Part shown: positions 1 to 64,000 of the stretch, piece by piece
Layout: each line of letters starts with the position of its first letter
Numbering within the stretch: the stretch's first letter is position 1
DNA from: Psychrobacter sp. 4Dc
GTDB taxonomy: Bacteria; Pseudomonadota; Gammaproteobacteria; Pseudomonadales; Moraxellaceae
Assembly (NCBI RefSeq): GCF_002836715.1
Contig: NZ_PJAT01000039.1
Location: 1-64,000 of the forward strand
Direction of reading: 5' to 3'
Length of the DNA: 64,000 nt
Notes under the pieces: model-generated
Seen by the model: the letters and a program-made list of their open reading frames with translations, nothing else
The model's database searches: none
What the model was told of the DNA's origin: nothing
Made by a program: the position numbers and the translations under genes

Positions 1-120
1 AACCATTTTTTTATTTTGTGTATCAATGAATGTGGATTCTAGCAAACCATCATTATCTATATGACTCTCGCATCCAAACATCTCCATAAAATCTACATCT
101 TTAGGATAAAAGAACGACAT
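1..120 (-). CDS. Unknown protein, N-terminal 40 codons only (runs off window start)
   Basis: An open frame starts with ATG at 118-120 and runs leftward off the window with no stop. The upstream bases contain GGAAAG about four bases before the ATG, a plausible ribosome binding site. The visible part begins MSFFYPKDVDFMEMFG and is fairly acidic, with no signal peptide or membrane segment. I do not recognise the family. The frame is short, so it could be chance, but the start signal and the lack of stops favour a real gene. Confidence 0.5.
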   Translation of the reverse strand, partial: MSFFYPKDVDFMEMFGCESHIDNDGLLESTFIDTQNKKMV

Positions 121-289
121 TTTCTTTCCTATGATCAAAGTCTGTGGTCAATTAATTTCGTACAATTTAGGATGATAGAAAAAAGAATGCTAATTATATA
201 GCCAATGCTTCGCTACCTTTATAGCGCATCGAACATACTCTGATAACAGACGTTATGACAAATAATTTTAGTAACAACAGTCGATCGAG

Positions 290-340
290 CAAAAACCCAC
301 CGCAACTACCTATTTAACTAGGTAGCTTTGGTGGTTTTTT
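290..340 (-). terminator. Rho-independent terminator of the Gcr-family gene
   Basis: A long inverted repeat pairs CCACCAAAGCTACCTA with TAGGTAGTTGCGGTGG on the minus strand and is followed by a T run (GGGTTTTTG). The hairpin includes the stop codon and last codons of the gene ending at 314, so coding end and terminator overlap. Confidence 0.8.
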
Positions 341-2758
341 AGGTTTTGGTAAAGGTGTTTTTGCGTCACCAGTCTGCTTGTCATCAGAGTCAGTATGGTG
401 TGGATCATCACTAACAACGTCGCTATCAACCGCACTTATCGTTTTGGTGACCTTATCGTATTGGATGTCATCGGTATAAGGAACGCTGTTTAGCTCGTCA
501 TCGACTAAACCATCGTCCAAATCCATTACCTTTTCAGGAGAGCTATACGGCTGCGTATGCTCATCTGTTGGCTGCTTTTCATAGTTGATGTCGGTGTTTG
601 TCTGGGAATGTTGAGCATCAGCATGTTTAGATTCAGGCAGGATTCTGACATCAGACAAACGCCTTACCACATAATTACTCGGTATGGATTTGCCATTTTT
701 TTGTGCGGAGGTATCATCAAATATCATGTGACCCTGACTATCGATACGCGCATATTTCATAGGCTTATCACGTGGCCAGAAAAAATCAGATGGATGACTA
801 ATAATATGGCCAAATACCAGTTTTGTGAGGCGACTCCATTCAAAAAAGCGAACTTCTTTAGAACGTAGGGCGACAAACAGTGCCAACGAAAAGCTAACGA
901 TCAAGTTGACCAGACCAATAAGTGCCACGCCAAGTATAGAAATTAGGATGAGGCTCCAGCTGATGTCATCAGCAGATATATTGAATAGTCCGTGTGCCAA
1001 GTTTGCTGAAGCAAAGGCAATGTGACGAATATCAATTGGTAAGCCGAAGATATAGCCGATAGTCGCGGTACTACCTAAGAACACCCCGAATAAGAAGTTA
1101 CCCATGATAGCGCCCAAGTTGGCCTCTATAAAGCCGCCTAAACGCTGAAGCCATGAACTAGGCAATATGTATTTTAATAATTTGTGACGTTGTATACGCG
1201 CGCCTACGTTGTTATAAACTGCCAAGTTATCGTAGTAGCCGGCAATCAAACCAGATAAGAACAGGTAAACCCCCGCAATAGCAGCATGGGGCAGTGCTAA
1301 TGAGTGGAACGGGTCGAGATCATGTAGCAAGTGTCCTGCTTTTTCGGTATCGATCATTGGCGCACCAGTATATTGCAACCAAGCAAAAGAGATAATCAAA
1401 GCGACGGGTACGGCTAGCATAACGTTACCCATAATAGCGACAAACTGGGTACGCAAGATATCGACGACCAATTCTGATAGCTTGGTCAATTGATGTGATT
1501 TTTTACCAGAGCCTTCAGATATGGTAGAAGCGATTGCAGCAGCGGTCATGGCTGGCTGCTTGGTCGCTACTGTGCCACGGATAACATGAATAAATACGAA
1601 GCCCAAACCATAAATCATACTGTTGATGAACGCGCGACCCATGGGTGCGAGCGCTAAGTGATACGCTAGTATTTTTATGGTTGCCATAAATGCAATGATA
1701 AAGCCACCAATAGAGGCTTTTTTGAGCATCTTTTGATAGCCAGCTTTGTCGGTACTAATATAATGCTCACCGACGCGACTGGCATTTTCTGTGACTTTGC
1801 GAGAGAGCAGTTTGGTATTGTTATCAATCAAATAACCAATACTATAGCGCTGATTGGCCGTAGTGATGAGCGCCTGTATCAGTTCGATAACAGCACGATC
1901 TCGCTTTTGATTATCATCTGTGACCAACTCAGTCAAAATCCGCATACGCTGCAAACTTTGATCTAAACGCAGCATCATATTAGTCAAACGGATAGAGATA
2001 CCAGTTTTATAAATCCGCTTGCGTACGGTAGCGACGATATCTTCGCACTGTTCAAGCATAACCAATAGGGGTGCAGGGTCGACTGCTTGCTCGGGCGTGA
2101 TATCTGTCAAGGTATCAAGCTCATGTGCTTGACGATATTGATTGACGAAGAGTACGGCTTCTTGATTTTGTGCAACAAAAGATGCTGAGTAGTTCAGTAT
2201 TTGTGGATAGGACTCCATCAAATCAGGATGCAAGCCGATACCGCTGATGCGATAAGACAAAATAATAATAGCGTTTAAAATACTGTTTTTTGCGGTAGCG
2301 ACTAGATTTAAATGTTTCTCTTCTACGCGCACCAGCTCAACCAGTTTGTCCCATTTTTCCTTTTCAATATTGGCAAGCCAGCGTTCATCAGAGCGTTTAT
2401 TAAATAAGTAGCCCACCAGTTCAACGACAGAGTCATCTTGTGGTAATAATGGTAAAAACCGATGGCCAATCAAACGGCGTAAACTGTTGAAGAACCCTTG
2501 ATCGGACATGATACCAGTGTCGGTATACAGCGCGATTTGTCGATATTGGATAATCAGTTTTAGTACAAAACTAGACAGACCATCACCATATTCTGGATGC
2601 TGATGTATGATATCAATAAGGGATTGAATTTTTTCGTTGGCCAATGCAGGTTCTTTATCACTGACTCGTAGCTCATCAATCAAGCGTTTGAGTACCGCAG
2701 GGTCTGGCACGTCGCTCAAGGCGGTAATCTGTTGTAAAATGCGTTTTAATTCTGACAC
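314..2758 (-). CDS. Gcr/SpecificRecomb-family polytopic membrane protein ('site-specific recombinase')
   Basis: This 814-residue protein matches the family that databases call site-specific recombinase Gcr (SpecificRecomb). What the sequence shows is a large soluble N-terminal half (about 1-340), then about six hydrophobic segments between roughly 345 and 635, then a hydrophilic Asp/Thr/Ser-rich tail from about 690 to 814. The membrane segments include repeated A-I-M-G-N-x-x-x-x-V/F patterns near residues 437 and 550, suggesting an internal duplication. No serine or tyrosine recombinase catalytic motif is visible, so the inherited name is doubtful; an inner-membrane role is more likely, but the function is unknown. 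The gene stands alone with its own terminator. Confidence 0.8.
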   Translation of the reverse strand: MSELKRILQQITALSDVPDPAVLKRLIDELRVSDKEPALANEKIQSLIDIIHQHPEYGDGLSSFVLKLIIQYRQIALYTDTGIMSDQGFFNSLRRLIGHRFLPLLPQDDSVVELVGYLFNKRSDERWLANIEKEKWDKLVELVRVEEKHLNLVATAKNSILNAIIILSYRISGIGLHPDLMESYPQILNYSASFVAQNQEAVLFVNQYRQAHELDTLTDITPEQAVDPAPLLVMLEQCEDIVATVRKRIYKTGISIRLTNMMLRLDQSLQRMRILTELVTDDNQKRDRAVIELIQALITTANQRYSIGYLIDNNTKLLSRKVTENASRVGEHYISTDKAGYQKMLKKASIGGFIIAFMATIKILAYHLALAPMGRAFINSMIYGLGFVFIHVIRGTVATKQPAMTAAAIASTISEGSGKKSHQLTKLSELVVDILRTQFVAIMGNVMLAVPVALIISFAWLQYTGAPMIDTEKAGHLLHDLDPFHSLALPHAAIAGVYLFLSGLIAGYYDNLAVYNNVGARIQRHKLLKYILPSSWLQRLGGFIEANLGAIMGNFLFGVFLGSTATIGYIFGLPIDIRHIAFASANLAHGLFNISADDISWSLILISILGVALIGLVNLIVSFSLALFVALRSKEVRFFEWSRLTKLVFGHIISHPSDFFWPRDKPMKYARIDSQGHMIFDDTSAQKNGKSIPSNYVVRRLSDVRILPESKHADAQHSQTNTDINYEKQPTDEHTQPYSSPEKVMDLDDGLVDDELNSVPYTDDIQYDKVTKTISAVDSDVVSDDPHHTDSDDKQTGDAKTPLPKPKKPPKLPS

Positions 2759-2929
2759 GTCGCACCCTTTATCATGGTTGTTTCAATCGTTTTTATTATT
2801 TAAGTCGGTATAAGTGGTTGAGTAATGTTTGCCAATCATTCAATTGTAGTCGAGCGACATCTTGTCTTGCGTTATTTTAATCGGAACTGCCTATTGATAT
2901 TGAATTATTTTGTTAGCAGTTATTTTGAC

Positions 2930-2964
2930 AAAAAAAAGGACAGTAACACGACTGTCCTTTTAAT
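2930..2964 (-). terminator. Terminator of the first acyl-CoA dehydrogenase gene
   Basis: The stem AAGGACAG/CTGTCCTT has a short loop and a run of T on the minus strand, just after the stop codon at 2996. Confidence 0.8.
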
Positions 2965-2995
2965 CAAGATATTTTAGGTTAGCTTTGCCATGAGC

Positions 2996-4780
2996 TTAGC
3001 TTGCAGGAACGTCGAAATAAGCAAGATCAAAGTTCATCATTGGGTCGCTACCAGCTTTGACCATTTGTGCATGCGCATCGATACGCGGTAAGACACGACC
3101 GACAAAGTAATCTGCAAGCTTGGCTTTATTGGTATAAAATTCGCCTTCTTTGCCATTAGCGGCTTCTACCATCAACGCAAACATGTATGAGTAAGCAAGG
3201 TAGCCAAACGCATGCATGTAGTCAACAGCACAGCCATTGATTTCGTTTTTGCGTTCACCGATGTTGTTAAGCACAGTGGTGGTTAGCTCTTCAATGGTAT
3301 CTGCTGCATTTAACGTAGCTTGTTTGATAGCGTGGTCTGCTTGCATGTTGTTAACAAAGTCACGAATCTCGCCCAAGAAGTGAGTGACGTACTTGCCGTT
3401 GTTACGAGCAACTTTACGACCTAACAAGTCAAGCGCTTGAATACCGTTGGTGCCTTCATAAATCTGCGCAATACGGGTATCACGAACGATCTGCTCCATA
3501 CCCCATTCGCGGATATAGCCATGACCACCAAATACTTGCTGACAATCAACAGTGGCTTCCAGTGCTTTATCAGTCAGGAACGCTTTAGCAACTGGTGTCA
3601 GTAGGGCAACACGAGCTGCAGCCGCTTTGGCTGACTCAGGATCGGTACTAAACTTCTCTTCATCAAGGTTTTTGGCAACGTACATCGCAAAACAGCGCGA
3701 CGCTTCAGTGTTTACTTTGGCGTTCAATAGCATACGACGGACGTCAGCATGATGGATAATAGCGTCAGCAGGTTTTTCTGGACTTTGTAGCTGGGTATCG
3801 CTACGGCCTTGACCGCGGTCATTGGCATATAGAGCCGCATTTTGATAAGCAAGCTCAGAGCCACCAAGGCCTTGCAAGCCCATAGTGACACGCTCGTAGT
3901 TCATCATGATGAACATTGATGATAGACCAGTGTTTTCCGCGCCAACCATCCAGCCTTTAGCATTATCAAAGTTCATGACACAAGTCGCAGAGGCTTTGAT
4001 ACCCATTTTGTGTTCGATAGAGCCTACCGCTAACGTATTGCGCTCGCCTAAACTACCATCTGCATTGACCAAGAATTTCGGTACGACAAATAGTGAAATG
4101 CCTTTTGAGCCTTCTGGTGCATTAGGTGTTTTTGCCAATACCAAATGAATGATGTTGTCAGTAAGGTCATGCTCACCACCAGTGATAAAGATTTTGGTAC
4201 CAGAGATATCATAGCTACCATCATCATTAGGCACGGCTTTGGTTTTGATAATACCCAAATCAGTACCAGCATGCGGCTCTGTCAAGCACATAGTGCCCGC
4301 CCATTCGCCGTTGTACATTTTTTCTAGATAAGTTTGCTTTTGCTCTTCAGAGCCAGCCGCATTTAAACAAAGCGTCGCACCAACTGTTAGGTTTGGATAT
4401 AGGGCAAATGATTGGTTGGCAGTGAAAACCATCTCTTCAGTAAGCATGGTAACCATTTTAGGGAAGCCTTGACCGCCGTATTCAGCATTACCGCTTAAAC
4501 CAACCCAGCCTGACTCAGCATATTGCTTATAGGCTTCTTTGAATCCTGTCGGAGTCGTGACGACGCCATCACCTTCAAAAGTTGCGCCTTCTTCATCACC
4601 GCTACGGTTAATAGGAAGTAGAGTGTTTTTTGACAGTTTTCCCATTTCTTCTAAAATCATATCGACAGTTTCCATGTCGACATGAGCCAAGTTTTCGTTG
4701 TTTTGCCAAAACTCTGGCGCTTTGAATACGTCATTTAAGATAAAGCGCATGTCATTAAGAGGGGCATTATAAACAGCCAT
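2996..4780 (-). CDS. Acyl-CoA dehydrogenase, long DmdC/FadE-type
   Basis: A flavoprotein of about 594 residues that introduces the alpha,beta double bond into acyl-CoA, the first step of beta-oxidation. The order is an N-terminal helical domain, the middle beta domain (CLTEPHAGTDLG near 170), and a C-terminal helical domain with the RDTRIAQIYEGTNGIQ motif. The Glu of YEGT is the usual catalytic base. The length near 600 and the extra C-terminal domain match the subgroup that includes 3-methylmercaptopropionyl-CoA dehydrogenase (DmdC). Substrate cannot be read from sequence. I chose the ATG at 4780 because AAGGA lies six bases before it; an ATG two codons upstream abuts that site. Upstream lies a close paralogue, with its own terminator between. 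Confidence 0.9.
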   Translation of the reverse strand: MAVYNAPLNDMRFILNDVFKAPEFWQNNENLAHVDMETVDMILEEMGKLSKNTLLPINRSGDEEGATFEGDGVVTTPTGFKEAYKQYAESGWVGLSGNAEYGGQGFPKMVTMLTEEMVFTANQSFALYPNLTVGATLCLNAAGSEEQKQTYLEKMYNGEWAGTMCLTEPHAGTDLGIIKTKAVPNDDGSYDISGTKIFITGGEHDLTDNIIHLVLAKTPNAPEGSKGISLFVVPKFLVNADGSLGERNTLAVGSIEHKMGIKASATCVMNFDNAKGWMVGAENTGLSSMFIMMNYERVTMGLQGLGGSELAYQNAALYANDRGQGRSDTQLQSPEKPADAIIHHADVRRMLLNAKVNTEASRCFAMYVAKNLDEEKFSTDPESAKAAAARVALLTPVAKAFLTDKALEATVDCQQVFGGHGYIREWGMEQIVRDTRIAQIYEGTNGIQALDLLGRKVARNNGKYVTHFLGEIRDFVNNMQADHAIKQATLNAADTIEELTTTVLNNIGERKNEINGCAVDYMHAFGYLAYSYMFALMVEAANGKEGEFYTNKAKLADYFVGRVLPRIDAHAQMVKAGSDPMMNFDLAYFDVPAS

Positions 4781-5063
4781 AAACATTCCTTTGGTTCAAA
4801 TAATTAAAATTGAAGTTGTTAAGATTATCAACTGTTCTTTTGGTATAACCTTAGCGATTAATAATCAAAGTTTAACAAATAAGCTTGTGAGCGAGTGTAT
4901 TTCTTCGTGAATTGTGCGTACACCAAAAGTTAGCAGCAGCTATTGAAGTGCTTATAGACACCTCACTGATAGCTACAATGTGAGAAGATAGACAGGTCGG
5001 TACTTATAGACAGTTGCTATAGTCAAAACTATGTTGATAGTTATCATAAGCACGCGCAAAATA

Positions 5064-5095
5064 AAGCGGCAACACACCGAAGTATATTGCCGCTC
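5064..5095 (-). terminator. Terminator of the second acyl-CoA dehydrogenase gene
   Basis: On the minus strand AGCGGCAA pairs with TTGCCGCT, followed by TTATTTTG. The T run is short and imperfect. Confidence 0.65.
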
Positions 5096-5128
5096 AAGAT
5101 TATACTATTGCGAAATTTAGCGCTTTAA

Positions 5129-6922
5129 TTAAAAGGCAAACTGATCAACGTCCATGCTCATGTATGGCTCTACACCAGTGCTGATACGTTGTACGTGCGT
5201 AGTAGTACGTGGCAATAGCTTAGCAAAGTAGAACTGAGCTGTTTTAACTTTAGCATCATAGAATGTTTTTTCGCCAGTACCGTTTGCGATAGCAGTCTGA
5301 GCAACCAGTGCCATACGCGCCCATAAGTAAGCTAGGGTGACATAACCGCTGAAATACATATAGTCTACTGCAGCGCCGCCGACAGCATCTGGCGTTTCAG
5401 TTGCTTGCATGCCGATGCGTGCAGTCAAATCGCCCCATTCTTTAAGATGCTTGGCAAGTGGGCGAATGAACTGACCCATCTCGTCATTTTCTTTGTTTTC
5501 TTCACAGAATTCTTGGATAACGTTTACAAAGTTCGCAAGTAGCTTACCTTGTGAACCTAGGACTTTACGGCCTAACAAGTCAAGTGCTTGAATCTCTGTG
5601 GTACCTTCGTATAAGCAAGAAATGCGCGTATCACGTACGTTCTGCTCCATACCCCATTCACTAACGAAACCATGACCACCATAAACCTGAATACCATGGT
5701 TGGCAGCTTCCAGACCTGTTTCAGTCAAGAACGCTTTAGCAATTGGTGTCAGTAGTGACAACATTTGGTCAGCAAACTTCAACTCTTTGCCTTCGCCTTT
5801 TGCGACGGTATCTGCAAAGTGTGAGAGATAATACACTAGCGCACGACCACCTTCAGCAAAGGCTTTTTCAGTCAATAGCATGTTACGAACCGCTGGATGT
5901 ACGATGATAGGGTCAGCCGCTTTCTCTGGTGCTTTCGTACCTGATAGTGAACGCATCGCTAAGCGGTCTTTTGCATAAGTCAATGAACCTTGGAACGCAT
6001 ACTCTGCTGCAGTCAAACCTTGCACAGCAGTACCGATACGTGCCACGTTCATAAAGGTGAACATACACTGTAGGCCACGGTTTTCAGGTCCAATCAAGTA
6101 ACCCGTTGCGCCATCGAAGTTCATGACACAAGTTGCAGAGGCTTTGATACCCATTTTATGTTCGATAGAGCCACAAACGACATTGTTGCTTTCGCCAACG
6201 CTACCATCTGCGTTGACCGTCATTTTAGGAACGATAAATAGTGAGATACCTTTGGTGCCAGCAGGTGCGCCTGGTAGACGAGCCAATACAATGTGGATAA
6301 TGTTACCGGTTAGGTCATGCTCACCTGCAGAGATGAAAATCTTTTGACCCGTGATGCTATAGCTACCATCTTCTTTAGGCTCAGCTTTGGTACGGATAAT
6401 ACCCAAGTCAGAACCCGCATGCGCTTCAGTAAGACACATGGTGCCTGACCATTCGCCAGTGACCATTTTTTCTAAATAGGTTTGTTTTTGCTCGTCAGTA
6501 CCATGATGCTCGATGGTTTGAATAGCACCATGTGATAGGCCAGGGTACATAGAGAATGACCAGTTAGCCGTACCAACCATTTCATTGATGACAGTAGATA
6601 ATGAGAACGGCATGTTTTGACCGCCAAAATCTTCTTCAGCAGATAAAGCAGGGAAGCCAAGCTCACAATACGCGTCATAAGCTTCTTTAAAGCCTTTTGG
6701 CGTGGTGACCTTACCATTATCAAACTTACAGCCTTCAGCATCACCGCTTTGGTTCAATGGTGACAGTTCGTTTTCAGCAAAGCTTGCAGCCATTTCAAAT
6801 AGGCTGTCCATTAGCTCGCGGTCAGCTTCTTGGAACGCAGGCAGAGTTTTGTAGTGGCTTTCACTATCGAGTAGTTCATGCATAACGAATTGGATATCAC
6901 GTAAGGGCGCTTTGTATTGCAT
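5129..6922 (-). CDS. Acyl-CoA dehydrogenase, long DmdC/FadE-type (paralogue)
   Basis: A 597-residue flavoprotein, closely similar along its whole length to the gene at 2996-4780. Shared blocks include EHKMGIKASATCVMNFD, CLTE(A/P)HAG(S/T)DLGII and the catalytic YEGTTEIQALDLLGRK, where Glu is the expected base. It should act in fatty acid or related acyl-CoA oxidation in the cytoplasm. The start has AGGA about five bases upstream. The 350-bp gap to its paralogue contains a terminator, so the two are probably transcribed separately. They look like an old tandem duplication with diverged chain-length or branched-substrate preference, which I cannot determine. Confidence 0.9.
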   Translation of the reverse strand: MQYKAPLRDIQFVMHELLDSESHYKTLPAFQEADRELMDSLFEMAASFAENELSPLNQSGDAEGCKFDNGKVTTPKGFKEAYDAYCELGFPALSAEEDFGGQNMPFSLSTVINEMVGTANWSFSMYPGLSHGAIQTIEHHGTDEQKQTYLEKMVTGEWSGTMCLTEAHAGSDLGIIRTKAEPKEDGSYSITGQKIFISAGEHDLTGNIIHIVLARLPGAPAGTKGISLFIVPKMTVNADGSVGESNNVVCGSIEHKMGIKASATCVMNFDGATGYLIGPENRGLQCMFTFMNVARIGTAVQGLTAAEYAFQGSLTYAKDRLAMRSLSGTKAPEKAADPIIVHPAVRNMLLTEKAFAEGGRALVYYLSHFADTVAKGEGKELKFADQMLSLLTPIAKAFLTETGLEAANHGIQVYGGHGFVSEWGMEQNVRDTRISCLYEGTTEIQALDLLGRKVLGSQGKLLANFVNVIQEFCEENKENDEMGQFIRPLAKHLKEWGDLTARIGMQATETPDAVGGAAVDYMYFSGYVTLAYLWARMALVAQTAIANGTGEKTFYDAKVKTAQFYFAKLLPRTTTHVQRISTGVEPYMSMDVDQFAF

Positions 6923-7516
6923 AACTTCCTGTCCTTTTTGGAATGTAACCGATCATAGCCAATAATGAGCATATGGTCGCACTATCCTCTAGTGCGTTAT
7001 TCTTACCTAGCCAATCTGAAAATCTAAATAAAGGATAAACAGTAAAGCAGGTCAACCATGCTATCGATTACATAAAATAGTGTTGAAAAGAGTGGTGATT
7101 GTCAGAGTCAATGAGAGATTAAATGTGCTCTAACAAATTCACTATAAAAGATAGGCTTTCATAGGTGATTATACAAGTTTGGTGACAGGACTGATAAGTC
7201 ATGAACCTATCTTGCATCGGTTATGCAATCGACGTTAGGCGCTAGTAAACAGCAGCATTAAGCATATGAAAACTCTAACGTTACTAAGACAGATAGTCCT
7301 TTATATGATTAGTATTAACATGAAAAAACGACAGCCAAAAAAATAGCGTTCGCCATAAAGACAAACGCATCGGTATAAATGACAACACTATTTGGTAGAA
7401 CCGAGCATATAAGTTATTTCACAGATATAAACGTGATAAACATTAAACATGCTCGCATACTAGGAGTTTGAACATAGTAGCTTATGGTGAATAACTTATA
7501 GCGAATAGCTTAGCGT
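6923..7516. other. 594-bp intergenic region, nothing firm recognised
   Basis: This AT-rich gap between the acyl-CoA dehydrogenase start and the end of the GGDEF-EAL gene holds the dehydrogenase promoter region but no clear -35/-10 pair, operator or RNA. A weak imperfect hairpin (GCGTT...AACGC near 7348-7370) has no adjacent T run. No small frame with a ribosome binding site was found. Confidence 0.4.
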
Positions 7517-9229
7517 TTACTCAGAAGCATTTTGTTTAATCAGCATCTCAGTGGCGACATCAGCAGCCACGGGTTTGCTAAACCAATAGCCCTGACCAAT
7601 TTTGCAACCCATATCTAACAACACATCGCGCTGCTGCTCAGTTTCGATACCTTCAGCAACGACTTGCATATCTAAAGCAACTGCTAAGTCTAAAATGGCT
7701 TTTACAATCGCGTGCTGGGTACGATCGGTTTCAATATTGGAGATAAAGCTCTTATCGATCTTGATAAAATCAAATGGGTACTCTTGCAAGTAGCTCAATG
7801 ATGCATAACCAGTACCGAAATCATCGAGCGCTAGACGTACGCCAAGCTCTCTAAGCGAGTTAAGCTGTTTTTTTACATTATCATGACGCTGAATCAAAGA
7901 CGACTCGGTCACTTCGATATGCAACTGATGGGCAGCAACGCCATTCTCGGTCAGTAGTGTGCTTACCATATCAAAGAAGTCAGGGTGGCTGAACTCAGCA
8001 GCATCAGCGTTGATACAGACGTGTTGATGAAACCCTTGCTGTTGCCAAATGGCTAGTTGTTTGACAATTTTAATGGCCAGTTGCGAAAACAAATCAAAGG
8101 AGAGCTTGTGCGCGATAATGGCATTGATAAAATGAACGGGCTTGAGCAATCCGCGAGTAGGGTGTTGCCAACGTACCAATGCTTCAAAACCTGTGATAGC
8201 ACCAGTCTCTAATGAGAACTTTGGCTGATAATAAGGAACGAATTGACCTTCAATGGTAGCAGTCCTAAGCTCAGATTCTAACTCTAAACTGCCAGCGGTA
8301 GCGCTTTCAATGGCCTCATCGTACCAACGTATATCATCGCCTCCATGCTGCTTGACATAGTCCAATGCTTTTTCTGCTTTGGTCAATAAACCCGTTACTT
8401 CGTTATCGTCTTTTGGAAAACAGCTCACACCCACAGAAATATGGTAATAGATATTTGCATCTGTCGCATGGCTCTTGTCAGTAGAGAAGGGACGCTCACA
8501 CATTTGCATGAGTGTGTCTAGCTGATGACGTACCATATTGGCATCTTTAACTTCAAATAATAGCGCAAAATCATCACCCCCAAAGTGAGAAAAGGAGCGT
8601 AAATTATGCAGTTTGAGCTTTTCGACTCCTTCTGCAAAGTTTTTTATTAAATCATTGGCACCATCAGGCCCTAATAGGCTGGCAAGATTGCGATAACGGT
8701 CAATGTTTAAGCGTACAAGGACAACCTCTTGGTAACTATCCAATAGCATGTCACTTGTCTGACTCAAAAATACCTTGCGGTTAGGGAGACCTGTGAGCTG
8801 ATCATAGTTGAGTAAATGGGCGACCTGTTTTTGATCTTTAATAACTGCAGACATATCACGCAGCATACCAATATGATAAGCCATTTGATCTATATAAATT
8901 CTGCGATAAGTAATATGACAGTCAATATTCTGTCCATAACGGTTGGCCATCGAAAAATCAAGTTCATAAAAACCATGTTCGTTTAAGTTTTTCTTGATAT
9001 CTTCTAGAATTACTTGCTCTGCTTCTGATAAAAATTCAGCAGCATATATACCAAGTGGACGACCGATTAAAAACTCTTCTTTGTAGCCAATCAAAAGCTC
9101 ATAGCTAGGATTGACAGATAAATAACGTAAATTATCATCTAATACAAATATGGCGTCTTCAAGCTGTTCACATAGCGTACTCATCAACTGCTGCTTGATT
9201 GATACTGGAATAGTGTCAAAATTGCTCAT
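7517..9229 (-). CDS. PAS-GGDEF-EAL cyclic di-GMP signalling protein
   Basis: A 570-residue cytoplasmic protein. A PAS sensor domain covers about 10-135, a GGDEF domain about 140-300 and an EAL domain about 315-560. The diguanylate cyclase signature reads GGDDF rather than GG(D/E)EF, replacing the fourth, catalytic Glu with Asp, so cyclase activity is doubtful. The phosphodiesterase domain keeps its expected residues: EALVRW, a conserved Asn in CINAD, EVTES, DDFGTGY, IKIDKSFI and VAEGIET. The likely net role is breakdown of cyclic di-GMP, with the PAS and degenerate GGDEF domains as inputs. There is no membrane segment. The gene is not obviously in an operon. Confidence 0.9.
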   Translation of the reverse strand: MSNFDTIPVSIKQQLMSTLCEQLEDAIFVLDDNLRYLSVNPSYELLIGYKEEFLIGRPLGIYAAEFLSEAEQVILEDIKKNLNEHGFYELDFSMANRYGQNIDCHITYRRIYIDQMAYHIGMLRDMSAVIKDQKQVAHLLNYDQLTGLPNRKVFLSQTSDMLLDSYQEVVLVRLNIDRYRNLASLLGPDGANDLIKNFAEGVEKLKLHNLRSFSHFGGDDFALLFEVKDANMVRHQLDTLMQMCERPFSTDKSHATDANIYYHISVGVSCFPKDDNEVTGLLTKAEKALDYVKQHGGDDIRWYDEAIESATAGSLELESELRTATIEGQFVPYYQPKFSLETGAITGFEALVRWQHPTRGLLKPVHFINAIIAHKLSFDLFSQLAIKIVKQLAIWQQQGFHQHVCINADAAEFSHPDFFDMVSTLLTENGVAAHQLHIEVTESSLIQRHDNVKKQLNSLRELGVRLALDDFGTGYASLSYLQEYPFDFIKIDKSFISNIETDRTQHAIVKAILDLAVALDMQVVAEGIETEQQRDVLLDMGCKIGQGYWFSKPVAADVATEMLIKQNASE

Positions 9230-9402
9230 AATAGTGGCTCACAAAAGATAAGGGCTTATAAAAATAAGAACTGCATTATCAATTTATTAACATTGAGTTG
9301 GCATCGCGTTTTACTGTGTACGATACAGAACAGACTTTATTTTTGACTATAAGCATAAAAGATAAAAACTACGATAGTCATACTAATACTTATCAGTTTT
9401 TA

Positions 9403-10299
9403 CTAGGTGCTTAAGGCGTGTAAAGTAGCTAACGCTACCACTGGTGCAGTTTCGGTACGCAAGACTCTTGTTCCAATTTGCCAAGGCTCAAATCCAACAC
9501 TCTCCGCTTGCTGACATTCATCGTGACTCAAACCACCTTCAGGCCCGATCAACAGTTTGATATAAGGGGTCTGTTGTTTAAGAATATCAGATAGAGCGTC
9601 AGGCATGGCAGGTTGTCCTGCTGCTGGTACACTCATCTGCATACATAGATCTGCAGCGTTTGCTAATACTTGATAGTAAGAATCATGACTAAGCACAGAA
9701 ACGATAGAACTGACGGCCATTTGCGCCTTCGTAACGCCAGTAGCCATAGCCTCAGTAGTCTTAGCATCAGAATTGGTATTGCTTAGCCATTCGTTGATTG
9801 ATTGTGGCGCAAGAATAAGAGGTGGGCGATTAAGGCCGCATTGTTCACAAGCAGCGATGGCCACTTGTTGCCAGTGCGCCAGTTTCTTTTCAACTTGAGC
9901 AGGTTTTAATGTGACTTCGCCATGGTGGCTGCTGAGCAACTGAATGGCAGTCACTCCAAGCTCAGTTGCTTTTTGGATAGCATAATCCATACGCTCACCG
10001 CGGCTCATTACCAAACCAATCTGAGTGATAGTAGGCGGCGTACGATCGTCGTCTATATGTGTAAGCAAAGTAGCAGTGGTATTTTTTTTACTGATTGCCT
10101 GTAGCTCTACTGTATATTCGCCACCAAATCCATCGAACAAAATCCCTTGATCCCCAATATTGGCTCGTAGTACACGGCACCAGTGATGGACAACGCTATC
10201 TGGTAATTCGACATTGCTACCTAGCGGTAATTCACCCAATTTAGGTAGTGGTGAGGCATCAGTGTTGTCGTTGTTAATGGCATAAAAAAAACGTCGCAC
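9403..10299 (-). CDS. rsmE: 16S rRNA (uracil-1498-N3)-methyltransferase
   Basis: A 298-residue SPOUT-class RNA methyltransferase that modifies U1498 of 16S rRNA using SAM. The C-terminal knot signature is present: LLIGPEGGLSHDE, then GTRVLRTETA near the end. The N-terminal PUA-like part (VHHWCRVLRANIGD) is also typical. A stretch at about 165-200 rich in Ala, Thr and Ser is longer than in E. coli RsmE (243 residues) and looks like a linker insertion. The start is GTG at 10299, with AGGAATAAG well placed upstream. As a SAM user it sits next to the methyl-cycle genes, though a 300-bp gap and the metF terminator separate them. Confidence 0.93.
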   Translation of the reverse strand: MRRFFYAINNDNTDASPLPKLGELPLGSNVELPDSVVHHWCRVLRANIGDQGILFDGFGGEYTVELQAISKKNTTATLLTHIDDDRTPPTITQIGLVMSRGERMDYAIQKATELGVTAIQLLSSHHGEVTLKPAQVEKKLAHWQQVAIAACEQCGLNRPPLILAPQSINEWLSNTNSDAKTTEAMATGVTKAQMAVSSIVSVLSHDSYYQVLANAADLCMQMSVPAAGQPAMPDALSDILKQQTPYIKLLIGPEGGLSHDECQQAESVGFEPWQIGTRVLRTETAPVVALATLHALST

Positions 10300-10516
10300 G
10301 TGGTCTTATTCCTATTATTTGATTGAGTATAGTTATTATTAGATCTATAGAATATCACTTGAGACAATTAATGACATTTGTTTTATGAGAATTTTTCTTA
10401 ATAAAGAAAATTATTTTTAGAGCAGCATTATTACACAGTGAAGAAATTTTTAAAAATCAAATAAGATAAAGTGTATGAATAAAACGGTAAAGGGTTATTG
10501 GTCAAAATTTTGACAA

Positions 10517-10545
10517 TAAAAAACAGGCGCTCCTAGAAGCGCCAG
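10517..10545 (-). terminator. Terminator of the ahcY-metF operon
   Basis: GGCGCT-TCTAGG-AGCGCC on the minus strand is followed by TGTTTTTTATTG. It lies 55-80 bp after the metF stop. Confidence 0.88.
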
Positions 10546-10599
10546 TCATTAATAATGTATTCAGGAATGGTTAAGGGCTATTTTAGAATGCTTACAAAT

Positions 10600-11448
10600 T
10601 TAAGCAGTCAATCCCAATGCTTCTACCAAGCGTTTGTTTGGCTCAACTTTGTTCATGCTATAAAAATGCATAGCAGGTACGCCCTCGGCAATCAAGCGTT
10701 CACACAAGCGATAAACCACATCAAAGCCAAACTCACGAATAGCCTTACGGTCATCACCAAAATCCGTCAGCTGTTTACGTACATAGCGCGGAATATCAGC
10801 GCCACAGCTATCAGCAAAACGCAAGAGATTGCTTGAATTGGTAATTGGCATGATACCAGCGACCAAAGGCTGAGCTACTGTATCAATACCGCGTTTCTCT
10901 AACTTATCACGCAAGTACAGATAGCTGTCAGCGTTGTAGAAAAACTGGGTAATCGACGCATTGGCACCAGCTTGGTATTTATTTACCAGATTATCGATAT
11001 CAAACTCAAAGCTACGCGCTTGTGGGTGCATTTCAGGGTAGGAGGCCACTTCAATATGGAAGTGGTCACCTGAATGCTCACGAATGTACTTTACCAAATC
11101 TACCGCAAATGGTAGTTCACCCATGCCCACCTGACCTGATGGCAAGTCGCCGCGTAGCGCTACTAAGCGTCTAATACCTAAAGTCTTATAATACTCGAGC
11201 AATTCAGCGATTTCACTTTTGTCATCGCCAATACAAGACATATGCGGTGCGATTTCAGTGGTACCACGCGTACTTAGTGCCTGTACGATATCTAAGGTGC
11301 GGCTACGGGTTGAACCGCCCGCACCGTAAGTTACCGAAAAATAAGCTGGTGACAACTTATTAAGCTCATCATAAGTGCTGAGAAGCTTTTCGTGACCTTG
11401 CTCGGTCTTTGCAGGAAAGAACTCAAAGGAGAAAGCAGGCTTACTCAC
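10600..11448 (-). CDS. metF: Methylenetetrahydrofolate reductase
   Basis: This FAD enzyme reduces 5,10-methylene-THF to 5-methyl-THF, the methyl donor for methionine synthesis. The 282-residue protein starts FSFEFFPAKT, the family N-terminus with the catalytic Glu, and carries VTYGAGGSTR, LRGD and FFYNAD motifs. I place the start at the GTG at 11448, because AAGGAG lies seven bases upstream. A longer frame reaches 11508, but its extra 20 residues do not resemble MetF and overlap ahcY. With this start only 13 bp separate it from the ahcY stop, so the two are co-transcribed and share the riboswitch upstream of ahcY. Confidence 0.95.
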   Translation of the reverse strand: MSKPAFSFEFFPAKTEQGHEKLLSTYDELNKLSPAYFSVTYGAGGSTRSRTLDIVQALSTRGTTEIAPHMSCIGDDKSEIAELLEYYKTLGIRRLVALRGDLPSGQVGMGELPFAVDLVKYIREHSGDHFHIEVASYPEMHPQARSFEFDIDNLVNKYQAGANASITQFFYNADSYLYLRDKLEKRGIDTVAQPLVAGIMPITNSSNLLRFADSCGADIPRYVRKQLTDFGDDRKAIREFGFDVVYRLCERLIAEGVPAMHFYSMNKVEPNKRLVEALGLTA

Positions 11449-11461
11449 AGTCAGGCTCCTT

Positions 11462-12886
11462 TTAGTATTTATAAGCATCAGGCTTGAATGGACCTTCAAC
11501 TGGCACACCCAAATACTCAGCTTGCTTTTGAGTCAGCTTAGTTAGCGTACCGTTAAAGCCTGCAACCATCGCAGCGGCCACTTCTTCGTCTAACTTTTTA
11601 GGCAATACTTTTACGTATAGGTTGTCAGTACGTTGGTCAGCTGGCAAGTCAGCAAACTTCTCTTCGAACAGATACATTTGAGCCAATACTTGGTTGGCAA
11701 ATGAGCCATCCATAACGCGTGATGGGTGACCAGTTGCGTTACCTAGGTTTACTAGGCGACCTTCAGCAAGCAAGATCAAATAGTCGTTCTCATCGTCTGA
11801 GCGGAAGATTTGATGAACTTGTGGCTTGATCTCAACCCAGCGCCAGTTATCACGCATAAACTGAGTGTCGATTTCGGTGTCAAAGTGACCGATGTTACAT
11901 ACCACAGCACCAGGCTTAAGGGCTGCTAGCATATGTCTATCACAAACATGGTAATTACCAGTAGTCGTGACGATCATGTCAGTGTCTTCAAGCAAGCGCT
12001 TGTTGATACTGGCTGCGCCGCCCGTGTTGTCACCGTCGATGTATGGTGATAATACTTCAAAGCCGTCCATACATGCCTGCATCGCACAGATAGGGTCAAC
12101 TTCTGAAACACGTACGATCATGCCTTCTTGACGTAAGCTTTGTGTAGAGCCTTTACCTACATCGCCATAACCGATAACTAAAGCGCGGCGACCAGCAAGG
12201 AACATATCGGTAGCGCGTTTAATAGCATCGTTTAAGCTATGACGGCAGCCATATTTGTTATCATTTTTAGACTTGGTAACTGCATCGTTGACGTTGATGG
12301 CTGGTACTTTAAGTGTACCTTTACCAAGCATTTCAACCAAGCGATGGACACCTGTAGTAGTCTCTTCAGAGATACCATGAATACTATCAAGCATTTGGGC
12401 GTAATCATTATGAATCAAAGCAGTTAAGTCACCGCCATCATCCAAGATTAAGTTAGCATCCCAAAGTTGGCCTGATGCTTCGCCGCCAACATGTACTTGC
12501 TGACGTAGGCACCATTCATACTCTTCTTCTGTTTCGCCTTTCCAAGCATAGACAGAGATACCAGCAGCAGCAATCGCAGCAGCAGCATGGTCTTGGGTTG
12601 AGAAGATGTTACATGAAGTCCAGCGTACTTCAGCACCTAGCGCGACGAGTGTCTCGATAAGGACCGCAGTTTGGATGGTCATGTGGATACAGCCAGCGAT
12701 TTTCGCGCCTTTAAGCGGTTGGTCGGCTTCGTAGCGACGACGCAAACCCATTAGGGCAGGCATTTCAGCTTCGGCTAGCGTGATTTCACGGCGACCGTAA
12801 TCAGCAAGGCTAATGTCAGCGACTTTATAGTCAGTGAAAGAGGGATCGATCGTATGGGCAGATGGTGTAGTAGACACTGCGTCCAT
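11462..12886 (-). CDS. ahcY: Adenosylhomocysteinase (SAH hydrolase)
   Basis: This NAD-dependent enzyme splits S-adenosylhomocysteine into adenosine and homocysteine, relieving product inhibition of methyltransferases. The 474-residue protein has the N-terminal [17 protein letters not shown] block, the Rossmann motif GYGDVGKGS and the characteristic C-terminal Lys-Pro-Asp...Tyr-Lys-Tyr end. Length fits proteobacterial members that carry the extra 40-residue insert. AGGAGC lies five bases before the ATG. It is the first gene of the ahcY-metF operon, and the 5' leader contains a candidate SAH riboswitch, consistent with induction by its own substrate. Confidence 0.97.
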
Positions 12887-12929
12887 AATATGCTCCTATC
12901 AGTGGTTAACGAATGATAAAAAGAATAAA

Positions 12930-13072
12930 AACGCAGGTGCCGTTGTTTGCGCTGTGAGTGACCAAAAACATGGACTCTCGACAGTTAACCGAGCCTAACA
13001 TAACCTGTGATTGCATAACTATAGAATGTTAATGCAGTAAATCACTATTATGGCGCAACACCTCTCGGAGGT
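12930..13072 (-). promoter_or_regulatory. Candidate SAH riboswitch in the ahcY-metF leader
   Basis: On the minus strand the leader begins CCGAG (13064-13068), which pairs with CTCGG (12989-12993) as stem P1. The core AGGTGTTGC (13055-13063) aligns with the family core GAGCGCUGC. A long P2 hairpin follows: CATAA/TTATG, GTGATT/AATCAC, TGCAT/ATGCA. The conserved GGCTCGG comes next. GGCACCT (12935-12941) can pair with AGGTGTT over seven bases, two of them G-U, forming the pseudoknot. This is the known SAH riboswitch layout, and it lies 50 bases upstream of the SAH hydrolase gene. Known members raise expression when SAH binds. A competing ACCTC/GAGGT hairpin at the very 5' end could be the switch. 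Divergence from the consensus core is the main doubt. Confidence 0.78.
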
Positions 13073-13076
13073 CGTT

Positions 13077-13105
13077 ATTGTAATAGATGAGTGGTTAATT
13101 GTCAC
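13077..13105 (-). promoter_or_regulatory. Sigma-70 promoter of ahcY-metF
   Basis: On the minus strand GTGACA (13100-13105) and TACAAT (13077-13082) are 17 bases apart. Transcription would start near 13070, exactly at the 5' edge of the riboswitch fold, which supports both calls. Confidence 0.7.
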
Positions 13106-13234
13106 CTATTGACTGAGATAAATAGCTGACGCCTTAGACAAACAAAACCTCAAACAGGAATCTATAGCCATAAGAAAAGCCACCTGTAGATGACCTTTTT
13201 TGTTTTAATGTTTTTTGATATTGCTCAGCCAAAA

Positions 13235-15109
13235 TTAGTACCAGTTATAGGTGAGAGAGGTGAAATAACTTGTACCTTCTGTGGCGTACTCATTACCGAA
13301 TTGGCTGGCAAGGGTATAATCTTCATCAGTAATATTATCTACACGTAAGTTAGCACGTAGATTAGGTGTGATATAGGCACTTCCACTTAAGTTAAGCAGC
13401 GTATATCTATCAAGTTCATTGTTTTCAGTTGTAAGTCTATCATCGCTATATTTTGCCTCGAGGCGCATATCGAACGTAGGCTGCTGATATCCGATATAAA
13501 CTAAACCACTATTTTTAGGACGGTAAGGAAGTTGTTGATCAAAGTTGGCATTAGTTTTGGTTTTATTCTTCGCATCTAAGTAGTCATATCCTAGACCAAA
13601 TATAAAGTCATTCATATTCCAATCTGAGGTCAAACTCAAGCCTTTTATTTTTGCTTCACTAATGTTCGTACCGCTTGCAATAAGGTCTTCTGCGTCCGTG
13701 TGATAGCCTGTCAATCGTGAAGTTTGCATATCATTAGCGTATTCAATGAATACTTCAGTATTTTCACTTCTTTCAGGCTTTAGGTTTGGGTTGTTATCAC
13801 CTGGGTAGTATAGGTCGTTAAAGGTTGGTGCGCGAAAGCCCGTGGCATAATTTGCACCGATGCGCATACCAGCTAGCGGGCGTATGGCTGCTCCTAAGTT
13901 GTACGTGCTCTCATTACCATATTGTGAGTTGTCATCTACACGATAGTTGGCTTGTAAATCATAATAAGTATCTGCTAATTGATAACCTACAAAAGCGCTC
14001 TTAACATCTCTGTCGTCAGGGTCATAAGCGGTTGCAGTAAAATCAGAAAAATCAGCATTAAATACTTTGACGTTTGAGGCATCTAGTTTTTGTGATAGCC
14101 ATTCTGCACCCACAATGACGGTACCAGGTTGCGCGTTGATACTAGTCTCTAAGCGTGCCTGCTCTTGAGTGGTATCAAACTGGCTACCATTATCGTAACT
14201 GATAGAGTTGTTATCATGAGAGGTTGATTTATCAATACTTTGACCGTAGCTCAGTCTAGTAAGAGTTAATGGGGTTTTATATTGCAAATAGGCGTTAGCG
14301 CTACCGTTTTTTTGATCAGAGTAAGCGTAAGGAATGACTTTTCCGGCTGAATCAAACTCAGTCGTAGAGTCTGAATATAAGCCGCTAATCCCTGCACTTA
14401 ATGCATTTGTGAACTTATGCTGCAGTGCCAAACTGACATTGGTAGATTCAAAACCATCATCATCAGCGTTATAATCAAAAGAATTACGATTAGCAATAGC
14501 GTTAAAACCATCAGTTTTATTACGGCTGACACCTAAGCTCAGTGACGAAGTGTCATTTTTAAGTTGACCTGTCACGCCGACTTGGTAGTGATTATTACTA
14601 CCGTAACCAACGGTAGTGGAAACATTAGATTGTTCTACGCTATTGCCCTTAGTGAAAATTTCAATGCGATCAATTTGATCTGCTGACAATAAATTCAGCG
14701 ATGGGCTACCTAAAGATACCGAGCTGTAGCGAATACCATCGATAAGCACCAATACTTGCTTACTGTCGTAACCACGCATATAAAAGTTGCTATTAGTTCC
14801 CATGCCACCACTTTGCGTAATGTTGATACCAGGTTGATTTTTTAATACATCAGTGACTGTTTGACCTTGATAACGTTGTAACTCTTCTTTATCGATTACT
14901 CGTGTTTGCGCAATTACATTACTTGTCTTAGTAGGTGTGCGAGTGGCTGTCACGACAATTTCATCAAGCTCAACTTGTGGTAGGTTACTATCGTTGATGG
15001 AAGCGTTTTCAGAAATGGCTGCCATTGCAGTATTTACTGCAAGTAAGCTAAGAACGCTCAAAATACTTAAACGAAGATAGGTACGTGAAGATGCACGTGA
15101 TACAGACAT
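13235..15109 (-). CDS. BtuB-like TonB-dependent outer membrane receptor, plug segment missing
   Basis: A 624-residue receptor related to the cobalamin transporter BtuB. It has a signal peptide (cleavage near AMA-AI, about 30), a TonB-box-like VELDEIVVTA (about 46-55), a plug domain and a 22-strand barrel ending in SLTYNWY. In the plug, RIEI (about 148-151) is followed at once by FTKG. Family members have about 20 residues between these, containing the very conserved RG-x-x-S-x-x-YGS-x-AIGGV segment. This looks like an in-frame deletion and may impair the plug. I chose the ATG at 15109; a TTG seven codons upstream is possible. No cobalamin riboswitch was seen upstream, so the substrate is open. 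Confidence 0.82.
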   Translation of the reverse strand: MSVSRASSRTYLRLSILSVLSLLAVNTAMAAISENASINDSNLPQVELDEIVVTATRTPTKTSNVIAQTRVIDKEELQRYQGQTVTDVLKNQPGINITQSGGMGTNSNFYMRGYDSKQVLVLIDGIRYSSVSLGSPSLNLLSADQIDRIEIFTKGNSVEQSNVSTTVGYGSNNHYQVGVTGQLKNDTSSLSLGVSRNKTDGFNAIANRNSFDYNADDDGFESTNVSLALQHKFTNALSAGISGLYSDSTTEFDSAGKVIPYAYSDQKNGSANAYLQYKTPLTLTRLSYGQSIDKSTSHDNNSISYDNGSQFDTTQEQARLETSINAQPGTVIVGAEWLSQKLDASNVKVFNADFSDFTATAYDPDDRDVKSAFVGYQLADTYYDLQANYRVDDNSQYGNESTYNLGAAIRPLAGMRIGANYATGFRAPTFNDLYYPGDNNPNLKPERSENTEVFIEYANDMQTSRLTGYHTDAEDLIASGTNISEAKIKGLSLTSDWNMNDFIFGLGYDYLDAKNKTKTNANFDQQLPYRPKNSGLVYIGYQQPTFDMRLEAKYSDDRLTTENNELDRYTLLNLSGSAYITPNLRANLRVDNITDEDYTLASQFGNEYATEGTSYFTSLTYNWY

Positions 15110-15547
15110 AGTCGATTCCAAAGTAATCAAGTTAAAAATGCAGAAATGAGAAGTAACTATTATGACGTAAAAGGGGTCAAAAGTTACAAAAAACAGTATA
15201 TAAGCAAAACTGTGCTCATTATCTACAAATTAACCTGCTTTATAAACTACTTTAACCTAATATTTATTCAGGATAGGCTGAATGGTATTCATGTTAGCTT
15301 GCTAAATGATTTATTAAAAATTACTTTACTTAGATATTCTATGGGAATTTATACCACTGTATAATAGAAGCCTATCCTTAGAAACACCTACTATCTATTA
15401 GAAGCCTACATAGAGTAAGAAACCAAATACCAATACAGTTAGCTACAAAATTGCGTAATCAAAAGCACTGCTGTTATAAATAATTGTTACTATAGTATGG
15501 ACGCCACCTGTCATTTATCATGCCATTTTTAAACTAAGAGGTTTGTT
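15110..15547. other. 438-bp intergenic region between divergent receptor and MscS genes
   Basis: This very AT-rich stretch must contain promoters for both divergent genes. I could not identify a Fur box, a B12-box or a convincing sigma-70 pair. A 72-codon frame at 15146-15364 has no ribosome binding site or family resemblance and is treated as chance. Confidence 0.4.
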
Positions 15548-17536
15548 TTGTCTATCAAGCATAATCTGACTCCCAGTCCTTCGCCTAATTTATTCTCTGC
15601 TACTACTAAAATACCATTTATAGTCGCGATGCTATTACTGACTATGCTGTTGAGTATTACCTTGCCAAATAATGCTTATGCTGTCGAGGCTGGTGCGCTT
15701 GGAGTGGGTAATGACAGTAGTGGAGAGACAGTAAGTACGCCATTGCCTGATTCGTTTGGCCGAGATACGCCGCGTCATACGGTACAAGGGTTTATCAGTG
15801 CGCTGGGTGAAAATGATTATTTGCTGGCAAGTAATTATCTCAACTTATCAAAGTCCGATAACCCAACGACCGTTGTGCGACAGTTTAAACAGGCACTGGA
15901 TGCAGGTGGGCGTTTTCAGCCGGATCTACAGATTAGTAACTCACCTGAGGGTAATCTAACTGACCAGCTGCCACCTAGCCAAGAAAATGTCGGTGTGATT
16001 AATATCGGAGAGCGAAGTGTTCCGTTACTACTCGAAAGGGTGGTCTCAAAACAGAATGAGCAATATTGGCAGTTCTCTAGCGATACGTTGACCTCAGTAC
16101 CAGAAGTGATAGAAAATACTGAGCCGACCTTAGTATCGCGCTACACGGTTGATTCTTTAGATGGTAAAAAGCTTTTCGGCTATCAGCTAGCTGATTTGGT
16201 TGCCGCGCTCACCATGATTGTGACTAGCTTTGTACTTACTTATGTCGCGGTATGGTTGCTATACCACTTATTAAGGATTGTTTATCCGTATTTGCGTGGT
16301 ACGCCATTGCCGTTACCTAACAAAGTAATATTGCCACTCTCTGTGGTCATTATGGCATTGATACTATCAGAAGTGATGGTTTATGCAGGCGTATCGGTGA
16401 CACTACGTGAGCCAGTCAATCGCTTTACGGATATAGCCTCTTGGTTGGCGCTGACTTGGCTACTATTACGAGTGATCGATGCGATATTTACTCGAGCGGT
16501 AAATCTAAGCTACAAGAAAAACTATACTGAGCGTGTCTCAATTTTGGGACTGCTGCGTAAGGTCGTCAAAGCGCTATTACTGATATTTGCAGTGATTGTT
16601 ATTTTTGGCAATTTGGGTTTTGATTTGACCACTGGTATTGCCGCACTGGGTGTGGGTGGTTTGGCGTTGGCCCTTGGTGCGCAAAAGACAATTGAAAACT
16701 TAGTTGGTAGTGTCGTCGTCGTCGCAGATTCACCTGTGCGTATCGGTGACTATTGTAAGTTTGGTACTTACGAAGGCACAGTTATCGACATTGGTATTCG
16801 CTCATCGCGTGTACGGACCTTGTCGCGGACGATTGTTACGGTACCAAATGGTGACTTTTCATCGATGCAGATCGAAAACTTTACCTCTCGCGATATGTTT
16901 CGTTTTTTCCACTACTTATATATTAAGCGTACCGCTGATCTTGACGTAATATTCAAAATGGTTAATGACTTGGATGAATTTATAAAAGAGCATGATTTGA
17001 CCAATCAAGAATGGAATCAGGTCAATATTTTGGAGCTGCGCCAAGATTGCTATGTTATTCAGTTGCAAGCTTATGTGAATGCTATTGGTATCATTGAGTT
17101 CTATGACAAACAAAACGCTTTGTTTGTCGATATATTAAAGAAAGTCGCGAAATATAAAGTAGAACATGCATTGCCGACTCAGCAGTTGATTGTTAATCAA
17201 ACGGAGCTTGAACATCATGTGGGAAGTAGTACTGATGAATCAGCAGAAGGAAATGAATCAGATAACAGTAGTAACTCTGCTAATAATGAAGTGTCTGATA
17301 ACAAGGAAGTAAACACAAGCGTATACAGGAAAGATTACAACGACGATGGCGTTGATATTCGTAAAGATAGCGACAAGGCTAAAAATGATGTTGCAAGTCA
17401 CCACAAATTCTCTATGGCGACCGTCAGCAGAAGTGGTGCGCTTAAGGCACTAAAGCATAAAAGTCATATGCTAAGAAAAAGTAAGTTTAAGCACACTAAA
17501 AACAAATCTGGCTTTTCTATATGGAACCAGCCTTAA
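15548..17536 (+). CDS. MscS-family mechanosensitive ion channel
   Basis: A 662-residue inner membrane channel, expected to open under membrane tension and release solutes on osmotic downshift. A signal sequence (about 22-46, ending NAYA) precedes a periplasmic domain of about 170 residues, then membrane helices at roughly 220-245, 265-285, 295-315 and 335-365. The MscS pore helix and beta domain follow (GIAALGVGGLALALGAQKTIENLVGS near 370-390; RIGDYCKFG; VTVPNG). The C-terminal 110 residues are Asn/Ser/Asp- then Lys/His-rich and poorly conserved. The start is TTG at 15548, preceded by AGAGG. Its length puts it between small MscS and the large MscK-type channels. Confidence 0.9.
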   Translation: MSIKHNLTPSPSPNLFSATTKIPFIVAMLLLTMLLSITLPNNAYAVEAGALGVGNDSSGETVSTPLPDSFGRDTPRHTVQGFISALGENDYLLASNYLNLSKSDNPTTVVRQFKQALDAGGRFQPDLQISNSPEGNLTDQLPPSQENVGVINIGERSVPLLLERVVSKQNEQYWQFSSDTLTSVPEVIENTEPTLVSRYTVDSLDGKKLFGYQLADLVAALTMIVTSFVLTYVAVWLLYHLLRIVYPYLRGTPLPLPNKVILPLSVVIMALILSEVMVYAGVSVTLREPVNRFTDIASWLALTWLLLRVIDAIFTRAVNLSYKKNYTERVSILGLLRKVVKALLLIFAVIVIFGNLGFDLTTGIAALGVGGLALALGAQKTIENLVGSVVVVADSPVRIGDYCKFGTYEGTVIDIGIRSSRVRTLSRTIVTVPNGDFSSMQIENFTSRDMFRFFHYLYIKRTADLDVIFKMVNDLDEFIKEHDLTNQEWNQVNILELRQDCYVIQLQAYVNAIGIIEFYDKQNALFVDILKKVAKYKVEHALPTQQLIVNQTELEHHVGSSTDESAEGNESDNSSNSANNEVSDNKEVNTSVYRKDYNDDGVDIRKDSDKAKNDVASHHKFSMATVSRSGALKALKHKSHMLRKSKFKHTKNKSGFSIWNQP

Positions 17537-17597
17537 AAGAGACTTTTTGCTCACGAATGGTAGTGAATAACACTAGCTATGTTTTTTGCTCTATTAG

Positions 17598-18230
17598 TTA
17601 TAAAGGTACTGCGGTTTTATCACGTAATGAGCCGTAGTACGACCAAAGCAATAGACTGGCAGCACTGCGATGAGGTGACCAGTGCTGAGTTAGGTCTTTA
17701 AGCTGCTTGGGTGTTGGGCGCTCTGTTAAGCCTAACAACTCCATGGCTGCAACTTTAATGGCCAAATCATCGACAGCGAGTATGTCTGCACGTTTTAGCG
17801 AAAATAGTAAATACATTTCAGCTGTCCAACGTCCAATCCCTGTCACAGCTGTCAAGGTTGTTATGACCTCTGAATCTGATAAGGTTTCCAATGCTGCAAA
17901 GTCTATATCATGATCCACTAAAGAGCGTACATAACGAGTTTTCTGCTTGGACAATCCTTGCGTCTTCAAACTATCGTCTGTCGCTTCACGTATCGCTTGC
18001 GGTGTGATCAATTCTGCATCAACCAACCGTTTCCAAATACTGGCAGCGGCAGCAACTGATAACTGCTGACCTACCATCGCTCTCATCAACTGCTCAAACC
18101 CACCTGTATTATGCCTAAGATTAGGTGTGCCGACCTGCTTGTAGATAGGAGCGAACCTTGGTTCAAGTACCATCAACGCAGCAATCTGCTGTTCTAGTTC
18201 GTTGGTGTTTTCAATAGTCTGCATGCTCAT
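17598..18230 (-). CDS. DNA-3-methyladenine glycosylase II (AlkA-like)
   Basis: A 210-residue HhH-GPD base-excision repair glycosylase that removes alkylated purines. The helix-hairpin-helix reads LTAVTGIGRWTAEMYLLF (about 127-144), and the catalytic Asp is in AVDDLAIK just after. MRAMVGQQLS near 50 is the usual substrate-pocket helix. It is shorter than E. coli AlkA (282) because it lacks the N-terminal domain, like the yeast MAG1 and Pseudomonas short forms. It converges on the MscS gene with 60 bp between and no obvious terminator. Confidence 0.9.
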   Translation of the reverse strand: MSMQTIENTNELEQQIAALMVLEPRFAPIYKQVGTPNLRHNTGGFEQLMRAMVGQQLSVAAAASIWKRLVDAELITPQAIREATDDSLKTQGLSKQKTRYVRSLVDHDIDFAALETLSDSEVITTLTAVTGIGRWTAEMYLLFSLKRADILAVDDLAIKVAAMELLGLTERPTPKQLKDLTQHWSPHRSAASLLLWSYYGSLRDKTAVPL

Positions 18231-18375
18231 AGTGATTTCGCTTTGCTAATTAGAAGGTGCTCAAGTCAATATATTAATGCAGAATGAGAAGCTAACATTA
18301 AATGGAATGTACATTAAAGAGAGCGTTCATTGAAGGAAACATCGTTATAGTCCATGTCTAAACCATGAATGATTG

Positions 18376-18413
18376 ATAAAAAAAGGACTGCAAATAAGCA
18401 GTCCTTTTTATAT
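18376..18413 (-). terminator. Terminator after the Smr-domain gene
   Basis: AAAAGGACTGC and GCAGTCCTTTT form a stem around CAAATAA, with T runs on both strands. It ends the trp-smr run on the minus strand. Confidence 0.85.
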
Positions 18414-18437
18414 AGTACCGTATTACTAACAGTAGAC

Positions 18438-19169
18438 CTATTCACCATCTGCTTTAGGTTTTTTAAGTAGTACTAATACAGCACCGTTACCACCATCTTT
18501 TGGTGGCGCAGAGCAAAATGCTAGTACTTCTGGCAATTGACGTAACCAGCCATTGATACAGGTTTTTAGAATCGCTTCGCTACCTTTACCATGGACGATT
18601 TTTACCATAGTTTCGTTTTTCTGCTTGGCTTGGCTCAATAGTTGAGTCATAGCCTCGCGTGCTTCTTCTATCGTACAGCCATGGATATCTACCGCATCAT
18701 ACCAACGCAGCTTGCCTTTTTTGAGCTGATCAAAGATTTTATTTTGCAGTGTTGGCTGCTTATAAGACAAATAAGCTTCAGCAGCGACAGGGTTCAGTAG
18801 TGCTTGCATATCTGACAAGCCTGCGCCTAGATCACTGGCTTCACTACCTTGAGCTGCAGCACGTTTTGATAGTGTCGCTGCATCAGGCTTACCTGCTTTA
18901 GTTGCGCTGGCAGGTGAGCGGACATTTTTGTCTTCTAGCTGATTGACACCGTGCATGGCTTGCATAAACAGAACTTTATCGTCATCGATATGTTCACTAT
19001 TTAGCTGCTTAACCGTCTTTTTTACTTGCTTTTGAGTCGGTAGCGATACCGGTTCAGTTGGCTTTTGATTCTCACCTTCAGGTGAATTGGTATCACGCCC
19101 CTTGCTCAGCTGGCCTTTGAGTTCTTTGAGCTGGTCTTGCATTTCTTTTGAAAACAGAGAGTTTGACAT
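18438..19169 (-). CDS. Smr-domain protein (SmrA/SmrB-like)
   Basis: A 243-residue protein with a C-terminal Smr domain (about 165-240): VDIHGCTIEEARE, then IVHGKGSEAILK. Smr domains act as nucleases; E. coli SmrB cleaves mRNA at collided ribosomes. The N-terminal half (about 1-150) is charged, Gln/Lys-rich and probably flexible. The DxHG and HGKG motifs are intact, so nuclease or nucleic-acid binding activity is plausible. It is the last gene of a same-strand run with trpG, trpD and trpC, 107 bp after trpC, and may be co-transcribed, although the function is unrelated. Confidence 0.87.
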   Translation of the reverse strand: MSNSLFSKEMQDQLKELKGQLSKGRDTNSPEGENQKPTEPVSLPTQKQVKKTVKQLNSEHIDDDKVLFMQAMHGVNQLEDKNVRSPASATKAGKPDAATLSKRAAAQGSEASDLGAGLSDMQALLNPVAAEAYLSYKQPTLQNKIFDQLKKGKLRWYDAVDIHGCTIEEAREAMTQLLSQAKQKNETMVKIVHGKGSEAILKTCINGWLRQLPEVLAFCSAPPKDGGNGAVLVLLKKPKADGE

Positions 19170-19276
19170 AAAAGTTAACGTATCGTTGATTGATGAATGG
19201 TTGATTGAACTATGTATATAGCGCAGACATTGTTCAAGCTATTAGTATATATTTAAGCATAAATTATTGAGTTACT

Positions 19277-20146
19277 TTACCCGTCTGCTGCGACGCCCGC
19301 AAGTAAGGATTGTAACGCTTGTCCAGGATGATCAGTTTTCATAAATTGCTCACCGATTAAAAAGTGCTGAATATCATTACTTAGCATAAGGCGAATATCA
19401 TCACTGCTATGAATACCACTCTCGGTCACGATAAGTGGTTTTTGTTCAGCGCTATCAGTAGCGAGTGCGTCGTTTAAAATATTCTTAAGATCAAGCGTGG
19501 TTTGCAGGTCCACATCGAAGGTATTTAAATCACGGTTATTGATACCGTAGATATTGTGCTCTGAGCGTGGCAACTGTAGCGCACGCTCAAGCTCAGATTG
19601 GGTATGCACTTCTATTAATACGTCCATACCAAGCTCAATACTAAGTGCATGTAGCTCTTGTACTTGCGCATCATCTAGGCAAGCCATAATGAGGAGGATG
19701 CAGTCAGCGCCCATTAGGTAAGATTGATAGATTTGATAGACATCAATCATAAAGTCTTTACGTAATATCGGTAAGCTTGAGGTATTAGCTGCTTGAATAA
19801 GATAGATGTCATCGCCCTGAAAGTAATCACGATCGGTCAATACAGACAGACAACTAGCGCCCGCTTGCTCATACTGCTGCGCAAATAGAGCAGGGGTAAA
19901 GTTATGATTGATAATGCCTTTAGACGGTGAGGCTTTTTTAATCTCAGCAATGATACCGATACCATTTCCTTTAGTGCCAGCAGCACGTAGCGTCGCAGCA
20001 AAACCTCGACGCGGTTTATCATCAGCTGCGACCTGTGCTTTCAAGTCTTCTAGAGACAATGCTTCGCGAGCGGCTTTTACTTCTTCTACTTTGGTGGCGA
20101 CAATGCGCTGTAGCACTGACGGTATGTCTGAATGGGTTGTGGTCAT
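19277..20146 (-). CDS. trpC: Indole-3-glycerol phosphate synthase
   Basis: The 289-residue TIM-barrel enzyme converts CdRP to indole-3-glycerol phosphate in tryptophan synthesis. Family motifs are clear: IIAEIKKASPSKG (about 63-75), SVLTDRDYFQG, LPILRKDFM, IYGINNRDL and ESGI. It is monofunctional, not fused to trpF. It lies downstream of trpG and trpD in the usual gamma-proteobacterial trpGDC order, with a 170-bp gap after trpD that could hold an extra promoter. Confidence 0.96.
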   Translation of the reverse strand: MTTTHSDIPSVLQRIVATKVEEVKAAREALSLEDLKAQVAADDKPRRGFAATLRAAGTKGNGIGIIAEIKKASPSKGIINHNFTPALFAQQYEQAGASCLSVLTDRDYFQGDDIYLIQAANTSSLPILRKDFMIDVYQIYQSYLMGADCILLIMACLDDAQVQELHALSIELGMDVLIEVHTQSELERALQLPRSEHNIYGINNRDLNTFDVDLQTTLDLKNILNDALATDSAEQKPLIVTESGIHSSDDIRLMLSNDIQHFLIGEQFMKTDHPGQALQSLLAGVAADG

Positions 20147-20316
20147 ACTGGTATCCGAATATCGTTAAATGTAAATATAGTAAGAAAACTATTAATAACT
20201 ACTAAGCGGCTACGGCGTTTCCCTTCCTAGATGTACGATTTGTACAATCTGTGGTCGGCTGCCTTGTATCCGTTTTAGATTTTTTTGACTATAGACAGTA
20301 TATAAGTGCTTATAAG

Positions 20317-21438
20317 TTAACCTTGAGCGACTAGCTGTTGGGTATAGTTGGCTAAAGACTCAAGTTTGAGTAAAGCATCACCATTTTGAATGATTTTTTG
20401 TGCTCGGCTAACACCGTTAGGGTAGTTGCTGGCAAGTCCTGCAGTGTATATCGCGGCACCTGCATTTAGCGCAATCATATCACGTGCTTTAAGTACGGCA
20501 CGGTCATGAGTGTCGGCTCCAGATAGCGCAGCACGAATCAGATCTAAACTTTGTGCTGGAGAGTCGACATCTAGGCCGATAAGAGTTTGGGACTCGATAC
20601 CCGCATCTTCTGGCATCATATCATAGACTGATATCTCGCCATCTTTTAGCTCAGCGACTGTGGTCGAAGTCGCAAGACTGATTTCATCAAGACCATCTTT
20701 TGCGCCTACTACCATGACATGACGTGCGCCTAAGTTTTTCATCACCTTAGCAATCGGCTCACATAACTGCGCGGTAAATACACCGATGACTAAGTTTGGC
20801 GTGCCAGCAGGGTTGGTCAATGGGCCCAAAATATTAAAGATGGTACGTGCTTTTAATTCACGGCGTACAGGGTTGGCATAACGCATGGCGCTGTGATGAT
20901 TGGGTGCAAATAAAAACCCGATACCTTGGTTTTCGATACAGTCTTTTGCTTGCTCTGGAGTGAGCGCAAGACTGATACCTGCTTGCTCAAGTAAGTCTGA
21001 GCTACCAGATTTGGTTGAGACGCCGCGATTGCCGTGCTTAGCAACTTGTGCACCAGCTGCCGCAACAACCAATGCCGATGCAGTCGAGACATTGAACAGA
21101 TTAGCACCATCACCGCCAGTACCAACGATATCTACCAAGTAATCACAGTTCTTTGGTTCAATATTGGCGGCTAGTGCACGCATGGCGCTGGCTGAAGCAG
21201 TAATCTCGTCAATGGATTCGCCCTTCATACGTAGTCCCGTCAAGATAGCGCCCATCATAGCGTCGCTACATCTACCTTGCATGATAATCAGCATCACTTG
21301 ATACATCTCATCAAAAGTTAAATCGATGTGTTGAAATATTCTACCCAAAGCTGTGGTTAACAGTTGATGTGTTTGCTCATCAGACAATTTTGCAATACTC
21401 TCTGGCGTATGCGTTTCTTCTATTTTTGTCGTACTCAT
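20317..21438 (-). CDS. trpD: Anthranilate phosphoribosyltransferase
   Basis: A 373-residue enzyme that transfers phosphoribose from PRPP to anthranilate. The PRPP-binding glycine loop (IVGTGGDGANLFNVST, about 106-121), KHGNRG and NILGPLTNPA are present. A 25-residue N-terminal extension beyond E. coli-type domains is visible. It is monofunctional, with trpG encoded separately just upstream (98 bp gap). Confidence 0.96.
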   Translation of the reverse strand: MSTTKIEETHTPESIAKLSDEQTHQLLTTALGRIFQHIDLTFDEMYQVMLIIMQGRCSDAMMGAILTGLRMKGESIDEITASASAMRALAANIEPKNCDYLVDIVGTGGDGANLFNVSTASALVVAAAGAQVAKHGNRGVSTKSGSSDLLEQAGISLALTPEQAKDCIENQGIGFLFAPNHHSAMRYANPVRRELKARTIFNILGPLTNPAGTPNLVIGVFTAQLCEPIAKVMKNLGARHVMVVGAKDGLDEISLATSTTVAELKDGEISVYDMMPEDAGIESQTLIGLDVDSPAQSLDLIRAALSGADTHDRAVLKARDMIALNAGAAIYTAGLASNYPNGVSRAQKIIQNGDALLKLESLANYTQQLVAQG

Positions 21439-21536
21439 TATGGTCTCACTTACTATTATTTTTTATATGAATCTGTGTGAAATTTGGCATAGGCTTATGA
21501 AAGCAGCATTTTTTACCAAGGTGCTTTTAGTCAAAT

Positions 21537-22160
21537 CTAGCCAACTTGTGGTAGCTCATCGGATGTTAGAGTAGACAAGCCATGAGTCTGTAAAAAGTTA
21601 TTGAGCAATTGATAACCTGCTTCGCTCAATATCGACTCAGGATGGAACTGGACGCCTTCTACAGCCAGCTCCTTATGGCGAATACCCATGATTTCCTCAA
21701 TACTACCATCAGCATTCTGTGTCCATGCGGTGAGTTCAAGGCAGTCTGGCAAGCTTGTCTTATCAATGACGAGTGAATGATAGCGCGTAACCTGTGACGG
21801 GTTAGGTAATCTGGCAAACACACCTTGCTCGTTGTGATAGATAGCTGATAAGCGGCCATGCATGACTTCGCCAGCTTTGACCACTTGACCGCCAAAGGCT
21901 TGACCGATAGCTTGATGACCCAAGCAAATACCCAGTATAGGAATAATTCCTTTAAATGTCTCAATGGCTTGCAGCGAAATACCTGCACGGTCAGGATCGC
22001 ACGGACCTGGGCCAATCACAATCACATCAGGTGCAAGGGTTTTAATCTGCTCAATGCTGACCTGATCATTACGCCAGACAGTGATGTCCTGCTTTAGCTC
22101 ACCGAAGTACTGTACGATATTGTACGTAAAGCTATCGTAATTATCGATCATCAAAATCAT
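21537..22160 (-). CDS. trpG: Anthranilate synthase component II, glutamine amidotransferase
   Basis: The 207-residue class I amidotransferase supplies ammonia from glutamine to TrpE. The nucleophile elbow is [15 protein letters not shown] (Cys near 79), and the His-Glu pair is in FHPESIL near the C-terminus. TrpE is not adjacent, as in Acinetobacter and Pseudomonas. In those relatives the same subunit may also serve p-aminobenzoate synthesis, so dual use is possible. First gene of trpGDC; no attenuator or leader peptide was found upstream. Confidence 0.95.
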
Positions 22161-22197
22161 TAAGGCTTCAACTTATCAGTTTTATTATATTTTTAAC

Positions 22198-22335
22198 ATG
22201 AAATTTGTTCTCACTGTTATCGAGTCACTTGATTGCCGAACACAAGCAGCTCTGACTATAACAGAGGAGGTTATTGCGCGCGGTTATCTTACCACTATTT
22301 TGTTTTCTATCAAATGTAGGGTACGGGCTATCTAA
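22198..22335 (+). pseudogene. Possible remnant of tusD/dsrE-type sulfurtransferase subunit
   Basis: A 45-codon frame begins MKFVLTVIES and continues TQAALTITEEVIARGY..ILF. This resembles the N-terminus of TusD/DsrE proteins (start, TQxAL, helix ending in A-x-G-H, then a beta strand). The stop comes after about one third of a normal protein, and the expected downstream part and tusC/tusB are absent. No ribosome binding site is visible. I read it as a decayed gene fragment left between trpG and glnA; the resemblance is short, so chance is not excluded. Confidence 0.4.
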
Positions 22336-22469
22336 GTAAGCACCAAGTAAAAACATATTTTTTATTTTTTTTTTGACGCATAAAATAATGTAGTCAGAGA
22401 CAATGTTATAAATTCAGCTATTAACATTGCACTATAAAATAGCATTTCAATAATAAATATATTTGTATT

Positions 22470-22486
22470 TGCACCAATTAAGTGCC
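22470..22486 (+). promoter_or_regulatory. NtrC-like enhancer site 1 upstream of glnA
   Basis: TGCACCAATTAAGTGCC matches the 17-bp NtrC dyad (TGCACCA-N3-TGGTGCA) in both GCAC and GTGC cores. It lies about 170 bp upstream of the sigma-54 promoter. Confidence 0.6.
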
Positions 22487-22502
22487 TTTGGTTCTCAACT
22501 GG

Positions 22503-22519
22503 TGCTCTAATTAAGTGCT
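22503..22519 (+). promoter_or_regulatory. NtrC-like enhancer site 2 upstream of glnA
   Basis: TGCTCTAATTAAGTGCT is a weaker 17-bp dyad. Its centre is 33 bp, three helical turns, from site 1, as expected for cooperating NtrC dimers. Confidence 0.5.
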
Positions 22520-22641
22520 ATTCTAAAAATTAATTTGATGGGAATTAATGAATATATAACGATATTAATCGTATAAATCACTGTAAATATTGATAATTAA
22601 ATCTATCTATAACTATATCTGTTATCAGAGTGGCAATACAT

Positions 22642-22658
22642 TGGCATAGCCTTTGCAT
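22642..22658 (+). promoter_or_regulatory. Sigma-54 promoter of glnA
   Basis: TGGCATAGCCTTTGCAT has the GG and GC doublets separated by exactly ten bases, close to the TGGCAC-N5-TTGCA consensus. It implies a start near 22668 and a 320-base leader. Confidence 0.8.
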
Positions 22659-22840
22659 TATTGCTGTTATGATTATTTTTAAAGCCAAGAAATTGGTCTA
22701 AAAATAATTATTAACAAGAGCCCGAAGAGTTCAGCATTATGAGTTGTATATTGCTAGAATGTCGTTAGGATTGAATTGGCGTATGTTAGACCATGTGCAC
22801 AAATATTGGTCTGATTGAGTAAACGCTTTAGATGAGCATC

Positions 22841-22870
22841 TTGACTAATACGCAAAATAGTGCTGATAAT
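22841..22870 (+). promoter_or_regulatory. Candidate sigma-70 promoter of glnA
   Basis: TTGACT (22841-22846) and GATAAT (22865-22870) are 18 bases apart, about 120 bp before the start codon. It would give basal expression when NtrC is inactive. Confidence 0.6.
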
Positions 22871-22988
22871 AAGCATAATATCGAATGCGCTGTTTTAGTA
22901 TTGAGAGCACATCTGACATTCTTGGACAAGAACATCATATTAATAATTTTAAATCGCAATTACGTGATCAACACAACGGAGACTATTC

Positions 22989-24398
22989 ATGTCGAATAAA
23001 CTATTAGATCTTATCCAATCCTCTAATGCTAAATGGGTTGATTTTCGCTTTACTGATACACGCGGCAAAGAGCAGCACATCAGCTTCCCAGCGCATACCG
23101 TTGATGAAGATGTCATGGAAGACGGCAAAATGTTTGATGGCTCATCAATCGCTGGTTGGAAAGGTATCGAAGCGTCAGATATGATCTTGCGTCCTGATCC
23201 AGAAACTGCTTTTGTTGACCCGTTCTTTGACGCGGTGACTGTGGTAGTGACTTGCGATATCATCGAGCCATCAACGCTACAAGGTTATGACCGTGACCCA
23301 CGTTCTATCGCACGTCGCGCTGAAGAGTATTTAAAGTCTACTGGTATCGGTGATACTGCTTATTTCGGTCCAGAGCCTGAATTCTTTGTATTTGACGATG
23401 TTAAATGGTCAGTCGATATGTCTGGCGTTAGTCATAAGATCACGGCTGAAGAAGCAGCATGGTCGACTAACGAGACTTACGAGTGGGGCAACATGGCGCA
23501 TCGCCCACGTGTGAAAGGCGGCTATTTCCCAGTACCACCGATCGATAGCTCACATGACATGCGTGCTGTTATGTGTGAACGCATAGAAGAAATCGTTGGT
23601 GAAGGTTCGGTTGAAGTTCATCACCATGAAGTGGCTTCTTGCCAGTCTGAAATCGGTGTTGCATTCAACACGATGGTACGTAAAGCGGATGAAGTTCAGC
23701 AATTGAAATATGTTGTTCATAACGTTGCGCATCAGTTTGGTAAAACAGCGACCTTTATGCCTAAGCCAATCGTTGGTGATAACGGTTCAGGTATGCACGT
23801 ACATATGTCAATCTCAAAAGACGGCGTAAACACATTCTCTGGTGATGAGTATGCTGGTCTGTCTGAAATAGCATTGTATTTCATTGGCGGTATTATCAAG
23901 CATGCTCGTGCGTTGAATGCGATTACCAACCCATCAACGAACAGCTATAAGCGCCTAGTTCCTCATTATGAAGCGCCTATTAAACTTGCTTATTCAGCAT
24001 CTAACCGTTCAGCATCTATTCGTATTCCACACGTAAGCAGCCCGAAAGCGGTACGTGTAGAAGCACGTTTCCCTGATCCAACGGCTAACCCATACTTAGC
24101 GTTTGCTGCACTATTGATGGCTGGCCTTGACGGTATCCAAAACAAAATGCATCCAGGTGAAGCTGCTGATAAAAACTTGTATGACTTGCCACCAGAAGAA
24201 GAAGCGCAAATCCCAACGGTTGCAGAGAGCTTAGATGTTGCATTACAAGCATTGCGTGACGATCATGACTTCTTATTAAAAGGTGATGTATTCACTGAAG
24301 ACATGCTAGAAGCGTTTATCGCTTTGAAAGAAGAAGAAGTACAACGTCTGAACGTAACTGTACATCCTGTTGAATTTGACATGTACTACAGCTGCTAA
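22989..24398 (+). CDS. glnA: Glutamine synthetase, type I
   Basis: The 469-residue dodecameric enzyme joins ammonia to glutamate using ATP. Expected blocks are present: [29 protein letters not shown] and NRSASIRIP. The adenylylation site is Tyr398 in NLYDLPPEE, so GlnE control is expected. AACGGAG precedes the ATG. Regulation looks classical: a sigma-54 promoter with two NtrC-like sites plus a sigma-70 promoter. It is monocistronic, with a strong terminator 35 bp downstream, and ntrBC is not adjacent. Confidence 0.98.
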
Positions 24399-24430
24399 TT
24401 AGTCGCTAAAACACTCATTTATTTTGAGTC

Positions 24431-24468
24431 AAAAAAACCAGCTAAGTTATTCTTAGCTGGTTTTTTTA
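24431..24468 (+). terminator. glnA terminator
   Basis: AAAACCAGCTAAG and CTTAGCTGGTTTTTTT form a stem with a short loop and a long T run. Confidence 0.92.
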
Positions 24469-24600
24469 TGCGTATTAATAAAGTGTATCATTCCAATTGC
24501 TGAATTTTCTTTGAAATCGCTACTGATTTCATGTCAAAACTCACGCATAATAGTTTTATAAAATTATATTAATAGTAGACACTATCTAGGTTGATGGATT

Positions 24601-25344
24601 ATGACTTTATTAGCAAAACCGAGTTTCTTGAAGAGTAGGATTAGAGTTGGGTTATGGACTACGGTTGCTCTCGCTAGTCTTTGTACATCTCTCACGAATG
24701 CTGCACCTATTTACAAAGTGGTCGATGAGCAAACCGGTCAAGTCACCTTTACCGACCGTCCACAGGATTATGAGCAGCAAGTTGGCAAACAAGTCAGTCA
24801 AATGGCTATTACGACGGGTAATGAGACGAGCAGATCAACTAGTCTGAATACGACAACCAATCCTAATACAAGTCGCCAATCATCAAATGCGTCGCAGACA
24901 GTGACTGCTACTGAGTCGCCTGCGATAAATACTAAGGTTACCACGCCAGTAAACTATCAGTTAGCCATTACTGAACCTAGCGAAGAGAGAGCCTATCGTC
25001 GTCCCGTACAGAATATCGATGTCAATGTGCAGATTAAGCCTGCGTTACAGGTAGGGGATAGTGCCCGTATTTATTTTGATGACAAAGAGGTTGCACAAGG
25101 TTTGAGCGCGTCTATTGCTACTGTTGATGTTTTGCCAGGTACTCATACAATTAAGGCCATTATACAAAGCGAAACTGGCCAAACACTTGAGCAAATCACA
25201 CGTACTGTATATGTGATTCAAAATACAACCACATTGCAAGACAACAAAAGAAAGGCAGCGCAGTTGTTGGCTTATCAAAAGCTAGCTTGGTATCAAAAAT
25301 TGATGCTAAAACTGCGTCAACAGGAAGTTGCTCAGTCACAATAA
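24601..25344 (+). CDS. DUF4124-domain envelope protein
   Basis: A 247-residue exported protein. The first 35 residues form a signal peptide (hydrophobic core, cleavage near TNA-AP), followed by a DUF4124 motif: APIYKVVDEQTGQVTFTDRP. The middle (about 75-115) is a Ser/Thr/Asn-rich linker. The C-terminal part (about 125-215) looks like a small beta-sandwich (INVNVQIKPAL, VLPGTHTIKA), similar to Ig-like or PEGA-type folds, and ends in a Gln/Lys-rich helix. Function is unknown; a periplasmic role is inferred. It shares a bidirectional terminator with the convergent SIMPL gene. Confidence 0.8.
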   Translation: MTLLAKPSFLKSRIRVGLWTTVALASLCTSLTNAAPIYKVVDEQTGQVTFTDRPQDYEQQVGKQVSQMAITTGNETSRSTSLNTTTNPNTSRQSSNASQTVTATESPAINTKVTTPVNYQLAITEPSEERAYRRPVQNIDVNVQIKPALQVGDSARIYFDDKEVAQGLSASIATVDVLPGTHTIKAIIQSETGQTLEQITRTVYVIQNTTTLQDNKRKAAQLLAYQKLAWYQKLMLKLRQQEVAQSQ

Positions 25345-25372
25345 TGGTCTCAATAATGGTCTCAATAATGAT
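25340..25372 (+). repeat. 12-bp tandem repeat, about 2.5 copies
   Basis: The unit AATAATGGTCTC occurs twice, followed by AATAATG, directly at and after the stop codon of the DUF4124 gene. It looks like a local slippage product. Confidence 0.7.
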
Positions 25373-25404
25373 TGAATATAATGAATAGATATCGCTAGCA
25401 AAAT

Positions 25405-25441
25405 AAAAAGGCAAGCACCGTTAACGATGCTTGCCTTTTTT
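25405..25441. terminator. Bidirectional terminator between DUF4124 and SIMPL genes
   Basis: AAAAAGGCAAGCA and TGCTTGCCTTTTT form a strong stem with A and T runs on either side, serving both convergent genes. Confidence 0.9.
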
Positions 25442-25479
25442 AATGTAAATCACTTATTTTATTTTAACTATAAGCTGTC

Positions 25480-26196
25480 TTATTTAGTTAACTCGATGGT
25501 ACCGTTAGCAGTCAAAGAAATAGTGCTATTACCAGACTCAAAGCTTTGGCTTGGTACTGACTCGTCTGCCATTCCTGATTTCATGCTCATAGCGCTATAC
25601 ATTGGACGTGGATAGTTGCTACCTGTGTTTAGGTTAACATTGACGACGCGGTAGCCACGAGCATCCCAAGCGCGGGTAAGGCTCTTAGCTTGCTGCTGAA
25701 AAGCGCGAGAAGCTTCGGTCATTAATTTTTGTTCTAGCGCATCTTTTTTGGTATCTGATACGCCAAAATTAAGATTGTCCATCACTAAGGTTTCTTGTAA
25801 GTCAGCAATTAGTTGGCTAGTCGCTGAAAAGTCTGTACTTTTTAAATCTATGTTTGCTTGACCTGTCCAGCCGATGATTTTATCGTTTTTGTCATAGCGT
25901 GGATAGGTGCGCTGTTGCCCTGTGCTCACGGTCACGCTAGGGTAGCGCTTGGCAATTTTCATGGCATTGTTGATTGAGGTGTTAAGCATTGTAGCTAAAG
26001 TCTTAGAGTCAGTTGCTTGTGCTTTCTTGTACAAGCTGGCTCGTACTTCATCGTTCTGAATCTCTTCTTTTATTTCTGTCTGAAATGTCAGTTGATCATA
26101 GCCTGTTGGCTCTGCATGGGCGCTACCCATCATCGCTGTCATGAGACAAACCGTACCAGAAGCTAGTGCTGCTTTATTCAATAAAGTATTTTTCAT
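25480..26196 (-). CDS. SIMPL (DUF541) domain periplasmic protein
   Basis: A 238-residue protein with a signal peptide (cleavage at AHA-EP, near 28). The SIMPL pattern is seen in the repeated N-terminal VRASLYKKAQ helix, the central alternating strand region (IGWTGQANIDLKSTDF) and the C-terminal ISLTANGTIEL strand. Members of this family form oligomers in the periplasm or outer membrane, but their task is poorly known. TAGGAGATAATA precedes the ATG. Confidence 0.85.
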   Translation of the reverse strand: MKNTLLNKAALASGTVCLMTAMMGSAHAEPTGYDQLTFQTEIKEEIQNDEVRASLYKKAQATDSKTLATMLNTSINNAMKIAKRYPSVTVSTGQQRTYPRYDKNDKIIGWTGQANIDLKSTDFSATSQLIADLQETLVMDNLNFGVSDTKKDALEQKLMTEASRAFQQQAKSLTRAWDARGYRVVNVNLNTGSNYPRPMYSAMSMKSGMADESVPSQSFESGNSTISLTANGTIELTK

Positions 26197-26460
26197 TATT
26201 ATCTCCTAAGTTGATTCTAATAATATATAAATGACAATTATCAACGCTCATTCATACATGAAAAGTTGTCCCTATTGTTCTCTAGAAATCGACATGGGTG
26301 CAACTTCATTCACTAAAATAGCAAAATTCATATAAGTTGCTGTGAGAATTTTGTGACCTAAGTTACTGATATAATTTGTGCTCATACATTGCGGACCTGA
26401 GCTAATAAACTAAATGACAGTGCTATTTAGGGCCTAAAGCAAACAGTTTTAAGATAGGGG

Positions 26461-26488
26461 TTGTAAAATTAAAAATTTCTTGTATAAT
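26461..26488 (+). promoter_or_regulatory. Promoter of the 4.5S RNA gene
   Basis: TTGTAA (26461-26466) and a perfect TATAAT (26483-26488) are 16 bases apart. Transcription would start near 26495, at the 5' end of the SRP RNA. Confidence 0.75.
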
Positions 26489-26493
26489 TTGCG

Positions 26494-26612
26494 ACTGGTG
26501 GCTCCATTGGTAGCCTCGCAACATTGTTCTATGAATCCCGCCAGGACCGGAAGGTAGCAACGGTAATAGTTATAGTGTGTGCCGAGGATGTGCTGATGGA
26601 GTCGCTTTTTTT
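26494..26612 (+). ncRNA. ffs: 4.5S RNA of the signal recognition particle
   Basis: The RNA folds into one long hairpin: GGCTCCATTGG near the 5' end pairs with the GATGGAGTC end. The apical SRP signature CCAGGACCGGAAGGTAGCAACGG-like core (about 26548-26570) contains the Ffh-binding GGAAGG/AGCA internal loops. The flanking strand GTGTGCCGAGGATGTG matches the E. coli 4.5S layout. The 3' end runs into eight T residues, its own terminator. With Ffh it targets nascent membrane proteins to the SecYEG translocon. Confidence 0.95.
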
Positions 26613-26667
26613 TGCCTAAAATTTGATAATTATATTTATAAAGTACAAAAAACCTATTTGTAATGTA

Positions 26668-26698
26668 TTAAGCCCTTCATTGTAAAGGGCTTTTTTTG
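26668..26698 (+). terminator. Second terminator downstream of 4.5S RNA
   Basis: AAGCCCTTCATTGTAAAGGGCTTTTTTT is a clear stem-loop with a T run. No gene between it and the 4.5S RNA was found, so it is probably a backup terminator. Confidence 0.85.
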
Positions 26699-26869
26699 GG
26701 TCAAATTTTTGTCTGATGGTTAGCTAATTGCTTATGTAGTTTTCAATTTAATTTCCTGTTCGATTTCCTTTATAGTTCCGATCTAGTTCTAAGGTTTTAT
26801 TGATTAATATGAGTTAAAATACAATGTATTAACTTTTTATTAACATTCTAGACACCTTGGAGTTTGATT

Positions 26870-27466
26870 ATGAAGATGTTTGTTTGGCTATTCATTGCAT
26901 TTTTGGTGTTGGTAGTTGTGTTTGGGGTATCTATTTTTAATAGATTGGTACGCGCACGTAACCAAGCAAAGAACGGCTTTGCTCAAATAGATGTGCAACT
27001 AAAGCGTCGTCATGATCTGATTCCAAACTTGGTCGAAACTGCCAAGCGTTATTTGAGTCATGAAGAAGAAACACTCACTCGCGTCATTAGCGCGCGTAAT
27101 CATGCTCAAGATCTACAAGACTCTAATAAGCATCAGCCAGACTCGCTAGAGCATATGGCACTGTTTGCAAAAGCAGAAGGTATGCTGTCTAAAGCGTTGG
27201 GTCAATTTTCCGCTGTCGTCGAAGCCTACCCAGAGCTCAAAGCCGATAGTATGATCAAGGAACTCATGGACGAACTAACCAATACGGAAAATCGCATCGG
27301 ATTTGCCCGTCAGCATTATAATGACAGCGTAATGTTTTATAATAATGATCGCGAAGTCTTTCCTAATAACCTCGTTAGTACGACGTTTGGCTTTCGTCCA
27401 CTCAGTCAGTTGGTATTCGAAGACAGAGAAGCGATTGCTCAGGCACCGATTGTCAATATGGGCTAA
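26870..27466 (+). CDS. LemA-family protein
   Basis: A 198-residue protein with one N-terminal membrane segment (about 4-24) and a cytoplasmic or periplasmic helical bundle. The LemA signature is visible: NGFAQIDVQLKRRHDLIPNL, then ARNHAQ and NRIGFARQHYND. I use the ATG at 26870, which has TTGGAG seven bases upstream; a TTG six bases earlier is too close to that site. It is followed 13 bp later by an M48 peptidase, a common pairing, so the two likely act together at the envelope. The exact role of LemA proteins is unknown. Confidence 0.92.
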   Translation: MKMFVWLFIAFLVLVVVFGVSIFNRLVRARNQAKNGFAQIDVQLKRRHDLIPNLVETAKRYLSHEEETLTRVISARNHAQDLQDSNKHQPDSLEHMALFAKAEGMLSKALGQFSAVVEAYPELKADSMIKELMDELTNTENRIGFARQHYNDSVMFYNNDREVFPNNLVSTTFGFRPLSQLVFEDREAIAQAPIVNMG

Positions 27467-27479
27467 GGTTTAGACAATT

Positions 27480-30434
27480 TTGGCGAACTCTAGGCAGCCT
27501 AATCTGATGGATTTTTTTGGTGAACAGCGGATACGTACGCGGCGCAGTCTATTACTTTATGGACTGTTTTTCCTGATTGTACTTGCTCATATGGCAGTGG
27601 GACTGGCTGTCATGTCTATACTGCTGACAGTATTTACAGGCGGTATATACTACTGGGTATTGGTTCTGGTCATTGTCTTGACGTTAGGCAGTTTCGTTGG
27701 TGGTAGTTTTTTAGAGTATCGACGCCTGCGAGCAGGTGGCCGCGCTATTGCTCAGCGAGTAGGGGCGGTTAGGCTATTCATTGATAACAGCCAAGAAGCA
27801 TGGGAGCACAGTCAAGGAGTCGCTCATCAACACGAAGCTGAAGAAAAGGTTCGCTATAGTTCACGTCATATAGCAGTACGTGACGAGCGCGATTTTCCGC
27901 CCGTTTATCGTCGCTACTATGAAATCGCTCAACAACTGGCCATTGCGGCAGGTTTGCAAACCCCTATTTTGTACGTGCTACCTGACGAGCAGGGTATCAA
28001 CGGTTTCGTCGCTGGTCGCCATAGCTCAGATATGGTACTCGTCGTTACTCAAGGTGCGTTAGATAAACTGTCTGACGAGGCGCTATACGGACTCATTGGT
28101 CATGAATATGGTCATATATTGCACGGTGATGCTACGTTCAATCTACAGCTGATGGTGGTATTGGCAGGCTTGCAGATACTATATGACTGGAGTGACCCAA
28201 TATCTAATTACCGTTATTTTGATAGCGATAGTATTTCCCAAAAGTTTCTATCACAGAGACAGGTTGATACGCTTGCACGCAATACAGAAGCGCAAACCGC
28301 TAATTTCACCACGCATAGTGAATGGGTCGCTTATTGGCAGCAGCAATCACAACAACAGCAGTCCTCAGCCAAGCGTCAGTCTAAATGGGTGCAAACGCCA
28401 CCTATAATAGATCGTCAAGCCCCGCGTAGTGTCTGGACATTGCTACTGCATGGTTTGAGCTTCTCTAGTATGGCAAGCGCGCAGTTGATTAAGCACAGTT
28501 TTAATCGTGAGCGCGAGCTACTTGCTGATGCTACTAGTGTTCAATTGACACGTACGCCTGCGATTATCGAAACCTTAAAAGCTATTCATCAAGACTCGCT
28601 CGGCTCGCGTTTGTCTGGCATCGCCGATATCAATGGACTCAGTCATTTTTTCTTTGCTAGTAGTGGGGCAGACTTGGGTGATGTGTCATGGTTTGCCACA
28701 CATCCAAGCTTGACTGAGCGTATGAGCGCTATTAATGCGGATGCTTATCATGAGTTTGCGGTACAAGTTGCCAAAGAAAAGCGAATAAATCAGCAAAAGG
28801 TCAAAGAAATATATAGGCAACGACGCTTAGGTGATTGGGGGGCAACAAAAGAAAATAGCCTAAGTGAAGATTTCCCAGAAAAAAACTTGCAGCAGTCGGC
28901 GTTACTTGGATCTCAAACAGCTGCAACGATTAATATAAGAGACAATAAACAGATAAGTGACGCAAAAGTTCTTGCTGAATCTATAAGCGACAGTCGTAAT
29001 AAAGATAATGGCGAATTAGAGATTGATGACGGTTTAGAGTTTGCCGTAGAAGCTGATGTGGTGGTCGATGGGCGGCTTCAAGTACAGGCCGAAGACGTTG
29101 GCGTTCATCAGCTATTAAAACCGTGGCAGTCCAAACCTGACGCTGACCTACCAGAAAACACATTAATTGGGTTTAATGATATTAAAAAGGTATCACTACC
29201 TCAGTACATACTCAACCATAGTCATCATCCTTTAGGTGCGCTAGCATTAGTCGAAGCTGTCTTGCTTTGTCATCAGCATCAATCATTATCAACGACTGCC
29301 ACTTATAGTTTGAATGATATTTGGAATGATGGCTTCTCTGTTGCGACTGACTCGACTTCCCATGAGCAAATATTACCGCATAGGATAGATACTAAGCTGA
29401 TGACAGTAGTAGCCAGTTTGGACAGACGTTTAGACAGCGCTTTGATTGAGCTCGCCTTAAACCAATTGCATCAAAAGAATTTATCTGAACTATGTATTGA
29501 AGATCTAAAGCTCAAAAGTAAAAACGATCATAGTCACGACAGTCATCAGTACTATAAAAAACAAGAAAAATGCCGTACGATGTTGTTGCGTTATCAGCAG
29601 GGCATATTTGAGTTATTTAACCAACAGCTGACATCTGACTTAACCAAAAGCTTAGCTTCTGATTCGTCAGATAAAAATATAGCTAGTGATAACGCTCATG
29701 CGGTTGCGATTACTCTGAATAACCCGTTAGCTTTAGCACATCAAAAATCGCCAATATCATCATTATGGCAAGCGCTACATTTGCAGCAGTTACTACCGAT
29801 ATTGTCTAAAGTTTTACAAGATACAGACGCGCAGTCTCTATGGCCGCAAATACTAAAGACTGGTATGGAAGACGTAAGGGCGCAATTGGACCCTTCAGGT
29901 CAGGTGTTTACAGGACTTAGTAAATCAGAAGTATCAGTTGTTGTCTTATTGGCTTATCGACTATCAAAAGATGCAAAAGGCCAGATGATTTCAATGCATG
30001 ACCGATCGTTATTGAGTGAGGGTAACGACAGTGTGGCGCATTATATTGTAGATTTGAGACGGCATGCGCGCTTGATTAATATTGATCTTATGACAGTAAG
30101 CGACGTTAATTTACAGTGGCTATTATTGACCGCACAGCACTTGAATAGCATTCAGTTATTGGCGATTATTTCTGCGGTTCCTGTCTCTACCAATCACTCT
30201 ATCAAGCGCTTGGTAGGTGCTCAGAATGCTGATAATTATCGAGAGAAGCAACAGGACGGTAGCCAAATAGATTATAATGAAAGTGAGATGAACCAGCCGA
30301 CTCATAATGAATACCGCCAATGGCTAAGTACGTTGCATACGGTGATGTTACACGATACGATAATCAGCCAAGATGAATACGATTGTTTGCTGGCAATATC
30401 AGAGCGTTGGCTCGGTATTCGACAGCTGTTTTGA
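27480..30434 (+). CDS. M48-family metallopeptidase with long C-terminal extension
   Basis: A 984-residue membrane peptidase. Two membrane segments lie at about 24-80. The zinc site HEYGH is at 208-212, and the third ligand Glu lies in RERELLADA around 340. Residues beyond about 430 (over 500 residues) form an extension: a charged, variable stretch to about 550, then a helical region. Its end (HDTIISQDEYDCLLAISERW) resembles TerB-like folds. The start is TTG at 27480 with a weak AAGG upstream; the ATG at 27507 is an alternative. It is linked to LemA by 13 bp. Probable role is envelope protein quality control, inferred from HtpX/LoiP relatives. Confidence 0.85.
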   Translation: MANSRQPNLMDFFGEQRIRTRRSLLLYGLFFLIVLAHMAVGLAVMSILLTVFTGGIYYWVLVLVIVLTLGSFVGGSFLEYRRLRAGGRAIAQRVGAVRLFIDNSQEAWEHSQGVAHQHEAEEKVRYSSRHIAVRDERDFPPVYRRYYEIAQQLAIAAGLQTPILYVLPDEQGINGFVAGRHSSDMVLVVTQGALDKLSDEALYGLIGHEYGHILHGDATFNLQLMVVLAGLQILYDWSDPISNYRYFDSDSISQKFLSQRQVDTLARNTEAQTANFTTHSEWVAYWQQQSQQQQSSAKRQSKWVQTPPIIDRQAPRSVWTLLLHGLSFSSMASAQLIKHSFNRERELLADATSVQLTRTPAIIETLKAIHQDSLGSRLSGIADINGLSHFFFASSGADLGDVSWFATHPSLTERMSAINADAYHEFAVQVAKEKRINQQKVKEIYRQRRLGDWGATKENSLSEDFPEKNLQQSALLGSQTAATINIRDNKQISDAKVLAESISDSRNKDNGELEIDDGLEFAVEADVVVDGRLQVQAEDVGVHQLLKPWQSKPDADLPENTLIGFNDIKKVSLPQYILNHSHHPLGALALVEAVLLCHQHQSLSTTATYSLNDIWNDGFSVATDSTSHEQILPHRIDTKLMTVVASLDRRLDSALIELALNQLHQKNLSELCIEDLKLKSKNDHSHDSHQYYKKQEKCRTMLLRYQQGIFELFNQQLTSDLTKSLASDSSDKNIASDNAHAVAITLNNPLALAHQKSPISSLWQALHLQQLLPILSKVLQDTDAQSLWPQILKTGMEDVRAQLDPSGQVFTGLSKSEVSVVVLLAYRLSKDAKGQMISMHDRSLLSEGNDSVAHYIVDLRRHARLINIDLMTVSDVNLQWLLLTAQHLNSIQLLAIISAVPVSTNHSIKRLVGAQNADNYREKQQDGSQIDYNESEMNQPTHNEYRQWLSTLHTVMLHDTIISQDEYDCLLAISERWLGIRQLF

Positions 30435-30548
30435 TGGGTATGGATCTAGTATTTGATTAATAGTGTGATGCATACTCAGTGAGAGCTGCCAAAACCATAA
30501 ACACATCTGTAAATGATATAAACAAAATGAGTAGGATAGTAGAGTCGA

Positions 30549-31490
30549 ATGAGTGATACCCAAGACCCACTAACTGTATTACAGCGCCGTGTGCAGCAAC
30601 GCCAAATTCTAGCGATGATGGGTATCAATCAGTGGGTACAACCTGAGTCAGAAACCATCAATATGGCTGACATTGCGACAGCTTCGGTTGAGCAGTCAAA
30701 TATTGATTCCACTGATATTGAGTCTAATAACAATGAAGTAATAGCGAGCGTTAGAGTGGTAGACACAGTTGATCAACCGTCTGGTGGTTATGATATCAAT
30801 GATTATAACGCTAGCGACTATGTTGCCGATGAGTATGGTACTGATTTGCAAGCTACTACTGAACAGACGGCTAGTGAGCAAAGCCCTGTTACTTATAGTT
30901 TTGATTCCGTTGATTCAACTACGGTCAGTTCAAGTGCTGCTAGTTCAAATACTGTTAGTTCAAATACTGTTAGTTCAAGTACTGGGTCTAACTATCATGA
31001 CATCCCAAGTACTGCATCGAACCAAACTGCTGTAACCTCTACGAATGCACCTATTGAGCAGCCTCAATTCGCGCAGAGTAATTTTCCGCAGAGTACTAGT
31101 GATGACAGCATAAATGATGATAGCTTAAAAAAAGTAGCACCATTTGACCTGCAAGGTGGCCGCTATGGTGACTGGGTGATATTGGTTGATATCAAAGCGC
31201 TAAATAGTGACAGTCAAAAACTATGGCAAAACATCACCCAAGCGCTATCAATCACCTGTGAGACCACCTCATTCCCGATTTGTGATGGTATGGATACTGC
31301 TGAGCTTGCCAATGCCAGTCTTGCAGGATATATTTTTCGAATTGGCCGAAGCGAAGAAATACAAGTTGCTGCACTGACCGCGCTGCCTGATGGCCTTCAA
31401 CATCCCAATCTGACCACTGTGCCGACATTAGAAGAAATGCTCGCAGACAGTGATGCTAAACGTCAGCTGTGGGAGCAGATATCTCATTGA
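30549..31490 (+). CDS. holD: Probable DNA polymerase III psi subunit (HolD) with a long linker
   Basis: A 313-residue protein. Residues 11-33 (LQRRVQQRQILAMMGINQW) match the HolD N-terminus (E. coli: LQQLGITQW), which binds the clamp loader. Residues 208-313 match the HolD core: DWVILVDIKAL against VRLVMVANDLPAL, YIFRIG against SWRLG, and LADSDAKRQLWEQI against RANPTARAALWQQI. Between them lie about 170 residues of Ser/Thr/Asn/Asp low complexity, absent in E. coli (137 residues). Psi links the clamp loader to chi and SSB, so the insert would be a tether. The match is by eye and individual blocks are short, but order and spacing agree. The N-terminal IRES-like start has GAGTCGA only, a weak site. 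Confidence 0.68.
   Translation: MSDTQDPLTVLQRRVQQRQILAMMGINQWVQPESETINMADIATASVEQSNIDSTDIESNNNEVIASVRVVDTVDQPSGGYDINDYNASDYVADEYGTDLQATTEQTASEQSPVTYSFDSVDSTTVSSSAASSNTVSSNTVSSSTGSNYHDIPSTASNQTAVTSTNAPIEQPQFAQSNFPQSTSDDSINDDSLKKVAPFDLQGGRYGDWVILVDIKALNSDSQKLWQNITQALSITCETTSFPICDGMDTAELANASLAGYIFRIGRSEEIQVAALTALPDGLQHPNLTTVPTLEEMLADSDAKRQLWEQISH
30917..30988 (+). repeat. 15-bp imperfect tandem repeat inside the psi linker
   Basis: Units like ACTGTTAGTTCAAAT recur about four to five times, encoding Val-Ser-Ser-Asn-Thr steps. Being a multiple of three, gain or loss of units keeps frame and changes only linker length. Confidence 0.75.
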
Positions 31491-31582
31491 GTTGTATAAA
31501 AACTAACATCGATACCAATGCCTTTATCAACAAACTGAAATAAAAAACATCCTTTTATTTCATCATACCTAGGACTGTGATT

Positions 31583-32710
31583 ATGCCTACAACCCCAACG
31601 TCTACAGCAACTGCCACCCCGCATCGCCTGCCAAATTTTTGTGCTGGCCCTGCTACCATGCCAACAGCCGTATTAGAGCGCGCACAGAGCGAACTGCTTG
31701 ATTGGCAAGGTCGCGGCCTGTCGGTCATGGAAGTGAGCCATCGTAGCAAAGAGTATATGGCCATTACTGACAAAGCGGAAGCTAAGCTACGCACGCTTAT
31801 GGAGATACCAGATAACTATAAAGTGCTGTTTTTGCAAGGTGGCGCAAGTTTGCAGTTTTCTGCGATTCCATTGAATCTGTTAAATGGCGGACGCGGTGAC
31901 TATTTGACGACAGGAGCGTGGTCAGGTAAAGCAATCAAAGAAGCTAAGCGCTATGAAGCATTGGGTTTGGGCGAGATTAATTTAGTTGCGACTGGCAAAG
32001 AGAATAACTTTACTGACGTACCAGCGCAAAGCGATTGGAATATCAGTAAAGACGCCGTTTATTTTCATTACTGTGCTAATGAAACAATTCATGGCCTACA
32101 GATATTTGAGCCGCCACAAGTAGATGCGCCAATCATTGCTGATATGTCATCTTGTATCTTGTCGCAGCCCATAGATGTGTCTAAATTTGGCATGATCTAC
32201 GCGGGCGCCCAGAAAAACATCGGTCCTGCAGGTCTAGTCATTGTCATTATCCGTGACGATTTGATGGGGCAAGCAAGTGAATGGTGTCCTATGCTGTTGA
32301 ACTATGAGCATCAAGCTGACAAAGAGTCTATGTCTAACACGCCAGCGACGTATTCTTGGTACTTAGCAGGGCTGGTGTTTGATTGGTTGGAAGAGCAGGG
32401 AGGTGTAGCTGCTATCGGTAAAATCAATCAGCAAAAAGCTGACTTACTTTATAAGACAATCGATGACAGCAGTTTTTATAATAATCCAGTAGATTCTAAG
32501 TATCGTTCTATCATGAACGTGCCATTTACTTTAGCAGACAGCAGCCTTGATAAAGTATTCTTAGAAGAGTCAGAAAAAGCTGGATTGTTAAATCTAAAAG
32601 GTCATCGTGACGTAGGCGGTATGCGAGCCAGCATCTACAATGCCGTACCAATTGAGTGGGTACAGCAGCTGGTTGACTTTATGATTGCGTTCGAAAAAAA
32701 GCATGCATAA
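31583..32710 (+). CDS. serC: Phosphoserine aminotransferase
   Basis: A PLP enzyme of 375 residues that makes 3-phosphoserine from 3-phosphohydroxypyruvate in serine synthesis; it also acts in pyridoxal phosphate synthesis in many gamma-proteobacteria. Family motifs are FCAGPATMP at the start, QGGASLQFSAIP, ADMSSCILS and the PLP lysine in YAGAQKNIGPAG. I place the start at the ATG at 31583, eight bases after AGGA; a GTG two codons earlier is the alternative. A strong terminator follows. Confidence 0.96.
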   Translation: MPTTPTSTATATPHRLPNFCAGPATMPTAVLERAQSELLDWQGRGLSVMEVSHRSKEYMAITDKAEAKLRTLMEIPDNYKVLFLQGGASLQFSAIPLNLLNGGRGDYLTTGAWSGKAIKEAKRYEALGLGEINLVATGKENNFTDVPAQSDWNISKDAVYFHYCANETIHGLQIFEPPQVDAPIIADMSSCILSQPIDVSKFGMIYAGAQKNIGPAGLVIVIIRDDLMGQASEWCPMLLNYEHQADKESMSNTPATYSWYLAGLVFDWLEEQGGVAAIGKINQQKADLLYKTIDDSSFYNNPVDSKYRSIMNVPFTLADSSLDKVFLEESEKAGLLNLKGHRDVGGMRASIYNAVPIEWVQQLVDFMIAFEKKHA

Positions 32711-32729
32711 GTCATAATAGCCTTTAAAA

Positions 32730-32766
32730 TAAAAGACGCTGCTTTTACAAGTTGCGTCTTTTTTTA
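32730..32766 (+). terminator. serC terminator
   Basis: AAAGACGC and GCGTCTTT pair around a short loop, followed by seven T residues. Confidence 0.88.
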
Positions 32767-32879
32767 TGAGTGTATTTGTCGATGCGCAGTTTTAGGAAGA
32801 AGCGTTTAATATCTGCCGCCATTATATCTAATATCAATGATGTCGTACTGATGGATGCCGCGTAACACGGCAAACCATT

Positions 32880-33060
32880 AGGATGAACTACCCACTACCT
32901 TATAGGTAGGGGTTTCTTAGGTAACGCTCATACTTGACACGATATTCTGTATCAGCGGTTAAGCGAATTGACTAAGCTAACCCTGTCGCACCGACAGTTT
33001 TTGAGTGTTTAGCCAGTAGCAATCCTTGATTTAAGATGTTAATACTGGCGTTGAGGTCTC
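32880..33060 (-). ncRNA. Candidate omega RNA (reRNA) at the tnpB 3' end
   Basis: In related elements the guide RNA of TnpB comes from the 3' end of tnpB through the right-end hairpin, with the guide being flanking DNA just outside the element. The right-end hairpin is intact here, followed by a second small hairpin (TGCCG/CGGCA, about 32858-32874). This is inferred from family knowledge; no promoter or processing site can be shown. Confidence 0.4.
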
Positions 33061-34126
33061 GGTCATTTTCTTGCAGGCAACTTGGACAATTCTAAGATCT
33101 TAACGACAGCGGTAATTCAGCTTTCGTTAGCAAGTGACTGCATCCTGAGCACGTTTTAGAGGATGGATACCACCGGTCTATTTTAACAAGCGTTTTACCG
33201 TACCATTCCGCTTTATATGCCAGCATGGTGGTAAAGACCGACCAAGCGCTGTCCGATATGGCTTTGGCAAGTTTCCTGTTCTTAACCATACCCTTTACAT
33301 TCAAATCCTCAATAGCAATAACATCGTGGTTTTTGATGATATTGAATGAGAGCTTATGTAGAAAGTCTTTGCGGCTATTGGTTATTTTCTCGTAGACTTT
33401 AGCAACTTTAAGTTTTTGCTTTTGGTAGTTACCGCTCTCTGATAGTTTACGTTGATCCGCTTTGGCCACAGCTCTACGTTTGGCTAAAATCTTTTGTTCT
33501 CGCGCCAGTTTATCTTGCAACTTTGCCAGAAACTTAGGATTGGCAACTCTGCATCCATTTGATAAGACGATGAAGTGGGTCAGTCCTAAATCAATGCCGA
33601 TATTAGAGTGAGTCTTTGGTAGTGGCTCAACGACCGTTTCAACCAATAGGCTGACGTAATACTTGTCTGATGGGGTTTTGCTTATGGTGGCACTTTTTAT
33701 TAAGCCGTTTATTTTACTGGGGAATTTGGCGTTGATGTGGCCTATTTTAGGCAGTTTAACGGTGTTTTTTGTGACGGCTACCGTTCCCTTTTGATTGTTG
33801 GTGGTGTAGCTGTCTTTAATGCCTTTTTTCTTGAATTTAGGAAAACCTGAGCCTTGTTTGAAAAACTTGCTATAGGCAGCTCTTAGCTGTTGCTGTACGT
33901 TAGCCAATGCCAGGCTATCCACTTCTTTGAGCCATTCAAACTCTTTTTTGTACTGAGCTGGGGTGTTGTTTAGGGTGGTTTTAGTAGCTTTGTAATGATC
34001 AATCTTATCACCAAGCATTTTATTCCAAATAAAGCGCGTACAACCGAATGATTTAGCAAAGAATACTTGCTGATCGGCATTAGGATATATCCTAACTTTA
34101 TGGGCGTTTAGAATTTGAGTGGGCAT
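32972..34126 (-). pseudogene. tnpB: tnpB (OrfB) nuclease gene interrupted by an in-frame amber codon
   Basis: RNA-guided nuclease of IS605 elements. The frame from the ATG at 34126 contains the N-terminal KVRIYPN motif, the RuvC Asp in GIDLGLTHF, the Glu in IAIEDLNVKGM and the first half of the zinc finger (CSGC). It stops with TAG at 33092-33094. The same frame continues without shift for 39 more codons to the TAG at 32972, encoding NCPSC, the second zinc pair, and DRDLNASINIL, the third RuvC Asp. The simplest explanation is a TGG to TAG change at a Trp (usual context R-x-W-x-C-P-x-C). The truncated product lacks a catalytic Asp and should be inactive as a nuclease. Confidence 0.9.
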
Positions 34127-34356
34127 ACAGACGGTGCTTATATTTCGTGCTATATTTATTATTAATAATACCAAATGTAGAAATAGTTACTACCAACAAT
34201 GCATTCATCCCACTACTTTAGAAGTAGGGAAATTCTGCGCTAAAGTGTTAAAAAACCTAAGTTTGTTATGATAAAATTTTGCTATAACGCTGTTTTGCTG
34301 TCAGGCTTTACGTTTTGATATTTATATTGGTTAGCATAGAGGTTTATTATAACGTC

Positions 34357-36192
34357 ATGATAATAAAAAACGCCCTGTTAAAAGCTGTATTGCTAACCAT
34401 CACCGTCAGTTTGATACCGAGCAGTATCGCTGCACCTATCACGACGACCGCGCTTGGTCACAATAGTCCTACTAAGTACATCGATGCACCTTACTTACCT
34501 TATGCCAATCCAAAAGCGCCATCAGGAGGTACGCTGTCTCTAGATGCTCGCGGTACGTTTAATAGCGCCAATAAATGGATGACCACAGGCGTCGCGATGA
34601 TTGGCACAGACTATCTGTATGATACTTTGATGACTGGCTCATTAAATGAAGCATTTACCATGTATCCACAGCTGGCAAGTAAAGTGACATATGATCCAGA
34701 TGATACCAGCTGGATTATCTATCATCTCAATCCTAATGCTCGTTTTTGGGATGGGTCGGGTGTGACCAGTCGCGATGTAAAAGCGACTTTTGAGGCGATA
34801 TTGAACAAAGGCCCCATGTATATTCGCAGTTATCTTAGCGATATCAAAGACATTCAAATCATTAATGATCAACAAGTAAAGTTTGTCTTTGCCTCTGCTG
34901 AAAACAAAGAGATTTTACTGACTGTTGGCCAGTTCCCTATATTTGCCAAGTCTTCCATTGATGCCGATTTTGAGAAAATCAGTCTGTCACCATTGATGGG
35001 TAGTGGTCCTTATAAATTGGGACGCGTCGATGCAGGGCGTTCGGTAAGTTATATACGTGATCCCAATTATTGGGGGCGTGATTTGATGGTCAATCGTGGC
35101 CGCTACAATTTTGATATGATCAAGTTTGTTTATTATCAAAGTGATGAGATTGCCTTTGAAGGTTTTAAATCCGGTCAATACCGTTTTCGTCCCGAAAATA
35201 AAGCATCTAACTGGGTAACTGGGTATAATTTCCCTGCCGTAAAAGCAGGGCTTATCCAAAAAGAGACGATAACCAGCCAAAATCCAGTACCGATGCAGGC
35301 ATTGGTGATGAATATGCGTCGCCCAATCTTTCAAGATATCAAAGTTCGCCAAGCACTGACAGCTGCTTATGATTTTGAATGGATGAATAAAACCCTATTT
35401 CATGGGCAGTACGAGCGTTTGCAGAGCTTCTTCCATGGCTCAGAACTTGCCGCAACGGGTACGCCATCTGATGCAGAGATGCAGGTATTGACACCGTTAT
35501 TGTCTGAGCTCGAACCGAAACAGCACCAAGCAACATTAGCAGAATGGCAGCTACCCACCAGCGATGGTAATGGCTTTAATCGTCAAGGATTATTAGAAGC
35601 GCGCCAGCTTCTATTAGAGGCTGGGTTTTATTATGAGGATATGAAACTATATCAACCTGATGGGTCGCTTGCTCAGATTGAGATTTTGATGACAGGCGAG
35701 ACCATGGGCCGTGTATTGTTGCCTTATATTCGCAATCTAAAACGCTTGGGATTTGATGCAACCTTGCGTCAAGTCGATGGGCCGCAATATTATGAGCGTA
35801 TGCGCCGTTTTGACTATGACATGGTCGTGGACGTATTTGCTCAAAGCCTATCTCCTGGTGCTGAGCAAGCGGCATTTTGGGGTAGCGCTGCTGCTGACGA
35901 GCCTGGCAATCATAATAGTGCTGGTATCAAAAATGCTGCCGTCGATAAGGTCGTTGCTGCCCTTGGTAATGCCAAAAATCGTGACGAGATTGTACTGTAT
36001 ACACAGGTGTTAGATCGGTTGTTGCGCGCAGGTCATTATGTCGTACCGCTATACGGCAAATCTGGCACCAATGTCGCCTATTGGGATCAGTATCGCCATA
36101 CTGAAAAACTACCGACCAATGCTGTTGGTATCGATTACTGGTGGGTGGATAAAGAGGCAGAAGGGCGTATCAATAAATATTTAAAACAATAA
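34357..36192 (+). CDS. yejA: Peptide ABC transporter periplasmic binding protein (YejA-like)
   Basis: A 611-residue family 5 solute-binding protein. It has a signal peptide (cleavage near SIA-AP, about 25), the N-terminal block LGHNSPTKYIDAPYLPYANP, and SGPYKL and VRQALTAAYDFEWMNKTLFHGQYER typical of YejA rather than OppA or DppA. I use the ATG at 34357, which starts a good signal peptide; the frame opens at 34315. E. coli YejABEF imports oligopeptides including microcin C. It is the first gene of yejA-gloB-yejB-yejE-yejF. Confidence 0.9.
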   Translation: MIIKNALLKAVLLTITVSLIPSSIAAPITTTALGHNSPTKYIDAPYLPYANPKAPSGGTLSLDARGTFNSANKWMTTGVAMIGTDYLYDTLMTGSLNEAFTMYPQLASKVTYDPDDTSWIIYHLNPNARFWDGSGVTSRDVKATFEAILNKGPMYIRSYLSDIKDIQIINDQQVKFVFASAENKEILLTVGQFPIFAKSSIDADFEKISLSPLMGSGPYKLGRVDAGRSVSYIRDPNYWGRDLMVNRGRYNFDMIKFVYYQSDEIAFEGFKSGQYRFRPENKASNWVTGYNFPAVKAGLIQKETITSQNPVPMQALVMNMRRPIFQDIKVRQALTAAYDFEWMNKTLFHGQYERLQSFFHGSELAATGTPSDAEMQVLTPLLSELEPKQHQATLAEWQLPTSDGNGFNRQGLLEARQLLLEAGFYYEDMKLYQPDGSLAQIEILMTGETMGRVLLPYIRNLKRLGFDATLRQVDGPQYYERMRRFDYDMVVDVFAQSLSPGAEQAAFWGSAAADEPGNHNSAGIKNAAVDKVVAALGNAKNRDEIVLYTQVLDRLLRAGHYVVPLYGKSGTNVAYWDQYRHTEKLPTNAVGIDYWWVDKEAEGRINKYLKQ

Positions 36193-36343
36193 ACAGTATT
36201 TACTATAAAGCTTGACCCGATAACAACGGACAGCTGAGCCTATATGTTGTTTTATTAAATATATGCTATTGCTATCAAATAACAGTTAAATTAAATAATT
36301 TAAAATAACACGTAACAAAAATAACTACCGGTAAGGATTTAAT

Positions 36344-37123
36344 ATGAGTATTCGTATTCACCCAATCAAAGCATTTAGCGATAACTATATCTGGACATTG
36401 ATTAATGAAAATAATAAGCAGGCGATTGTCATTGATCCAGGTCAAGCCCAGCCGGTCATTGATTATCTAGAGACGCATGAGCTCGAACTAACATCGATTT
36501 GGACGACTCACCATCATCATGATCATATCGGCGGCGTCGCAGAGTTGCAGGAATCGTATCCGATGACTCATCTGGTTGCGCATAGTGAGCATGGCGTCGA
36601 TGAAGATCAAACTATCAAAGACGGTAGCACGGTGAGCGCATGGGGCTGCTCTGCGCAAGTCTGGGATGTATCAGGGCATACCGCTAGCCATATGGCCTAT
36701 ATTTTGGATATCGATGGGCAAAAGCATTGTTTCTGCGGTGATACGTTGTTTAGTGCAGGTTGTGGACGTGTGTTTACTGGTACGATTGAGCAACTGCATG
36801 AGAGCTTTAAGCGTTTGAACGGCTTGCCTCATGAGGCGCTACTGTATCCGGCGCATGAATATACGGCCAGTAACCTACGTTTTGGTCTATCTATTGAACC
36901 TGACAATGAATCGATGCAGCAAGCCTTAGCACGAGCAGAGGTACAAACTGAACAAGGCATGGCAACGCTACCAGTGACACTAGAGCATGAGCGCACGGTA
37001 AATGTGTTTTTACGTACACAAGAGCCGAGTGTAATCGCAGGAGTTAAATCCAAAATGCCTATCGATGATGAGAAGTCGTTAACGGTATTTGCAGCGTTAC
37101 GTGAGCTGAAAAACAACTTTTAA
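36344..37123 (+). CDS. gloB: Hydroxyacylglutathione hydrolase (glyoxalase II)
   Basis: A 259-residue metallo-beta-lactamase-fold enzyme that hydrolyses S-lactoylglutathione, the second step of methylglyoxal detoxification. The metal site THHHHDH is at 55-61, with further ligands in SGHTASH, FCGDTLF and PAHEYT. The C-terminal substrate domain ends with FAALRELKNNF. GTAAGGA precedes the ATG. It lies between yejA and yejB on the same strand (150 and 103 bp gaps), an unusual place. Confidence 0.95.
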   Translation: MSIRIHPIKAFSDNYIWTLINENNKQAIVIDPGQAQPVIDYLETHELELTSIWTTHHHHDHIGGVAELQESYPMTHLVAHSEHGVDEDQTIKDGSTVSAWGCSAQVWDVSGHTASHMAYILDIDGQKHCFCGDTLFSAGCGRVFTGTIEQLHESFKRLNGLPHEALLYPAHEYTASNLRFGLSIEPDNESMQQALARAEVQTEQGMATLPVTLEHERTVNVFLRTQEPSVIAGVKSKMPIDDEKSLTVFAALRELKNNF

Positions 37124-37226
37124 AGTAAGTTTTTAACAAATAGTTTGCTTTTAAGCACCTATTTAATACACCACAATTCGCTGCTGAACGTCATTGCTAT
37201 CTCTCTTTATTTAGGAAGTCGCCATT

Positions 37227-38297
37227 ATGGGTCGTTATATCTTAAAAAGACTACTACTGATATTGCCGACACTATTTTTGATATTGCTTGCCAATTTTGT
37301 GATCGTACAGGCGGCACCGGGCGGGCCTGTTGAGCAGCAGCTGGCACTTATTGAGCAGGGCGCAAAAGATAATGCGCTTGGCGGTAATATTGGTGCGGGC
37401 AGTGCAGGTGGCAACGACAGTACTTATCAAGGCACGCGTGGTCTCTCTGAGGAGATGGTCGCTGCGATCAATGCTCAATATGGCTTTGATAAATCCGCTC
37501 CAGAGCGATTTTGGCTCATGCTAAAGAACTACGCTCAGCTAGATTTTGGTGAGTCGTTTTTTAAAGGGCAGTCGGTGACCGATCTTATCATAGAGAAGCT
37601 GCCAGTCTCGATATCGCTTGGGCTGTGGAGTACGTTGCTCATCTATATGATCGCTATTCCGCTAGGCGTCTATAAAGCGATGCATCATGGCTCAGGCATT
37701 GATAAAGCCACTGCTATGCTGCTAGCGATCGGACATGCAATACCTGTGTTTGTCTTCGCAGTGATTTTACTGGTTTTCTTTGCAGGTGGCAGCTATTGGA
37801 ATATCTTTCCATTACAGGGACTGACGTCCGAAAATTTTGATCAGCTAAGCGCGCTTGGTAAAGTAAAAGATTATTTTTGGCATTTGGCGTTACCGCTGCT
37901 GGCAAGTACTGTAGGCGGTTTTGCAGGTTTGACCTATCTGACCAAATTCAGCTTTTTAGAGGAGCTGGGCAAACAGTATGTACTCACTGCTCGTGCTAAA
38001 GGCTTAGGTGAGCGTCAAGTACTATACGGACATGTTTTTCGCAATGCGATGTTGATTATTATCGCAGGTATTCCGGCCGCTATCGTTGGTATCTTCTTTG
38101 CCGGTAACTTTTTGATTGAAATTATCTTTAAACTTGATGGTCTCGGTTTACTAGGTTTTGAAGCCATTCAACAACGCGATTATCCAGTGATCTTTGGCAC
38201 GCTATTTATCTTTACCTTAGTGGGGCTGCTGCTGCAATTAATCAGTGATTTAAGTTATCACTTAATTGATCCTCGTATTGATTTTGAGGGCCGCTAA
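37227..38297 (+). CDS. yejB: Peptide ABC transporter permease YejB
   Basis: A 356-residue inner membrane permease. It starts MGRYILKRLLLILPTLF, the family N-terminal helix, and has six predicted membrane segments. The cytoplasmic EAA loop (YVLTARAKGLGERQVLYGHVFRNAM, about 252-275) contacts the ATPase. A periplasmic loop at about 40-75 is Gly/Asn-rich. AGGA lies nine bases before the ATG. Its stop overlaps the yejE start (TAATG), so translation is coupled. Confidence 0.93.
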   Translation: MGRYILKRLLLILPTLFLILLANFVIVQAAPGGPVEQQLALIEQGAKDNALGGNIGAGSAGGNDSTYQGTRGLSEEMVAAINAQYGFDKSAPERFWLMLKNYAQLDFGESFFKGQSVTDLIIEKLPVSISLGLWSTLLIYMIAIPLGVYKAMHHGSGIDKATAMLLAIGHAIPVFVFAVILLVFFAGGSYWNIFPLQGLTSENFDQLSALGKVKDYFWHLALPLLASTVGGFAGLTYLTKFSFLEELGKQYVLTARAKGLGERQVLYGHVFRNAMLIIIAGIPAAIVGIFFAGNFLIEIIFKLDGLGLLGFEAIQQRDYPVIFGTLFIFTLVGLLLQLISDLSYHLIDPRIDFEGR

Positions 38298-39409
38298 TGT
38301 CAAATAATCAACCTTCACCAAATCGCAGTACTATTAATAGCGAACCAGATAAAGCGCCAATGCCTGAGCAGCTATCTACCACAAAAAAGCAACGCTTGAA
38401 CCCTATCTGGCAAGCACGACTCAATCGCTTTCGTCAAAATAGACTTGGGGTGATATCGCTGTTTGTTTTCGCAGTGATATTTGTTATTTGTATGGCAGCT
38501 AACGTCATTGCCAATGACAAACCTTTACTGGTTCAATATCAAGGCGATTATTACTTTCCGGTATTAAAGGCCTATCCTGAAACGACGTTTGGCGGTGTAT
38601 TTGAGACCGAAACCAATTATAAAGACCCTGCAGTGCAGTCGCTGATTGATGAGCAAGGGTTTTATATAATGCCGCCTATTCCGTTTGCCGACCAGACGCC
38701 CAACGTCGAGCTTGGTCTGCCTTATCCAGCAGCACCCAATGCTCAGAACTGGCTTGGTACTGATGATATGGGACGTGATGTGCTGGCACGGATACTTTAT
38801 GGTATGCGAGTGTCGTTACTGTTTGGTCTGGCCTTGACGCTTGCGGGTGCACTGATTGGGATTATCGTCGGTGCGGTACAAGGTTATTATGGCGGCTGGG
38901 TAGATCTGGCAGGGCAGCGATTTATGGAAGTATGGGGCGGTATGCCTCAGCTGTTTATGATTATTATTTTGGTCAGTCTGTTTAGTCCCAGCATTATTAT
39001 GCTGTTCGCCATGATGCTACTGTTCGGTTGGATGGGTTTGGTCGGTTTGGTACGGGCAGAGTTCTTACGAGCCCGCAACTTTGACTATGTGCGAGCTGCA
39101 CGCAATTTAGGTGTTTCGGACAGCCAAATCATGCTCAGACATATCTTACCTAATGCATTAGCTTCTAGTTTGTCGCAGTTGCCATTTATTCTAACGGCCA
39201 ATATTATCGCTTTGACTGCGCTGGATTTCTTGGGGTATGGATTGCCACCTGGCTCGCCGTCTCTTGGTGAGCTAATGGTACAAGGGAAGAACAACCTTGA
39301 TGCACCTTGGCTTGCCTTGTCAGGATTCTTTAGTTTGACCTTTATTTTGTCATTGCTCATCTTCGTCGGCGAAGCGCTGCGTGATGCATTTGATCCGAGG
39401 CGTTCTTAA
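38297..39409 (+). CDS. yejE: Peptide ABC transporter permease YejE
   Basis: The 370-residue partner permease. After a polar N-terminus of about 40 residues comes a first membrane segment (about 53-73), a periplasmic loop of about 90 residues containing the conserved HWLGTDDMGRDVLAR-type sequence (here NWLGTDDMGRDVLARIL), then five membrane segments. The EAA loop reads YVRAARNLGVSDSQIMLRHILPNAL. It overlaps yejB by one base and ends one base before yejF. Confidence 0.93.
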   Translation: MSNNQPSPNRSTINSEPDKAPMPEQLSTTKKQRLNPIWQARLNRFRQNRLGVISLFVFAVIFVICMAANVIANDKPLLVQYQGDYYFPVLKAYPETTFGGVFETETNYKDPAVQSLIDEQGFYIMPPIPFADQTPNVELGLPYPAAPNAQNWLGTDDMGRDVLARILYGMRVSLLFGLALTLAGALIGIIVGAVQGYYGGWVDLAGQRFMEVWGGMPQLFMIIILVSLFSPSIIMLFAMMLLFGWMGLVGLVRAEFLRARNFDYVRAARNLGVSDSQIMLRHILPNALASSLSQLPFILTANIIALTALDFLGYGLPPGSPSLGELMVQGKNNLDAPWLALSGFFSLTFILSLLIFVGEALRDAFDPRRS

Positions 39410-39410
39410 T

Positions 39411-41090
39411 ATGATTAAAAATATTGTCGCCACCGAGCACAGCAACGCACAAAATGAAATCCCTAATAGTGCACAAGATAAGCTTATGCTAACCGTAGAT
39501 AAGCTTACTATCATAACTGCTACAGGCATCCAGTTGGTCGATGCGCTGTCTTATGAGCTAAGACAAGGGCAAACATTAGCCATCGTTGGTGAGTCAGGCT
39601 CTGGCAAATCAATTGCCAGTCTTGCGCTATTAGGTCTGTTACCAGATAGTTTGACCATCACGGGTGTGGTACAGCTTGCAAATACGGTAGGTATGTCTAC
39701 CTTGCCCATAGCGAATGATAAGGCGCGTAATGCTGCATTGCAGTCTATTCGTGGACAGCGTATCGGTATGGTATTTCAGGAGCCGATGACTGCATTAAAC
39801 CCACTACATACGGTCGCGAAACAAATTGCTGAATCGTTGCGTCTAGTTGGCGTGCCTAAGAAGCAATGGCAAGAAACCAGCATTGCTTTGCTAAATGATG
39901 TCAATATTACTGATCCTGCTGACAAGTTGAGCCGTTACCCACATGAGTTATCGGGTGGTCAGCGTCAGCGAGTGATGATTGCCATGGCATTGGCTCAGCA
40001 GCCTGATATTTTAATTGCTGATGAGCCAACGACTGCGCTCGATGTTACCTTGCAGCATGAGATTTTGACGCTACTAGATTATCTCAAAAGCAAGCACAAT
40101 ATGGCGATGATATTAATCAGTCATGATCTCAATTTGGTCAGGCGCTATAGTGATGAGGTCATCGTTATGCGCCAAGGTCAAACCATCGAACAGGGTCAAA
40201 CGTCAGCGGTATTTGATCAGCCTAAAGCTGATTATACTTGCACACTTATCAAGCAAGACTTTGGGCAGGCATTAGTCATAGAAGACGATAACGCAGATAA
40301 ACAATCAAGCGTACTAGAAGTGAAACGCCTTAACGTACAGTTCCCAGTTGAAAAAGGTCTGTTTGGTGGTACCAAGCGCTGGTTCGACGCGGTTAAAGAT
40401 GTCGATATGACGCTACAAAAAGGCCAAGCATTGGGTATCGTCGGTGAGTCTGGCTCTGGAAAAACCACCATTGCGCTGGGGCTTAGCCAACTACTGAGCA
40501 ACCAAGCACGTGTGAATGGGCAGATAGTGGTCAACGGGCAAGATATCTCAGCATTGTCCAAAAAAGCGCTACGTAAATTCCGCTCGCAGATACAGATGGT
40601 ATTTCAAGATCCATTTGCCAGTATTAATCCGCGTATGACGGTCATGCAAATCGTGGAAGAAGGATTGTTAGTACAAGGCGTGGATAAAGTCGCCCGTCAG
40701 CAAGCGGTGCTAGATAGTCTTGCTACGGTACATTTGCCTTTAGCATTTGCGCAGCGTTATCCTCATGAGCTGTCAGGTGGTCAGCGTCAACGCGTGGCGC
40801 TGGCGCGTGCCCTCATTATGAAACCAAGCTTACTTATATTGGATGAGCCGACCTCTGCGCTCGACAGTACCACACAGGTCACAGTAGTTAGTTTATTACG
40901 TGAAATACAAGAAAGACTAGAAATCAGTTATGTCTTTATCAGTCATGATCTCAAGGTAGTACGTGCACTGTGTCAGCATATCATGGTGTTAAAACAAGGC
41001 ACTTGCGTAGAATCTGGACGTACCGAAGATCTCTTTAATCACCCGCAACATATTTATACTCAGCAATTGTTAAAGGCAAGTACTGACTAG
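39411..41090 (+). CDS. yejF: Peptide ABC transporter ATPase YejF, two nucleotide-binding domains
   Basis: A 559-residue fused ATPase. Each half has Walker A (GESGSGKS near 62; GESGSGKT near 349), the signature LSGGQRQR and Walker B (ILIADEPTT; LILDEPTS). It powers the YejBE permease pair. I use the ATG at 39411, which follows GAGG and sits just after the yejE stop; the frame opens ten codons earlier inside yejE. It is the last gene of the operon. Confidence 0.94.
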   Translation: MIKNIVATEHSNAQNEIPNSAQDKLMLTVDKLTIITATGIQLVDALSYELRQGQTLAIVGESGSGKSIASLALLGLLPDSLTITGVVQLANTVGMSTLPIANDKARNAALQSIRGQRIGMVFQEPMTALNPLHTVAKQIAESLRLVGVPKKQWQETSIALLNDVNITDPADKLSRYPHELSGGQRQRVMIAMALAQQPDILIADEPTTALDVTLQHEILTLLDYLKSKHNMAMILISHDLNLVRRYSDEVIVMRQGQTIEQGQTSAVFDQPKADYTCTLIKQDFGQALVIEDDNADKQSSVLEVKRLNVQFPVEKGLFGGTKRWFDAVKDVDMTLQKGQALGIVGESGSGKTTIALGLSQLLSNQARVNGQIVVNGQDISALSKKALRKFRSQIQMVFQDPFASINPRMTVMQIVEEGLLVQGVDKVARQQAVLDSLATVHLPLAFAQRYPHELSGGQRQRVALARALIMKPSLLILDEPTSALDSTTQVTVVSLLREIQERLEISYVFISHDLKVVRALCQHIMVLKQGTCVESGRTEDLFNHPQHIYTQQLLKASTD

Positions 41091-41363
41091 TTTAAACGAC
41101 TTACTGTAGCCACTGAGACTGATCAATCAAATTAAGCGACTAAATCAAGCGACTTGGTATAAAATTGATACATCGCAGTTCATAATAATAGCGACATATT
41201 GAAAAAAGCAGTGGTACAATAATTTTAGAGAGCTGCCCATTTTATAATGCTGTGATGCGTATCTTTATACATTCTGGCGCTCGTAAATTAGTAATATTTA
41301 ACTGGCTGGCAAAAACGGTCTTTATTGCAGTTAAAACCATCATTAAAAAGGATTTTTGTGCTC

Positions 41364-42668
41364 ATGAAAACACAAAACAGTATTACTAAATTGGTAAAGA
41401 ACAACAGCTTGCAGCATGCTGGTTATTTGGCTGTCGCTAAAACTCGGGCGAAGGTATTAAAAGCAGTGTCCTATGTGATATCTATTAGAAGACCGATGTT
41501 ATTCGTTGGTGAGACTGCCTGTGATGAGCTGTGCGATATGCTTATCAATGAAGGCAATACCAATGTGTTTATTGTCACGGATACAGTGCTCAACGAACTG
41601 GGCATACCTGCGAAAGTCACTGATTATCTAGATGCGAAAAATATCAGTTATCACATCTATGACGGTATTACGCCAGATCCTACTTTTAAAGTAGTTGAAG
41701 AAGGGCTACGTCAGTCTATAGAAGCCAATTGTGACTCTATCGTGGCTATTGGTGGCGGCTCAGTGATCGATGCGGCCAAAATGATAGCAATGTCTCAAGG
41801 CAATAAGTGCAAGCCAAAGCAGCTAATCGGTATTCTTAAAGCAAGAAAGCCTGCAACGCCGCTATACTGCGTACCAACGACAGCTGGCACGGGTTCAGAA
41901 GCGACACTTGGTGCAGTAGTGTCTGATGACAAAACGCATCAAAAAGCATTGTCTATCGACCCAAGAATGGTACCACTAGCCGCTGCGATTGACCCAGTTA
42001 TTATGAAAGGCATGCCAGCCCATATAACAGCAGATACTGGCATTGATGTATTGACCCATGCCTTAGAAGCATGGATGAGTGCCAATGCTAGCGTAGAGAC
42101 AGATTATTATGCAGCCTCTGCCGTAAAATCTGTTATGCATTACCTACCACTAGCTTATAAAGACGGTGGCAATTTAAAAGCAAGAGAAGAGATGGGTATC
42201 GCCGCTCATTATGGCGGGATTGCCTTTAACAAAGCAGGTTTGGGTTATGTGCATGCTATTGCGCATCAGTTAGGCGCTTACTATAGTATTCCGCATGGCC
42301 GTGCTAATGCCATCGTGTTGCCTTATGTGCTCGACGTCAATCGCAAAGCGAGCAAAAAAAGACTGGCTGCATTGGCGAAAAGAACCGGTATGGTACAGGA
42401 TGGTCAAGCAGCTAATGGCGATAGTGAGATAGCAGATCACCTTATCACGCAAGTTAGAAACTTGATTGCAGATCTAAACATCGATCCGACTGTCAATGGT
42501 ATGCAAACCAGCGACTTTAATGATATTGCAAAGGCAGCTGCAAAAGAAGTCAGTGATACTTATGCCGTGCCAACCTATCTGTCAGCAACTGAAATGAAAG
42601 AAATTCTAATGAAGATTAAGCAGGCAAGTGACGAACGTGCTGATAAAGATAGCCAAAAATCTTCATAA
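41364..42668 (+). CDS. Iron-containing alcohol dehydrogenase (type III)
   Basis: A 434-residue NAD(P)-dependent dehydrogenase. The nucleotide loop is GGGSVIDAAKM (about 126-136), followed by TTAGTGSEAT. The metal ligands are expected in DTGIDVLTHALEAW (Asp, then His) and in AIAHQLGAYYSIPHGRANA (two His). The N-terminal 40 residues are Lys-rich and longer than in EutG or AdhB. Substrate is not readable. AAGGA lies upstream; both GTG at 41358 and ATG at 41364 are possible, and I prefer ATG. It is monocistronic with its own terminator. Confidence 0.9.
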   Translation: MKTQNSITKLVKNNSLQHAGYLAVAKTRAKVLKAVSYVISIRRPMLFVGETACDELCDMLINEGNTNVFIVTDTVLNELGIPAKVTDYLDAKNISYHIYDGITPDPTFKVVEEGLRQSIEANCDSIVAIGGGSVIDAAKMIAMSQGNKCKPKQLIGILKARKPATPLYCVPTTAGTGSEATLGAVVSDDKTHQKALSIDPRMVPLAAAIDPVIMKGMPAHITADTGIDVLTHALEAWMSANASVETDYYAASAVKSVMHYLPLAYKDGGNLKAREEMGIAAHYGGIAFNKAGLGYVHAIAHQLGAYYSIPHGRANAIVLPYVLDVNRKASKKRLAALAKRTGMVQDGQAANGDSEIADHLITQVRNLIADLNIDPTVNGMQTSDFNDIAKAAAKEVSDTYAVPTYLSATEMKEILMKIKQASDERADKDSQKSS

Positions 42669-42700
42669 TTCTATGTTTACATTGATAACCTTACGATAAA

Positions 42701-42738
42701 TAAAAGCCCATTACTTTTTTGAGAATGGGCTTTTTTAA
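42701..42738 (+). terminator. Terminator of the Fe-alcohol dehydrogenase gene
   Basis: AAAAGCCCATT and AATGGGCTTTTTT pair around a short loop and end in a T run. Confidence 0.88.
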
Positions 42739-42836
42739 TGCATTGAGGTAATAAAGTTTCCGTCTTATTTCTATAGTTAACTCATACTAAAATATATAAT
42801 CGTTATCAAATAATCGTTTAATTTATCTTGTGATTA

Positions 42837-43006
42837 GGGCGTGTCTTCATTTTAAAAATGGTGATAAAAATGAGATAAATGGCAGTCAAACAAGGAAAAT
42901 AGCGCAGATAATATCGAGATATTAGTCAGCTATTTGACGCCGTTTGGCAAGATTTAGCCATTTTTAACCCATTTAGATGACTATCGATTGAATTGAGGAC
43001 ACGCTC
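42837..43006. mobile_element. MITE-like 170-bp element with terminal inverted repeats
   Basis: The ends GGGCGTGTCTTCATTT and, on the other strand, GAGCGTGTCCTCAATT match at 13 of 16 positions. Both ends abut a TA dinucleotide (42835-42836 and 43007-43008), a possible target duplication as with IS630/mariner-type transposases. No coding capacity is present. A non-autonomous element is the best reading. The parent IS family is not certain. Confidence 0.65.
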
Positions 43007-43122
43007 TAAACCCAGTTGCTAAAAAATATCTTAATAAACTGTAAATATATAACAGTATAGGAATGTTTCAGTGATACAAAAGCGTTAGGATGTTTAAAGG
43101 ATATTACGCTTAGGAGATTTTC

Positions 43123-44337
43123 ATGAACCGCATATTACCATCTAAAATCATAGGGTTAGTTATCATAGCGAGTAGTGCGATTTACGCAGGCTGCGCATCA
43201 ACTGAAAACAGCTCTACTGTAAAGAACACAACTGCCGCTAACCCATATGCACCGACTACACCAGGATTGGCAGTAGCCACAGTAGCGGGTGGGTGTTTTT
43301 GGTGTGTTGAAGCAGGTTATGAAAAAATCCCTGGCGTGGTAGAAGTCGTGTCTGGCTATACGGGTGGCACCGCTGAAAACCCAACCTACAAGCAGGTGTC
43401 GGCAGGTGGTACTGGGCATACAGAAGCGGCGCAGGTGTATTATGATCCTAAGAAGATTACTTACAATGGCATAGTACAGGCGCTATGGAGAATCGCTGAT
43501 CCTACTGATGATAAAGGGCAGTATGTTGATCGCGGCACACAGTACCGTCCAGCAATTTTCTATAACAATGCGCAAGAAAAGCAAATCGCAGAAGCAGCCA
43601 AGCAATCCCTGCAAGCATCTGGTGTGTATGACAAGCCAGTAGTGATTGAGATTGTACCTGCTAGCACTTTTTATCCTGCTGAAGAGTATCATCAGGATTA
43701 TTATAAAAAGAACCCGATACGCTATAAAGCTTATACCTTTAATTCTGGTCGCTATCAATTTATCGAGAGTGTCTATGGTAAAAACTATGAGCTTGATTTT
43801 AGTAAGTTTACGCCCGAAGCAGATAGCACACAGCAAGTGACGCCAAATAACACATCGGATAGTAAGGTAGGCAAAGGTTTTAACCCAGATACATTTGTAA
43901 AACCTTCACAAGATGCGCTAAAGAAGTCCCTTAGTGATATTCAGTACAAGGTCACACAAAAAGAAGGTACCGAGCGCGCCTTTGATAATGAGTACTGGGA
44001 TAATAAAGAGCCTGGATTGTACGTGGACGTCGTATCTGGTGAGCCACTGTATTCTTCGCGTGATAAATATAAGTCTGGTACAGGTTGGCCGAGCTTTACT
44101 CGCCCATTGGATACGAGCTTAGTGGTTGAAAAGCCAGATAGAGGAATATTTGGAACCCGTACTGAAATTCGTAGCCGTTACGCGGACTCACACGTGGGCC
44201 ATGTATTTGATGACGGTCCAGCACCGACAGGTAAGCGCTATTGCATGAACTCAGCAGCGCTCCGCTTTATTCCGCTTGCAGATATGGAAGCTGCTGGTTA
44301 TGGCGATTGGGTAGATGATGTAAAACCAGTTGGTTAG
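43123..44337 (+). CDS. msrAB: Lipoprotein MsrA-MsrB fusion, methionine sulfoxide reductase
   Basis: A 404-residue protein that repairs both S and R methionine sulfoxides. Signal peptide with lipobox IYAGC (Cys24) predicts a lipid-anchored envelope protein. The MsrA domain (about 50-215) has GGCFWC with catalytic Cys58 and EEYHQDYY. The MsrB domain (about 265-395) has [16 protein letters not shown] and catalytic Cys374 in RYCMNSAAL. The four zinc cysteines of some MsrB proteins are absent. Fused periplasmic Msr proteins are known in Neisseria (PilB) without this lipoprotein arrangement. TAGGAG precedes the ATG. The MITE-like element lies 117 bp upstream. Confidence 0.94.
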
Positions 44338-44363
44338 TGCTATTTTCTATCGCTCAGCCAAAC

Positions 44364-44391
44364 AAAAAGGACGCATTAGCGTCCTTTTTGT
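44364..44391. terminator. Bidirectional terminator between msrAB and folE
   Basis: AAAAAGGACGC and GCGTCCTTTTT pair around ATTA, with A and T runs on both sides, serving the convergent genes. Confidence 0.9.
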
Positions 44392-44427
44392 TTGTTGTTA
44401 CTCATAACAGCCTAAAATATTAATAGT

Positions 44428-45039
44428 TTAAAACGCCGGTTGGCGCTTAGGGACGGCACCCAAAAACTCATTACGAGCTTGATTGTTGTGTTGATACTCA
44501 CCAAGCATCGCGGTACTACGCGTGGTTGAATGCTGTTTGCTGACACCGCGCATCATCATACACATGTGCGAGGCATCCATGACTACCGCCACGCCGCGAC
44601 AGCCAGTAACATCCATGATGGTTTGTGCAATCTGTTCACTCAGGTTTTCTTGTATTTGTAGACGACGGGCAAACATATCGACAATGCGGGCAAACTTCGA
44701 TAGCCCCAGTACTTGACCATCAGGCAGGTAGCCAATATGAGCCACACCATGGAACGGTAGCATATGATGCTCGCACAGTGAATAAAACTCAATGTTCTGT
44801 ACCAGTACTAGCTCACGATTGGTCGATGGAAAAACCGCATCATTGACCACCTCTTCAATGCTTTGATGATAGCCTTTGGTTAAGTGAGCAAAAGCCTTTG
44901 CCGCACGTACAGGCGTGTCTAATAAACCAGGACGATCTAAGTCTTCGCCAGTTGAACCAATCAGTTGGCGATAGGATTCGGTACTTTCTTTATAATCTGG
45001 GGTTATTATTGGGGTGTTACTCATAAGTTTGGCAGCCAT
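44428..45039 (-). CDS. folE: GTP cyclohydrolase I
   Basis: A 203-residue enzyme that converts GTP to dihydroneopterin triphosphate, the first step of folate synthesis. Zinc and active-site residues are in [16 protein letters not shown] (about 89-104) and [20 protein letters not shown] (Cys and His). [10 protein letters not shown] is the C-terminal family block. The start could be the ATG at 45039 or the one five codons later (MSNTP); neither has a clear ribosome binding site. A perfect 7-bp inverted repeat lies 27 bp upstream. Confidence 0.95.
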
Positions 45040-45469
45040 CCAAAATGTGGGTGTAGCTTAACGTTGAATCCTATCATGTCAGGATTCTTATAAAATTGTG
45101 CAAGCTGGGAAGGGCTGTGATTATACTCGAAATCTGCTGAACTTCATACTGCTGTAGCAAGCAGTTGAGTGTTTAATCTGTTCAGAGTCGTCAGACAAAT
45201 CAATAGGGTCATAACTATAACGGTGTATACCGTTTAGAACGTTTATATAAAGACCGTTATGGATGGCAGATATCTGATTGGTTTACTAAATGAGAGGTTA
45301 ATACAACGTTAATGAGAGTCGACAAGTACAGTTTACGACTGTTTACTTAAACTAATTCGTGTATAATAAGTCATCTTTTGATTTGCATCATTTCATGACG
45401 CGTCACTTTCTGATTACTCTAAATAAACCTATACTCTAAATCATCTCGATTGATTCAAAAGGAAATCTT
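45040..45469. other. 430-bp intergenic region between divergent folE and fabI
   Basis: It holds the inverted repeat at 45066-45087 on the folE side and, on the fabI side, a TATAAT at 45362-45367 with only weak -35 candidates (GTTTAC at 15-bp spacing). No RNA or small frame with a start signal was seen. Confidence 0.4.
45066..45087. promoter_or_regulatory. Inverted repeat upstream of folE
   Basis: GAATCCT-ATCATGTC-AGGATTC is a perfect 7-bp dyad with an 8-bp centre, placed 27 bp before folE. It could be an operator or an RNA hairpin; no known regulator was matched. Confidence 0.4.
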
Positions 45470-46279
45470 ATGCTATTGCAAGGACAACGATTTGTCGTAA
45501 CTGGCATCGCAAGTAAACTCTCTATCGCTTGGGCTATTGCAGAAGCGCTACACCGCGAAGGCGCCTCACTGATCCTGACTTATCCGAATGATAAAATCAA
45601 AAAGCGTGTGGACATGGCTGCCGAACAGTTCGAAGCGGATTTGGTGCTAGAGTGTGATGTCGCCTCTGATGAGTCGATTGCTGCTTGTTTTGAGCAAGTA
45701 ACCGCGCATTGGGGTGATGGTATTGATGGTGTGGTACACGCCATTGGTTTTGCCCCAATGGATCAGCTCGATGGTGACTTTGTCAATGCTACCACGCGTG
45801 AAGGCAGCCACATAGCACATGATATTTCTAGCTACAGCTTTGTGGCATTGGCAAAAGCAGCTCGTGAGTTGCTTGCAATGCGTCATGGTTCTATGCTGAC
45901 ATTAACTTATGAAGGCAGTATCTCAGTATTGCCAAACTACAATGTCATGGGTATGGCAAAAGCCAGTCTTGAAGCCAGCGTGCGCTACTTAGCGACTTCT
46001 ATGGGCGGCGAAGGTATCCGTGTCAATGCGATCTCAGCAGGTCCAATTCGCACGCTAGCTGCTAGTGGCATCAAATCATTCCGCAAAATGCTCGATATCA
46101 GCGAAAAAATCGCACCACTACAACGTAATGTCAATCAGATGGAAGTAGGTAACGCAGCACTATTCCTATTATCTCCGTGGGCATCTGGTATCACGGGTGA
46201 GATCATGTTTGTTGATGCAGGTTTTAATACCGTCGCTATTAGTGAGCAGTTGATGATGCTGGATGAGCCAGCGCAATAA
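45470..46279 (+). CDS. fabI: Enoyl-[acyl-carrier-protein] reductase (NADH)
   Basis: A 269-residue short-chain dehydrogenase that reduces trans-2-enoyl-ACP, the last step of each fatty acid elongation cycle. The NAD loop is [17 protein letters not shown] (about 11-27), and the catalytic pair is Tyr157 and Lys164 in NYNVMGMAK. This is the triclosan-sensitive FabI type. AAAGGA lies six bases before the ATG. The gene is monocistronic with a strong terminator. Confidence 0.96.
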
Positions 46280-46339
46280 TCATTTAAGTATTTTTTGCGT
46301 TGATGGTCATTACCAATGATTCACTCAGCTATTGAAATT

Positions 46340-46367
46340 GAAAAGGCAGCCAATTGGCTGCCTTTTC
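46340..46367 (+). terminator. fabI terminator
   Basis: AAAAGGCAGCCA and TGGCTGCCTTTT pair almost without a loop, a perfect palindrome with A and T flanks. Confidence 0.85.
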
Positions 46368-46414
46368 TCGTTATACTATGAGTCTTTTTGGCAGTAGACC
46401 TTTAGGTGACAAAT

Positions 46415-47113
46415 ATGATAACCAAGTTACCAAAGTGGATATTGTGGGGTGGGGCAGTATTGGCATTTAGCGCCGGCTGCGTGAATACAACCGCATTGAT
46501 GGGATTTGCCAATTTATCAGTCTCGCATGTCACCGGTAATGTCAGCTTGTTTGCAGCAGCTATCGCTTATTCAGACGCCCACAGTATTTTGTATATCGGA
46601 GCGCTTTTGCTGTCTTTTTTGGCAGGAGCGATATTGAGTGGTTTTGTCATTGGGCAGACATCCTTAACACTAGGCCGTCGTTACGGGCGTGCGCTATATT
46701 TTGAAGCAGCATTACTAATAGCTGCCTACTGGTTATATCAGCAGCATGACTATCTCGGACAATTGGCAGCAGCGATGGCCTGCGGATTACAAAACGCGAT
46801 GGTAGCCACTTATAGTGGAGCAGTTATTCGCACAACTCATTTGACAGGACTGACATCCGATATGGGTGCAGCAATCGGTAACTGGCTTGCGGGTCGCTCC
46901 ATTAGTAAGCCGACATTGGGCTTTCAAGCCATTATTTGGTATTGCTTCTGCGGTGGCAGTACAGTGGGGGCTTTTTTGTTTGCCAAAGTTAGCTATGATG
47001 CGCTGCTTGTACCCATCGCAATCGTTCTAACAGCAGCATTTATATATAACTATGTCTCAGATCATCTGCCAGAGGTGAGAGAAACAAAACTAAAAAAGCG
47101 CTCATCATCATGA
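46415..47113 (+). CDS. DUF1275 (YoaK-like) membrane protein
   Basis: A 232-residue integral membrane protein with about six to seven hydrophobic segments. The family pattern is the N-terminal AFSAGCVNTTALMGFANLSVSHVTGNVS block, and GLQNAMVATYSGAVIRTTHLTG in the middle. The transported substrate, if any, is unknown. I use the ATG at 46415, eight bases after AGG; a GTG three codons upstream overlaps that site. Confidence 0.88.
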   Translation: MITKLPKWILWGGAVLAFSAGCVNTTALMGFANLSVSHVTGNVSLFAAAIAYSDAHSILYIGALLLSFLAGAILSGFVIGQTSLTLGRRYGRALYFEAALLIAAYWLYQQHDYLGQLAAAMACGLQNAMVATYSGAVIRTTHLTGLTSDMGAAIGNWLAGRSISKPTLGFQAIIWYCFCGGSTVGAFLFAKVSYDALLVPIAIVLTAAFIYNYVSDHLPEVRETKLKKRSSS

Positions 47114-47177
47114 CAAGCGCTTCTTATTTTTGCTGTTAATACTAGATAACTGGCTTTATCTGCCGTTCTGCCATCTT

Positions 47178-47342
47178 TTATTTTGCGCCTTCTTCTTGAT
47201 GATCTTCATGCTCATGCATACCTTGCATCATATCTAGCGCTGAGTCGTCAGTACGCTGTTGATCTTCTTTGGCCAGACTATCTTGATTGATGTCTTTTGG
47301 CGCCATTTTTGTGGTTGCATCGGTTTTATTTGCATCTGTCAT
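47178..47342 (-). CDS. Small acidic unknown protein, 54 residues
   Basis: A frame from the ATG at 47342 to TAA at 47178 begins MTDANKTDATTKMAPK and ends in a His/Glu/Asp-rich stretch (GMHEHEDHQEE). GAGGAATGACACT before the ATG is a strong ribosome binding site. The product is hydrophilic, acidic and probably disordered; the C-terminal His-Glu cluster could bind metal. The family is unknown to me. It converges on the DUF1275 gene with 64 bp between. Confidence 0.65.
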   Translation of the reverse strand: MTDANKTDATTKMAPKDINQDSLAKEDQQRTDDSALDMMQGMHEHEDHQEEGAK

Positions 47343-47732
47343 AGTGTCATTCCTCTTGTTTTTATTGATGATTATCTATCTAACCCTAAAATTATGTGGT
47401 ATCGGTTTTTACTTGTATAGCCCCAAATGATGAATGTTTGAATGCTTTATGTAATTTTTATCAACCAAGGCGTCCATTCAAAGCAGTGAGAACAAAGTAG
47501 TGAGAGAGCTACTATTGAAAAATCTCACAAAGTCGAGAGGTGATTATCATTAACGAATCAAACAGATATCCTAAAAAAACAAAATTAATCAAAATGTATT
47601 CATATATAAGTTATTCTGATATGATATTTTCGCGCGTAATGTTCGCTATATGAATATCATGATGTCTTATAATAAGTGTGTGTTGCAATAATTTTGACTT
47701 CATACTCACTTTGGATGCGATAAGGATAATTT
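47343..47732. other. 390-bp intergenic region upstream of the DASS symporter
   Basis: AT-rich. It must hold the promoters of the small gene and the symporter, but no convincing box or structure could be identified. Confidence 0.35.
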
Positions 47733-49154
47733 ATGTCAGAGAAAAAGCTGGATAGCCATATTCCTGATGATGGTAACGAGTATTTATTTACGGATACATT
47801 CCCAAAGGGAACGGGAAAAGGATTGATCGTGGTCGCCATTGCGGCAATCATTAGTTTTATTATTTATAGTGTATTGCCATTTGAGGTCAGTGCTAACAAA
47901 GGGCTAGCAATGCTGTTTTTTATCGGCGTGCTATGGCTCACTGAGGCGATACACGTCACAATCACTGCGATCTTGGTGGTTGTGGTTGGGACATTAATTG
48001 GCATTCCTGATTTTAATGCTGAAGTCGGTCTGCAAAGCTTTGCTAGTCCCATTATTTATCTCTTCTTTGGTGGTTTTGCCTTGGCGGCCGCGTTACATGT
48101 ACAAAAGCTTGATAGAAAGATTGCGCTAAAAATTCTATCGTTGTCGGGCGGCAAGCTCAGTACAGCAGTATTTTTGATATTTGGTGTGACGGCATTCTTG
48201 TCCATGTGGATATCGAATACAGCGACAACGGCAATGATGCTCCCATTGGCACTCGGTATTTTAACGCAAGTTGATAGTAAAGAAGATCGCGGTACTTTTG
48301 TGTTTGTACTGCTTGGTATTGCTTATTCAGCAAGTTTGGGTGGTTTGGGCACGATTGTCGGCTCGCCACCAAATGCCATTGCTGCAAAAGCATTGGATAT
48401 CGCATTTGTTGATTGGATGAAGTTTGGTATCCCAATGATGCTGATACTATTACCAGTACTGTTGGGTGCGATGTATTTGTATCTAAAGCCGAACCTAAAC
48501 CGTACTATGCAGCTAGAGCAAGATGAAATCATTCCTTGGACCAAAACCCGCCTATTAACAATTACTGTTTTCATTGTCACGGCAGCTAGCTGGATGTTGT
48601 CTAAACAAATTGGGGCTGCAGTTGGTATCGAAGATACAGATGCCGTTGTCGCGTTGCTTGCAGCAGTGGCGGTCGTGAGCTTGGGTCTAGTTTCTTGGAA
48701 ACAGGTATCAGACAACACGGATTGGGGCGTGCTCATGTTATTTGGTGGCGGTATTGCGCTATCAAATATCCTAAAAGTATCAGGTGCGTCATTAGTGTTA
48801 GGCGAGACGGTTGCTAATGGCTTACAAACAGCGCCACTATTGGTGGTGATGCTTGCAATCTCAGCCTTTATTATTTTCTTGACAGAGTTTGCATCAAATA
48901 CGGCTTCAGCAGCGCTCTTAGTACCTGTGTTTGTGGCAATTGCCGAGCATATGGGTATACCGAGTGAGGTCTTAGTACTTATTATTGGTATCGGTGCGTC
49001 TTGTGCCTTTATGCTACCAGTTGCTACGCCGCCGAATGCTATTGTGTTTGGTACAGGTTTGATCAAGCAAACAGAGATGATACGTACAGGTGTCATCCTT
49101 AATATTATCTCTACTATCATCGTTGGGTGTTGGGCATACTTTTTCTTATTGTAG
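47733..49154 (+). CDS. DASS-family sodium/anion (dicarboxylate-type) symporter
   Basis: A 473-residue inner membrane transporter with about 11-12 membrane segments. The two family substrate motifs are visible: ISNTATTAMMLPLALGI (about 155-171) with the SNT triplet, and EFASNTASAALLVPVF (about 386-401), again SNT. GSPPNAIA and ATPPNAIVFG are the paired re-entrant regions. Members import succinate, malate, citrate or sulfate with sodium; which one cannot be told. GATAAGGATA precedes the ATG. The stop codon is the first TAG of an 8-bp tandem repeat. Confidence 0.92.
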   Translation: MSEKKLDSHIPDDGNEYLFTDTFPKGTGKGLIVVAIAAIISFIIYSVLPFEVSANKGLAMLFFIGVLWLTEAIHVTITAILVVVVGTLIGIPDFNAEVGLQSFASPIIYLFFGGFALAAALHVQKLDRKIALKILSLSGGKLSTAVFLIFGVTAFLSMWISNTATTAMMLPLALGILTQVDSKEDRGTFVFVLLGIAYSASLGGLGTIVGSPPNAIAAKALDIAFVDWMKFGIPMMLILLPVLLGAMYLYLKPNLNRTMQLEQDEIIPWTKTRLLTITVFIVTAASWMLSKQIGAAVGIEDTDAVVALLAAVAVVSLGLVSWKQVSDNTDWGVLMLFGGGIALSNILKVSGASLVLGETVANGLQTAPLLVVMLAISAFIIFLTEFASNTASAALLVPVFVAIAEHMGIPSEVLVLIIGIGASCAFMLPVATPPNAIVFGTGLIKQTEMIRTGVILNIISTIIVGCWAYFFLL

Positions 49155-49220
49155 TTAAGTAGTTAAGTAGTTAAGTAGTTAAGTAGTTAAGTAGTTAAGT
49201 AGTTAAGTAGTTAAGTAGTT
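49152..49220 (+). repeat. 8-bp tandem repeat TAGTTAAG, eight copies plus partial
   Basis: The perfect unit TAGTTAAG repeats eight times from 49152 to 49215, then TAGTT. The first unit supplies the stop codon of the DASS gene. Copy number is likely to vary between isolates by replication slippage. Confidence 0.95.
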
Positions 49221-49249
49221 CATGTAGACACAGTCATATGTACAAATGC

Positions 49250-49293
49250 TAAAAACCCCAATGTTCAAGACAAATTGAACGTTGGGGTTTTTT
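49250..49293 (+). terminator. DASS symporter terminator
   Basis: AAAACCCCAA-GTTCAA and TTGAAC-GTTGGGGTTTTTT form a long stem with a T run. Confidence 0.9.
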
Positions 49294-49365
49294 ATGGCTT
49301 ATCATACGAGCTAACGGTATAGAATGTTTATTATTAACGTCATCTTATTAAATGGATTTGATCAC

Positions 49366-50364
49366 ATGACACAGTACTTATTAAAAGCAACTGTTCTGAT
49401 ATTACTAGGCGCAATTGCCGTGCTAATGGCATTTATAGCAAAATATTGGGCACCTGATCGTACCATCGCTGAGTTAAAACAATGGCAACTACCCAACAGC
49501 GAATTTATAGACATACAAGGTATGCAGGCGCATGTAGTGCAGTCAGCTAATTGTCATACACACCGTGGCGATGCAGCCGAAAAAAACCGACCCGAAACAA
49601 TCGTTTTATTGCATGGTACATCGGCAAGTTTGCATACATGGGAGGGCTGGACCAAGGCGCTGTCTGATCAATACTGTGTCGTGAGCATGGATTTGCCAGG
49701 GTTTGGTTTGACAGGTCCTTATGTGGACGAGAGCACACAATATAGCAGCGAAAATTATGCGGCGTTTGTCATTGAAGTACTTAATCATTTGAAGCTGGAC
49801 CGTGTCACGCTAGCTGGTAATTCATTGGGAGGCAAGGTAGCGTGGCGTACTGCAGCTTTGTATCCTGAGCGTGTCAATCGATTGATATTGGTAGATTCAG
49901 TTGGTTATCCAGCAACGCCCAAACATATTCCTATTGGTTTTAAACTTGCTAAATATCCAGCGATGTCACCAATTTTAAATCGCATCCTACCCAGAAGTGT
50001 TGTTGAGAAAAGCGTTTTAAGTGTGTATGCAGACAATAGCAAAGTAAACGATGCCTTAGTTAATAGATACTATGAATTGACCCTACGTAAAGGTAATCGG
50101 CAGGCTTTGAGTCGTCGCCTAAATGAAACTGATGATGAGAGCGATCAAGCTCAAATAAAGCAGCTAGACATGCCGACTTTGATCTTATGGGGTGCAAAAG
50201 ATGATCTTATTCCTGTAGGAAATGCCGCGTTATTTCATAGGGATATAAGTAATAGTCAGCTTAAAATATTTGATAACTTAGGTCATGTACCGCACGAAGA
50301 AGATCCGTTAGCAACCGTTGACGTTGTAAAGCAGTTTTTAATTAGTGAGTCAGGAAATGGATAA
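49366..50364 (+). CDS. Alpha/beta hydrolase with N-terminal membrane anchor
   Basis: A 332-residue serine hydrolase. One hydrophobic segment (about 5-27) probably anchors it in the inner membrane. The catalytic triad is visible: Ser in GNSLGG, Asp in WGAKDDLIP, and His in GHVPHEED; the oxyanion motif LLHGTSAS is present. Substrate is unknown; esterase or lipase-like. I use the ATG at 49366; the frame opens at 49324, and neither start has a strong ribosome binding site. It overlaps the next gene by eight bases, indicating translational coupling. Confidence 0.85.
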   Translation: MTQYLLKATVLILLGAIAVLMAFIAKYWAPDRTIAELKQWQLPNSEFIDIQGMQAHVVQSANCHTHRGDAAEKNRPETIVLLHGTSASLHTWEGWTKALSDQYCVVSMDLPGFGLTGPYVDESTQYSSENYAAFVIEVLNHLKLDRVTLAGNSLGGKVAWRTAALYPERVNRLILVDSVGYPATPKHIPIGFKLAKYPAMSPILNRILPRSVVEKSVLSVYADNSKVNDALVNRYYELTLRKGNRQALSRRLNETDDESDQAQIKQLDMPTLILWGAKDDLIPVGNAALFHRDISNSQLKIFDNLGHVPHEEDPLATVDVVKQFLISESGNG

Positions 50365-51151
50365 CTTAGAAAAGAAACAGATAACAACCATCGCTGCGAT
50401 TTCAGATATTCATAGTAATATCTACGCTCTTGAAGCTGTGCTTGCCGATATAAGATATCGAGATGTTGATCAGATTGTCAATCTTGGTGATATTTTATAC
50501 GGGCCAATAGCACCTCATGCTACCTATGAGCTATTAATGGCAAATCGAGATGATATTATTACCATTAGAGGCAATCAGGATAGGCAGATTTATGAAGCCA
50601 CTACGGCAGAAATTGCTAATAATCCAACCATGGGTTTTATTATCAAAGATCTCTCTAAAAAAGCGATTGAATGGATGCGGTCTTTGCCATTTTATTTTCA
50701 TGTCAGTGAGGATGTATACCTCTGCCATGGTTCGCCGACCGATGACATGATATATTTACTAGAGGATATCGAAACGGGTCAACCAATAGTGCGTAATGAT
50801 GCGACTATATTGGCGTTACTTGATGGTATTGATAATGATGTTATCTTATGTGGTCATACACACATCCCGCGTACAGTAGTACTGTCGTCAGGACAAACTA
50901 TTGTGAATAGTGGTAGCGTTGGCTATCCAGCTTACGAAGACGATTTGCCTATTATTCATAAGATGCAAACTTATTCGCCTCATGCTAATTATGCTCTTAT
51001 CAAATGTATTGAGACTCAACAAGGTAAACATTGGCAAACTGAGCATGTCAGGGTCGCTTATGACCATGAAGCAGCAGCAAATATGGCTCTAAGAAACGGA
51101 CGTGAAGATTGGGCATTTGCATTGAAGACGGGTAGAGTGATTCCAGTATGA
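50357..51151 (+). CDS. Calcineurin-like metallophosphoesterase
   Basis: A 264-residue protein with all metal motifs of the family: DIHSN (about 12-16), GDILYG, GNQD, CHGSP and CGHTHIPR. It resembles YfcE/MJ0936-like phosphodiesterases and PrpE-like members; the natural substrate is unknown. I place the start at the ATG at 50357 inside the preceding hydrolase gene; a GTG at 50345 is an alternative. The overlap suggests the two enzymes are made together. Confidence 0.86.
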   Translation: MDNLEKKQITTIAAISDIHSNIYALEAVLADIRYRDVDQIVNLGDILYGPIAPHATYELLMANRDDIITIRGNQDRQIYEATTAEIANNPTMGFIIKDLSKKAIEWMRSLPFYFHVSEDVYLCHGSPTDDMIYLLEDIETGQPIVRNDATILALLDGIDNDVILCGHTHIPRTVVLSSGQTIVNSGSVGYPAYEDDLPIIHKMQTYSPHANYALIKCIETQQGKHWQTEHVRVAYDHEAAANMALRNGREDWAFALKTGRVIPV

Positions 51152-51236
51152 CAGTACTTAAAAACGTTCTATCCTAGCAATGACAGCATTACCTTTAGAT
51201 TAACTATGGGTTTTTATTTAATAGAGATTACGTAAA

Positions 51237-51827
51237 ATGCTAACACTATATATGGTTCAATTGGGCGGCCGTCCTAAAGGCCGTCTGATTGAGCAACACG
51301 ATATTTTCTTTGGTGCAGCCAGTCAAGTGAGTGACTTGATAGGAGATATCAATGAACATTGGCCTGAGGTAAAAAATAAATGGCATATTGATTCGTATCG
51401 AGCGATTGCCAAAGTGGGTAGTTATGCCATTAAGTTAATTGAACCAAGTCAGCAATTAAAGGCTGCTGCTGACTTAAAGTTATTCTTTATCAATCTAGGT
51501 GGCTATCAGCAGGACAGTTTTGAAGAATTCCATTATAAGCTACTCATCGTTGCACCTAACCAAGCTGACGCGATCAAACAAGCAAAAAAAAGTGATTTTT
51601 ATAAGCAATCTACTTTTAAAGATAAAACGTCACCTTTCAATGCAGCTTCTCATATTGATGATAAGTTTGCAGTAGATATAGATGACATATATAACGTAAA
51701 TGATCTTATCTCCAATGTTCAGCTTTCGATTGAGCCTATTAGTGATACAGATGAGCTGAATGCTAAAGAAGACAAAGAGTACGTCGGCTATCTAAGCATC
51801 AAGAATTTAAAGAAATTGGCGCTATAA
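51237..51827 (+). CDS. DUF1543-domain protein
   Basis: A 196-residue soluble protein. LYMVQLGGRPKGRLIEQHDIFFG at the start and KWHIDSYRAIAKVGSYAIKL are the DUF1543 pattern. A second, weaker copy of the start (LKLFFINLGGYQQDSFEEFHYKLLIVA, about 77-103) shows the family's internal repeat. The C-terminal 60 residues are variable. Function is unknown. It lies 85 bp after the phosphoesterase. Confidence 0.82.
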   Translation: MLTLYMVQLGGRPKGRLIEQHDIFFGAASQVSDLIGDINEHWPEVKNKWHIDSYRAIAKVGSYAIKLIEPSQQLKAAADLKLFFINLGGYQQDSFEEFHYKLLIVAPNQADAIKQAKKSDFYKQSTFKDKTSPFNAASHIDDKFAVDIDDIYNVNDLISNVQLSIEPISDTDELNAKEDKEYVGYLSIKNLKKLAL

Positions 51828-51986
51828 TAGATTTATCTAAATTTCATAAAAGTAACTCAATACACGCTTGATTAAATAAACCTAATGGACAGCTTACGAG
51901 AGCAATCAGGACTCGACTAACTTGAATCATACCCCAATTACCCCCATAATCTAACCAATTCTACATAATAAATAGCCTAAGCAAAT

Positions 51987-54900
51987 ATGCCCAATACTTC
52001 TAAGCCCAATATTCCTGAAAACAGCGATTCAGATACATCTACTGTAAATGAAACTCAAGATACTAAGAAGCCAGCAGTACCACTGGCGGATCTACCAGTA
52101 CTTGCCAAGGATAGCTATTACTTAAGCCGTCTTGAACGTGAGCTGGCACGTGCTGCTGTGCCTAAGAATAAAAAATCTAATCATGATTCTGAGCAAGAAA
52201 AGAAGCTAGATGATGTACTCGCTAAAAAACGTGCTCAGTACGAGAAAATAAAAATGCGTTCTCAAGAAGCTGTGCAGGCACGTATCAATAGTATTCCAAG
52301 TGATTTACCTGCCAAGCTAAATCTGGATCTGCCTGTTAGCCAACGCGCAGAAGACTTAGTACAAGCGATTATCGATAATCAAGTTATTATCGTTGCTGGT
52401 GAGACGGGTTCTGGTAAAACGACGCAGTTGCCTAAGCTTGCAATGCTAGCAGGGCGCGGTATTACAGGGCAGATAGGGCATACACAGCCGAGACGATTGG
52501 CTGCTCGTAGTGTGGCAAACCGTATCGCAGAAGAGCTGGGTGAGCCATTAGGTAATACTGTCAGTTTTAAGATTCGCTTTAATGAGCAAGGGACAGCACA
52601 ATCTGTTGTAAAGCTCATGACGGATGGTATCTTACTCGCTGAGTTGGGTCATGATCGGTTTTTGAGTAAGTACGATACTATTATTATCGATGAGGCGCAC
52701 GAGCGTAGTTTGAACATCGATTTTATTATGGGTTATCTCAAAAAGATGCTGCCCAAGCGCCCAGATTTAAAAGTCATCATTACCTCAGCGACCCTTGACA
52801 CTAAGCGCTTTAGTGAATACTTCAGCCGTTATGACAATAAGCTCAAACGGCAAGTCCCTGCGCCTATTTTTAATGTAGAAGGGCGTAGCTTTCCAGTAGA
52901 AGTCCGTTATCGTCCGTTGACAGATGAGCCAGTGAACAGCTCGGAAGATGACAGCTATGATGATTTTGAAGAGAACCTGCCGCGTGCTGTGGTTGCTGCT
53001 GTCGAAGAGTGTTTTAGCGATGCACAGAGTAAAGGTCACGCCGATCAAGCTGATATTTTGATATTTGCTGCGACTGAAGCGGAGATTCGCGAAACGCAGG
53101 AAGTGCTTGAGCGTCATGGCCCTCGCCATACAGAAGTGCTGCCCTTGTTTGCACGGCAGACTTATGAAGAGCAGCAGCGTATCTTTCAGCCATCGGGTCG
53201 AGGTCGCCGTATTGTTATCGCGACCAACGTTGCTGAGACTGCATTGACTGTGCCGGGTATTCGATATGTGATCGACTTGGGTTTTGAGCGGATTTCACGT
53301 TACTCGTATCGTTCACGCGTACAACGTTTACCGATTGAAGCAATTTCGCAAGCAGCGGCCAATCAGCGTAAAGGTCGCTGTGGCCGTGTTGCTCCAGGTG
53401 TTTGTATTCGTCTTTATAGTGAAGAAGATTTTAGTGGCCGCCCTGAGTTCACTGAGCCTGAGATTTTACGTACTAATTTAGCGTCAGTAATCTTGCAAAT
53501 GGCCAATCTACGTCTAGGTAGTGTGGATGACTTTGAGTTCATTGAGCCGCCTGATAGCCGATTGGTCACTGATGGTCATAAATTGCTAGATGAATTGGGC
53601 GCTATTACTTCTAAGAAAGACATTGCTGCTCAAGACAAAGTTAACAAGCCAAAAGCGAGAAAAGGGCTTGATCACCTGCGCTTGACAGCGACTGGTCAGA
53701 AAATGGCACGTATGCCAATCGATCCAAGGCTGGCACGTATGCTGGTCGCTGGTTCTGATTTTGATTGTATTCGTGAGATGCTGATCGTTGTGGCCGCGCT
53801 TGCCGTGCAAGACCCTCGTGAGCGCCCTGCCAATAAGCGCACGCAAGCAGATCAAAAGCATGCAATCTTCCGTCAAGATGATTCTGACTTTTTGTTTTAT
53901 TTGAGTCTATGGAAAGCGCTGTTTGAAAAAGATGAAGACGGCAATAAACTGTCTGGTAATCAGCGTAAGCAGTTTGCTAAGAAAAACTATTTAAGCTTCC
54001 CGCGTGTACGTGAATGGCATCAGACGCATCGTCAGTTGGTACAGATGGTCACTGAGCTGAAGTTAACGGATGTCAATGAGTCAAAAGCTGCTGATAAAAA
54101 TGTGGCTGTTAATGATCCAACAGCGATCGAAGACGAAGAGTTAAAAGCGGTCAAATATGCCAATCTGCATAGAGCGTTGTTAACAGGATTGTTGTCTATC
54201 ATCGCGCATAAGACTGAAAGCCGCGGTGAGTATTTGGCTGCGCGTCAGCAAAAGGCCAAGATATTCCCAGCCAGTACGGTGTTTAAACAAATACCCCCTT
54301 GGGTGATGGCATTTGAAATGGTGGAGACTTCACAAGTCTTTATGCGTACTGTTGCCAAAATCGAACCAGAATGGATTATTTCAGCGGCAGGTGACTTGCT
54401 GAAATATCACTATTTCGAACCACATTGGTCCAAGAAAACAGGACGCGTCAAAGCCTACGCACAGATTAGTTTGTTTGGGCTGATTATTATTAGTAAGCAG
54501 CTGACCAATTATGAACAAGTCAATCTGGTCGAGTCACGAGAGATATTTATCCGTGATGGCTTAGTGACGGGCAACTTTGGTCGCAATGCACCATTTTTAC
54601 AACATAACATGGATAAGATTGCTCATGTTGAGCGTATCGAAGACAAGCTGCGTCGCCGTGATTTATTGGTGGATGAAGAGACGCTGTATCAGTTCTATGA
54701 TAAGAAAATTCCTGAGCACGTTGCCAGTCGCAAAGCGTTTGAGGATTGGCGTGCAGAAGTGGAGAAACATGATGCCAAGCATCTATTCTTTACTGATGAA
54801 GACGTACTTAATAGCCAAGCGCCGACCACAGGGGACTTCCCAGAAGTGTGGAAGCTGGGCGATTTAAAACTGCCGCTCCGCTATATCTTTGATCCGGCCA

Positions 54901-56219
54901 GCGATGATGATGGTGTGACCATACGTGTACCGCTTGCCGCATTACCGCAGCTCGACGCGATTGAGCTACTGTGGGGTGTGCCCGGTTGGCGCTATGAATT
55001 AGTATTGCAGCTGCTCAAGTCACTGCCAAAGGAGATACGTCGTCAAATCGTACCGATACCCAATACTGCAGACAGTTTGTTTGATGAGTTGCAGCCAAAG
55101 GGTGGGCAAGGATTGTTGAAGCAGCTGTGTCAGGCATTGCATCGTCGCGGTATCATGTCGGTGACACCAGAGAACTTCAATCCATCTACGATTGATCGCT
55201 ATTTGCAGCCACAAATCTGCGTGGTCGATGAGAAAAACCGTATCATCGAAAAAGGCCGTGATCTGCAAACCCTACAGATTCGTCATGCATCTGAGACCAG
55301 TCAAGCGGTAAATGAACAGCAAGGCGTGCATACTGAGTTTCCTGAGCATTTTGCTTTCAGCAAAAATCATCATAGTGCGGGTGTGGTGATGAAACAGTTT
55401 GCAGCGCTCGTCGCTGATGAAGCGGGAGAAGCTGTATCGATTCATCAATATACTGATGTCAATGCAGCACTTCAAGCACATCGTATCGGGGTGCTGACTT
55501 TAATAAAAGGCAAACTTGGTGCAAAGAAAAAGCAATTAACGAGCCAAATCGATAGTATATTTAAATTGGCATTTGCGCCACTTGGCGACATGGATAAACT
55601 CAAAACGATTGTTATAGATGCTGCGTTAGACGCGGCTCTCGAAGAGCACTACGTCTTATTTGATCATTCTGAAAATTTACCAGAAAGCGCTGATAACATC
55701 GCAGTTGGATTGAGCGAGGAGCTACCGTTTACCTCTGAAGAGTATGCACAAACGCTCGAAGTGGTAGTCAATAACTTCTTATTAACTGGTCAAAGCGTCA
55801 TCAAAACGCTTAAGAATGTCTACACTCGTTGGCAGCGTATTCGCCAAGGGTTGCTGATGTTAGATCGTGAAATATTTGGTGAGTCTATCGATGATATCGA
55901 AGATCAGTTAGAAGATTTACATTTGGCTGATTTTGTTTATCGGATGGATTACAGCCATTGGCAACAGTATCCACGCTATCTTGAAGCGTTACAGATTCGA
56001 CTAGAGCGTTTGGAGCACAACCTCGACGCCGACCTTGATGGTGTCTACGCGCTTGATTTGCATATGGAGCGGCTAGCAGGACGTGCGGACAAAGAAGCCA
56101 TTAGTGAGTATCGTTGGATGGTGGAAGAGTATCGTATTCAACTGTTTGCCCAGCCTATGAAAACTCGTATGGCAGTATCGCCCAAGCGTCTAAGCAAAAT
56201 GTGGGACAAGGTGAGTTAG
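51987..56219 (+). CDS. hrpA: ATP-dependent RNA helicase HrpA
   Basis: A 1410-residue DEAH-box helicase; E. coli HrpA (1300) rescues stalled ribosomes. Motif I GETGSGKT is at 138-145, followed by QPRRLAARS (Ia), DEAHERS (II), TSATLD (III), ATNVAETALTVPGI (V) and QRKGRCGRVAPG (VI). The helicase-associated and OB regions follow, then the long DUF3418-type C-terminal domain (about 780-1400). The first 100 residues are charged and variable. The ATG has no strong ribosome binding site. Confidence 0.96.
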   Translation: MPNTSKPNIPENSDSDTSTVNETQDTKKPAVPLADLPVLAKDSYYLSRLERELARAAVPKNKKSNHDSEQEKKLDDVLAKKRAQYEKIKMRSQEAVQARINSIPSDLPAKLNLDLPVSQRAEDLVQAIIDNQVIIVAGETGSGKTTQLPKLAMLAGRGITGQIGHTQPRRLAARSVANRIAEELGEPLGNTVSFKIRFNEQGTAQSVVKLMTDGILLAELGHDRFLSKYDTIIIDEAHERSLNIDFIMGYLKKMLPKRPDLKVIITSATLDTKRFSEYFSRYDNKLKRQVPAPIFNVEGRSFPVEVRYRPLTDEPVNSSEDDSYDDFEENLPRAVVAAVEECFSDAQSKGHADQADILIFAATEAEIRETQEVLERHGPRHTEVLPLFARQTYEEQQRIFQPSGRGRRIVIATNVAETALTVPGIRYVIDLGFERISRYSYRSRVQRLPIEAISQAAANQRKGRCGRVAPGVCIRLYSEEDFSGRPEFTEPEILRTNLASVILQMANLRLGSVDDFEFIEPPDSRLVTDGHKLLDELGAITSKKDIAAQDKVNKPKARKGLDHLRLTATGQKMARMPIDPRLARMLVAGSDFDCIREMLIVVAALAVQDPRERPANKRTQADQKHAIFRQDDSDFLFYLSLWKALFEKDEDGNKLSGNQRKQFAKKNYLSFPRVREWHQTHRQLVQMVTELKLTDVNESKAADKNVAVNDPTAIEDEELKAVKYANLHRALLTGLLSIIAHKTESRGEYLAARQQKAKIFPASTVFKQIPPWVMAFEMVETSQVFMRTVAKIEPEWIISAAGDLLKYHYFEPHWSKKTGRVKAYAQISLFGLIIISKQLTNYEQVNLVESREIFIRDGLVTGNFGRNAPFLQHNMDKIAHVERIEDKLRRRDLLVDEETLYQFYDKKIPEHVASRKAFEDWRAEVEKHDAKHLFFTDEDVLNSQAPTTGDFPEVWKLGDLKLPLRYIFDPASDDDGVTIRVPLAALPQLDAIELLWGVPGWRYELVLQLLKSLPKEIRRQIVPIPNTADSLFDELQPKGGQGLLKQLCQALHRRGIMSVTPENFNPSTIDRYLQPQICVVDEKNRIIEKGRDLQTLQIRHASETSQAVNEQQGVHTEFPEHFAFSKNHHSAGVVMKQFAALVADEAGEAVSIHQYTDVNAALQAHRIGVLTLIKGKLGAKKKQLTSQIDSIFKLAFAPLGDMDKLKTIVIDAALDAALEEHYVLFDHSENLPESADNIAVGLSEELPFTSEEYAQTLEVVVNNFLLTGQSVIKTLKNVYTRWQRIRQGLLMLDREIFGESIDDIEDQLEDLHLADFVYRMDYSHWQQYPRYLEALQIRLERLEHNLDADLDGVYALDLHMERLAGRADKEAISEYRWMVEEYRIQLFAQPMKTRMAVSPKRLSKMWDKVS

Positions 56220-56359
56220 GCTAAATTTTAGTTTTGTATGGTACGTCATGTTATAGAGCACACATTGATCTTAAGATACGGGCTCTATAACTAAGCGTTC
56301 TAAATGCCATATGTTACCTACTAAATTGGATATCAATCTCAAATAAAAGGACAATTAAA

Positions 56360-56965
56360 ATGTGGGATGAACGCTATAGCGGTACAGAGTTCGCATTTGG
56401 CACTGAACCTAATGATTTTTTGAGAGAGACATTTGAGCAGATACCTGTAGGTGGACACGTACTTTGTCTAGCAGAGGGCGAGGGTAGGAATGCAGTATTT
56501 TTAGCTGAGCAAGGCTTCAAGGTGACTGCGATGGATATGTCCGAAGTAGGGTTAAACAAAGCGAACAAGTTGGCCAAAGATAGAGGCGTAGCTATTACCA
56601 TCCAAGTAGCTGATTTAGCAGATTACAAATTTGGTCAGGATAAATGGGACGCCATAGTTTCTATCTGGGCACACGTTCCTAAAACGGTACGTCAATATGT
56701 ACACGCACAAGTTGGCACTGCTCTCAAGCCAGAGGGAGTATTTATCGTCGAAGCTTATACAGAACGGCAGCTTGAAACAGAGGCAGTCGGTGGACCACCA
56801 GCCAGTCAAAGGGAACGTTTTGGCTGTTTACAGAGCTTTCAACATGAGCTTGTAGGGCTGAACGAAGTGATTGGTGTAGAGAAGTTGCGTATGGTATCAG
56901 AAGGAAAGCGGCATCAAGGGCTTAGCGCTGTAGTACAGTTTGTTGGCAAAAAAGTCAGCAACTAG
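56360..56965 (+). CDS. SAM-dependent methyltransferase, TehB-like
   Basis: A 201-residue class I methyltransferase. Motif I is VLCLAEGEGRNAVFLAEQGF (about 34-53), then AMDMSEVGLNKA. This N-terminal WDERYSGTEFAFGTEPNDFL pattern is shared by TehB and thiopurine methyltransferase-like proteins. It may methylate small toxic compounds such as tellurite or thiols, but the substrate is unproven. AAGGACAATT precedes the ATG. Confidence 0.88.
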   Translation: MWDERYSGTEFAFGTEPNDFLRETFEQIPVGGHVLCLAEGEGRNAVFLAEQGFKVTAMDMSEVGLNKANKLAKDRGVAITIQVADLADYKFGQDKWDAIVSIWAHVPKTVRQYVHAQVGTALKPEGVFIVEAYTERQLETEAVGGPPASQRERFGCLQSFQHELVGLNEVIGVEKLRMVSEGKRHQGLSAVVQFVGKKVSN

Positions 56966-57014
56966 CCGTTGTAAGTGAAATCTATTGGTCGTGATAGTCG
57001 CTATATACATAGTT

Positions 57015-57044
57015 AGAGAAGATAGTTTGCAAACCATCTTCTCT
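57015..57044. repeat. Inverted repeat between convergent genes
   Basis: AGAGAAGAT and ATCTTCTCT form a 9-bp stem with a 12-base loop that is itself nearly palindromic (GTTTGCAAAC). It lacks a T run on either strand, so it may be a weak terminator or an mRNA stabiliser. Confidence 0.5.
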
Positions 57045-57079
57045 ATGAGCTATTGGGGCTTAATGTTTGATAATTAGCG

Positions 57080-57121
57080 ACTGGTATCTAATGTCTAGTA
57101 TTTAATGATTGGTACTTAATG
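57080..57121. repeat. Three imperfect 14-bp tandem units
   Basis: CTGGTATCTAATGT, CTAGTATTTAATGA and TTGGTACTTAATGG run head to tail and overlap the end of the small membrane protein gene. Confidence 0.55.
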
Positions 57122-57445
57122 GCTAATCTTTTCTGTCAGTACACCCATGCTATAAAGCACATAGGCAATCACTGTTAATGCGACGATAAATGGAGTAAGC
57201 ATCCAAATCACAATATTAATCAAAAGTGATGGTAACAATCCATTGAACAATTCAATATCTGGTGCGAAAAAATCGGTCATGACATCGACGGCACGCTTAG
57301 CAATAGGGAATAGCAAGGTGCTAAAAGCTAACATATAAATGTACTTGCTAAAGCCAGGGTCACTCATGACTACCATAAAGTAGAACACTGTAAAAAACGT
57401 GATGCCAAGTGCCCAGCATTTGAGAGTGTAGCTTAAACGAATCAT
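57116..57445 (-). CDS. Small unknown membrane protein
   Basis: A 109-residue protein with about three hydrophobic segments (about 8-28, 33-50, and 72-98) and no family I recognise. GGGAGGAGATAAC before the ATG is a very strong ribosome binding site, so the gene is real. It is probably an inner membrane protein. Confidence 0.75.
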   Translation of the reverse strand: MIRLSYTLKCWALGITFFTVFYFMVVMSDPGFSKYIYMLAFSTLLFPIAKRAVDVMTDFFAPDIELFNGLLPSLLINIVIWMLTPFIVALTVIAYVLYSMGVLTEKISH

Positions 57446-57707
57446 GTTATCTCCTCCCTAAGCTTTCTATTGATCGCTTTACATCGATCGTACGCAGAGT
57501 AAAGCTGCTCCTATACATTCATTATTTTAAATATACACAATATGTTATAATACGAATATATAGTCACGTCAACCAATTTTTCTATTTATTTAAAATACTC
57601 CATAAATCATTCAACTTAAAAATGATATTTTTTAAGGAATGCTTTCGTAAATATAATAGTAAATAGCCTAAGCAAAAATTTTTTTTTATTAAAAAATAAA
57701 ATTATAA

Positions 57708-58562
57708 CTACAACTCACTACTCGGGCTCACATCAAACAATCGCTTATATTCGCGGCTAAATTGACTGGGGCTTTCGTAACCTACTTGCATGGCAATCTG
57801 TGATATCTGTGCTCCATGCACCTTGATCAGCCGCCTCGCTTCCATTAATCGCAAGCTTTTTTGATATTGTAATGGGCTTAATTGGGTAATTTCTTTAAAG
57901 TGCTGGTGAAACCCTGAGATGCTCATACCGCATCGACTGGCTAAGCTCTCAACCATAATAGGTTCATCTAAATGCGCCTTTATCCAGTCAGTCGCTTGGG
58001 CAATGCGGTGTGTATGGCTACCGCTAACGACCAATTGCTTAAGTTTGTTGCCTTGCTCAGCCAAGAGTAGGCGATAGTATATTTCTTGTTGAATTAAAGA
58101 AGACAGAAAATTAATATCGTTTGGATAATCAAGCAAGCGTATCAATCGCTCAAATGCGTCCATTATGGTGTCATCTAAGTGCCACTTTATCCCTAAATGA
58201 CTACCTGTCATTGGTTGTGTCGTGGGTATTTGTGATAAGACGTCTCTAATCATAGCTAAATCTAATTTCATTGATAAAACAATGACAGGGTTTTTTATCG
58301 AAGCGTGTTTAATATGCATACTTAGCGGTATATTAACGGGACAGAACATCAAGTTACTATTGTCAAACCTTTGACAGTCAGCACCCAAGTAAATCTCTCG
58401 TTCACCTTGCAGTACAATACAAATACTTGGCTCTTGAATATAGCTTACGGCTTTGCTTGGTTTGTCCGCGCAGTAAAAGAACAAGCCTGAAACAGCAGAT
58501 TTAAGGGTTTTATTTCTAGGTAGTACTGCTAAAAGTTGGTCAATAGTCGTTTGATTCATCAC
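57708..58562 (-). CDS. AraC-family transcriptional regulator
   Basis: A 284-residue regulator. The N-terminal AraC_N-type sensor domain (about 20-180; SICIVLQGEREIYLGAD) is of the group often found beside alcohol or redox enzyme genes. Two helix-turn-helix motifs follow (LASRCGMSISGFHQHFKEIT at about 220-239, and IAMQVGYESPSQFSREYKRLF at about 257-277). It diverges from ohr, with 163 bp between, so it may regulate ohr, itself, or both. The effector is unknown. Confidence 0.88.
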   Translation of the reverse strand: MMNQTTIDQLLAVLPRNKTLKSAVSGLFFYCADKPSKAVSYIQEPSICIVLQGEREIYLGADCQRFDNSNLMFCPVNIPLSMHIKHASIKNPVIVLSMKLDLAMIRDVLSQIPTTQPMTGSHLGIKWHLDDTIMDAFERLIRLLDYPNDINFLSSLIQQEIYYRLLLAEQGNKLKQLVVSGSHTHRIAQATDWIKAHLDEPIMVESLASRCGMSISGFHQHFKEITQLSPLQYQKSLRLMEARRLIKVHGAQISQIAMQVGYESPSQFSREYKRLFDVSPSSEL

Positions 58563-58725
58563 GAGTGCTTATTTTATAAGATTGTCTGATAGTATAAATA
58601 TTTGTAGGATTAGGCAAGAGTTATAGAGATTTGTTCTAACGTATGAGTTCAGAGGATTCTATAATAATCTCATCGCAACAGCGTAAGTACGACCTCTAAT
58701 AATATGAAACAAGGAATAATTACTC

Positions 58726-59139
58726 ATGAAAATATTTTATAAAACACGCGCAACCGCTACTGGTGGACGTTCTGGCCATACTGGATTAGACGATGGGTCG
58801 TTAGGATTTGACTTGGTATCTTTTCAAGAGCAAGACAAAGAAGGCGTGAACCCAGAACAGCTTTTTGCCATGGGTTACGCGGCTTGTTTTGATAGCGCTT
58901 TGAGCATGACAGCACAGCACATGAAATTGCCTGTTACCGCTTCAAAAACCTCTGCGCAAGTAGGTATCGGTATGAAAGCTGACGGTAGCTACAACCTAGA
59001 GATAGAGCTGTCTGTAGAAGTATCAGGTATTGATGAAGCGCAGGCGCAGCAGTTGATCGAAGCCACGCATCAGGTGTGCCCGTACTCTAATGCTACTCGC
59101 GGCAATGTCGATACTCGTCTAGAAGTGACTGTTGTTTAA
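58726..59139 (+). CDS. ohr: Organic hydroperoxide resistance protein (Ohr/OsmC family)
   Basis: A 137-residue thiol peroxidase that reduces organic hydroperoxides. The catalytic cysteines are Cys54 (GYAACFDSAL) and Cys118 (QVCPYSNATRGN), and the Arg-containing N-terminal loop is present. Ohr is usually controlled by the MarR-type OhrR; here no OhrR gene is adjacent and the divergent neighbour is an AraC regulator. CAAGGAA precedes the ATG. It is monocistronic with a strong terminator. Confidence 0.94.
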   Translation: MKIFYKTRATATGGRSGHTGLDDGSLGFDLVSFQEQDKEGVNPEQLFAMGYAACFDSALSMTAQHMKLPVTASKTSAQVGIGMKADGSYNLEIELSVEVSGIDEAQAQQLIEATHQVCPYSNATRGNVDTRLEVTVV

Positions 59140-59199
59140 AGGCTATTGTTTGAAAACTGTTGACCATAGACTAGCAATATTAAAATAATAACTCGAATA

Positions 59200-59237
59200 T
59201 AAAACGCCCCGATTGATTAAAGTCGGGGCGTTTTTAT
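59200..59237 (+). terminator. ohr terminator
   Basis: AAAACGCCCCGA and TCGGGGCGTTTTTAT form a GC-rich stem with a T run. Confidence 0.92.
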
Positions 59238-59310
59238 ATTGTTTGGCAACGTAATTAGCTGGAACCTTTTTGAGCAACTTAGCTAATGATAGGTTATTAA
59301 TAGCATTATT

Positions 59311-60228
59311 TTATACCGGTACTTTTTTATTTAAGGTAAATACCAAGACCGCGCCCAAAATGACTGTACTTGCGATAATAAAGGGCATAGTTAACTGCTC
59401 AGATAAAAATATCACACCTAGCAACGCAGCAATCACAGGGACACATAGCTGAACGATAGCGGCTTGTGTGTTTTTCAATAGTGGCATCGCTGTATACCAG
59501 ATACTGTAACCCAACCCTGAGGCGATCGCTCCTGATGCACAGGCGAGTAGTACACCTTCAGTGGTAATGCCCTCCAAATTGATATTTTTAAAACCCAAGT
59601 CATCTAGATAGGTCATGCCTACTAGTAATAGTATAGGCACAGCGACTAAGCTACGCACAAAGTTAAACCCTGTCGCTCGTAGCGGTGAGATACATGATTT
59701 GCCGCGTATACTATATACTCCCCATGCTATGCCGCTCATAGCCATTAACGCTGCCGCCAATGGTGATGGTATGGCAGCTGATGGCAGTATTAGATATACA
59801 AATCCAGCGACTGCAACGGCAAATGCTAACCATTGTAGTGCGCTGAGCTGTTCTTTTTTATAGATACCCCAGCCAATCATCGTCAGCTGAACCGCTGAAA
59901 ACAAAATCAATGCCCCAGTGCCAGTATCAAGCTCTACATACGCAATTGAAAAGCACAGCGCATAAATCACCAAGCCGAGACTACTCAACCAACTGCCTTT
60001 ATCATTTAATATAGCGTGAACAGTAGGGTTGTCATGATTGGACGTTTGGCGTCGCAGTCTGTAAGCATGTATCGCCATGATAATGCCTAGACAAGCCGTC
60101 GCACTCACTAGCCTGATGATGGTAAAGCTCCAAGCGTCGATATAGCCTTCTGCCAATGCCATTCGGCAAAACAGAGAGTTTGCGGCAAAGGCGATTAACG
60201 CAATAATGGTATAAATAGTGGCTTTCAA
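59311..60228 (-). CDS. EamA/DMT-family transporter
   Basis: A 305-residue inner membrane protein with ten predicted membrane segments in two EamA repeats (about 3-135 and 155-295). NSLFCRMAL near the start and SGIAWGVYSIRG and LCVPVIAALLGVIFLSEQLT are typical. It probably exports a metabolite; the substrate is unknown. The start is TTG at 60228, supported by AGGAA six bases upstream. Confidence 0.88.
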   Translation of the reverse strand: MKATIYTIIALIAFAANSLFCRMALAEGYIDAWSFTIIRLVSATACLGIIMAIHAYRLRRQTSNHDNPTVHAILNDKGSWLSSLGLVIYALCFSIAYVELDTGTGALILFSAVQLTMIGWGIYKKEQLSALQWLAFAVAVAGFVYLILPSAAIPSPLAAALMAMSGIAWGVYSIRGKSCISPLRATGFNFVRSLVAVPILLLVGMTYLDDLGFKNINLEGITTEGVLLACASGAIASGLGYSIWYTAMPLLKNTQAAIVQLCVPVIAALLGVIFLSEQLTMPFIIASTVILGAVLVFTLNKKVPV

Positions 60229-60548
60229 AAGTAATTCCTACAATGAATAAATGACACAAAACAGGCAAACATAGGATTTTAGTTTTAGGTCTTAAGATAC
60301 GCTGTTATAACGATCGTTTTTTTTAGCAAAGATAATAGATTAATAACTTATTAATCTAGTCTATAGCTGTCTCACAGGACAGGATATTTTGTCGTACTTA
60401 TGGCAAAAAGTCTCTTTTAAATCAGAATAACGATAGTTGTATTGACGGTAAGGTCCAAAAATAGGGATGATGTGCTTCGCGTCAAACGAACTATTAGAAC
60501 AACACTCATTAGACACAATAAATCAGATAAATAAATAGGAAAGATAGT
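60229..60548. other. 320-bp intergenic region between divergent EamA and DUF421 genes
   Basis: No firm promoter, operator or RNA structure was recognised. A 23-codon frame at 60469-60540 has no good start signal and is treated as chance. Confidence 0.35.
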
Positions 60549-61232
60549 ATGAATTGGGCAAGTATTTTTATTTATGACACAACTTGGTGGTTTGCCGTAG
60601 AAATTTTAATACGTGTCACTGTAATGTTTGTATTAATTATCACATTTTTGCGATTCACTGGTAAGCGCGGCGTTCGTCAGCTTTCTATTTTTGAGTTAAC
60701 CATCATTTTATCGTTAGGCTCTATCGCAGGTGATCCCATGTTCACCGAAGACCTGCCTATTATCCAAGCGGTATTAATCATGGGTACGGTCATTTCACTT
60801 TATAGGCTCTGTACTTGGGCGATGATGAAGTTCCAGCCTTTTGAGGACCTGCTAGAGGGGCGCTCAATGTATATTGTAGAAGATGGCATGCTGGTGCTTG
60901 ATAAGATTAAACAGGGGGAAATGTCACATGATGAGTTTTTTGCTGAAATGCGCCAACAAGGGGTTGAGCATTTAGGTCAAGTGCGTACCGGTTTGCTCGA
61001 GACTGATGGCAATTTTAGTATTTTATTGCACACCTCTGAAAAAACAGACTACGGGATGCCGCTTTTCCCCAAGCAATACCGACCGGTCGAGCAAGTAGAA
61101 GCAGGTGTTTATTATGCTTGTATGTATTGCGGTTACGTTGATGAAATCTCTGACCCCAATCAGTGTTGCCCGCGCTGCGAGGATAATTGCAATAATTGGG
61201 CTAAAGCGTTAAACAACCATATCGTCAAATAA
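60549..61232 (+). CDS. DUF421 (YetF/YcaP-like) membrane protein with C-terminal cysteine cluster
   Basis: A 227-residue protein. Three membrane segments (about 13-38, 48-68 and 73-93) and a cytoplasmic DUF421 domain (about 95-180; FEDLLEGRSMYIVEDG, GEMSHDEFFAEMRQQG) match YetF. The C-terminal 40 residues add a CxxCG ... CCPRCEDNC cluster, which looks like a zinc ribbon or rubredoxin-like knuckle. Function is unknown. AGGAAAG lies upstream of the ATG. Confidence 0.88.
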   Translation: MNWASIFIYDTTWWFAVEILIRVTVMFVLIITFLRFTGKRGVRQLSIFELTIILSLGSIAGDPMFTEDLPIIQAVLIMGTVISLYRLCTWAMMKFQPFEDLLEGRSMYIVEDGMLVLDKIKQGEMSHDEFFAEMRQQGVEHLGQVRTGLLETDGNFSILLHTSEKTDYGMPLFPKQYRPVEQVEAGVYYACMYCGYVDEISDPNQCCPRCEDNCNNWAKALNNHIVK

Positions 61233-61240
61233 TATTACTA

Positions 61241-61289
61241 CTTGGCTGCCTTAGCTCAGTTAATAAGCTAAGGCAGCCAATTTTTTTCA
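61241..61289 (+). terminator. Terminator of the DUF421 gene
   Basis: TTGGCTGCCTTAGCT and AGCTAAGGCAGCCAA form a 15-bp stem, followed by seven T residues. Confidence 0.92.
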
Positions 61290-61363
61290 AATTATCAGAT
61301 AAAAACCTCTCATTTGCTGACAGTTTGTCTGACTTGCTTTATACAGCGCATGGCTCTCATCAT

Positions 61364-62968
61364 TTATGTCACTTTATACCAGTCAAGTTTGCGAGTCATC
61401 ACCATCACGCAGGCAAGTATCACAAAGCAGAATATCGCACCCAGTAATAGATTGAGATCTTCTGTACTTAAAATACCGAAAAACGCAGCATATAGCCCAG
61501 CAAGTGTCGCGGTAAAGATTACTGCCCGTTTGAAACCACCAAATACATAATAGCTATACCAGCCAATAAGCCCAACACAAGCACTGGCCGCTACCATATA
61601 GGCTTGCCAAAATGCGATTTGTTCTGCAAGTGGTAGTAATAAGACATAAAAGACAAATAGTGCGCAGCCGACGAGCAGATACTGAATAGGGTGGATACGA
61701 CTTGATTTGAGCACTTCAAATAAAAAGAAAGTGCCAAAAGATACCAAAATTAATAGCAAGGCGTACTTCATGGCTCTTTCAGTTTGTAGATAGACATCGT
61801 TGGGGCTTGCAAAACTAACGCCAAAGCTGTTTAGCAGAACACTTTGATTACTACCAGCTACTGCTGTACTGTCTGTCGTCAGACCTCTTGATGCCTCAAG
61901 CGAATCAGGATTGTACGAATGACTATCGATATTGAGCGTTGATTCACTTATGACAGTACATTGATGGTTAGGCACGCTGAGACATTGAGAGAGGTACTGA
62001 TTATTTGCAACGGTTAAATAATGATTTTGCCAACTGGCATCAAATCCTTTAGCGGTGATGCTCTTGGTATTTGGTAATGCTTTGCCGATGAAGTTTGGTG
62101 TCTGCCAGTTACTGTGCATAGACAGAGTAAAGTTCTGCCCAGTTGGGACAGTCGTTAAATTACTAATGCCAGCTAATGGTAAGTCGATCACAATATTGAG
62201 CGCTTGATTGTCTCTAGGATTAGATAACTTGCTACTCACCTCTGATTTATTTAGATCTGTATTTATTGAGCCTGTGGTAGCCAAGCTATCTTTATTCTGC
62301 TGGCTAGTAGGATTGATTAATTGATCCAATACATCTTTAGGAATATCTACTTCGACATAGGTTAAGTTCTCTATTATTGGTATCTGCGGATAGTTTGCTG
62401 CAATTGTTTTTTGATTAATTGTGACAGTAGGCAGGGTAGCGACACCGCGCAAATCAGACACAGGAATGATAAGTTTTACCTTGTTCCAGTGGGTAATGGT
62501 TTTGGCTAGCTGTGTCTTATCTGCATCATCGTCAATTGTAGTTCCAGCCTGGTCTAAATTTTTTAAAGTCTTACCAAGCGTATAACTTTGATTGAATGTC
62601 AGCTGACCATCATAGCTAGTAGCGCTATAGATACCGCGTTTATAGGTGTCTGTGTTTACTTTTAGGTTCTGTGCTGCCTGCGTCTGAAAGGCAAATATCG
62701 TCTCGATTTTCGAGTATGACGGTTCGCATTTGTTCTTTACATTTGGTGTATCAGATGACTGACATGCTGGTGTGACTGTCGTAGGGATGGCGATAAATGG
62801 ATTAATGACTTCTTGTGGATTGACATGCTGCTCGGTGATTTCTTTTATCACTGACTCTGCGTAGTATTGTCTCTCGTATATGATATCGCTAATCATGGTG
62901 AGTCCGATTGAACAGACAATACAAAGTCCAACAATGATGGATAACTTAGTCAATAATGTTTTTTGCAT
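61364..62968 (-). CDS. creD: CreD-family inner membrane protein
   Basis: A 534-residue protein. One membrane segment near the N-terminus (about 7-27) is followed by a long periplasmic domain (about 30-400) and five to six membrane segments at the C-terminus. Family motifs include IYERQYYAESVIKEI, the TSYDGQLTF-like block and GFDASW. E. coli CreD affects envelope integrity and colicin tolerance under the CreBC system. No creBC lies beside it here. I use the ATG at 62968, which has GGAGGC upstream; the frame opens ten codons earlier. Confidence 0.88.
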   Translation of the reverse strand: MQKTLLTKLSIIVGLCIVCSIGLTMISDIIYERQYYAESVIKEITEQHVNPQEVINPFIAIPTTVTPACQSSDTPNVKNKCEPSYSKIETIFAFQTQAAQNLKVNTDTYKRGIYSATSYDGQLTFNQSYTLGKTLKNLDQAGTTIDDDADKTQLAKTITHWNKVKLIIPVSDLRGVATLPTVTINQKTIAANYPQIPIIENLTYVEVDIPKDVLDQLINPTSQQNKDSLATTGSINTDLNKSEVSSKLSNPRDNQALNIVIDLPLAGISNLTTVPTGQNFTLSMHSNWQTPNFIGKALPNTKSITAKGFDASWQNHYLTVANNQYLSQCLSVPNHQCTVISESTLNIDSHSYNPDSLEASRGLTTDSTAVAGSNQSVLLNSFGVSFASPNDVYLQTERAMKYALLLILVSFGTFFLFEVLKSSRIHPIQYLLVGCALFVFYVLLLPLAEQIAFWQAYMVAASACVGLIGWYSYYVFGGFKRAVIFTATLAGLYAAFFGILSTEDLNLLLGAIFCFVILACVMVMTRKLDWYKVT

Positions 62969-63137
62969 GTGGTCGCCTCCTAAGTGTCTTGAATCCACAG
63001 CTGCCGAGATAGCAGACTGTGGCTTTAAAAGACATCATAGAGAGGACATAACGAGAAGATGTGCAGGAAATATGGAATAACTGTGAAAGGGTGAGAGTTG
63101 ATATTCTCAGATAATTATTTTTCGATTATTAATGTGC

Positions 63138-63662
63138 TTAATGCTTTTTCGTATCGCCAACGACTTTATCCATGATAGCGAATAACAAGCCAGACAATAC
63201 AAAGGTCATATGAATAATAACCTTCCACATGAGTTTGTCGGCATCAAGTTCACTCATTCCACTAGATATATCCATAAAGGATTTCAAAAGGTCAATCGCC
63301 GAGATAGCAACGATCGCTCCGATAACTTTGAGCTTTAGGCCAGAAAAGTCTACTTTGCCCATCCAGCTAGGACGATCATCATGGGTGCCAGTATCGATTT
63401 TTGAGACAAAAATTTCATAGCCACTGAATATAATGATAAGCAATAAACTGGCAACCAGAGAGATATCAACCAATACCAATATATCTACAATCACACTGGC
63501 TTCAGAGGCCGTCAGAATGTCAGCAAACATATACCATAGCTTTTGGACAAACTTAATAAATAATAAAATAATGCCCAACACAAGCCCTAGATAAAAAGGT
63601 GCCAGTATCCAGCGGCTATTAAATATGGTTTTTTCTAAATAAAGCTCAAACTTCTTTAGCAT
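63138..63662 (-). CDS. YqhA-family (UPF0114, TIGR00645) membrane protein
   Basis: A 174-residue inner membrane protein with about four hydrophobic segments (about 17-38, 52-80, 105-125 and 145-165). The family N-terminus LEKTIFNSRWILAPFYLGL and SGYEIFVSKID are clear. Function is unknown. It is 139 bp downstream of nothing obvious and 170 bp from creD, same strand. Confidence 0.88.
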   Translation of the reverse strand: MLKKFELYLEKTIFNSRWILAPFYLGLVLGIILLFIKFVQKLWYMFADILTASEASVIVDILVLVDISLVASLLLIIIFSGYEIFVSKIDTGTHDDRPSWMGKVDFSGLKLKVIGAIVAISAIDLLKSFMDISSGMSELDADKLMWKVIIHMTFVLSGLLFAIMDKVVGDTKKH

Positions 63663-63741
63663 GGGTATCTCTTAAGTTTTAAAGACAAGAAAGTCTTAAA
63701 GACACAAATATGAATAATTTTTTGGGTATAGCTATTTAGCT

Positions 63742-64000
63742 TTAGTCAGGCGATATATTATCTATATTAGCGAGCTGCGCTACTACTTGCTGAACGCGCG
63801 CTTTTCTATCGCCACTAATGCGTTGAAATGGTTTTTGATGCTTGCTTAATTGACTGGCGAAATAGTCGCTTATCTCATCGCGTTGGTGTGGACTGTCTCG
63901 CAGGTCATCAGCCACCCATGGCGTATCAACCTCAGTCAATAATATCAAATCATAGTGATGCGCCAACGCTGCTTGCTCAAGATCCGTTGGGCAGTCGCCA
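63742..64000 (-). CDS. NadR-like nicotinamide ribonucleotide kinase/ATPase, 5' end outside window
   Basis: The C-terminal 85 codons run from the window edge to the stop at 63742; the start lies beyond 64000. The stretch YDLILLTEVDTPWVADDLRDSPHQRDEI matches the kinase part of NadR, where the D-TPWV-DDGLR pattern binds the substrate. The full protein should be an AAA-type ATPase that phosphorylates nicotinamide riboside or a related salvage enzyme. The call rests on the C-terminal part only. Confidence 0.7.
   Translation of the reverse strand, partial: GDCPTDLEQAALAHHYDLILLTEVDTPWVADDLRDSPHQRDEISDYFASQLSKHQKPFQRISGDRKARVQQVVAQLANIDNISPD

Follow-up and report, generated by a model that had tools for sequence, protein, structure and literature searches.

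How is ahcY, the gene for SAH hydrolase, controlled in Psychrobacter sp. 4Dc, and does the RNA leader in front of it sense SAH? The question arises at a locus on the minus strand of the 64,000-nucleotide stretch of contig NZ_PJAT01000039.1 analysed here (the window), where a first-pass annotation had proposed an SAH riboswitch directly before the SAH hydrolase gene. Riboswitches of the SAH class reportedly raise gene expression as SAH rises. According to the accessible text of two studies, the class prefers SAH approximately 1000-fold over SAM (PMC7367207), and a proteobacterial Rfam scan by Leyn et al. 2014 (PMC4239095) found SAH riboswitches in 2/4 Moraxellaceae genomes, with ahcY, metF and COG1385 as targets. 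Because Moraxellaceae SAH riboswitches before ahcY-metF are thus in print (PMC4239095), this kind of element is already known, and the question becomes which form it takes here and how it would act on the start of ahcY. We consider it likely that the leader is a divergent SAH riboswitch that works as a translational ON switch for ahcY and, via the operon, for metF.

Architecture of the ahcY leader

On the minus strand, the leader has the order promoter, CCGAG-AGGUGUU-GC, P2 arm, UUAGG-CUCGG, P4 insert and AAC-GGCACCU (Table 1). P1, the GGCUCGG motif and the seven-base pseudoknot AGGUGUU/GGCACCU named by the first-pass annotation are all found here, and 7/7 pseudoknot pairs are formed in the window sequence. 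The motif CCGAGAGGTGTTGC has a single occurrence in the window when at most one mismatch is allowed, and 0/100 shuffles contained a match. The annotated promoter is also present; taken by itself the promoter scan is at chance level (1 found vs 1.2 expected), and the two motifs are kept across Psychrobacter leaders, with TTACAAT in 61/62, TGACA in 58/62 and a spacing of 17 whenever both occur. Transcription should start at about the 5' edge of P1. A 5' hairpin, ACCUC-CGA-GAGGU, was considered as a general anti-P1 element and rejected, because the bases preceding P1 differ in divergent Psychrobacter leaders.

Table 1. Features of the ahcY leader and its controlled genes in the window (positions of the window).
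Feature	Position	Strand	Remarks
Promoter GTGACA-N17-TACAAT	13077..13105	-	Motif scan and conservation across Psychrobacter
P1 5' strand CCGAG	13064..13068	-	Covaries among relatives
Pseudoknot 5' strand AGGUGUU	13057..13063	-	Covariation
P2 arm (54 nt)	12999..13052	-	Basal CAUAA/UUAUG (13052-13048 / 13003-12999); distal GUGAUU/AAUCAC and GCAU/AUGC
AGG (12996-12994) and P1 3' strand CUCGG (12993-12989)	12989..12996	-	Invariant in 39 Psychrobacter leaders
Optional P4 hairpin, between P1 and pseudoknot strand	12952..12984	-	Base CUGU (12984-12981) / ACAG (12955-12952)
AAC (12944-12942) and pseudoknot 3' strand GGCACCU (12941-12935)	12935..12944	-	Also outer arm of the proposed OFF hairpin
Tail GCGU	12931..12934	-	With the pseudoknot strand, forms the putative anti-start arm GGCACCUGCGU (12941-12931)
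UUUUUAUCA	12914..12922	-	5' arm of predicted inner helix, covering the Shine-Dalgarno
UGAUAGGAG	12893..12901	-	Shine-Dalgarno region; 3' arm of predicted inner helix
ahcY start AUGGACGCAGUGUC	12873..12886	-	ACGCAGUGUC (12882-12873) predicted to pair with the anti-start arm
ahcY	11462..12886	-	Adenosylhomocysteinase, controlled gene; TIGR00936 520.6 bits (above cut-off) and PF05221
metF	10600..11508	-	Methylenetetrahydrofolate reductase; TIGR00676 295.1 bits (above cut-off) and PF02219; overlaps the end of ahcY

The P2 arm had been described as extended, with three stacked helices. All three exist in the window, but in 39 Psychrobacter leaders, drawn from 47 distinct long-P2 leaders and used for the RNAalifold runs and the P2 and P4 counts, the basal helix is paired in 92% of cells and the distal helices in only 61% and 79%. 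The length of the arm is rare outside Psychrobacter (2/119) but typical inside the genus, where the arm spans 18-97 nt and reaches at least 54 nt in 51/62 leaders, and it is not new in kind: while the arm has a median length of 17 nt among 25 members from the order's other families, one of these (L099, above the Rfam cut-off) has an 80-nt P2 arm. The insert before the pseudoknot strand, which had been called unusually long, proved ordinary and was dropped as a distinguishing feature, since its 44 nt lie close to the Psychrobacter median of 43 for the stretch from P1 to AAC (range 24-241, 62 leaders); it reaches at least 44 nt in 4/25 of those other-family members. The P4 base within this insert is paired in 98.7% of cells in the 39 Psychrobacter leaders and is returned unaided by RNAalifold. 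Five Psychrobacter leaders (L134-L136, L138 and L139, from G023, G005, G056, G038 and G021) have 130-241 nt between the P1 3' strand and the pseudoknot strand, which is very long as loops of pseudoknotted aptamers go.

Membership in the SAH riboswitch class

In a relaxed-threshold run on 12880-13130, the Rfam model RF01057 aligned with positions 1-78 of 78 at 12928-13070 on the minus strand, i.e. in full and at the right place, but its score of 13.1 bits was non-significant (E 3.9 for the 251 bases searched; gathering cut-off 37). At the gathering cut-off RF01057 has no match in the window, and formal Rfam membership by score is not reached; the search of the organism's own genome gave no match at E <= 10. 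The score taken alone would not establish membership. The SAM/SAH riboswitch model RF01727 matched neither the window at gathering nor the same 251 bases at E <= 10.

What supports membership is homology. P1 and P2 occur in the correct order with conserved joints, the strand after the 5' half of P1 and the strand after AAC form a covarying pseudoknot, an unbroken series of relatives leads up to members above the cut-off, and the element lies upstream of the SAH-cycle genes ahcY and metF. Among 112 distinct rows, P1 is paired in 99.6% and the pseudoknot in 97.8% of cells, compared with at most 93.9% and 88.4% when the 3' strands are re-dealt; such parser-based counts lean towards pairing because the leader parser demanded P1 5/5 and five pseudoknot pairs. 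This set includes L100 and L108, which both fail the first P1 pair, and leaves out the duplicates L052, L053, L083, L133 and L137 as well as the fragment L141, which has no leader. P1 occurs as CCGAG/CUCGG, UCGAG/CUCGA, UUGAG/CUCAA, CUGAG/CUCAG, CCAAG/CUUGG, GCAAG/CUUGC and CUAAG/CUUAG, and the pseudoknot variants include AGGUGUU/GGCACCU, AGGUGUU/GACACCU, AGAUGUU/GACAUCU, GGAUGCU/GGCAUCC, GGGCGCU/GGCGCCC, GAGCGCU/GGCGCUC and GAGCGUU/GACGCUC.

A MAFFT alignment of 39 Moraxellaceae rows, picked for diversity with 16 from Psychrobacter and one being the window itself, has 95.9% of the P1, P2 and pseudoknot cells paired, with double compensatory changes in 12/17 pairs; for the pseudoknot, 98.9% of cells are paired and 4/7 pairs show double changes. 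The covariation score of these rows is 0.495, compared with at most 0.129 in slid controls and a mean of 0.211 in shuffles, while the number of further pair types (30 vs 28.5) is not above shuffles. Within Psychrobacter alone, P1 and the pseudoknot are nearly invariant. Because rows from related species are not independent, the cell counts here and the p-values given below overstate the number of events. The first-pass annotation had asked whether P1, P2 and the pseudoknot covary in related leaders, and they do so strongly; because RF01057 aligns in full and the relatives covary, the contrary outcome, no covariance-model hit together with no covariation, was not what we found.

In the Moraxellaceae alignment, 16 columns are invariant. 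Fourteen carry the RF01057 consensus letter, and the remaining two, which pair with each other in the pseudoknot, have changed jointly relative to RF01057; the core changes that had been read as compensated are indeed pseudoknot letters replaced by pairing ones. Core letters also depart from the consensus outside the pseudoknot (AA to GC after UGC, CC to UU before AGG), as would be expected had an SAH-riboswitch-like RNA drifted to another ligand, e.g. SAM or a related nucleoside. We regard such a drift as highly improbable given that the controlled gene encodes SAH hydrolase and that the invariant columns agree so widely with the consensus. Thus, the homology and the covariation support, with high confidence in the aptamer, the proposed SAH riboswitch layout in a divergent, lineage-specific form, for which SAH sensing itself is predicted.

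Relatives in the genus, the family and the order

As DNA, the 211-base leader matches 54/60 Psychrobacter genomes. Among the six genomes without such a match, G005, G014, G021, G035 and G038 have the element in front of ahcY in a form whose P2 or P4 differs greatly, and the draft genome G032 gave no ahcY match. An exact search with the core motif returned at least 118 stretches; among the 80 matches listed, 33 are from Psychrobacter and the remainder, presumably chance matches, are from scattered taxa. Compact Psychrobacter forms come closer to RF01057 (G028 34.5, G081 30.3, G181 30.2, G053 30.1, G177 25.0 and G035 23.5 bits; E 1e-4 to 0.05), with 0/6 above the cut-off. RF01057 matches 113/249 Moraxellaceae genomes at E <= 0.1, with 27/249 above the cut-off, and 32/293 genomes of the order at E <= 0.01, with 29/293 above it. 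Three genera in which RF01057 has no match (g7, g8 and g10) carry the element before ahcY in 8/8 loci with upstream sequence; a ninth genome examined (g5) has an ahcY fragment only.

A covariance model, R1, was built on the 39 Moraxellaceae rows, the window sequence among them, and its matches to these rows are therefore not independent. R1 matches 219/249 family genomes at E <= 0.1, of which 91 are Psychrobacter, and no Psychrobacter is among the 20 listed of the 30 family genomes lacking a match; R1 and RF01057 matches combined cover 237/249. In the organism's own genome the window locus (73 bits) is the only strong match, and a second copy was rejected, as the next match has 14.5 bits. With 27/249 genomes for RF01057 against 219/249 for R1, the Rfam cut-off misses most of the Moraxellaceae SAH control. 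The element belongs to a familiar kind of sensor, in a divergent form that extends across the family and is mostly overlooked by the standard model, in line with the "divergent or lineage-specific form" suggested at the outset. The reading that there is no riboswitch here and that the leader structure is due to chance or decay would account for the non-significant RF01057 score; it is hardly tenable in the face of core letters that are invariant across the 39 Psychrobacter leaders, the covariation, and the number of Psychrobacter genomes with an R1 match.

Predicted pairing of the pseudoknot strand with the ahcY start

In the MFE structures, both for the leader and for its 3' part taken alone, GGCAC.CUGCGU is paired with ACGCAGUGUC, i.e. 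with ahcY codons 2-5, a pairing that the first-pass annotation had not anticipated, and UUUUUAUCA with UGAUAGGAG; the fold z-scores against shuffles are modest (leader -1.71, 3' part -0.79). RNAalifold on the 39 Psychrobacter leaders returned the start helix, the SD helix and P1 unaided, with a consensus that lacks the P2 base and in which a local GGUG/CGCC helix replaces the pseudoknot strand. When only the tails were folded, the start helix was part of the MFE structure in 34/34 distinct Psychrobacter and 45/45 distinct Acinetobacter-like tails, and in 2/25 remaining Moraxellaceae and 0/24 other-family tails.

The duplex between the anti-start arm and the codons has -15.6 kcal/mol in the window vs -9.1 in shuffles (p 0.015), and it beats dinucleotide shuffles (p <= 0.05) in 35/36 distinct Psychrobacter combinations. 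In a further set of rows the same threshold is reached in 12/17, among them 9/12 from g7, g8 and g10, the exceptions being L184, L186, L189, L197 and L199; in L182, L184, L191 and L193-L195 the ahcY start was placed at the second GTG, with the pairing region still inside the tested stretch. Start pairing is absent from L186, a g10 genome. Only 10/71 other Moraxellaceae rows and 5/25 other-family rows have p <= 0.05.

The coding side is conserved as well. Codons 2-4 of ahcY are GAC GCA GTG in 58/58 distinct Psychrobacter starts, whereas of the remaining degenerate ahcY codons in the tabulation all but two, one AAA and one GAA, vary. The D-A-V-S stretch has 192 synonymous codings, and nine of them, counting that of the window, pair at least as well as the window does; by this yardstick the signal is weaker in Acinetobacter-like rows (8 to 16 of 64 in five of these) and absent from the g2 genus (59/128 and 47/64). 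In a fixed register, the pairs between tail and codons are formed in 62/62 Psychrobacter rows at four positions and in 61/62 and 59/62 at two more. The Acinetobacter-like group has C-G in place of U-A at one pair in 60/60 rows and a broken outermost pair in 59/60. Counted over 23 distinct rows from Psychrobacter, the Acinetobacter-like group, g7, g8 and g10, U-A occupies the variable site in 10, C-G in 13 and a mixed pair in 0. Within Psychrobacter the start helix hardly varies (RNAalifold covariation term -0.28, double change in 1/32 pairs), and the cross-genus covariation of this helix rests on one site and the rewired cases. In these, L188 and L192, the strand forms an 8-bp helix that takes in AUG itself; L187 keeps the start pairing across 217 nt separating the pseudoknot strand from AUG.

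An alternative explanation accepts the same aptamer and holds that the platform sequesters only the Shine-Dalgarno or the upstream leader, so that first-codon pairing is coincidental and the codons serve initiation or another purpose. In its favour, bacterial genes often have constrained codons near the start, the Psychrobacter SD helix is predicted with as well as without the imposed aptamer, and 19/25 other-family members have CCAUUC(G) beside the pseudoknot strand facing (C)GAAUGG at the Shine-Dalgarno. This explanation does not account for a complementary tail, UGCGU, that lies mostly outside the pseudoknot and is yet conserved, for the change of U-A to C-G in step between clades, for a pairing that is rewired but kept in L188 and L192 and maintained over a long distance in L187, or for the choice of the start helix by RNAalifold, and we consider it unlikely. 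We lean instead, with some reserve, towards the view that in Psychrobacter and most other Moraxellaceae the riboswitch makes functional use of the first ahcY codons, with codons 2-5 held by selection for RNA pairing and the leader and coding start co-evolving. The MFE counts outside the two main groups and the weak yardstick in g2 limit the reach of such a start lock and lower its odds slightly.

If the start pairing is real, the pocket for the ligand and the lock on the start site would share one RNA strand, and the pairing would explain why a gene for a housekeeping enzyme is conserved at synonymous positions near its start; the leader and the coding start would evolve together, synonymous positions included, and in L187 would do so across a long spacer.

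A different platform, with two hairpins, was seen in the Moraxellaceae leaders L055, L057, L060, L063-L067, L069, L071-L073 and L075 and in L107 and L109. Here, the downstream partner of the pseudoknot strand is a GGCGAGC-like stretch, and the Shine-Dalgarno lies within a second hairpin, of the GCGUC.../...GACGC type.

A model for translational control of ahcY

On paper, the pseudoknot and the start helix are mutually exclusive because both use the letters GGCACCU. In the model that we suggest, with moderate confidence in the start-codon lock, the aptamer would consist of P1, P2 and the 7-bp pseudoknot AGGUGUU/GGCACCU, whose covariation is described above. At low SAH, the pseudoknot 3' strand and the tail would together pair as GGCACCUGCGU with ahcY codons 2-5, ACGCAGUGUC, while UUUUUAUCA would mask the Shine-Dalgarno, leaving the start site shut. 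As SAH rises, its predicted binding would stabilise the pseudoknot, the shared strand would be withdrawn and the hairpin would open. The opened start would then allow SAH hydrolase to be made and SAH to be removed.

We imposed the aptamer (P1, P2 and the pseudoknot) on the leaders in ViennaRNA. In Psychrobacter, the mean unpaired probability of positions +4 to +15 went from 0.10 to 0.42, rising in 59/60 leaders, that of the Shine-Dalgarno from 0.24 to 0.23 and that of AUG from 0.51 to 0.11. The codons changed from 0.42 to 0.45 in 55 Acinetobacter-like leaders, rising in 33/55, and from 0.48 to 0.50 in 23 leaders of the SD-facing type. For Psychrobacter, the calculation thus speaks for freed codons but not for a start site freed as a whole.

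Four leaders (L076, L080, L081 and L132) have pseudoknot position 6 mismatched (C-A or C-U). The changed letters could pair at the start codon, as GACA/AUGUC and GUCA/AUGAC, and the duplex test was non-significant for all four.

Control at the level of transcription termination was also considered, with the same aptamer and the U-rich stretch after the pseudoknot strand as part of an attenuator. The stretch GCACCUGCGUUUUUAUUCUUUUU follows the pseudoknot strand and CGCA/UGCG could give a 4-bp stem, but the scan shows no intrinsic terminator on the minus strand of the leader, and Psychrobacter leaders do not conserve the CGCA partner (L018, L043, L051 and L054). We therefore rejected an intrinsic-terminator platform and regard termination control as very unlikely.

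Relation to known systems

The element resembles RF01057 in P1, P2, the 7-pair pseudoknot, the AGGCUCGG and AAC-GGC strands and the ahcY-metF genes downstream; it differs in its score, in the compensated pseudoknot letters and in the proposed start-codon pairing. The majority of the other-family members (19/25, L085-L111) share the aptamer and have a pseudoknot strand that runs into an anti-ribosome-site arm; however, their arm CCAUUCG faces the Shine-Dalgarno (CGAAUGGAG), whereas UGCGU in the window faces codons 2-4. Similar to the SAM/SAH riboswitch (RF01727), the element would be a small pseudoknotted sensor. RF01727 binds SAH, while for the window leader binding is only predicted; as far as the accessible text of the sources goes, RF01727 also has another fold and metK as its partner gene in Rhodobacterales (PMC2864571, PMC7367207).

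Compared with Leyn et al. 2014 (PMC4239095), the family and the targets ahcY and metF are the same, with an rsmE-type gene (COG1385) as a further target there; the accessible text of that study gives no species, structure or platform. In the open-access literature, we found no paper on the SAH riboswitch in Psychrobacter, and the portions of that literature available to us held nothing on the element in Acinetobacter and nothing on start-codon pairing in the SAH riboswitch class. An expression platform with start-codon pairing is thus apparently new to the literature.

Controlled genes and neighbours

metF is probably the second gene of the ahcY operon. The two genes overlap by up to 47 bases (11462-11508, minus strand), which could couple translation of metF to that of ahcY. 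A terminator-like hairpin, GGCGCTTCTAGGAGCGCC followed by TGTTTTTT, lies at 10526-10543 (minus strand) and separates metF from an rsmE-like gene (9403-10299). Because this hairpin intervenes, rsmE is not clearly part of the ahcY-metF operon and was discarded as a certain member, which sets the window apart from the target list of Leyn et al. 2014 (PMC4239095).

Upstream of the promoter, a gene for a TonB-dependent receptor (13235-15130, minus strand) is closest to BtuB (TonB-B12, 280.8 bits, below the cut-off of 599.7). Elsewhere in the window, a small signal recognition particle RNA lies at 26505-26601 on the plus strand (70.7 bits) and is the sole listing of cmscan at gathering scores over the entire window.
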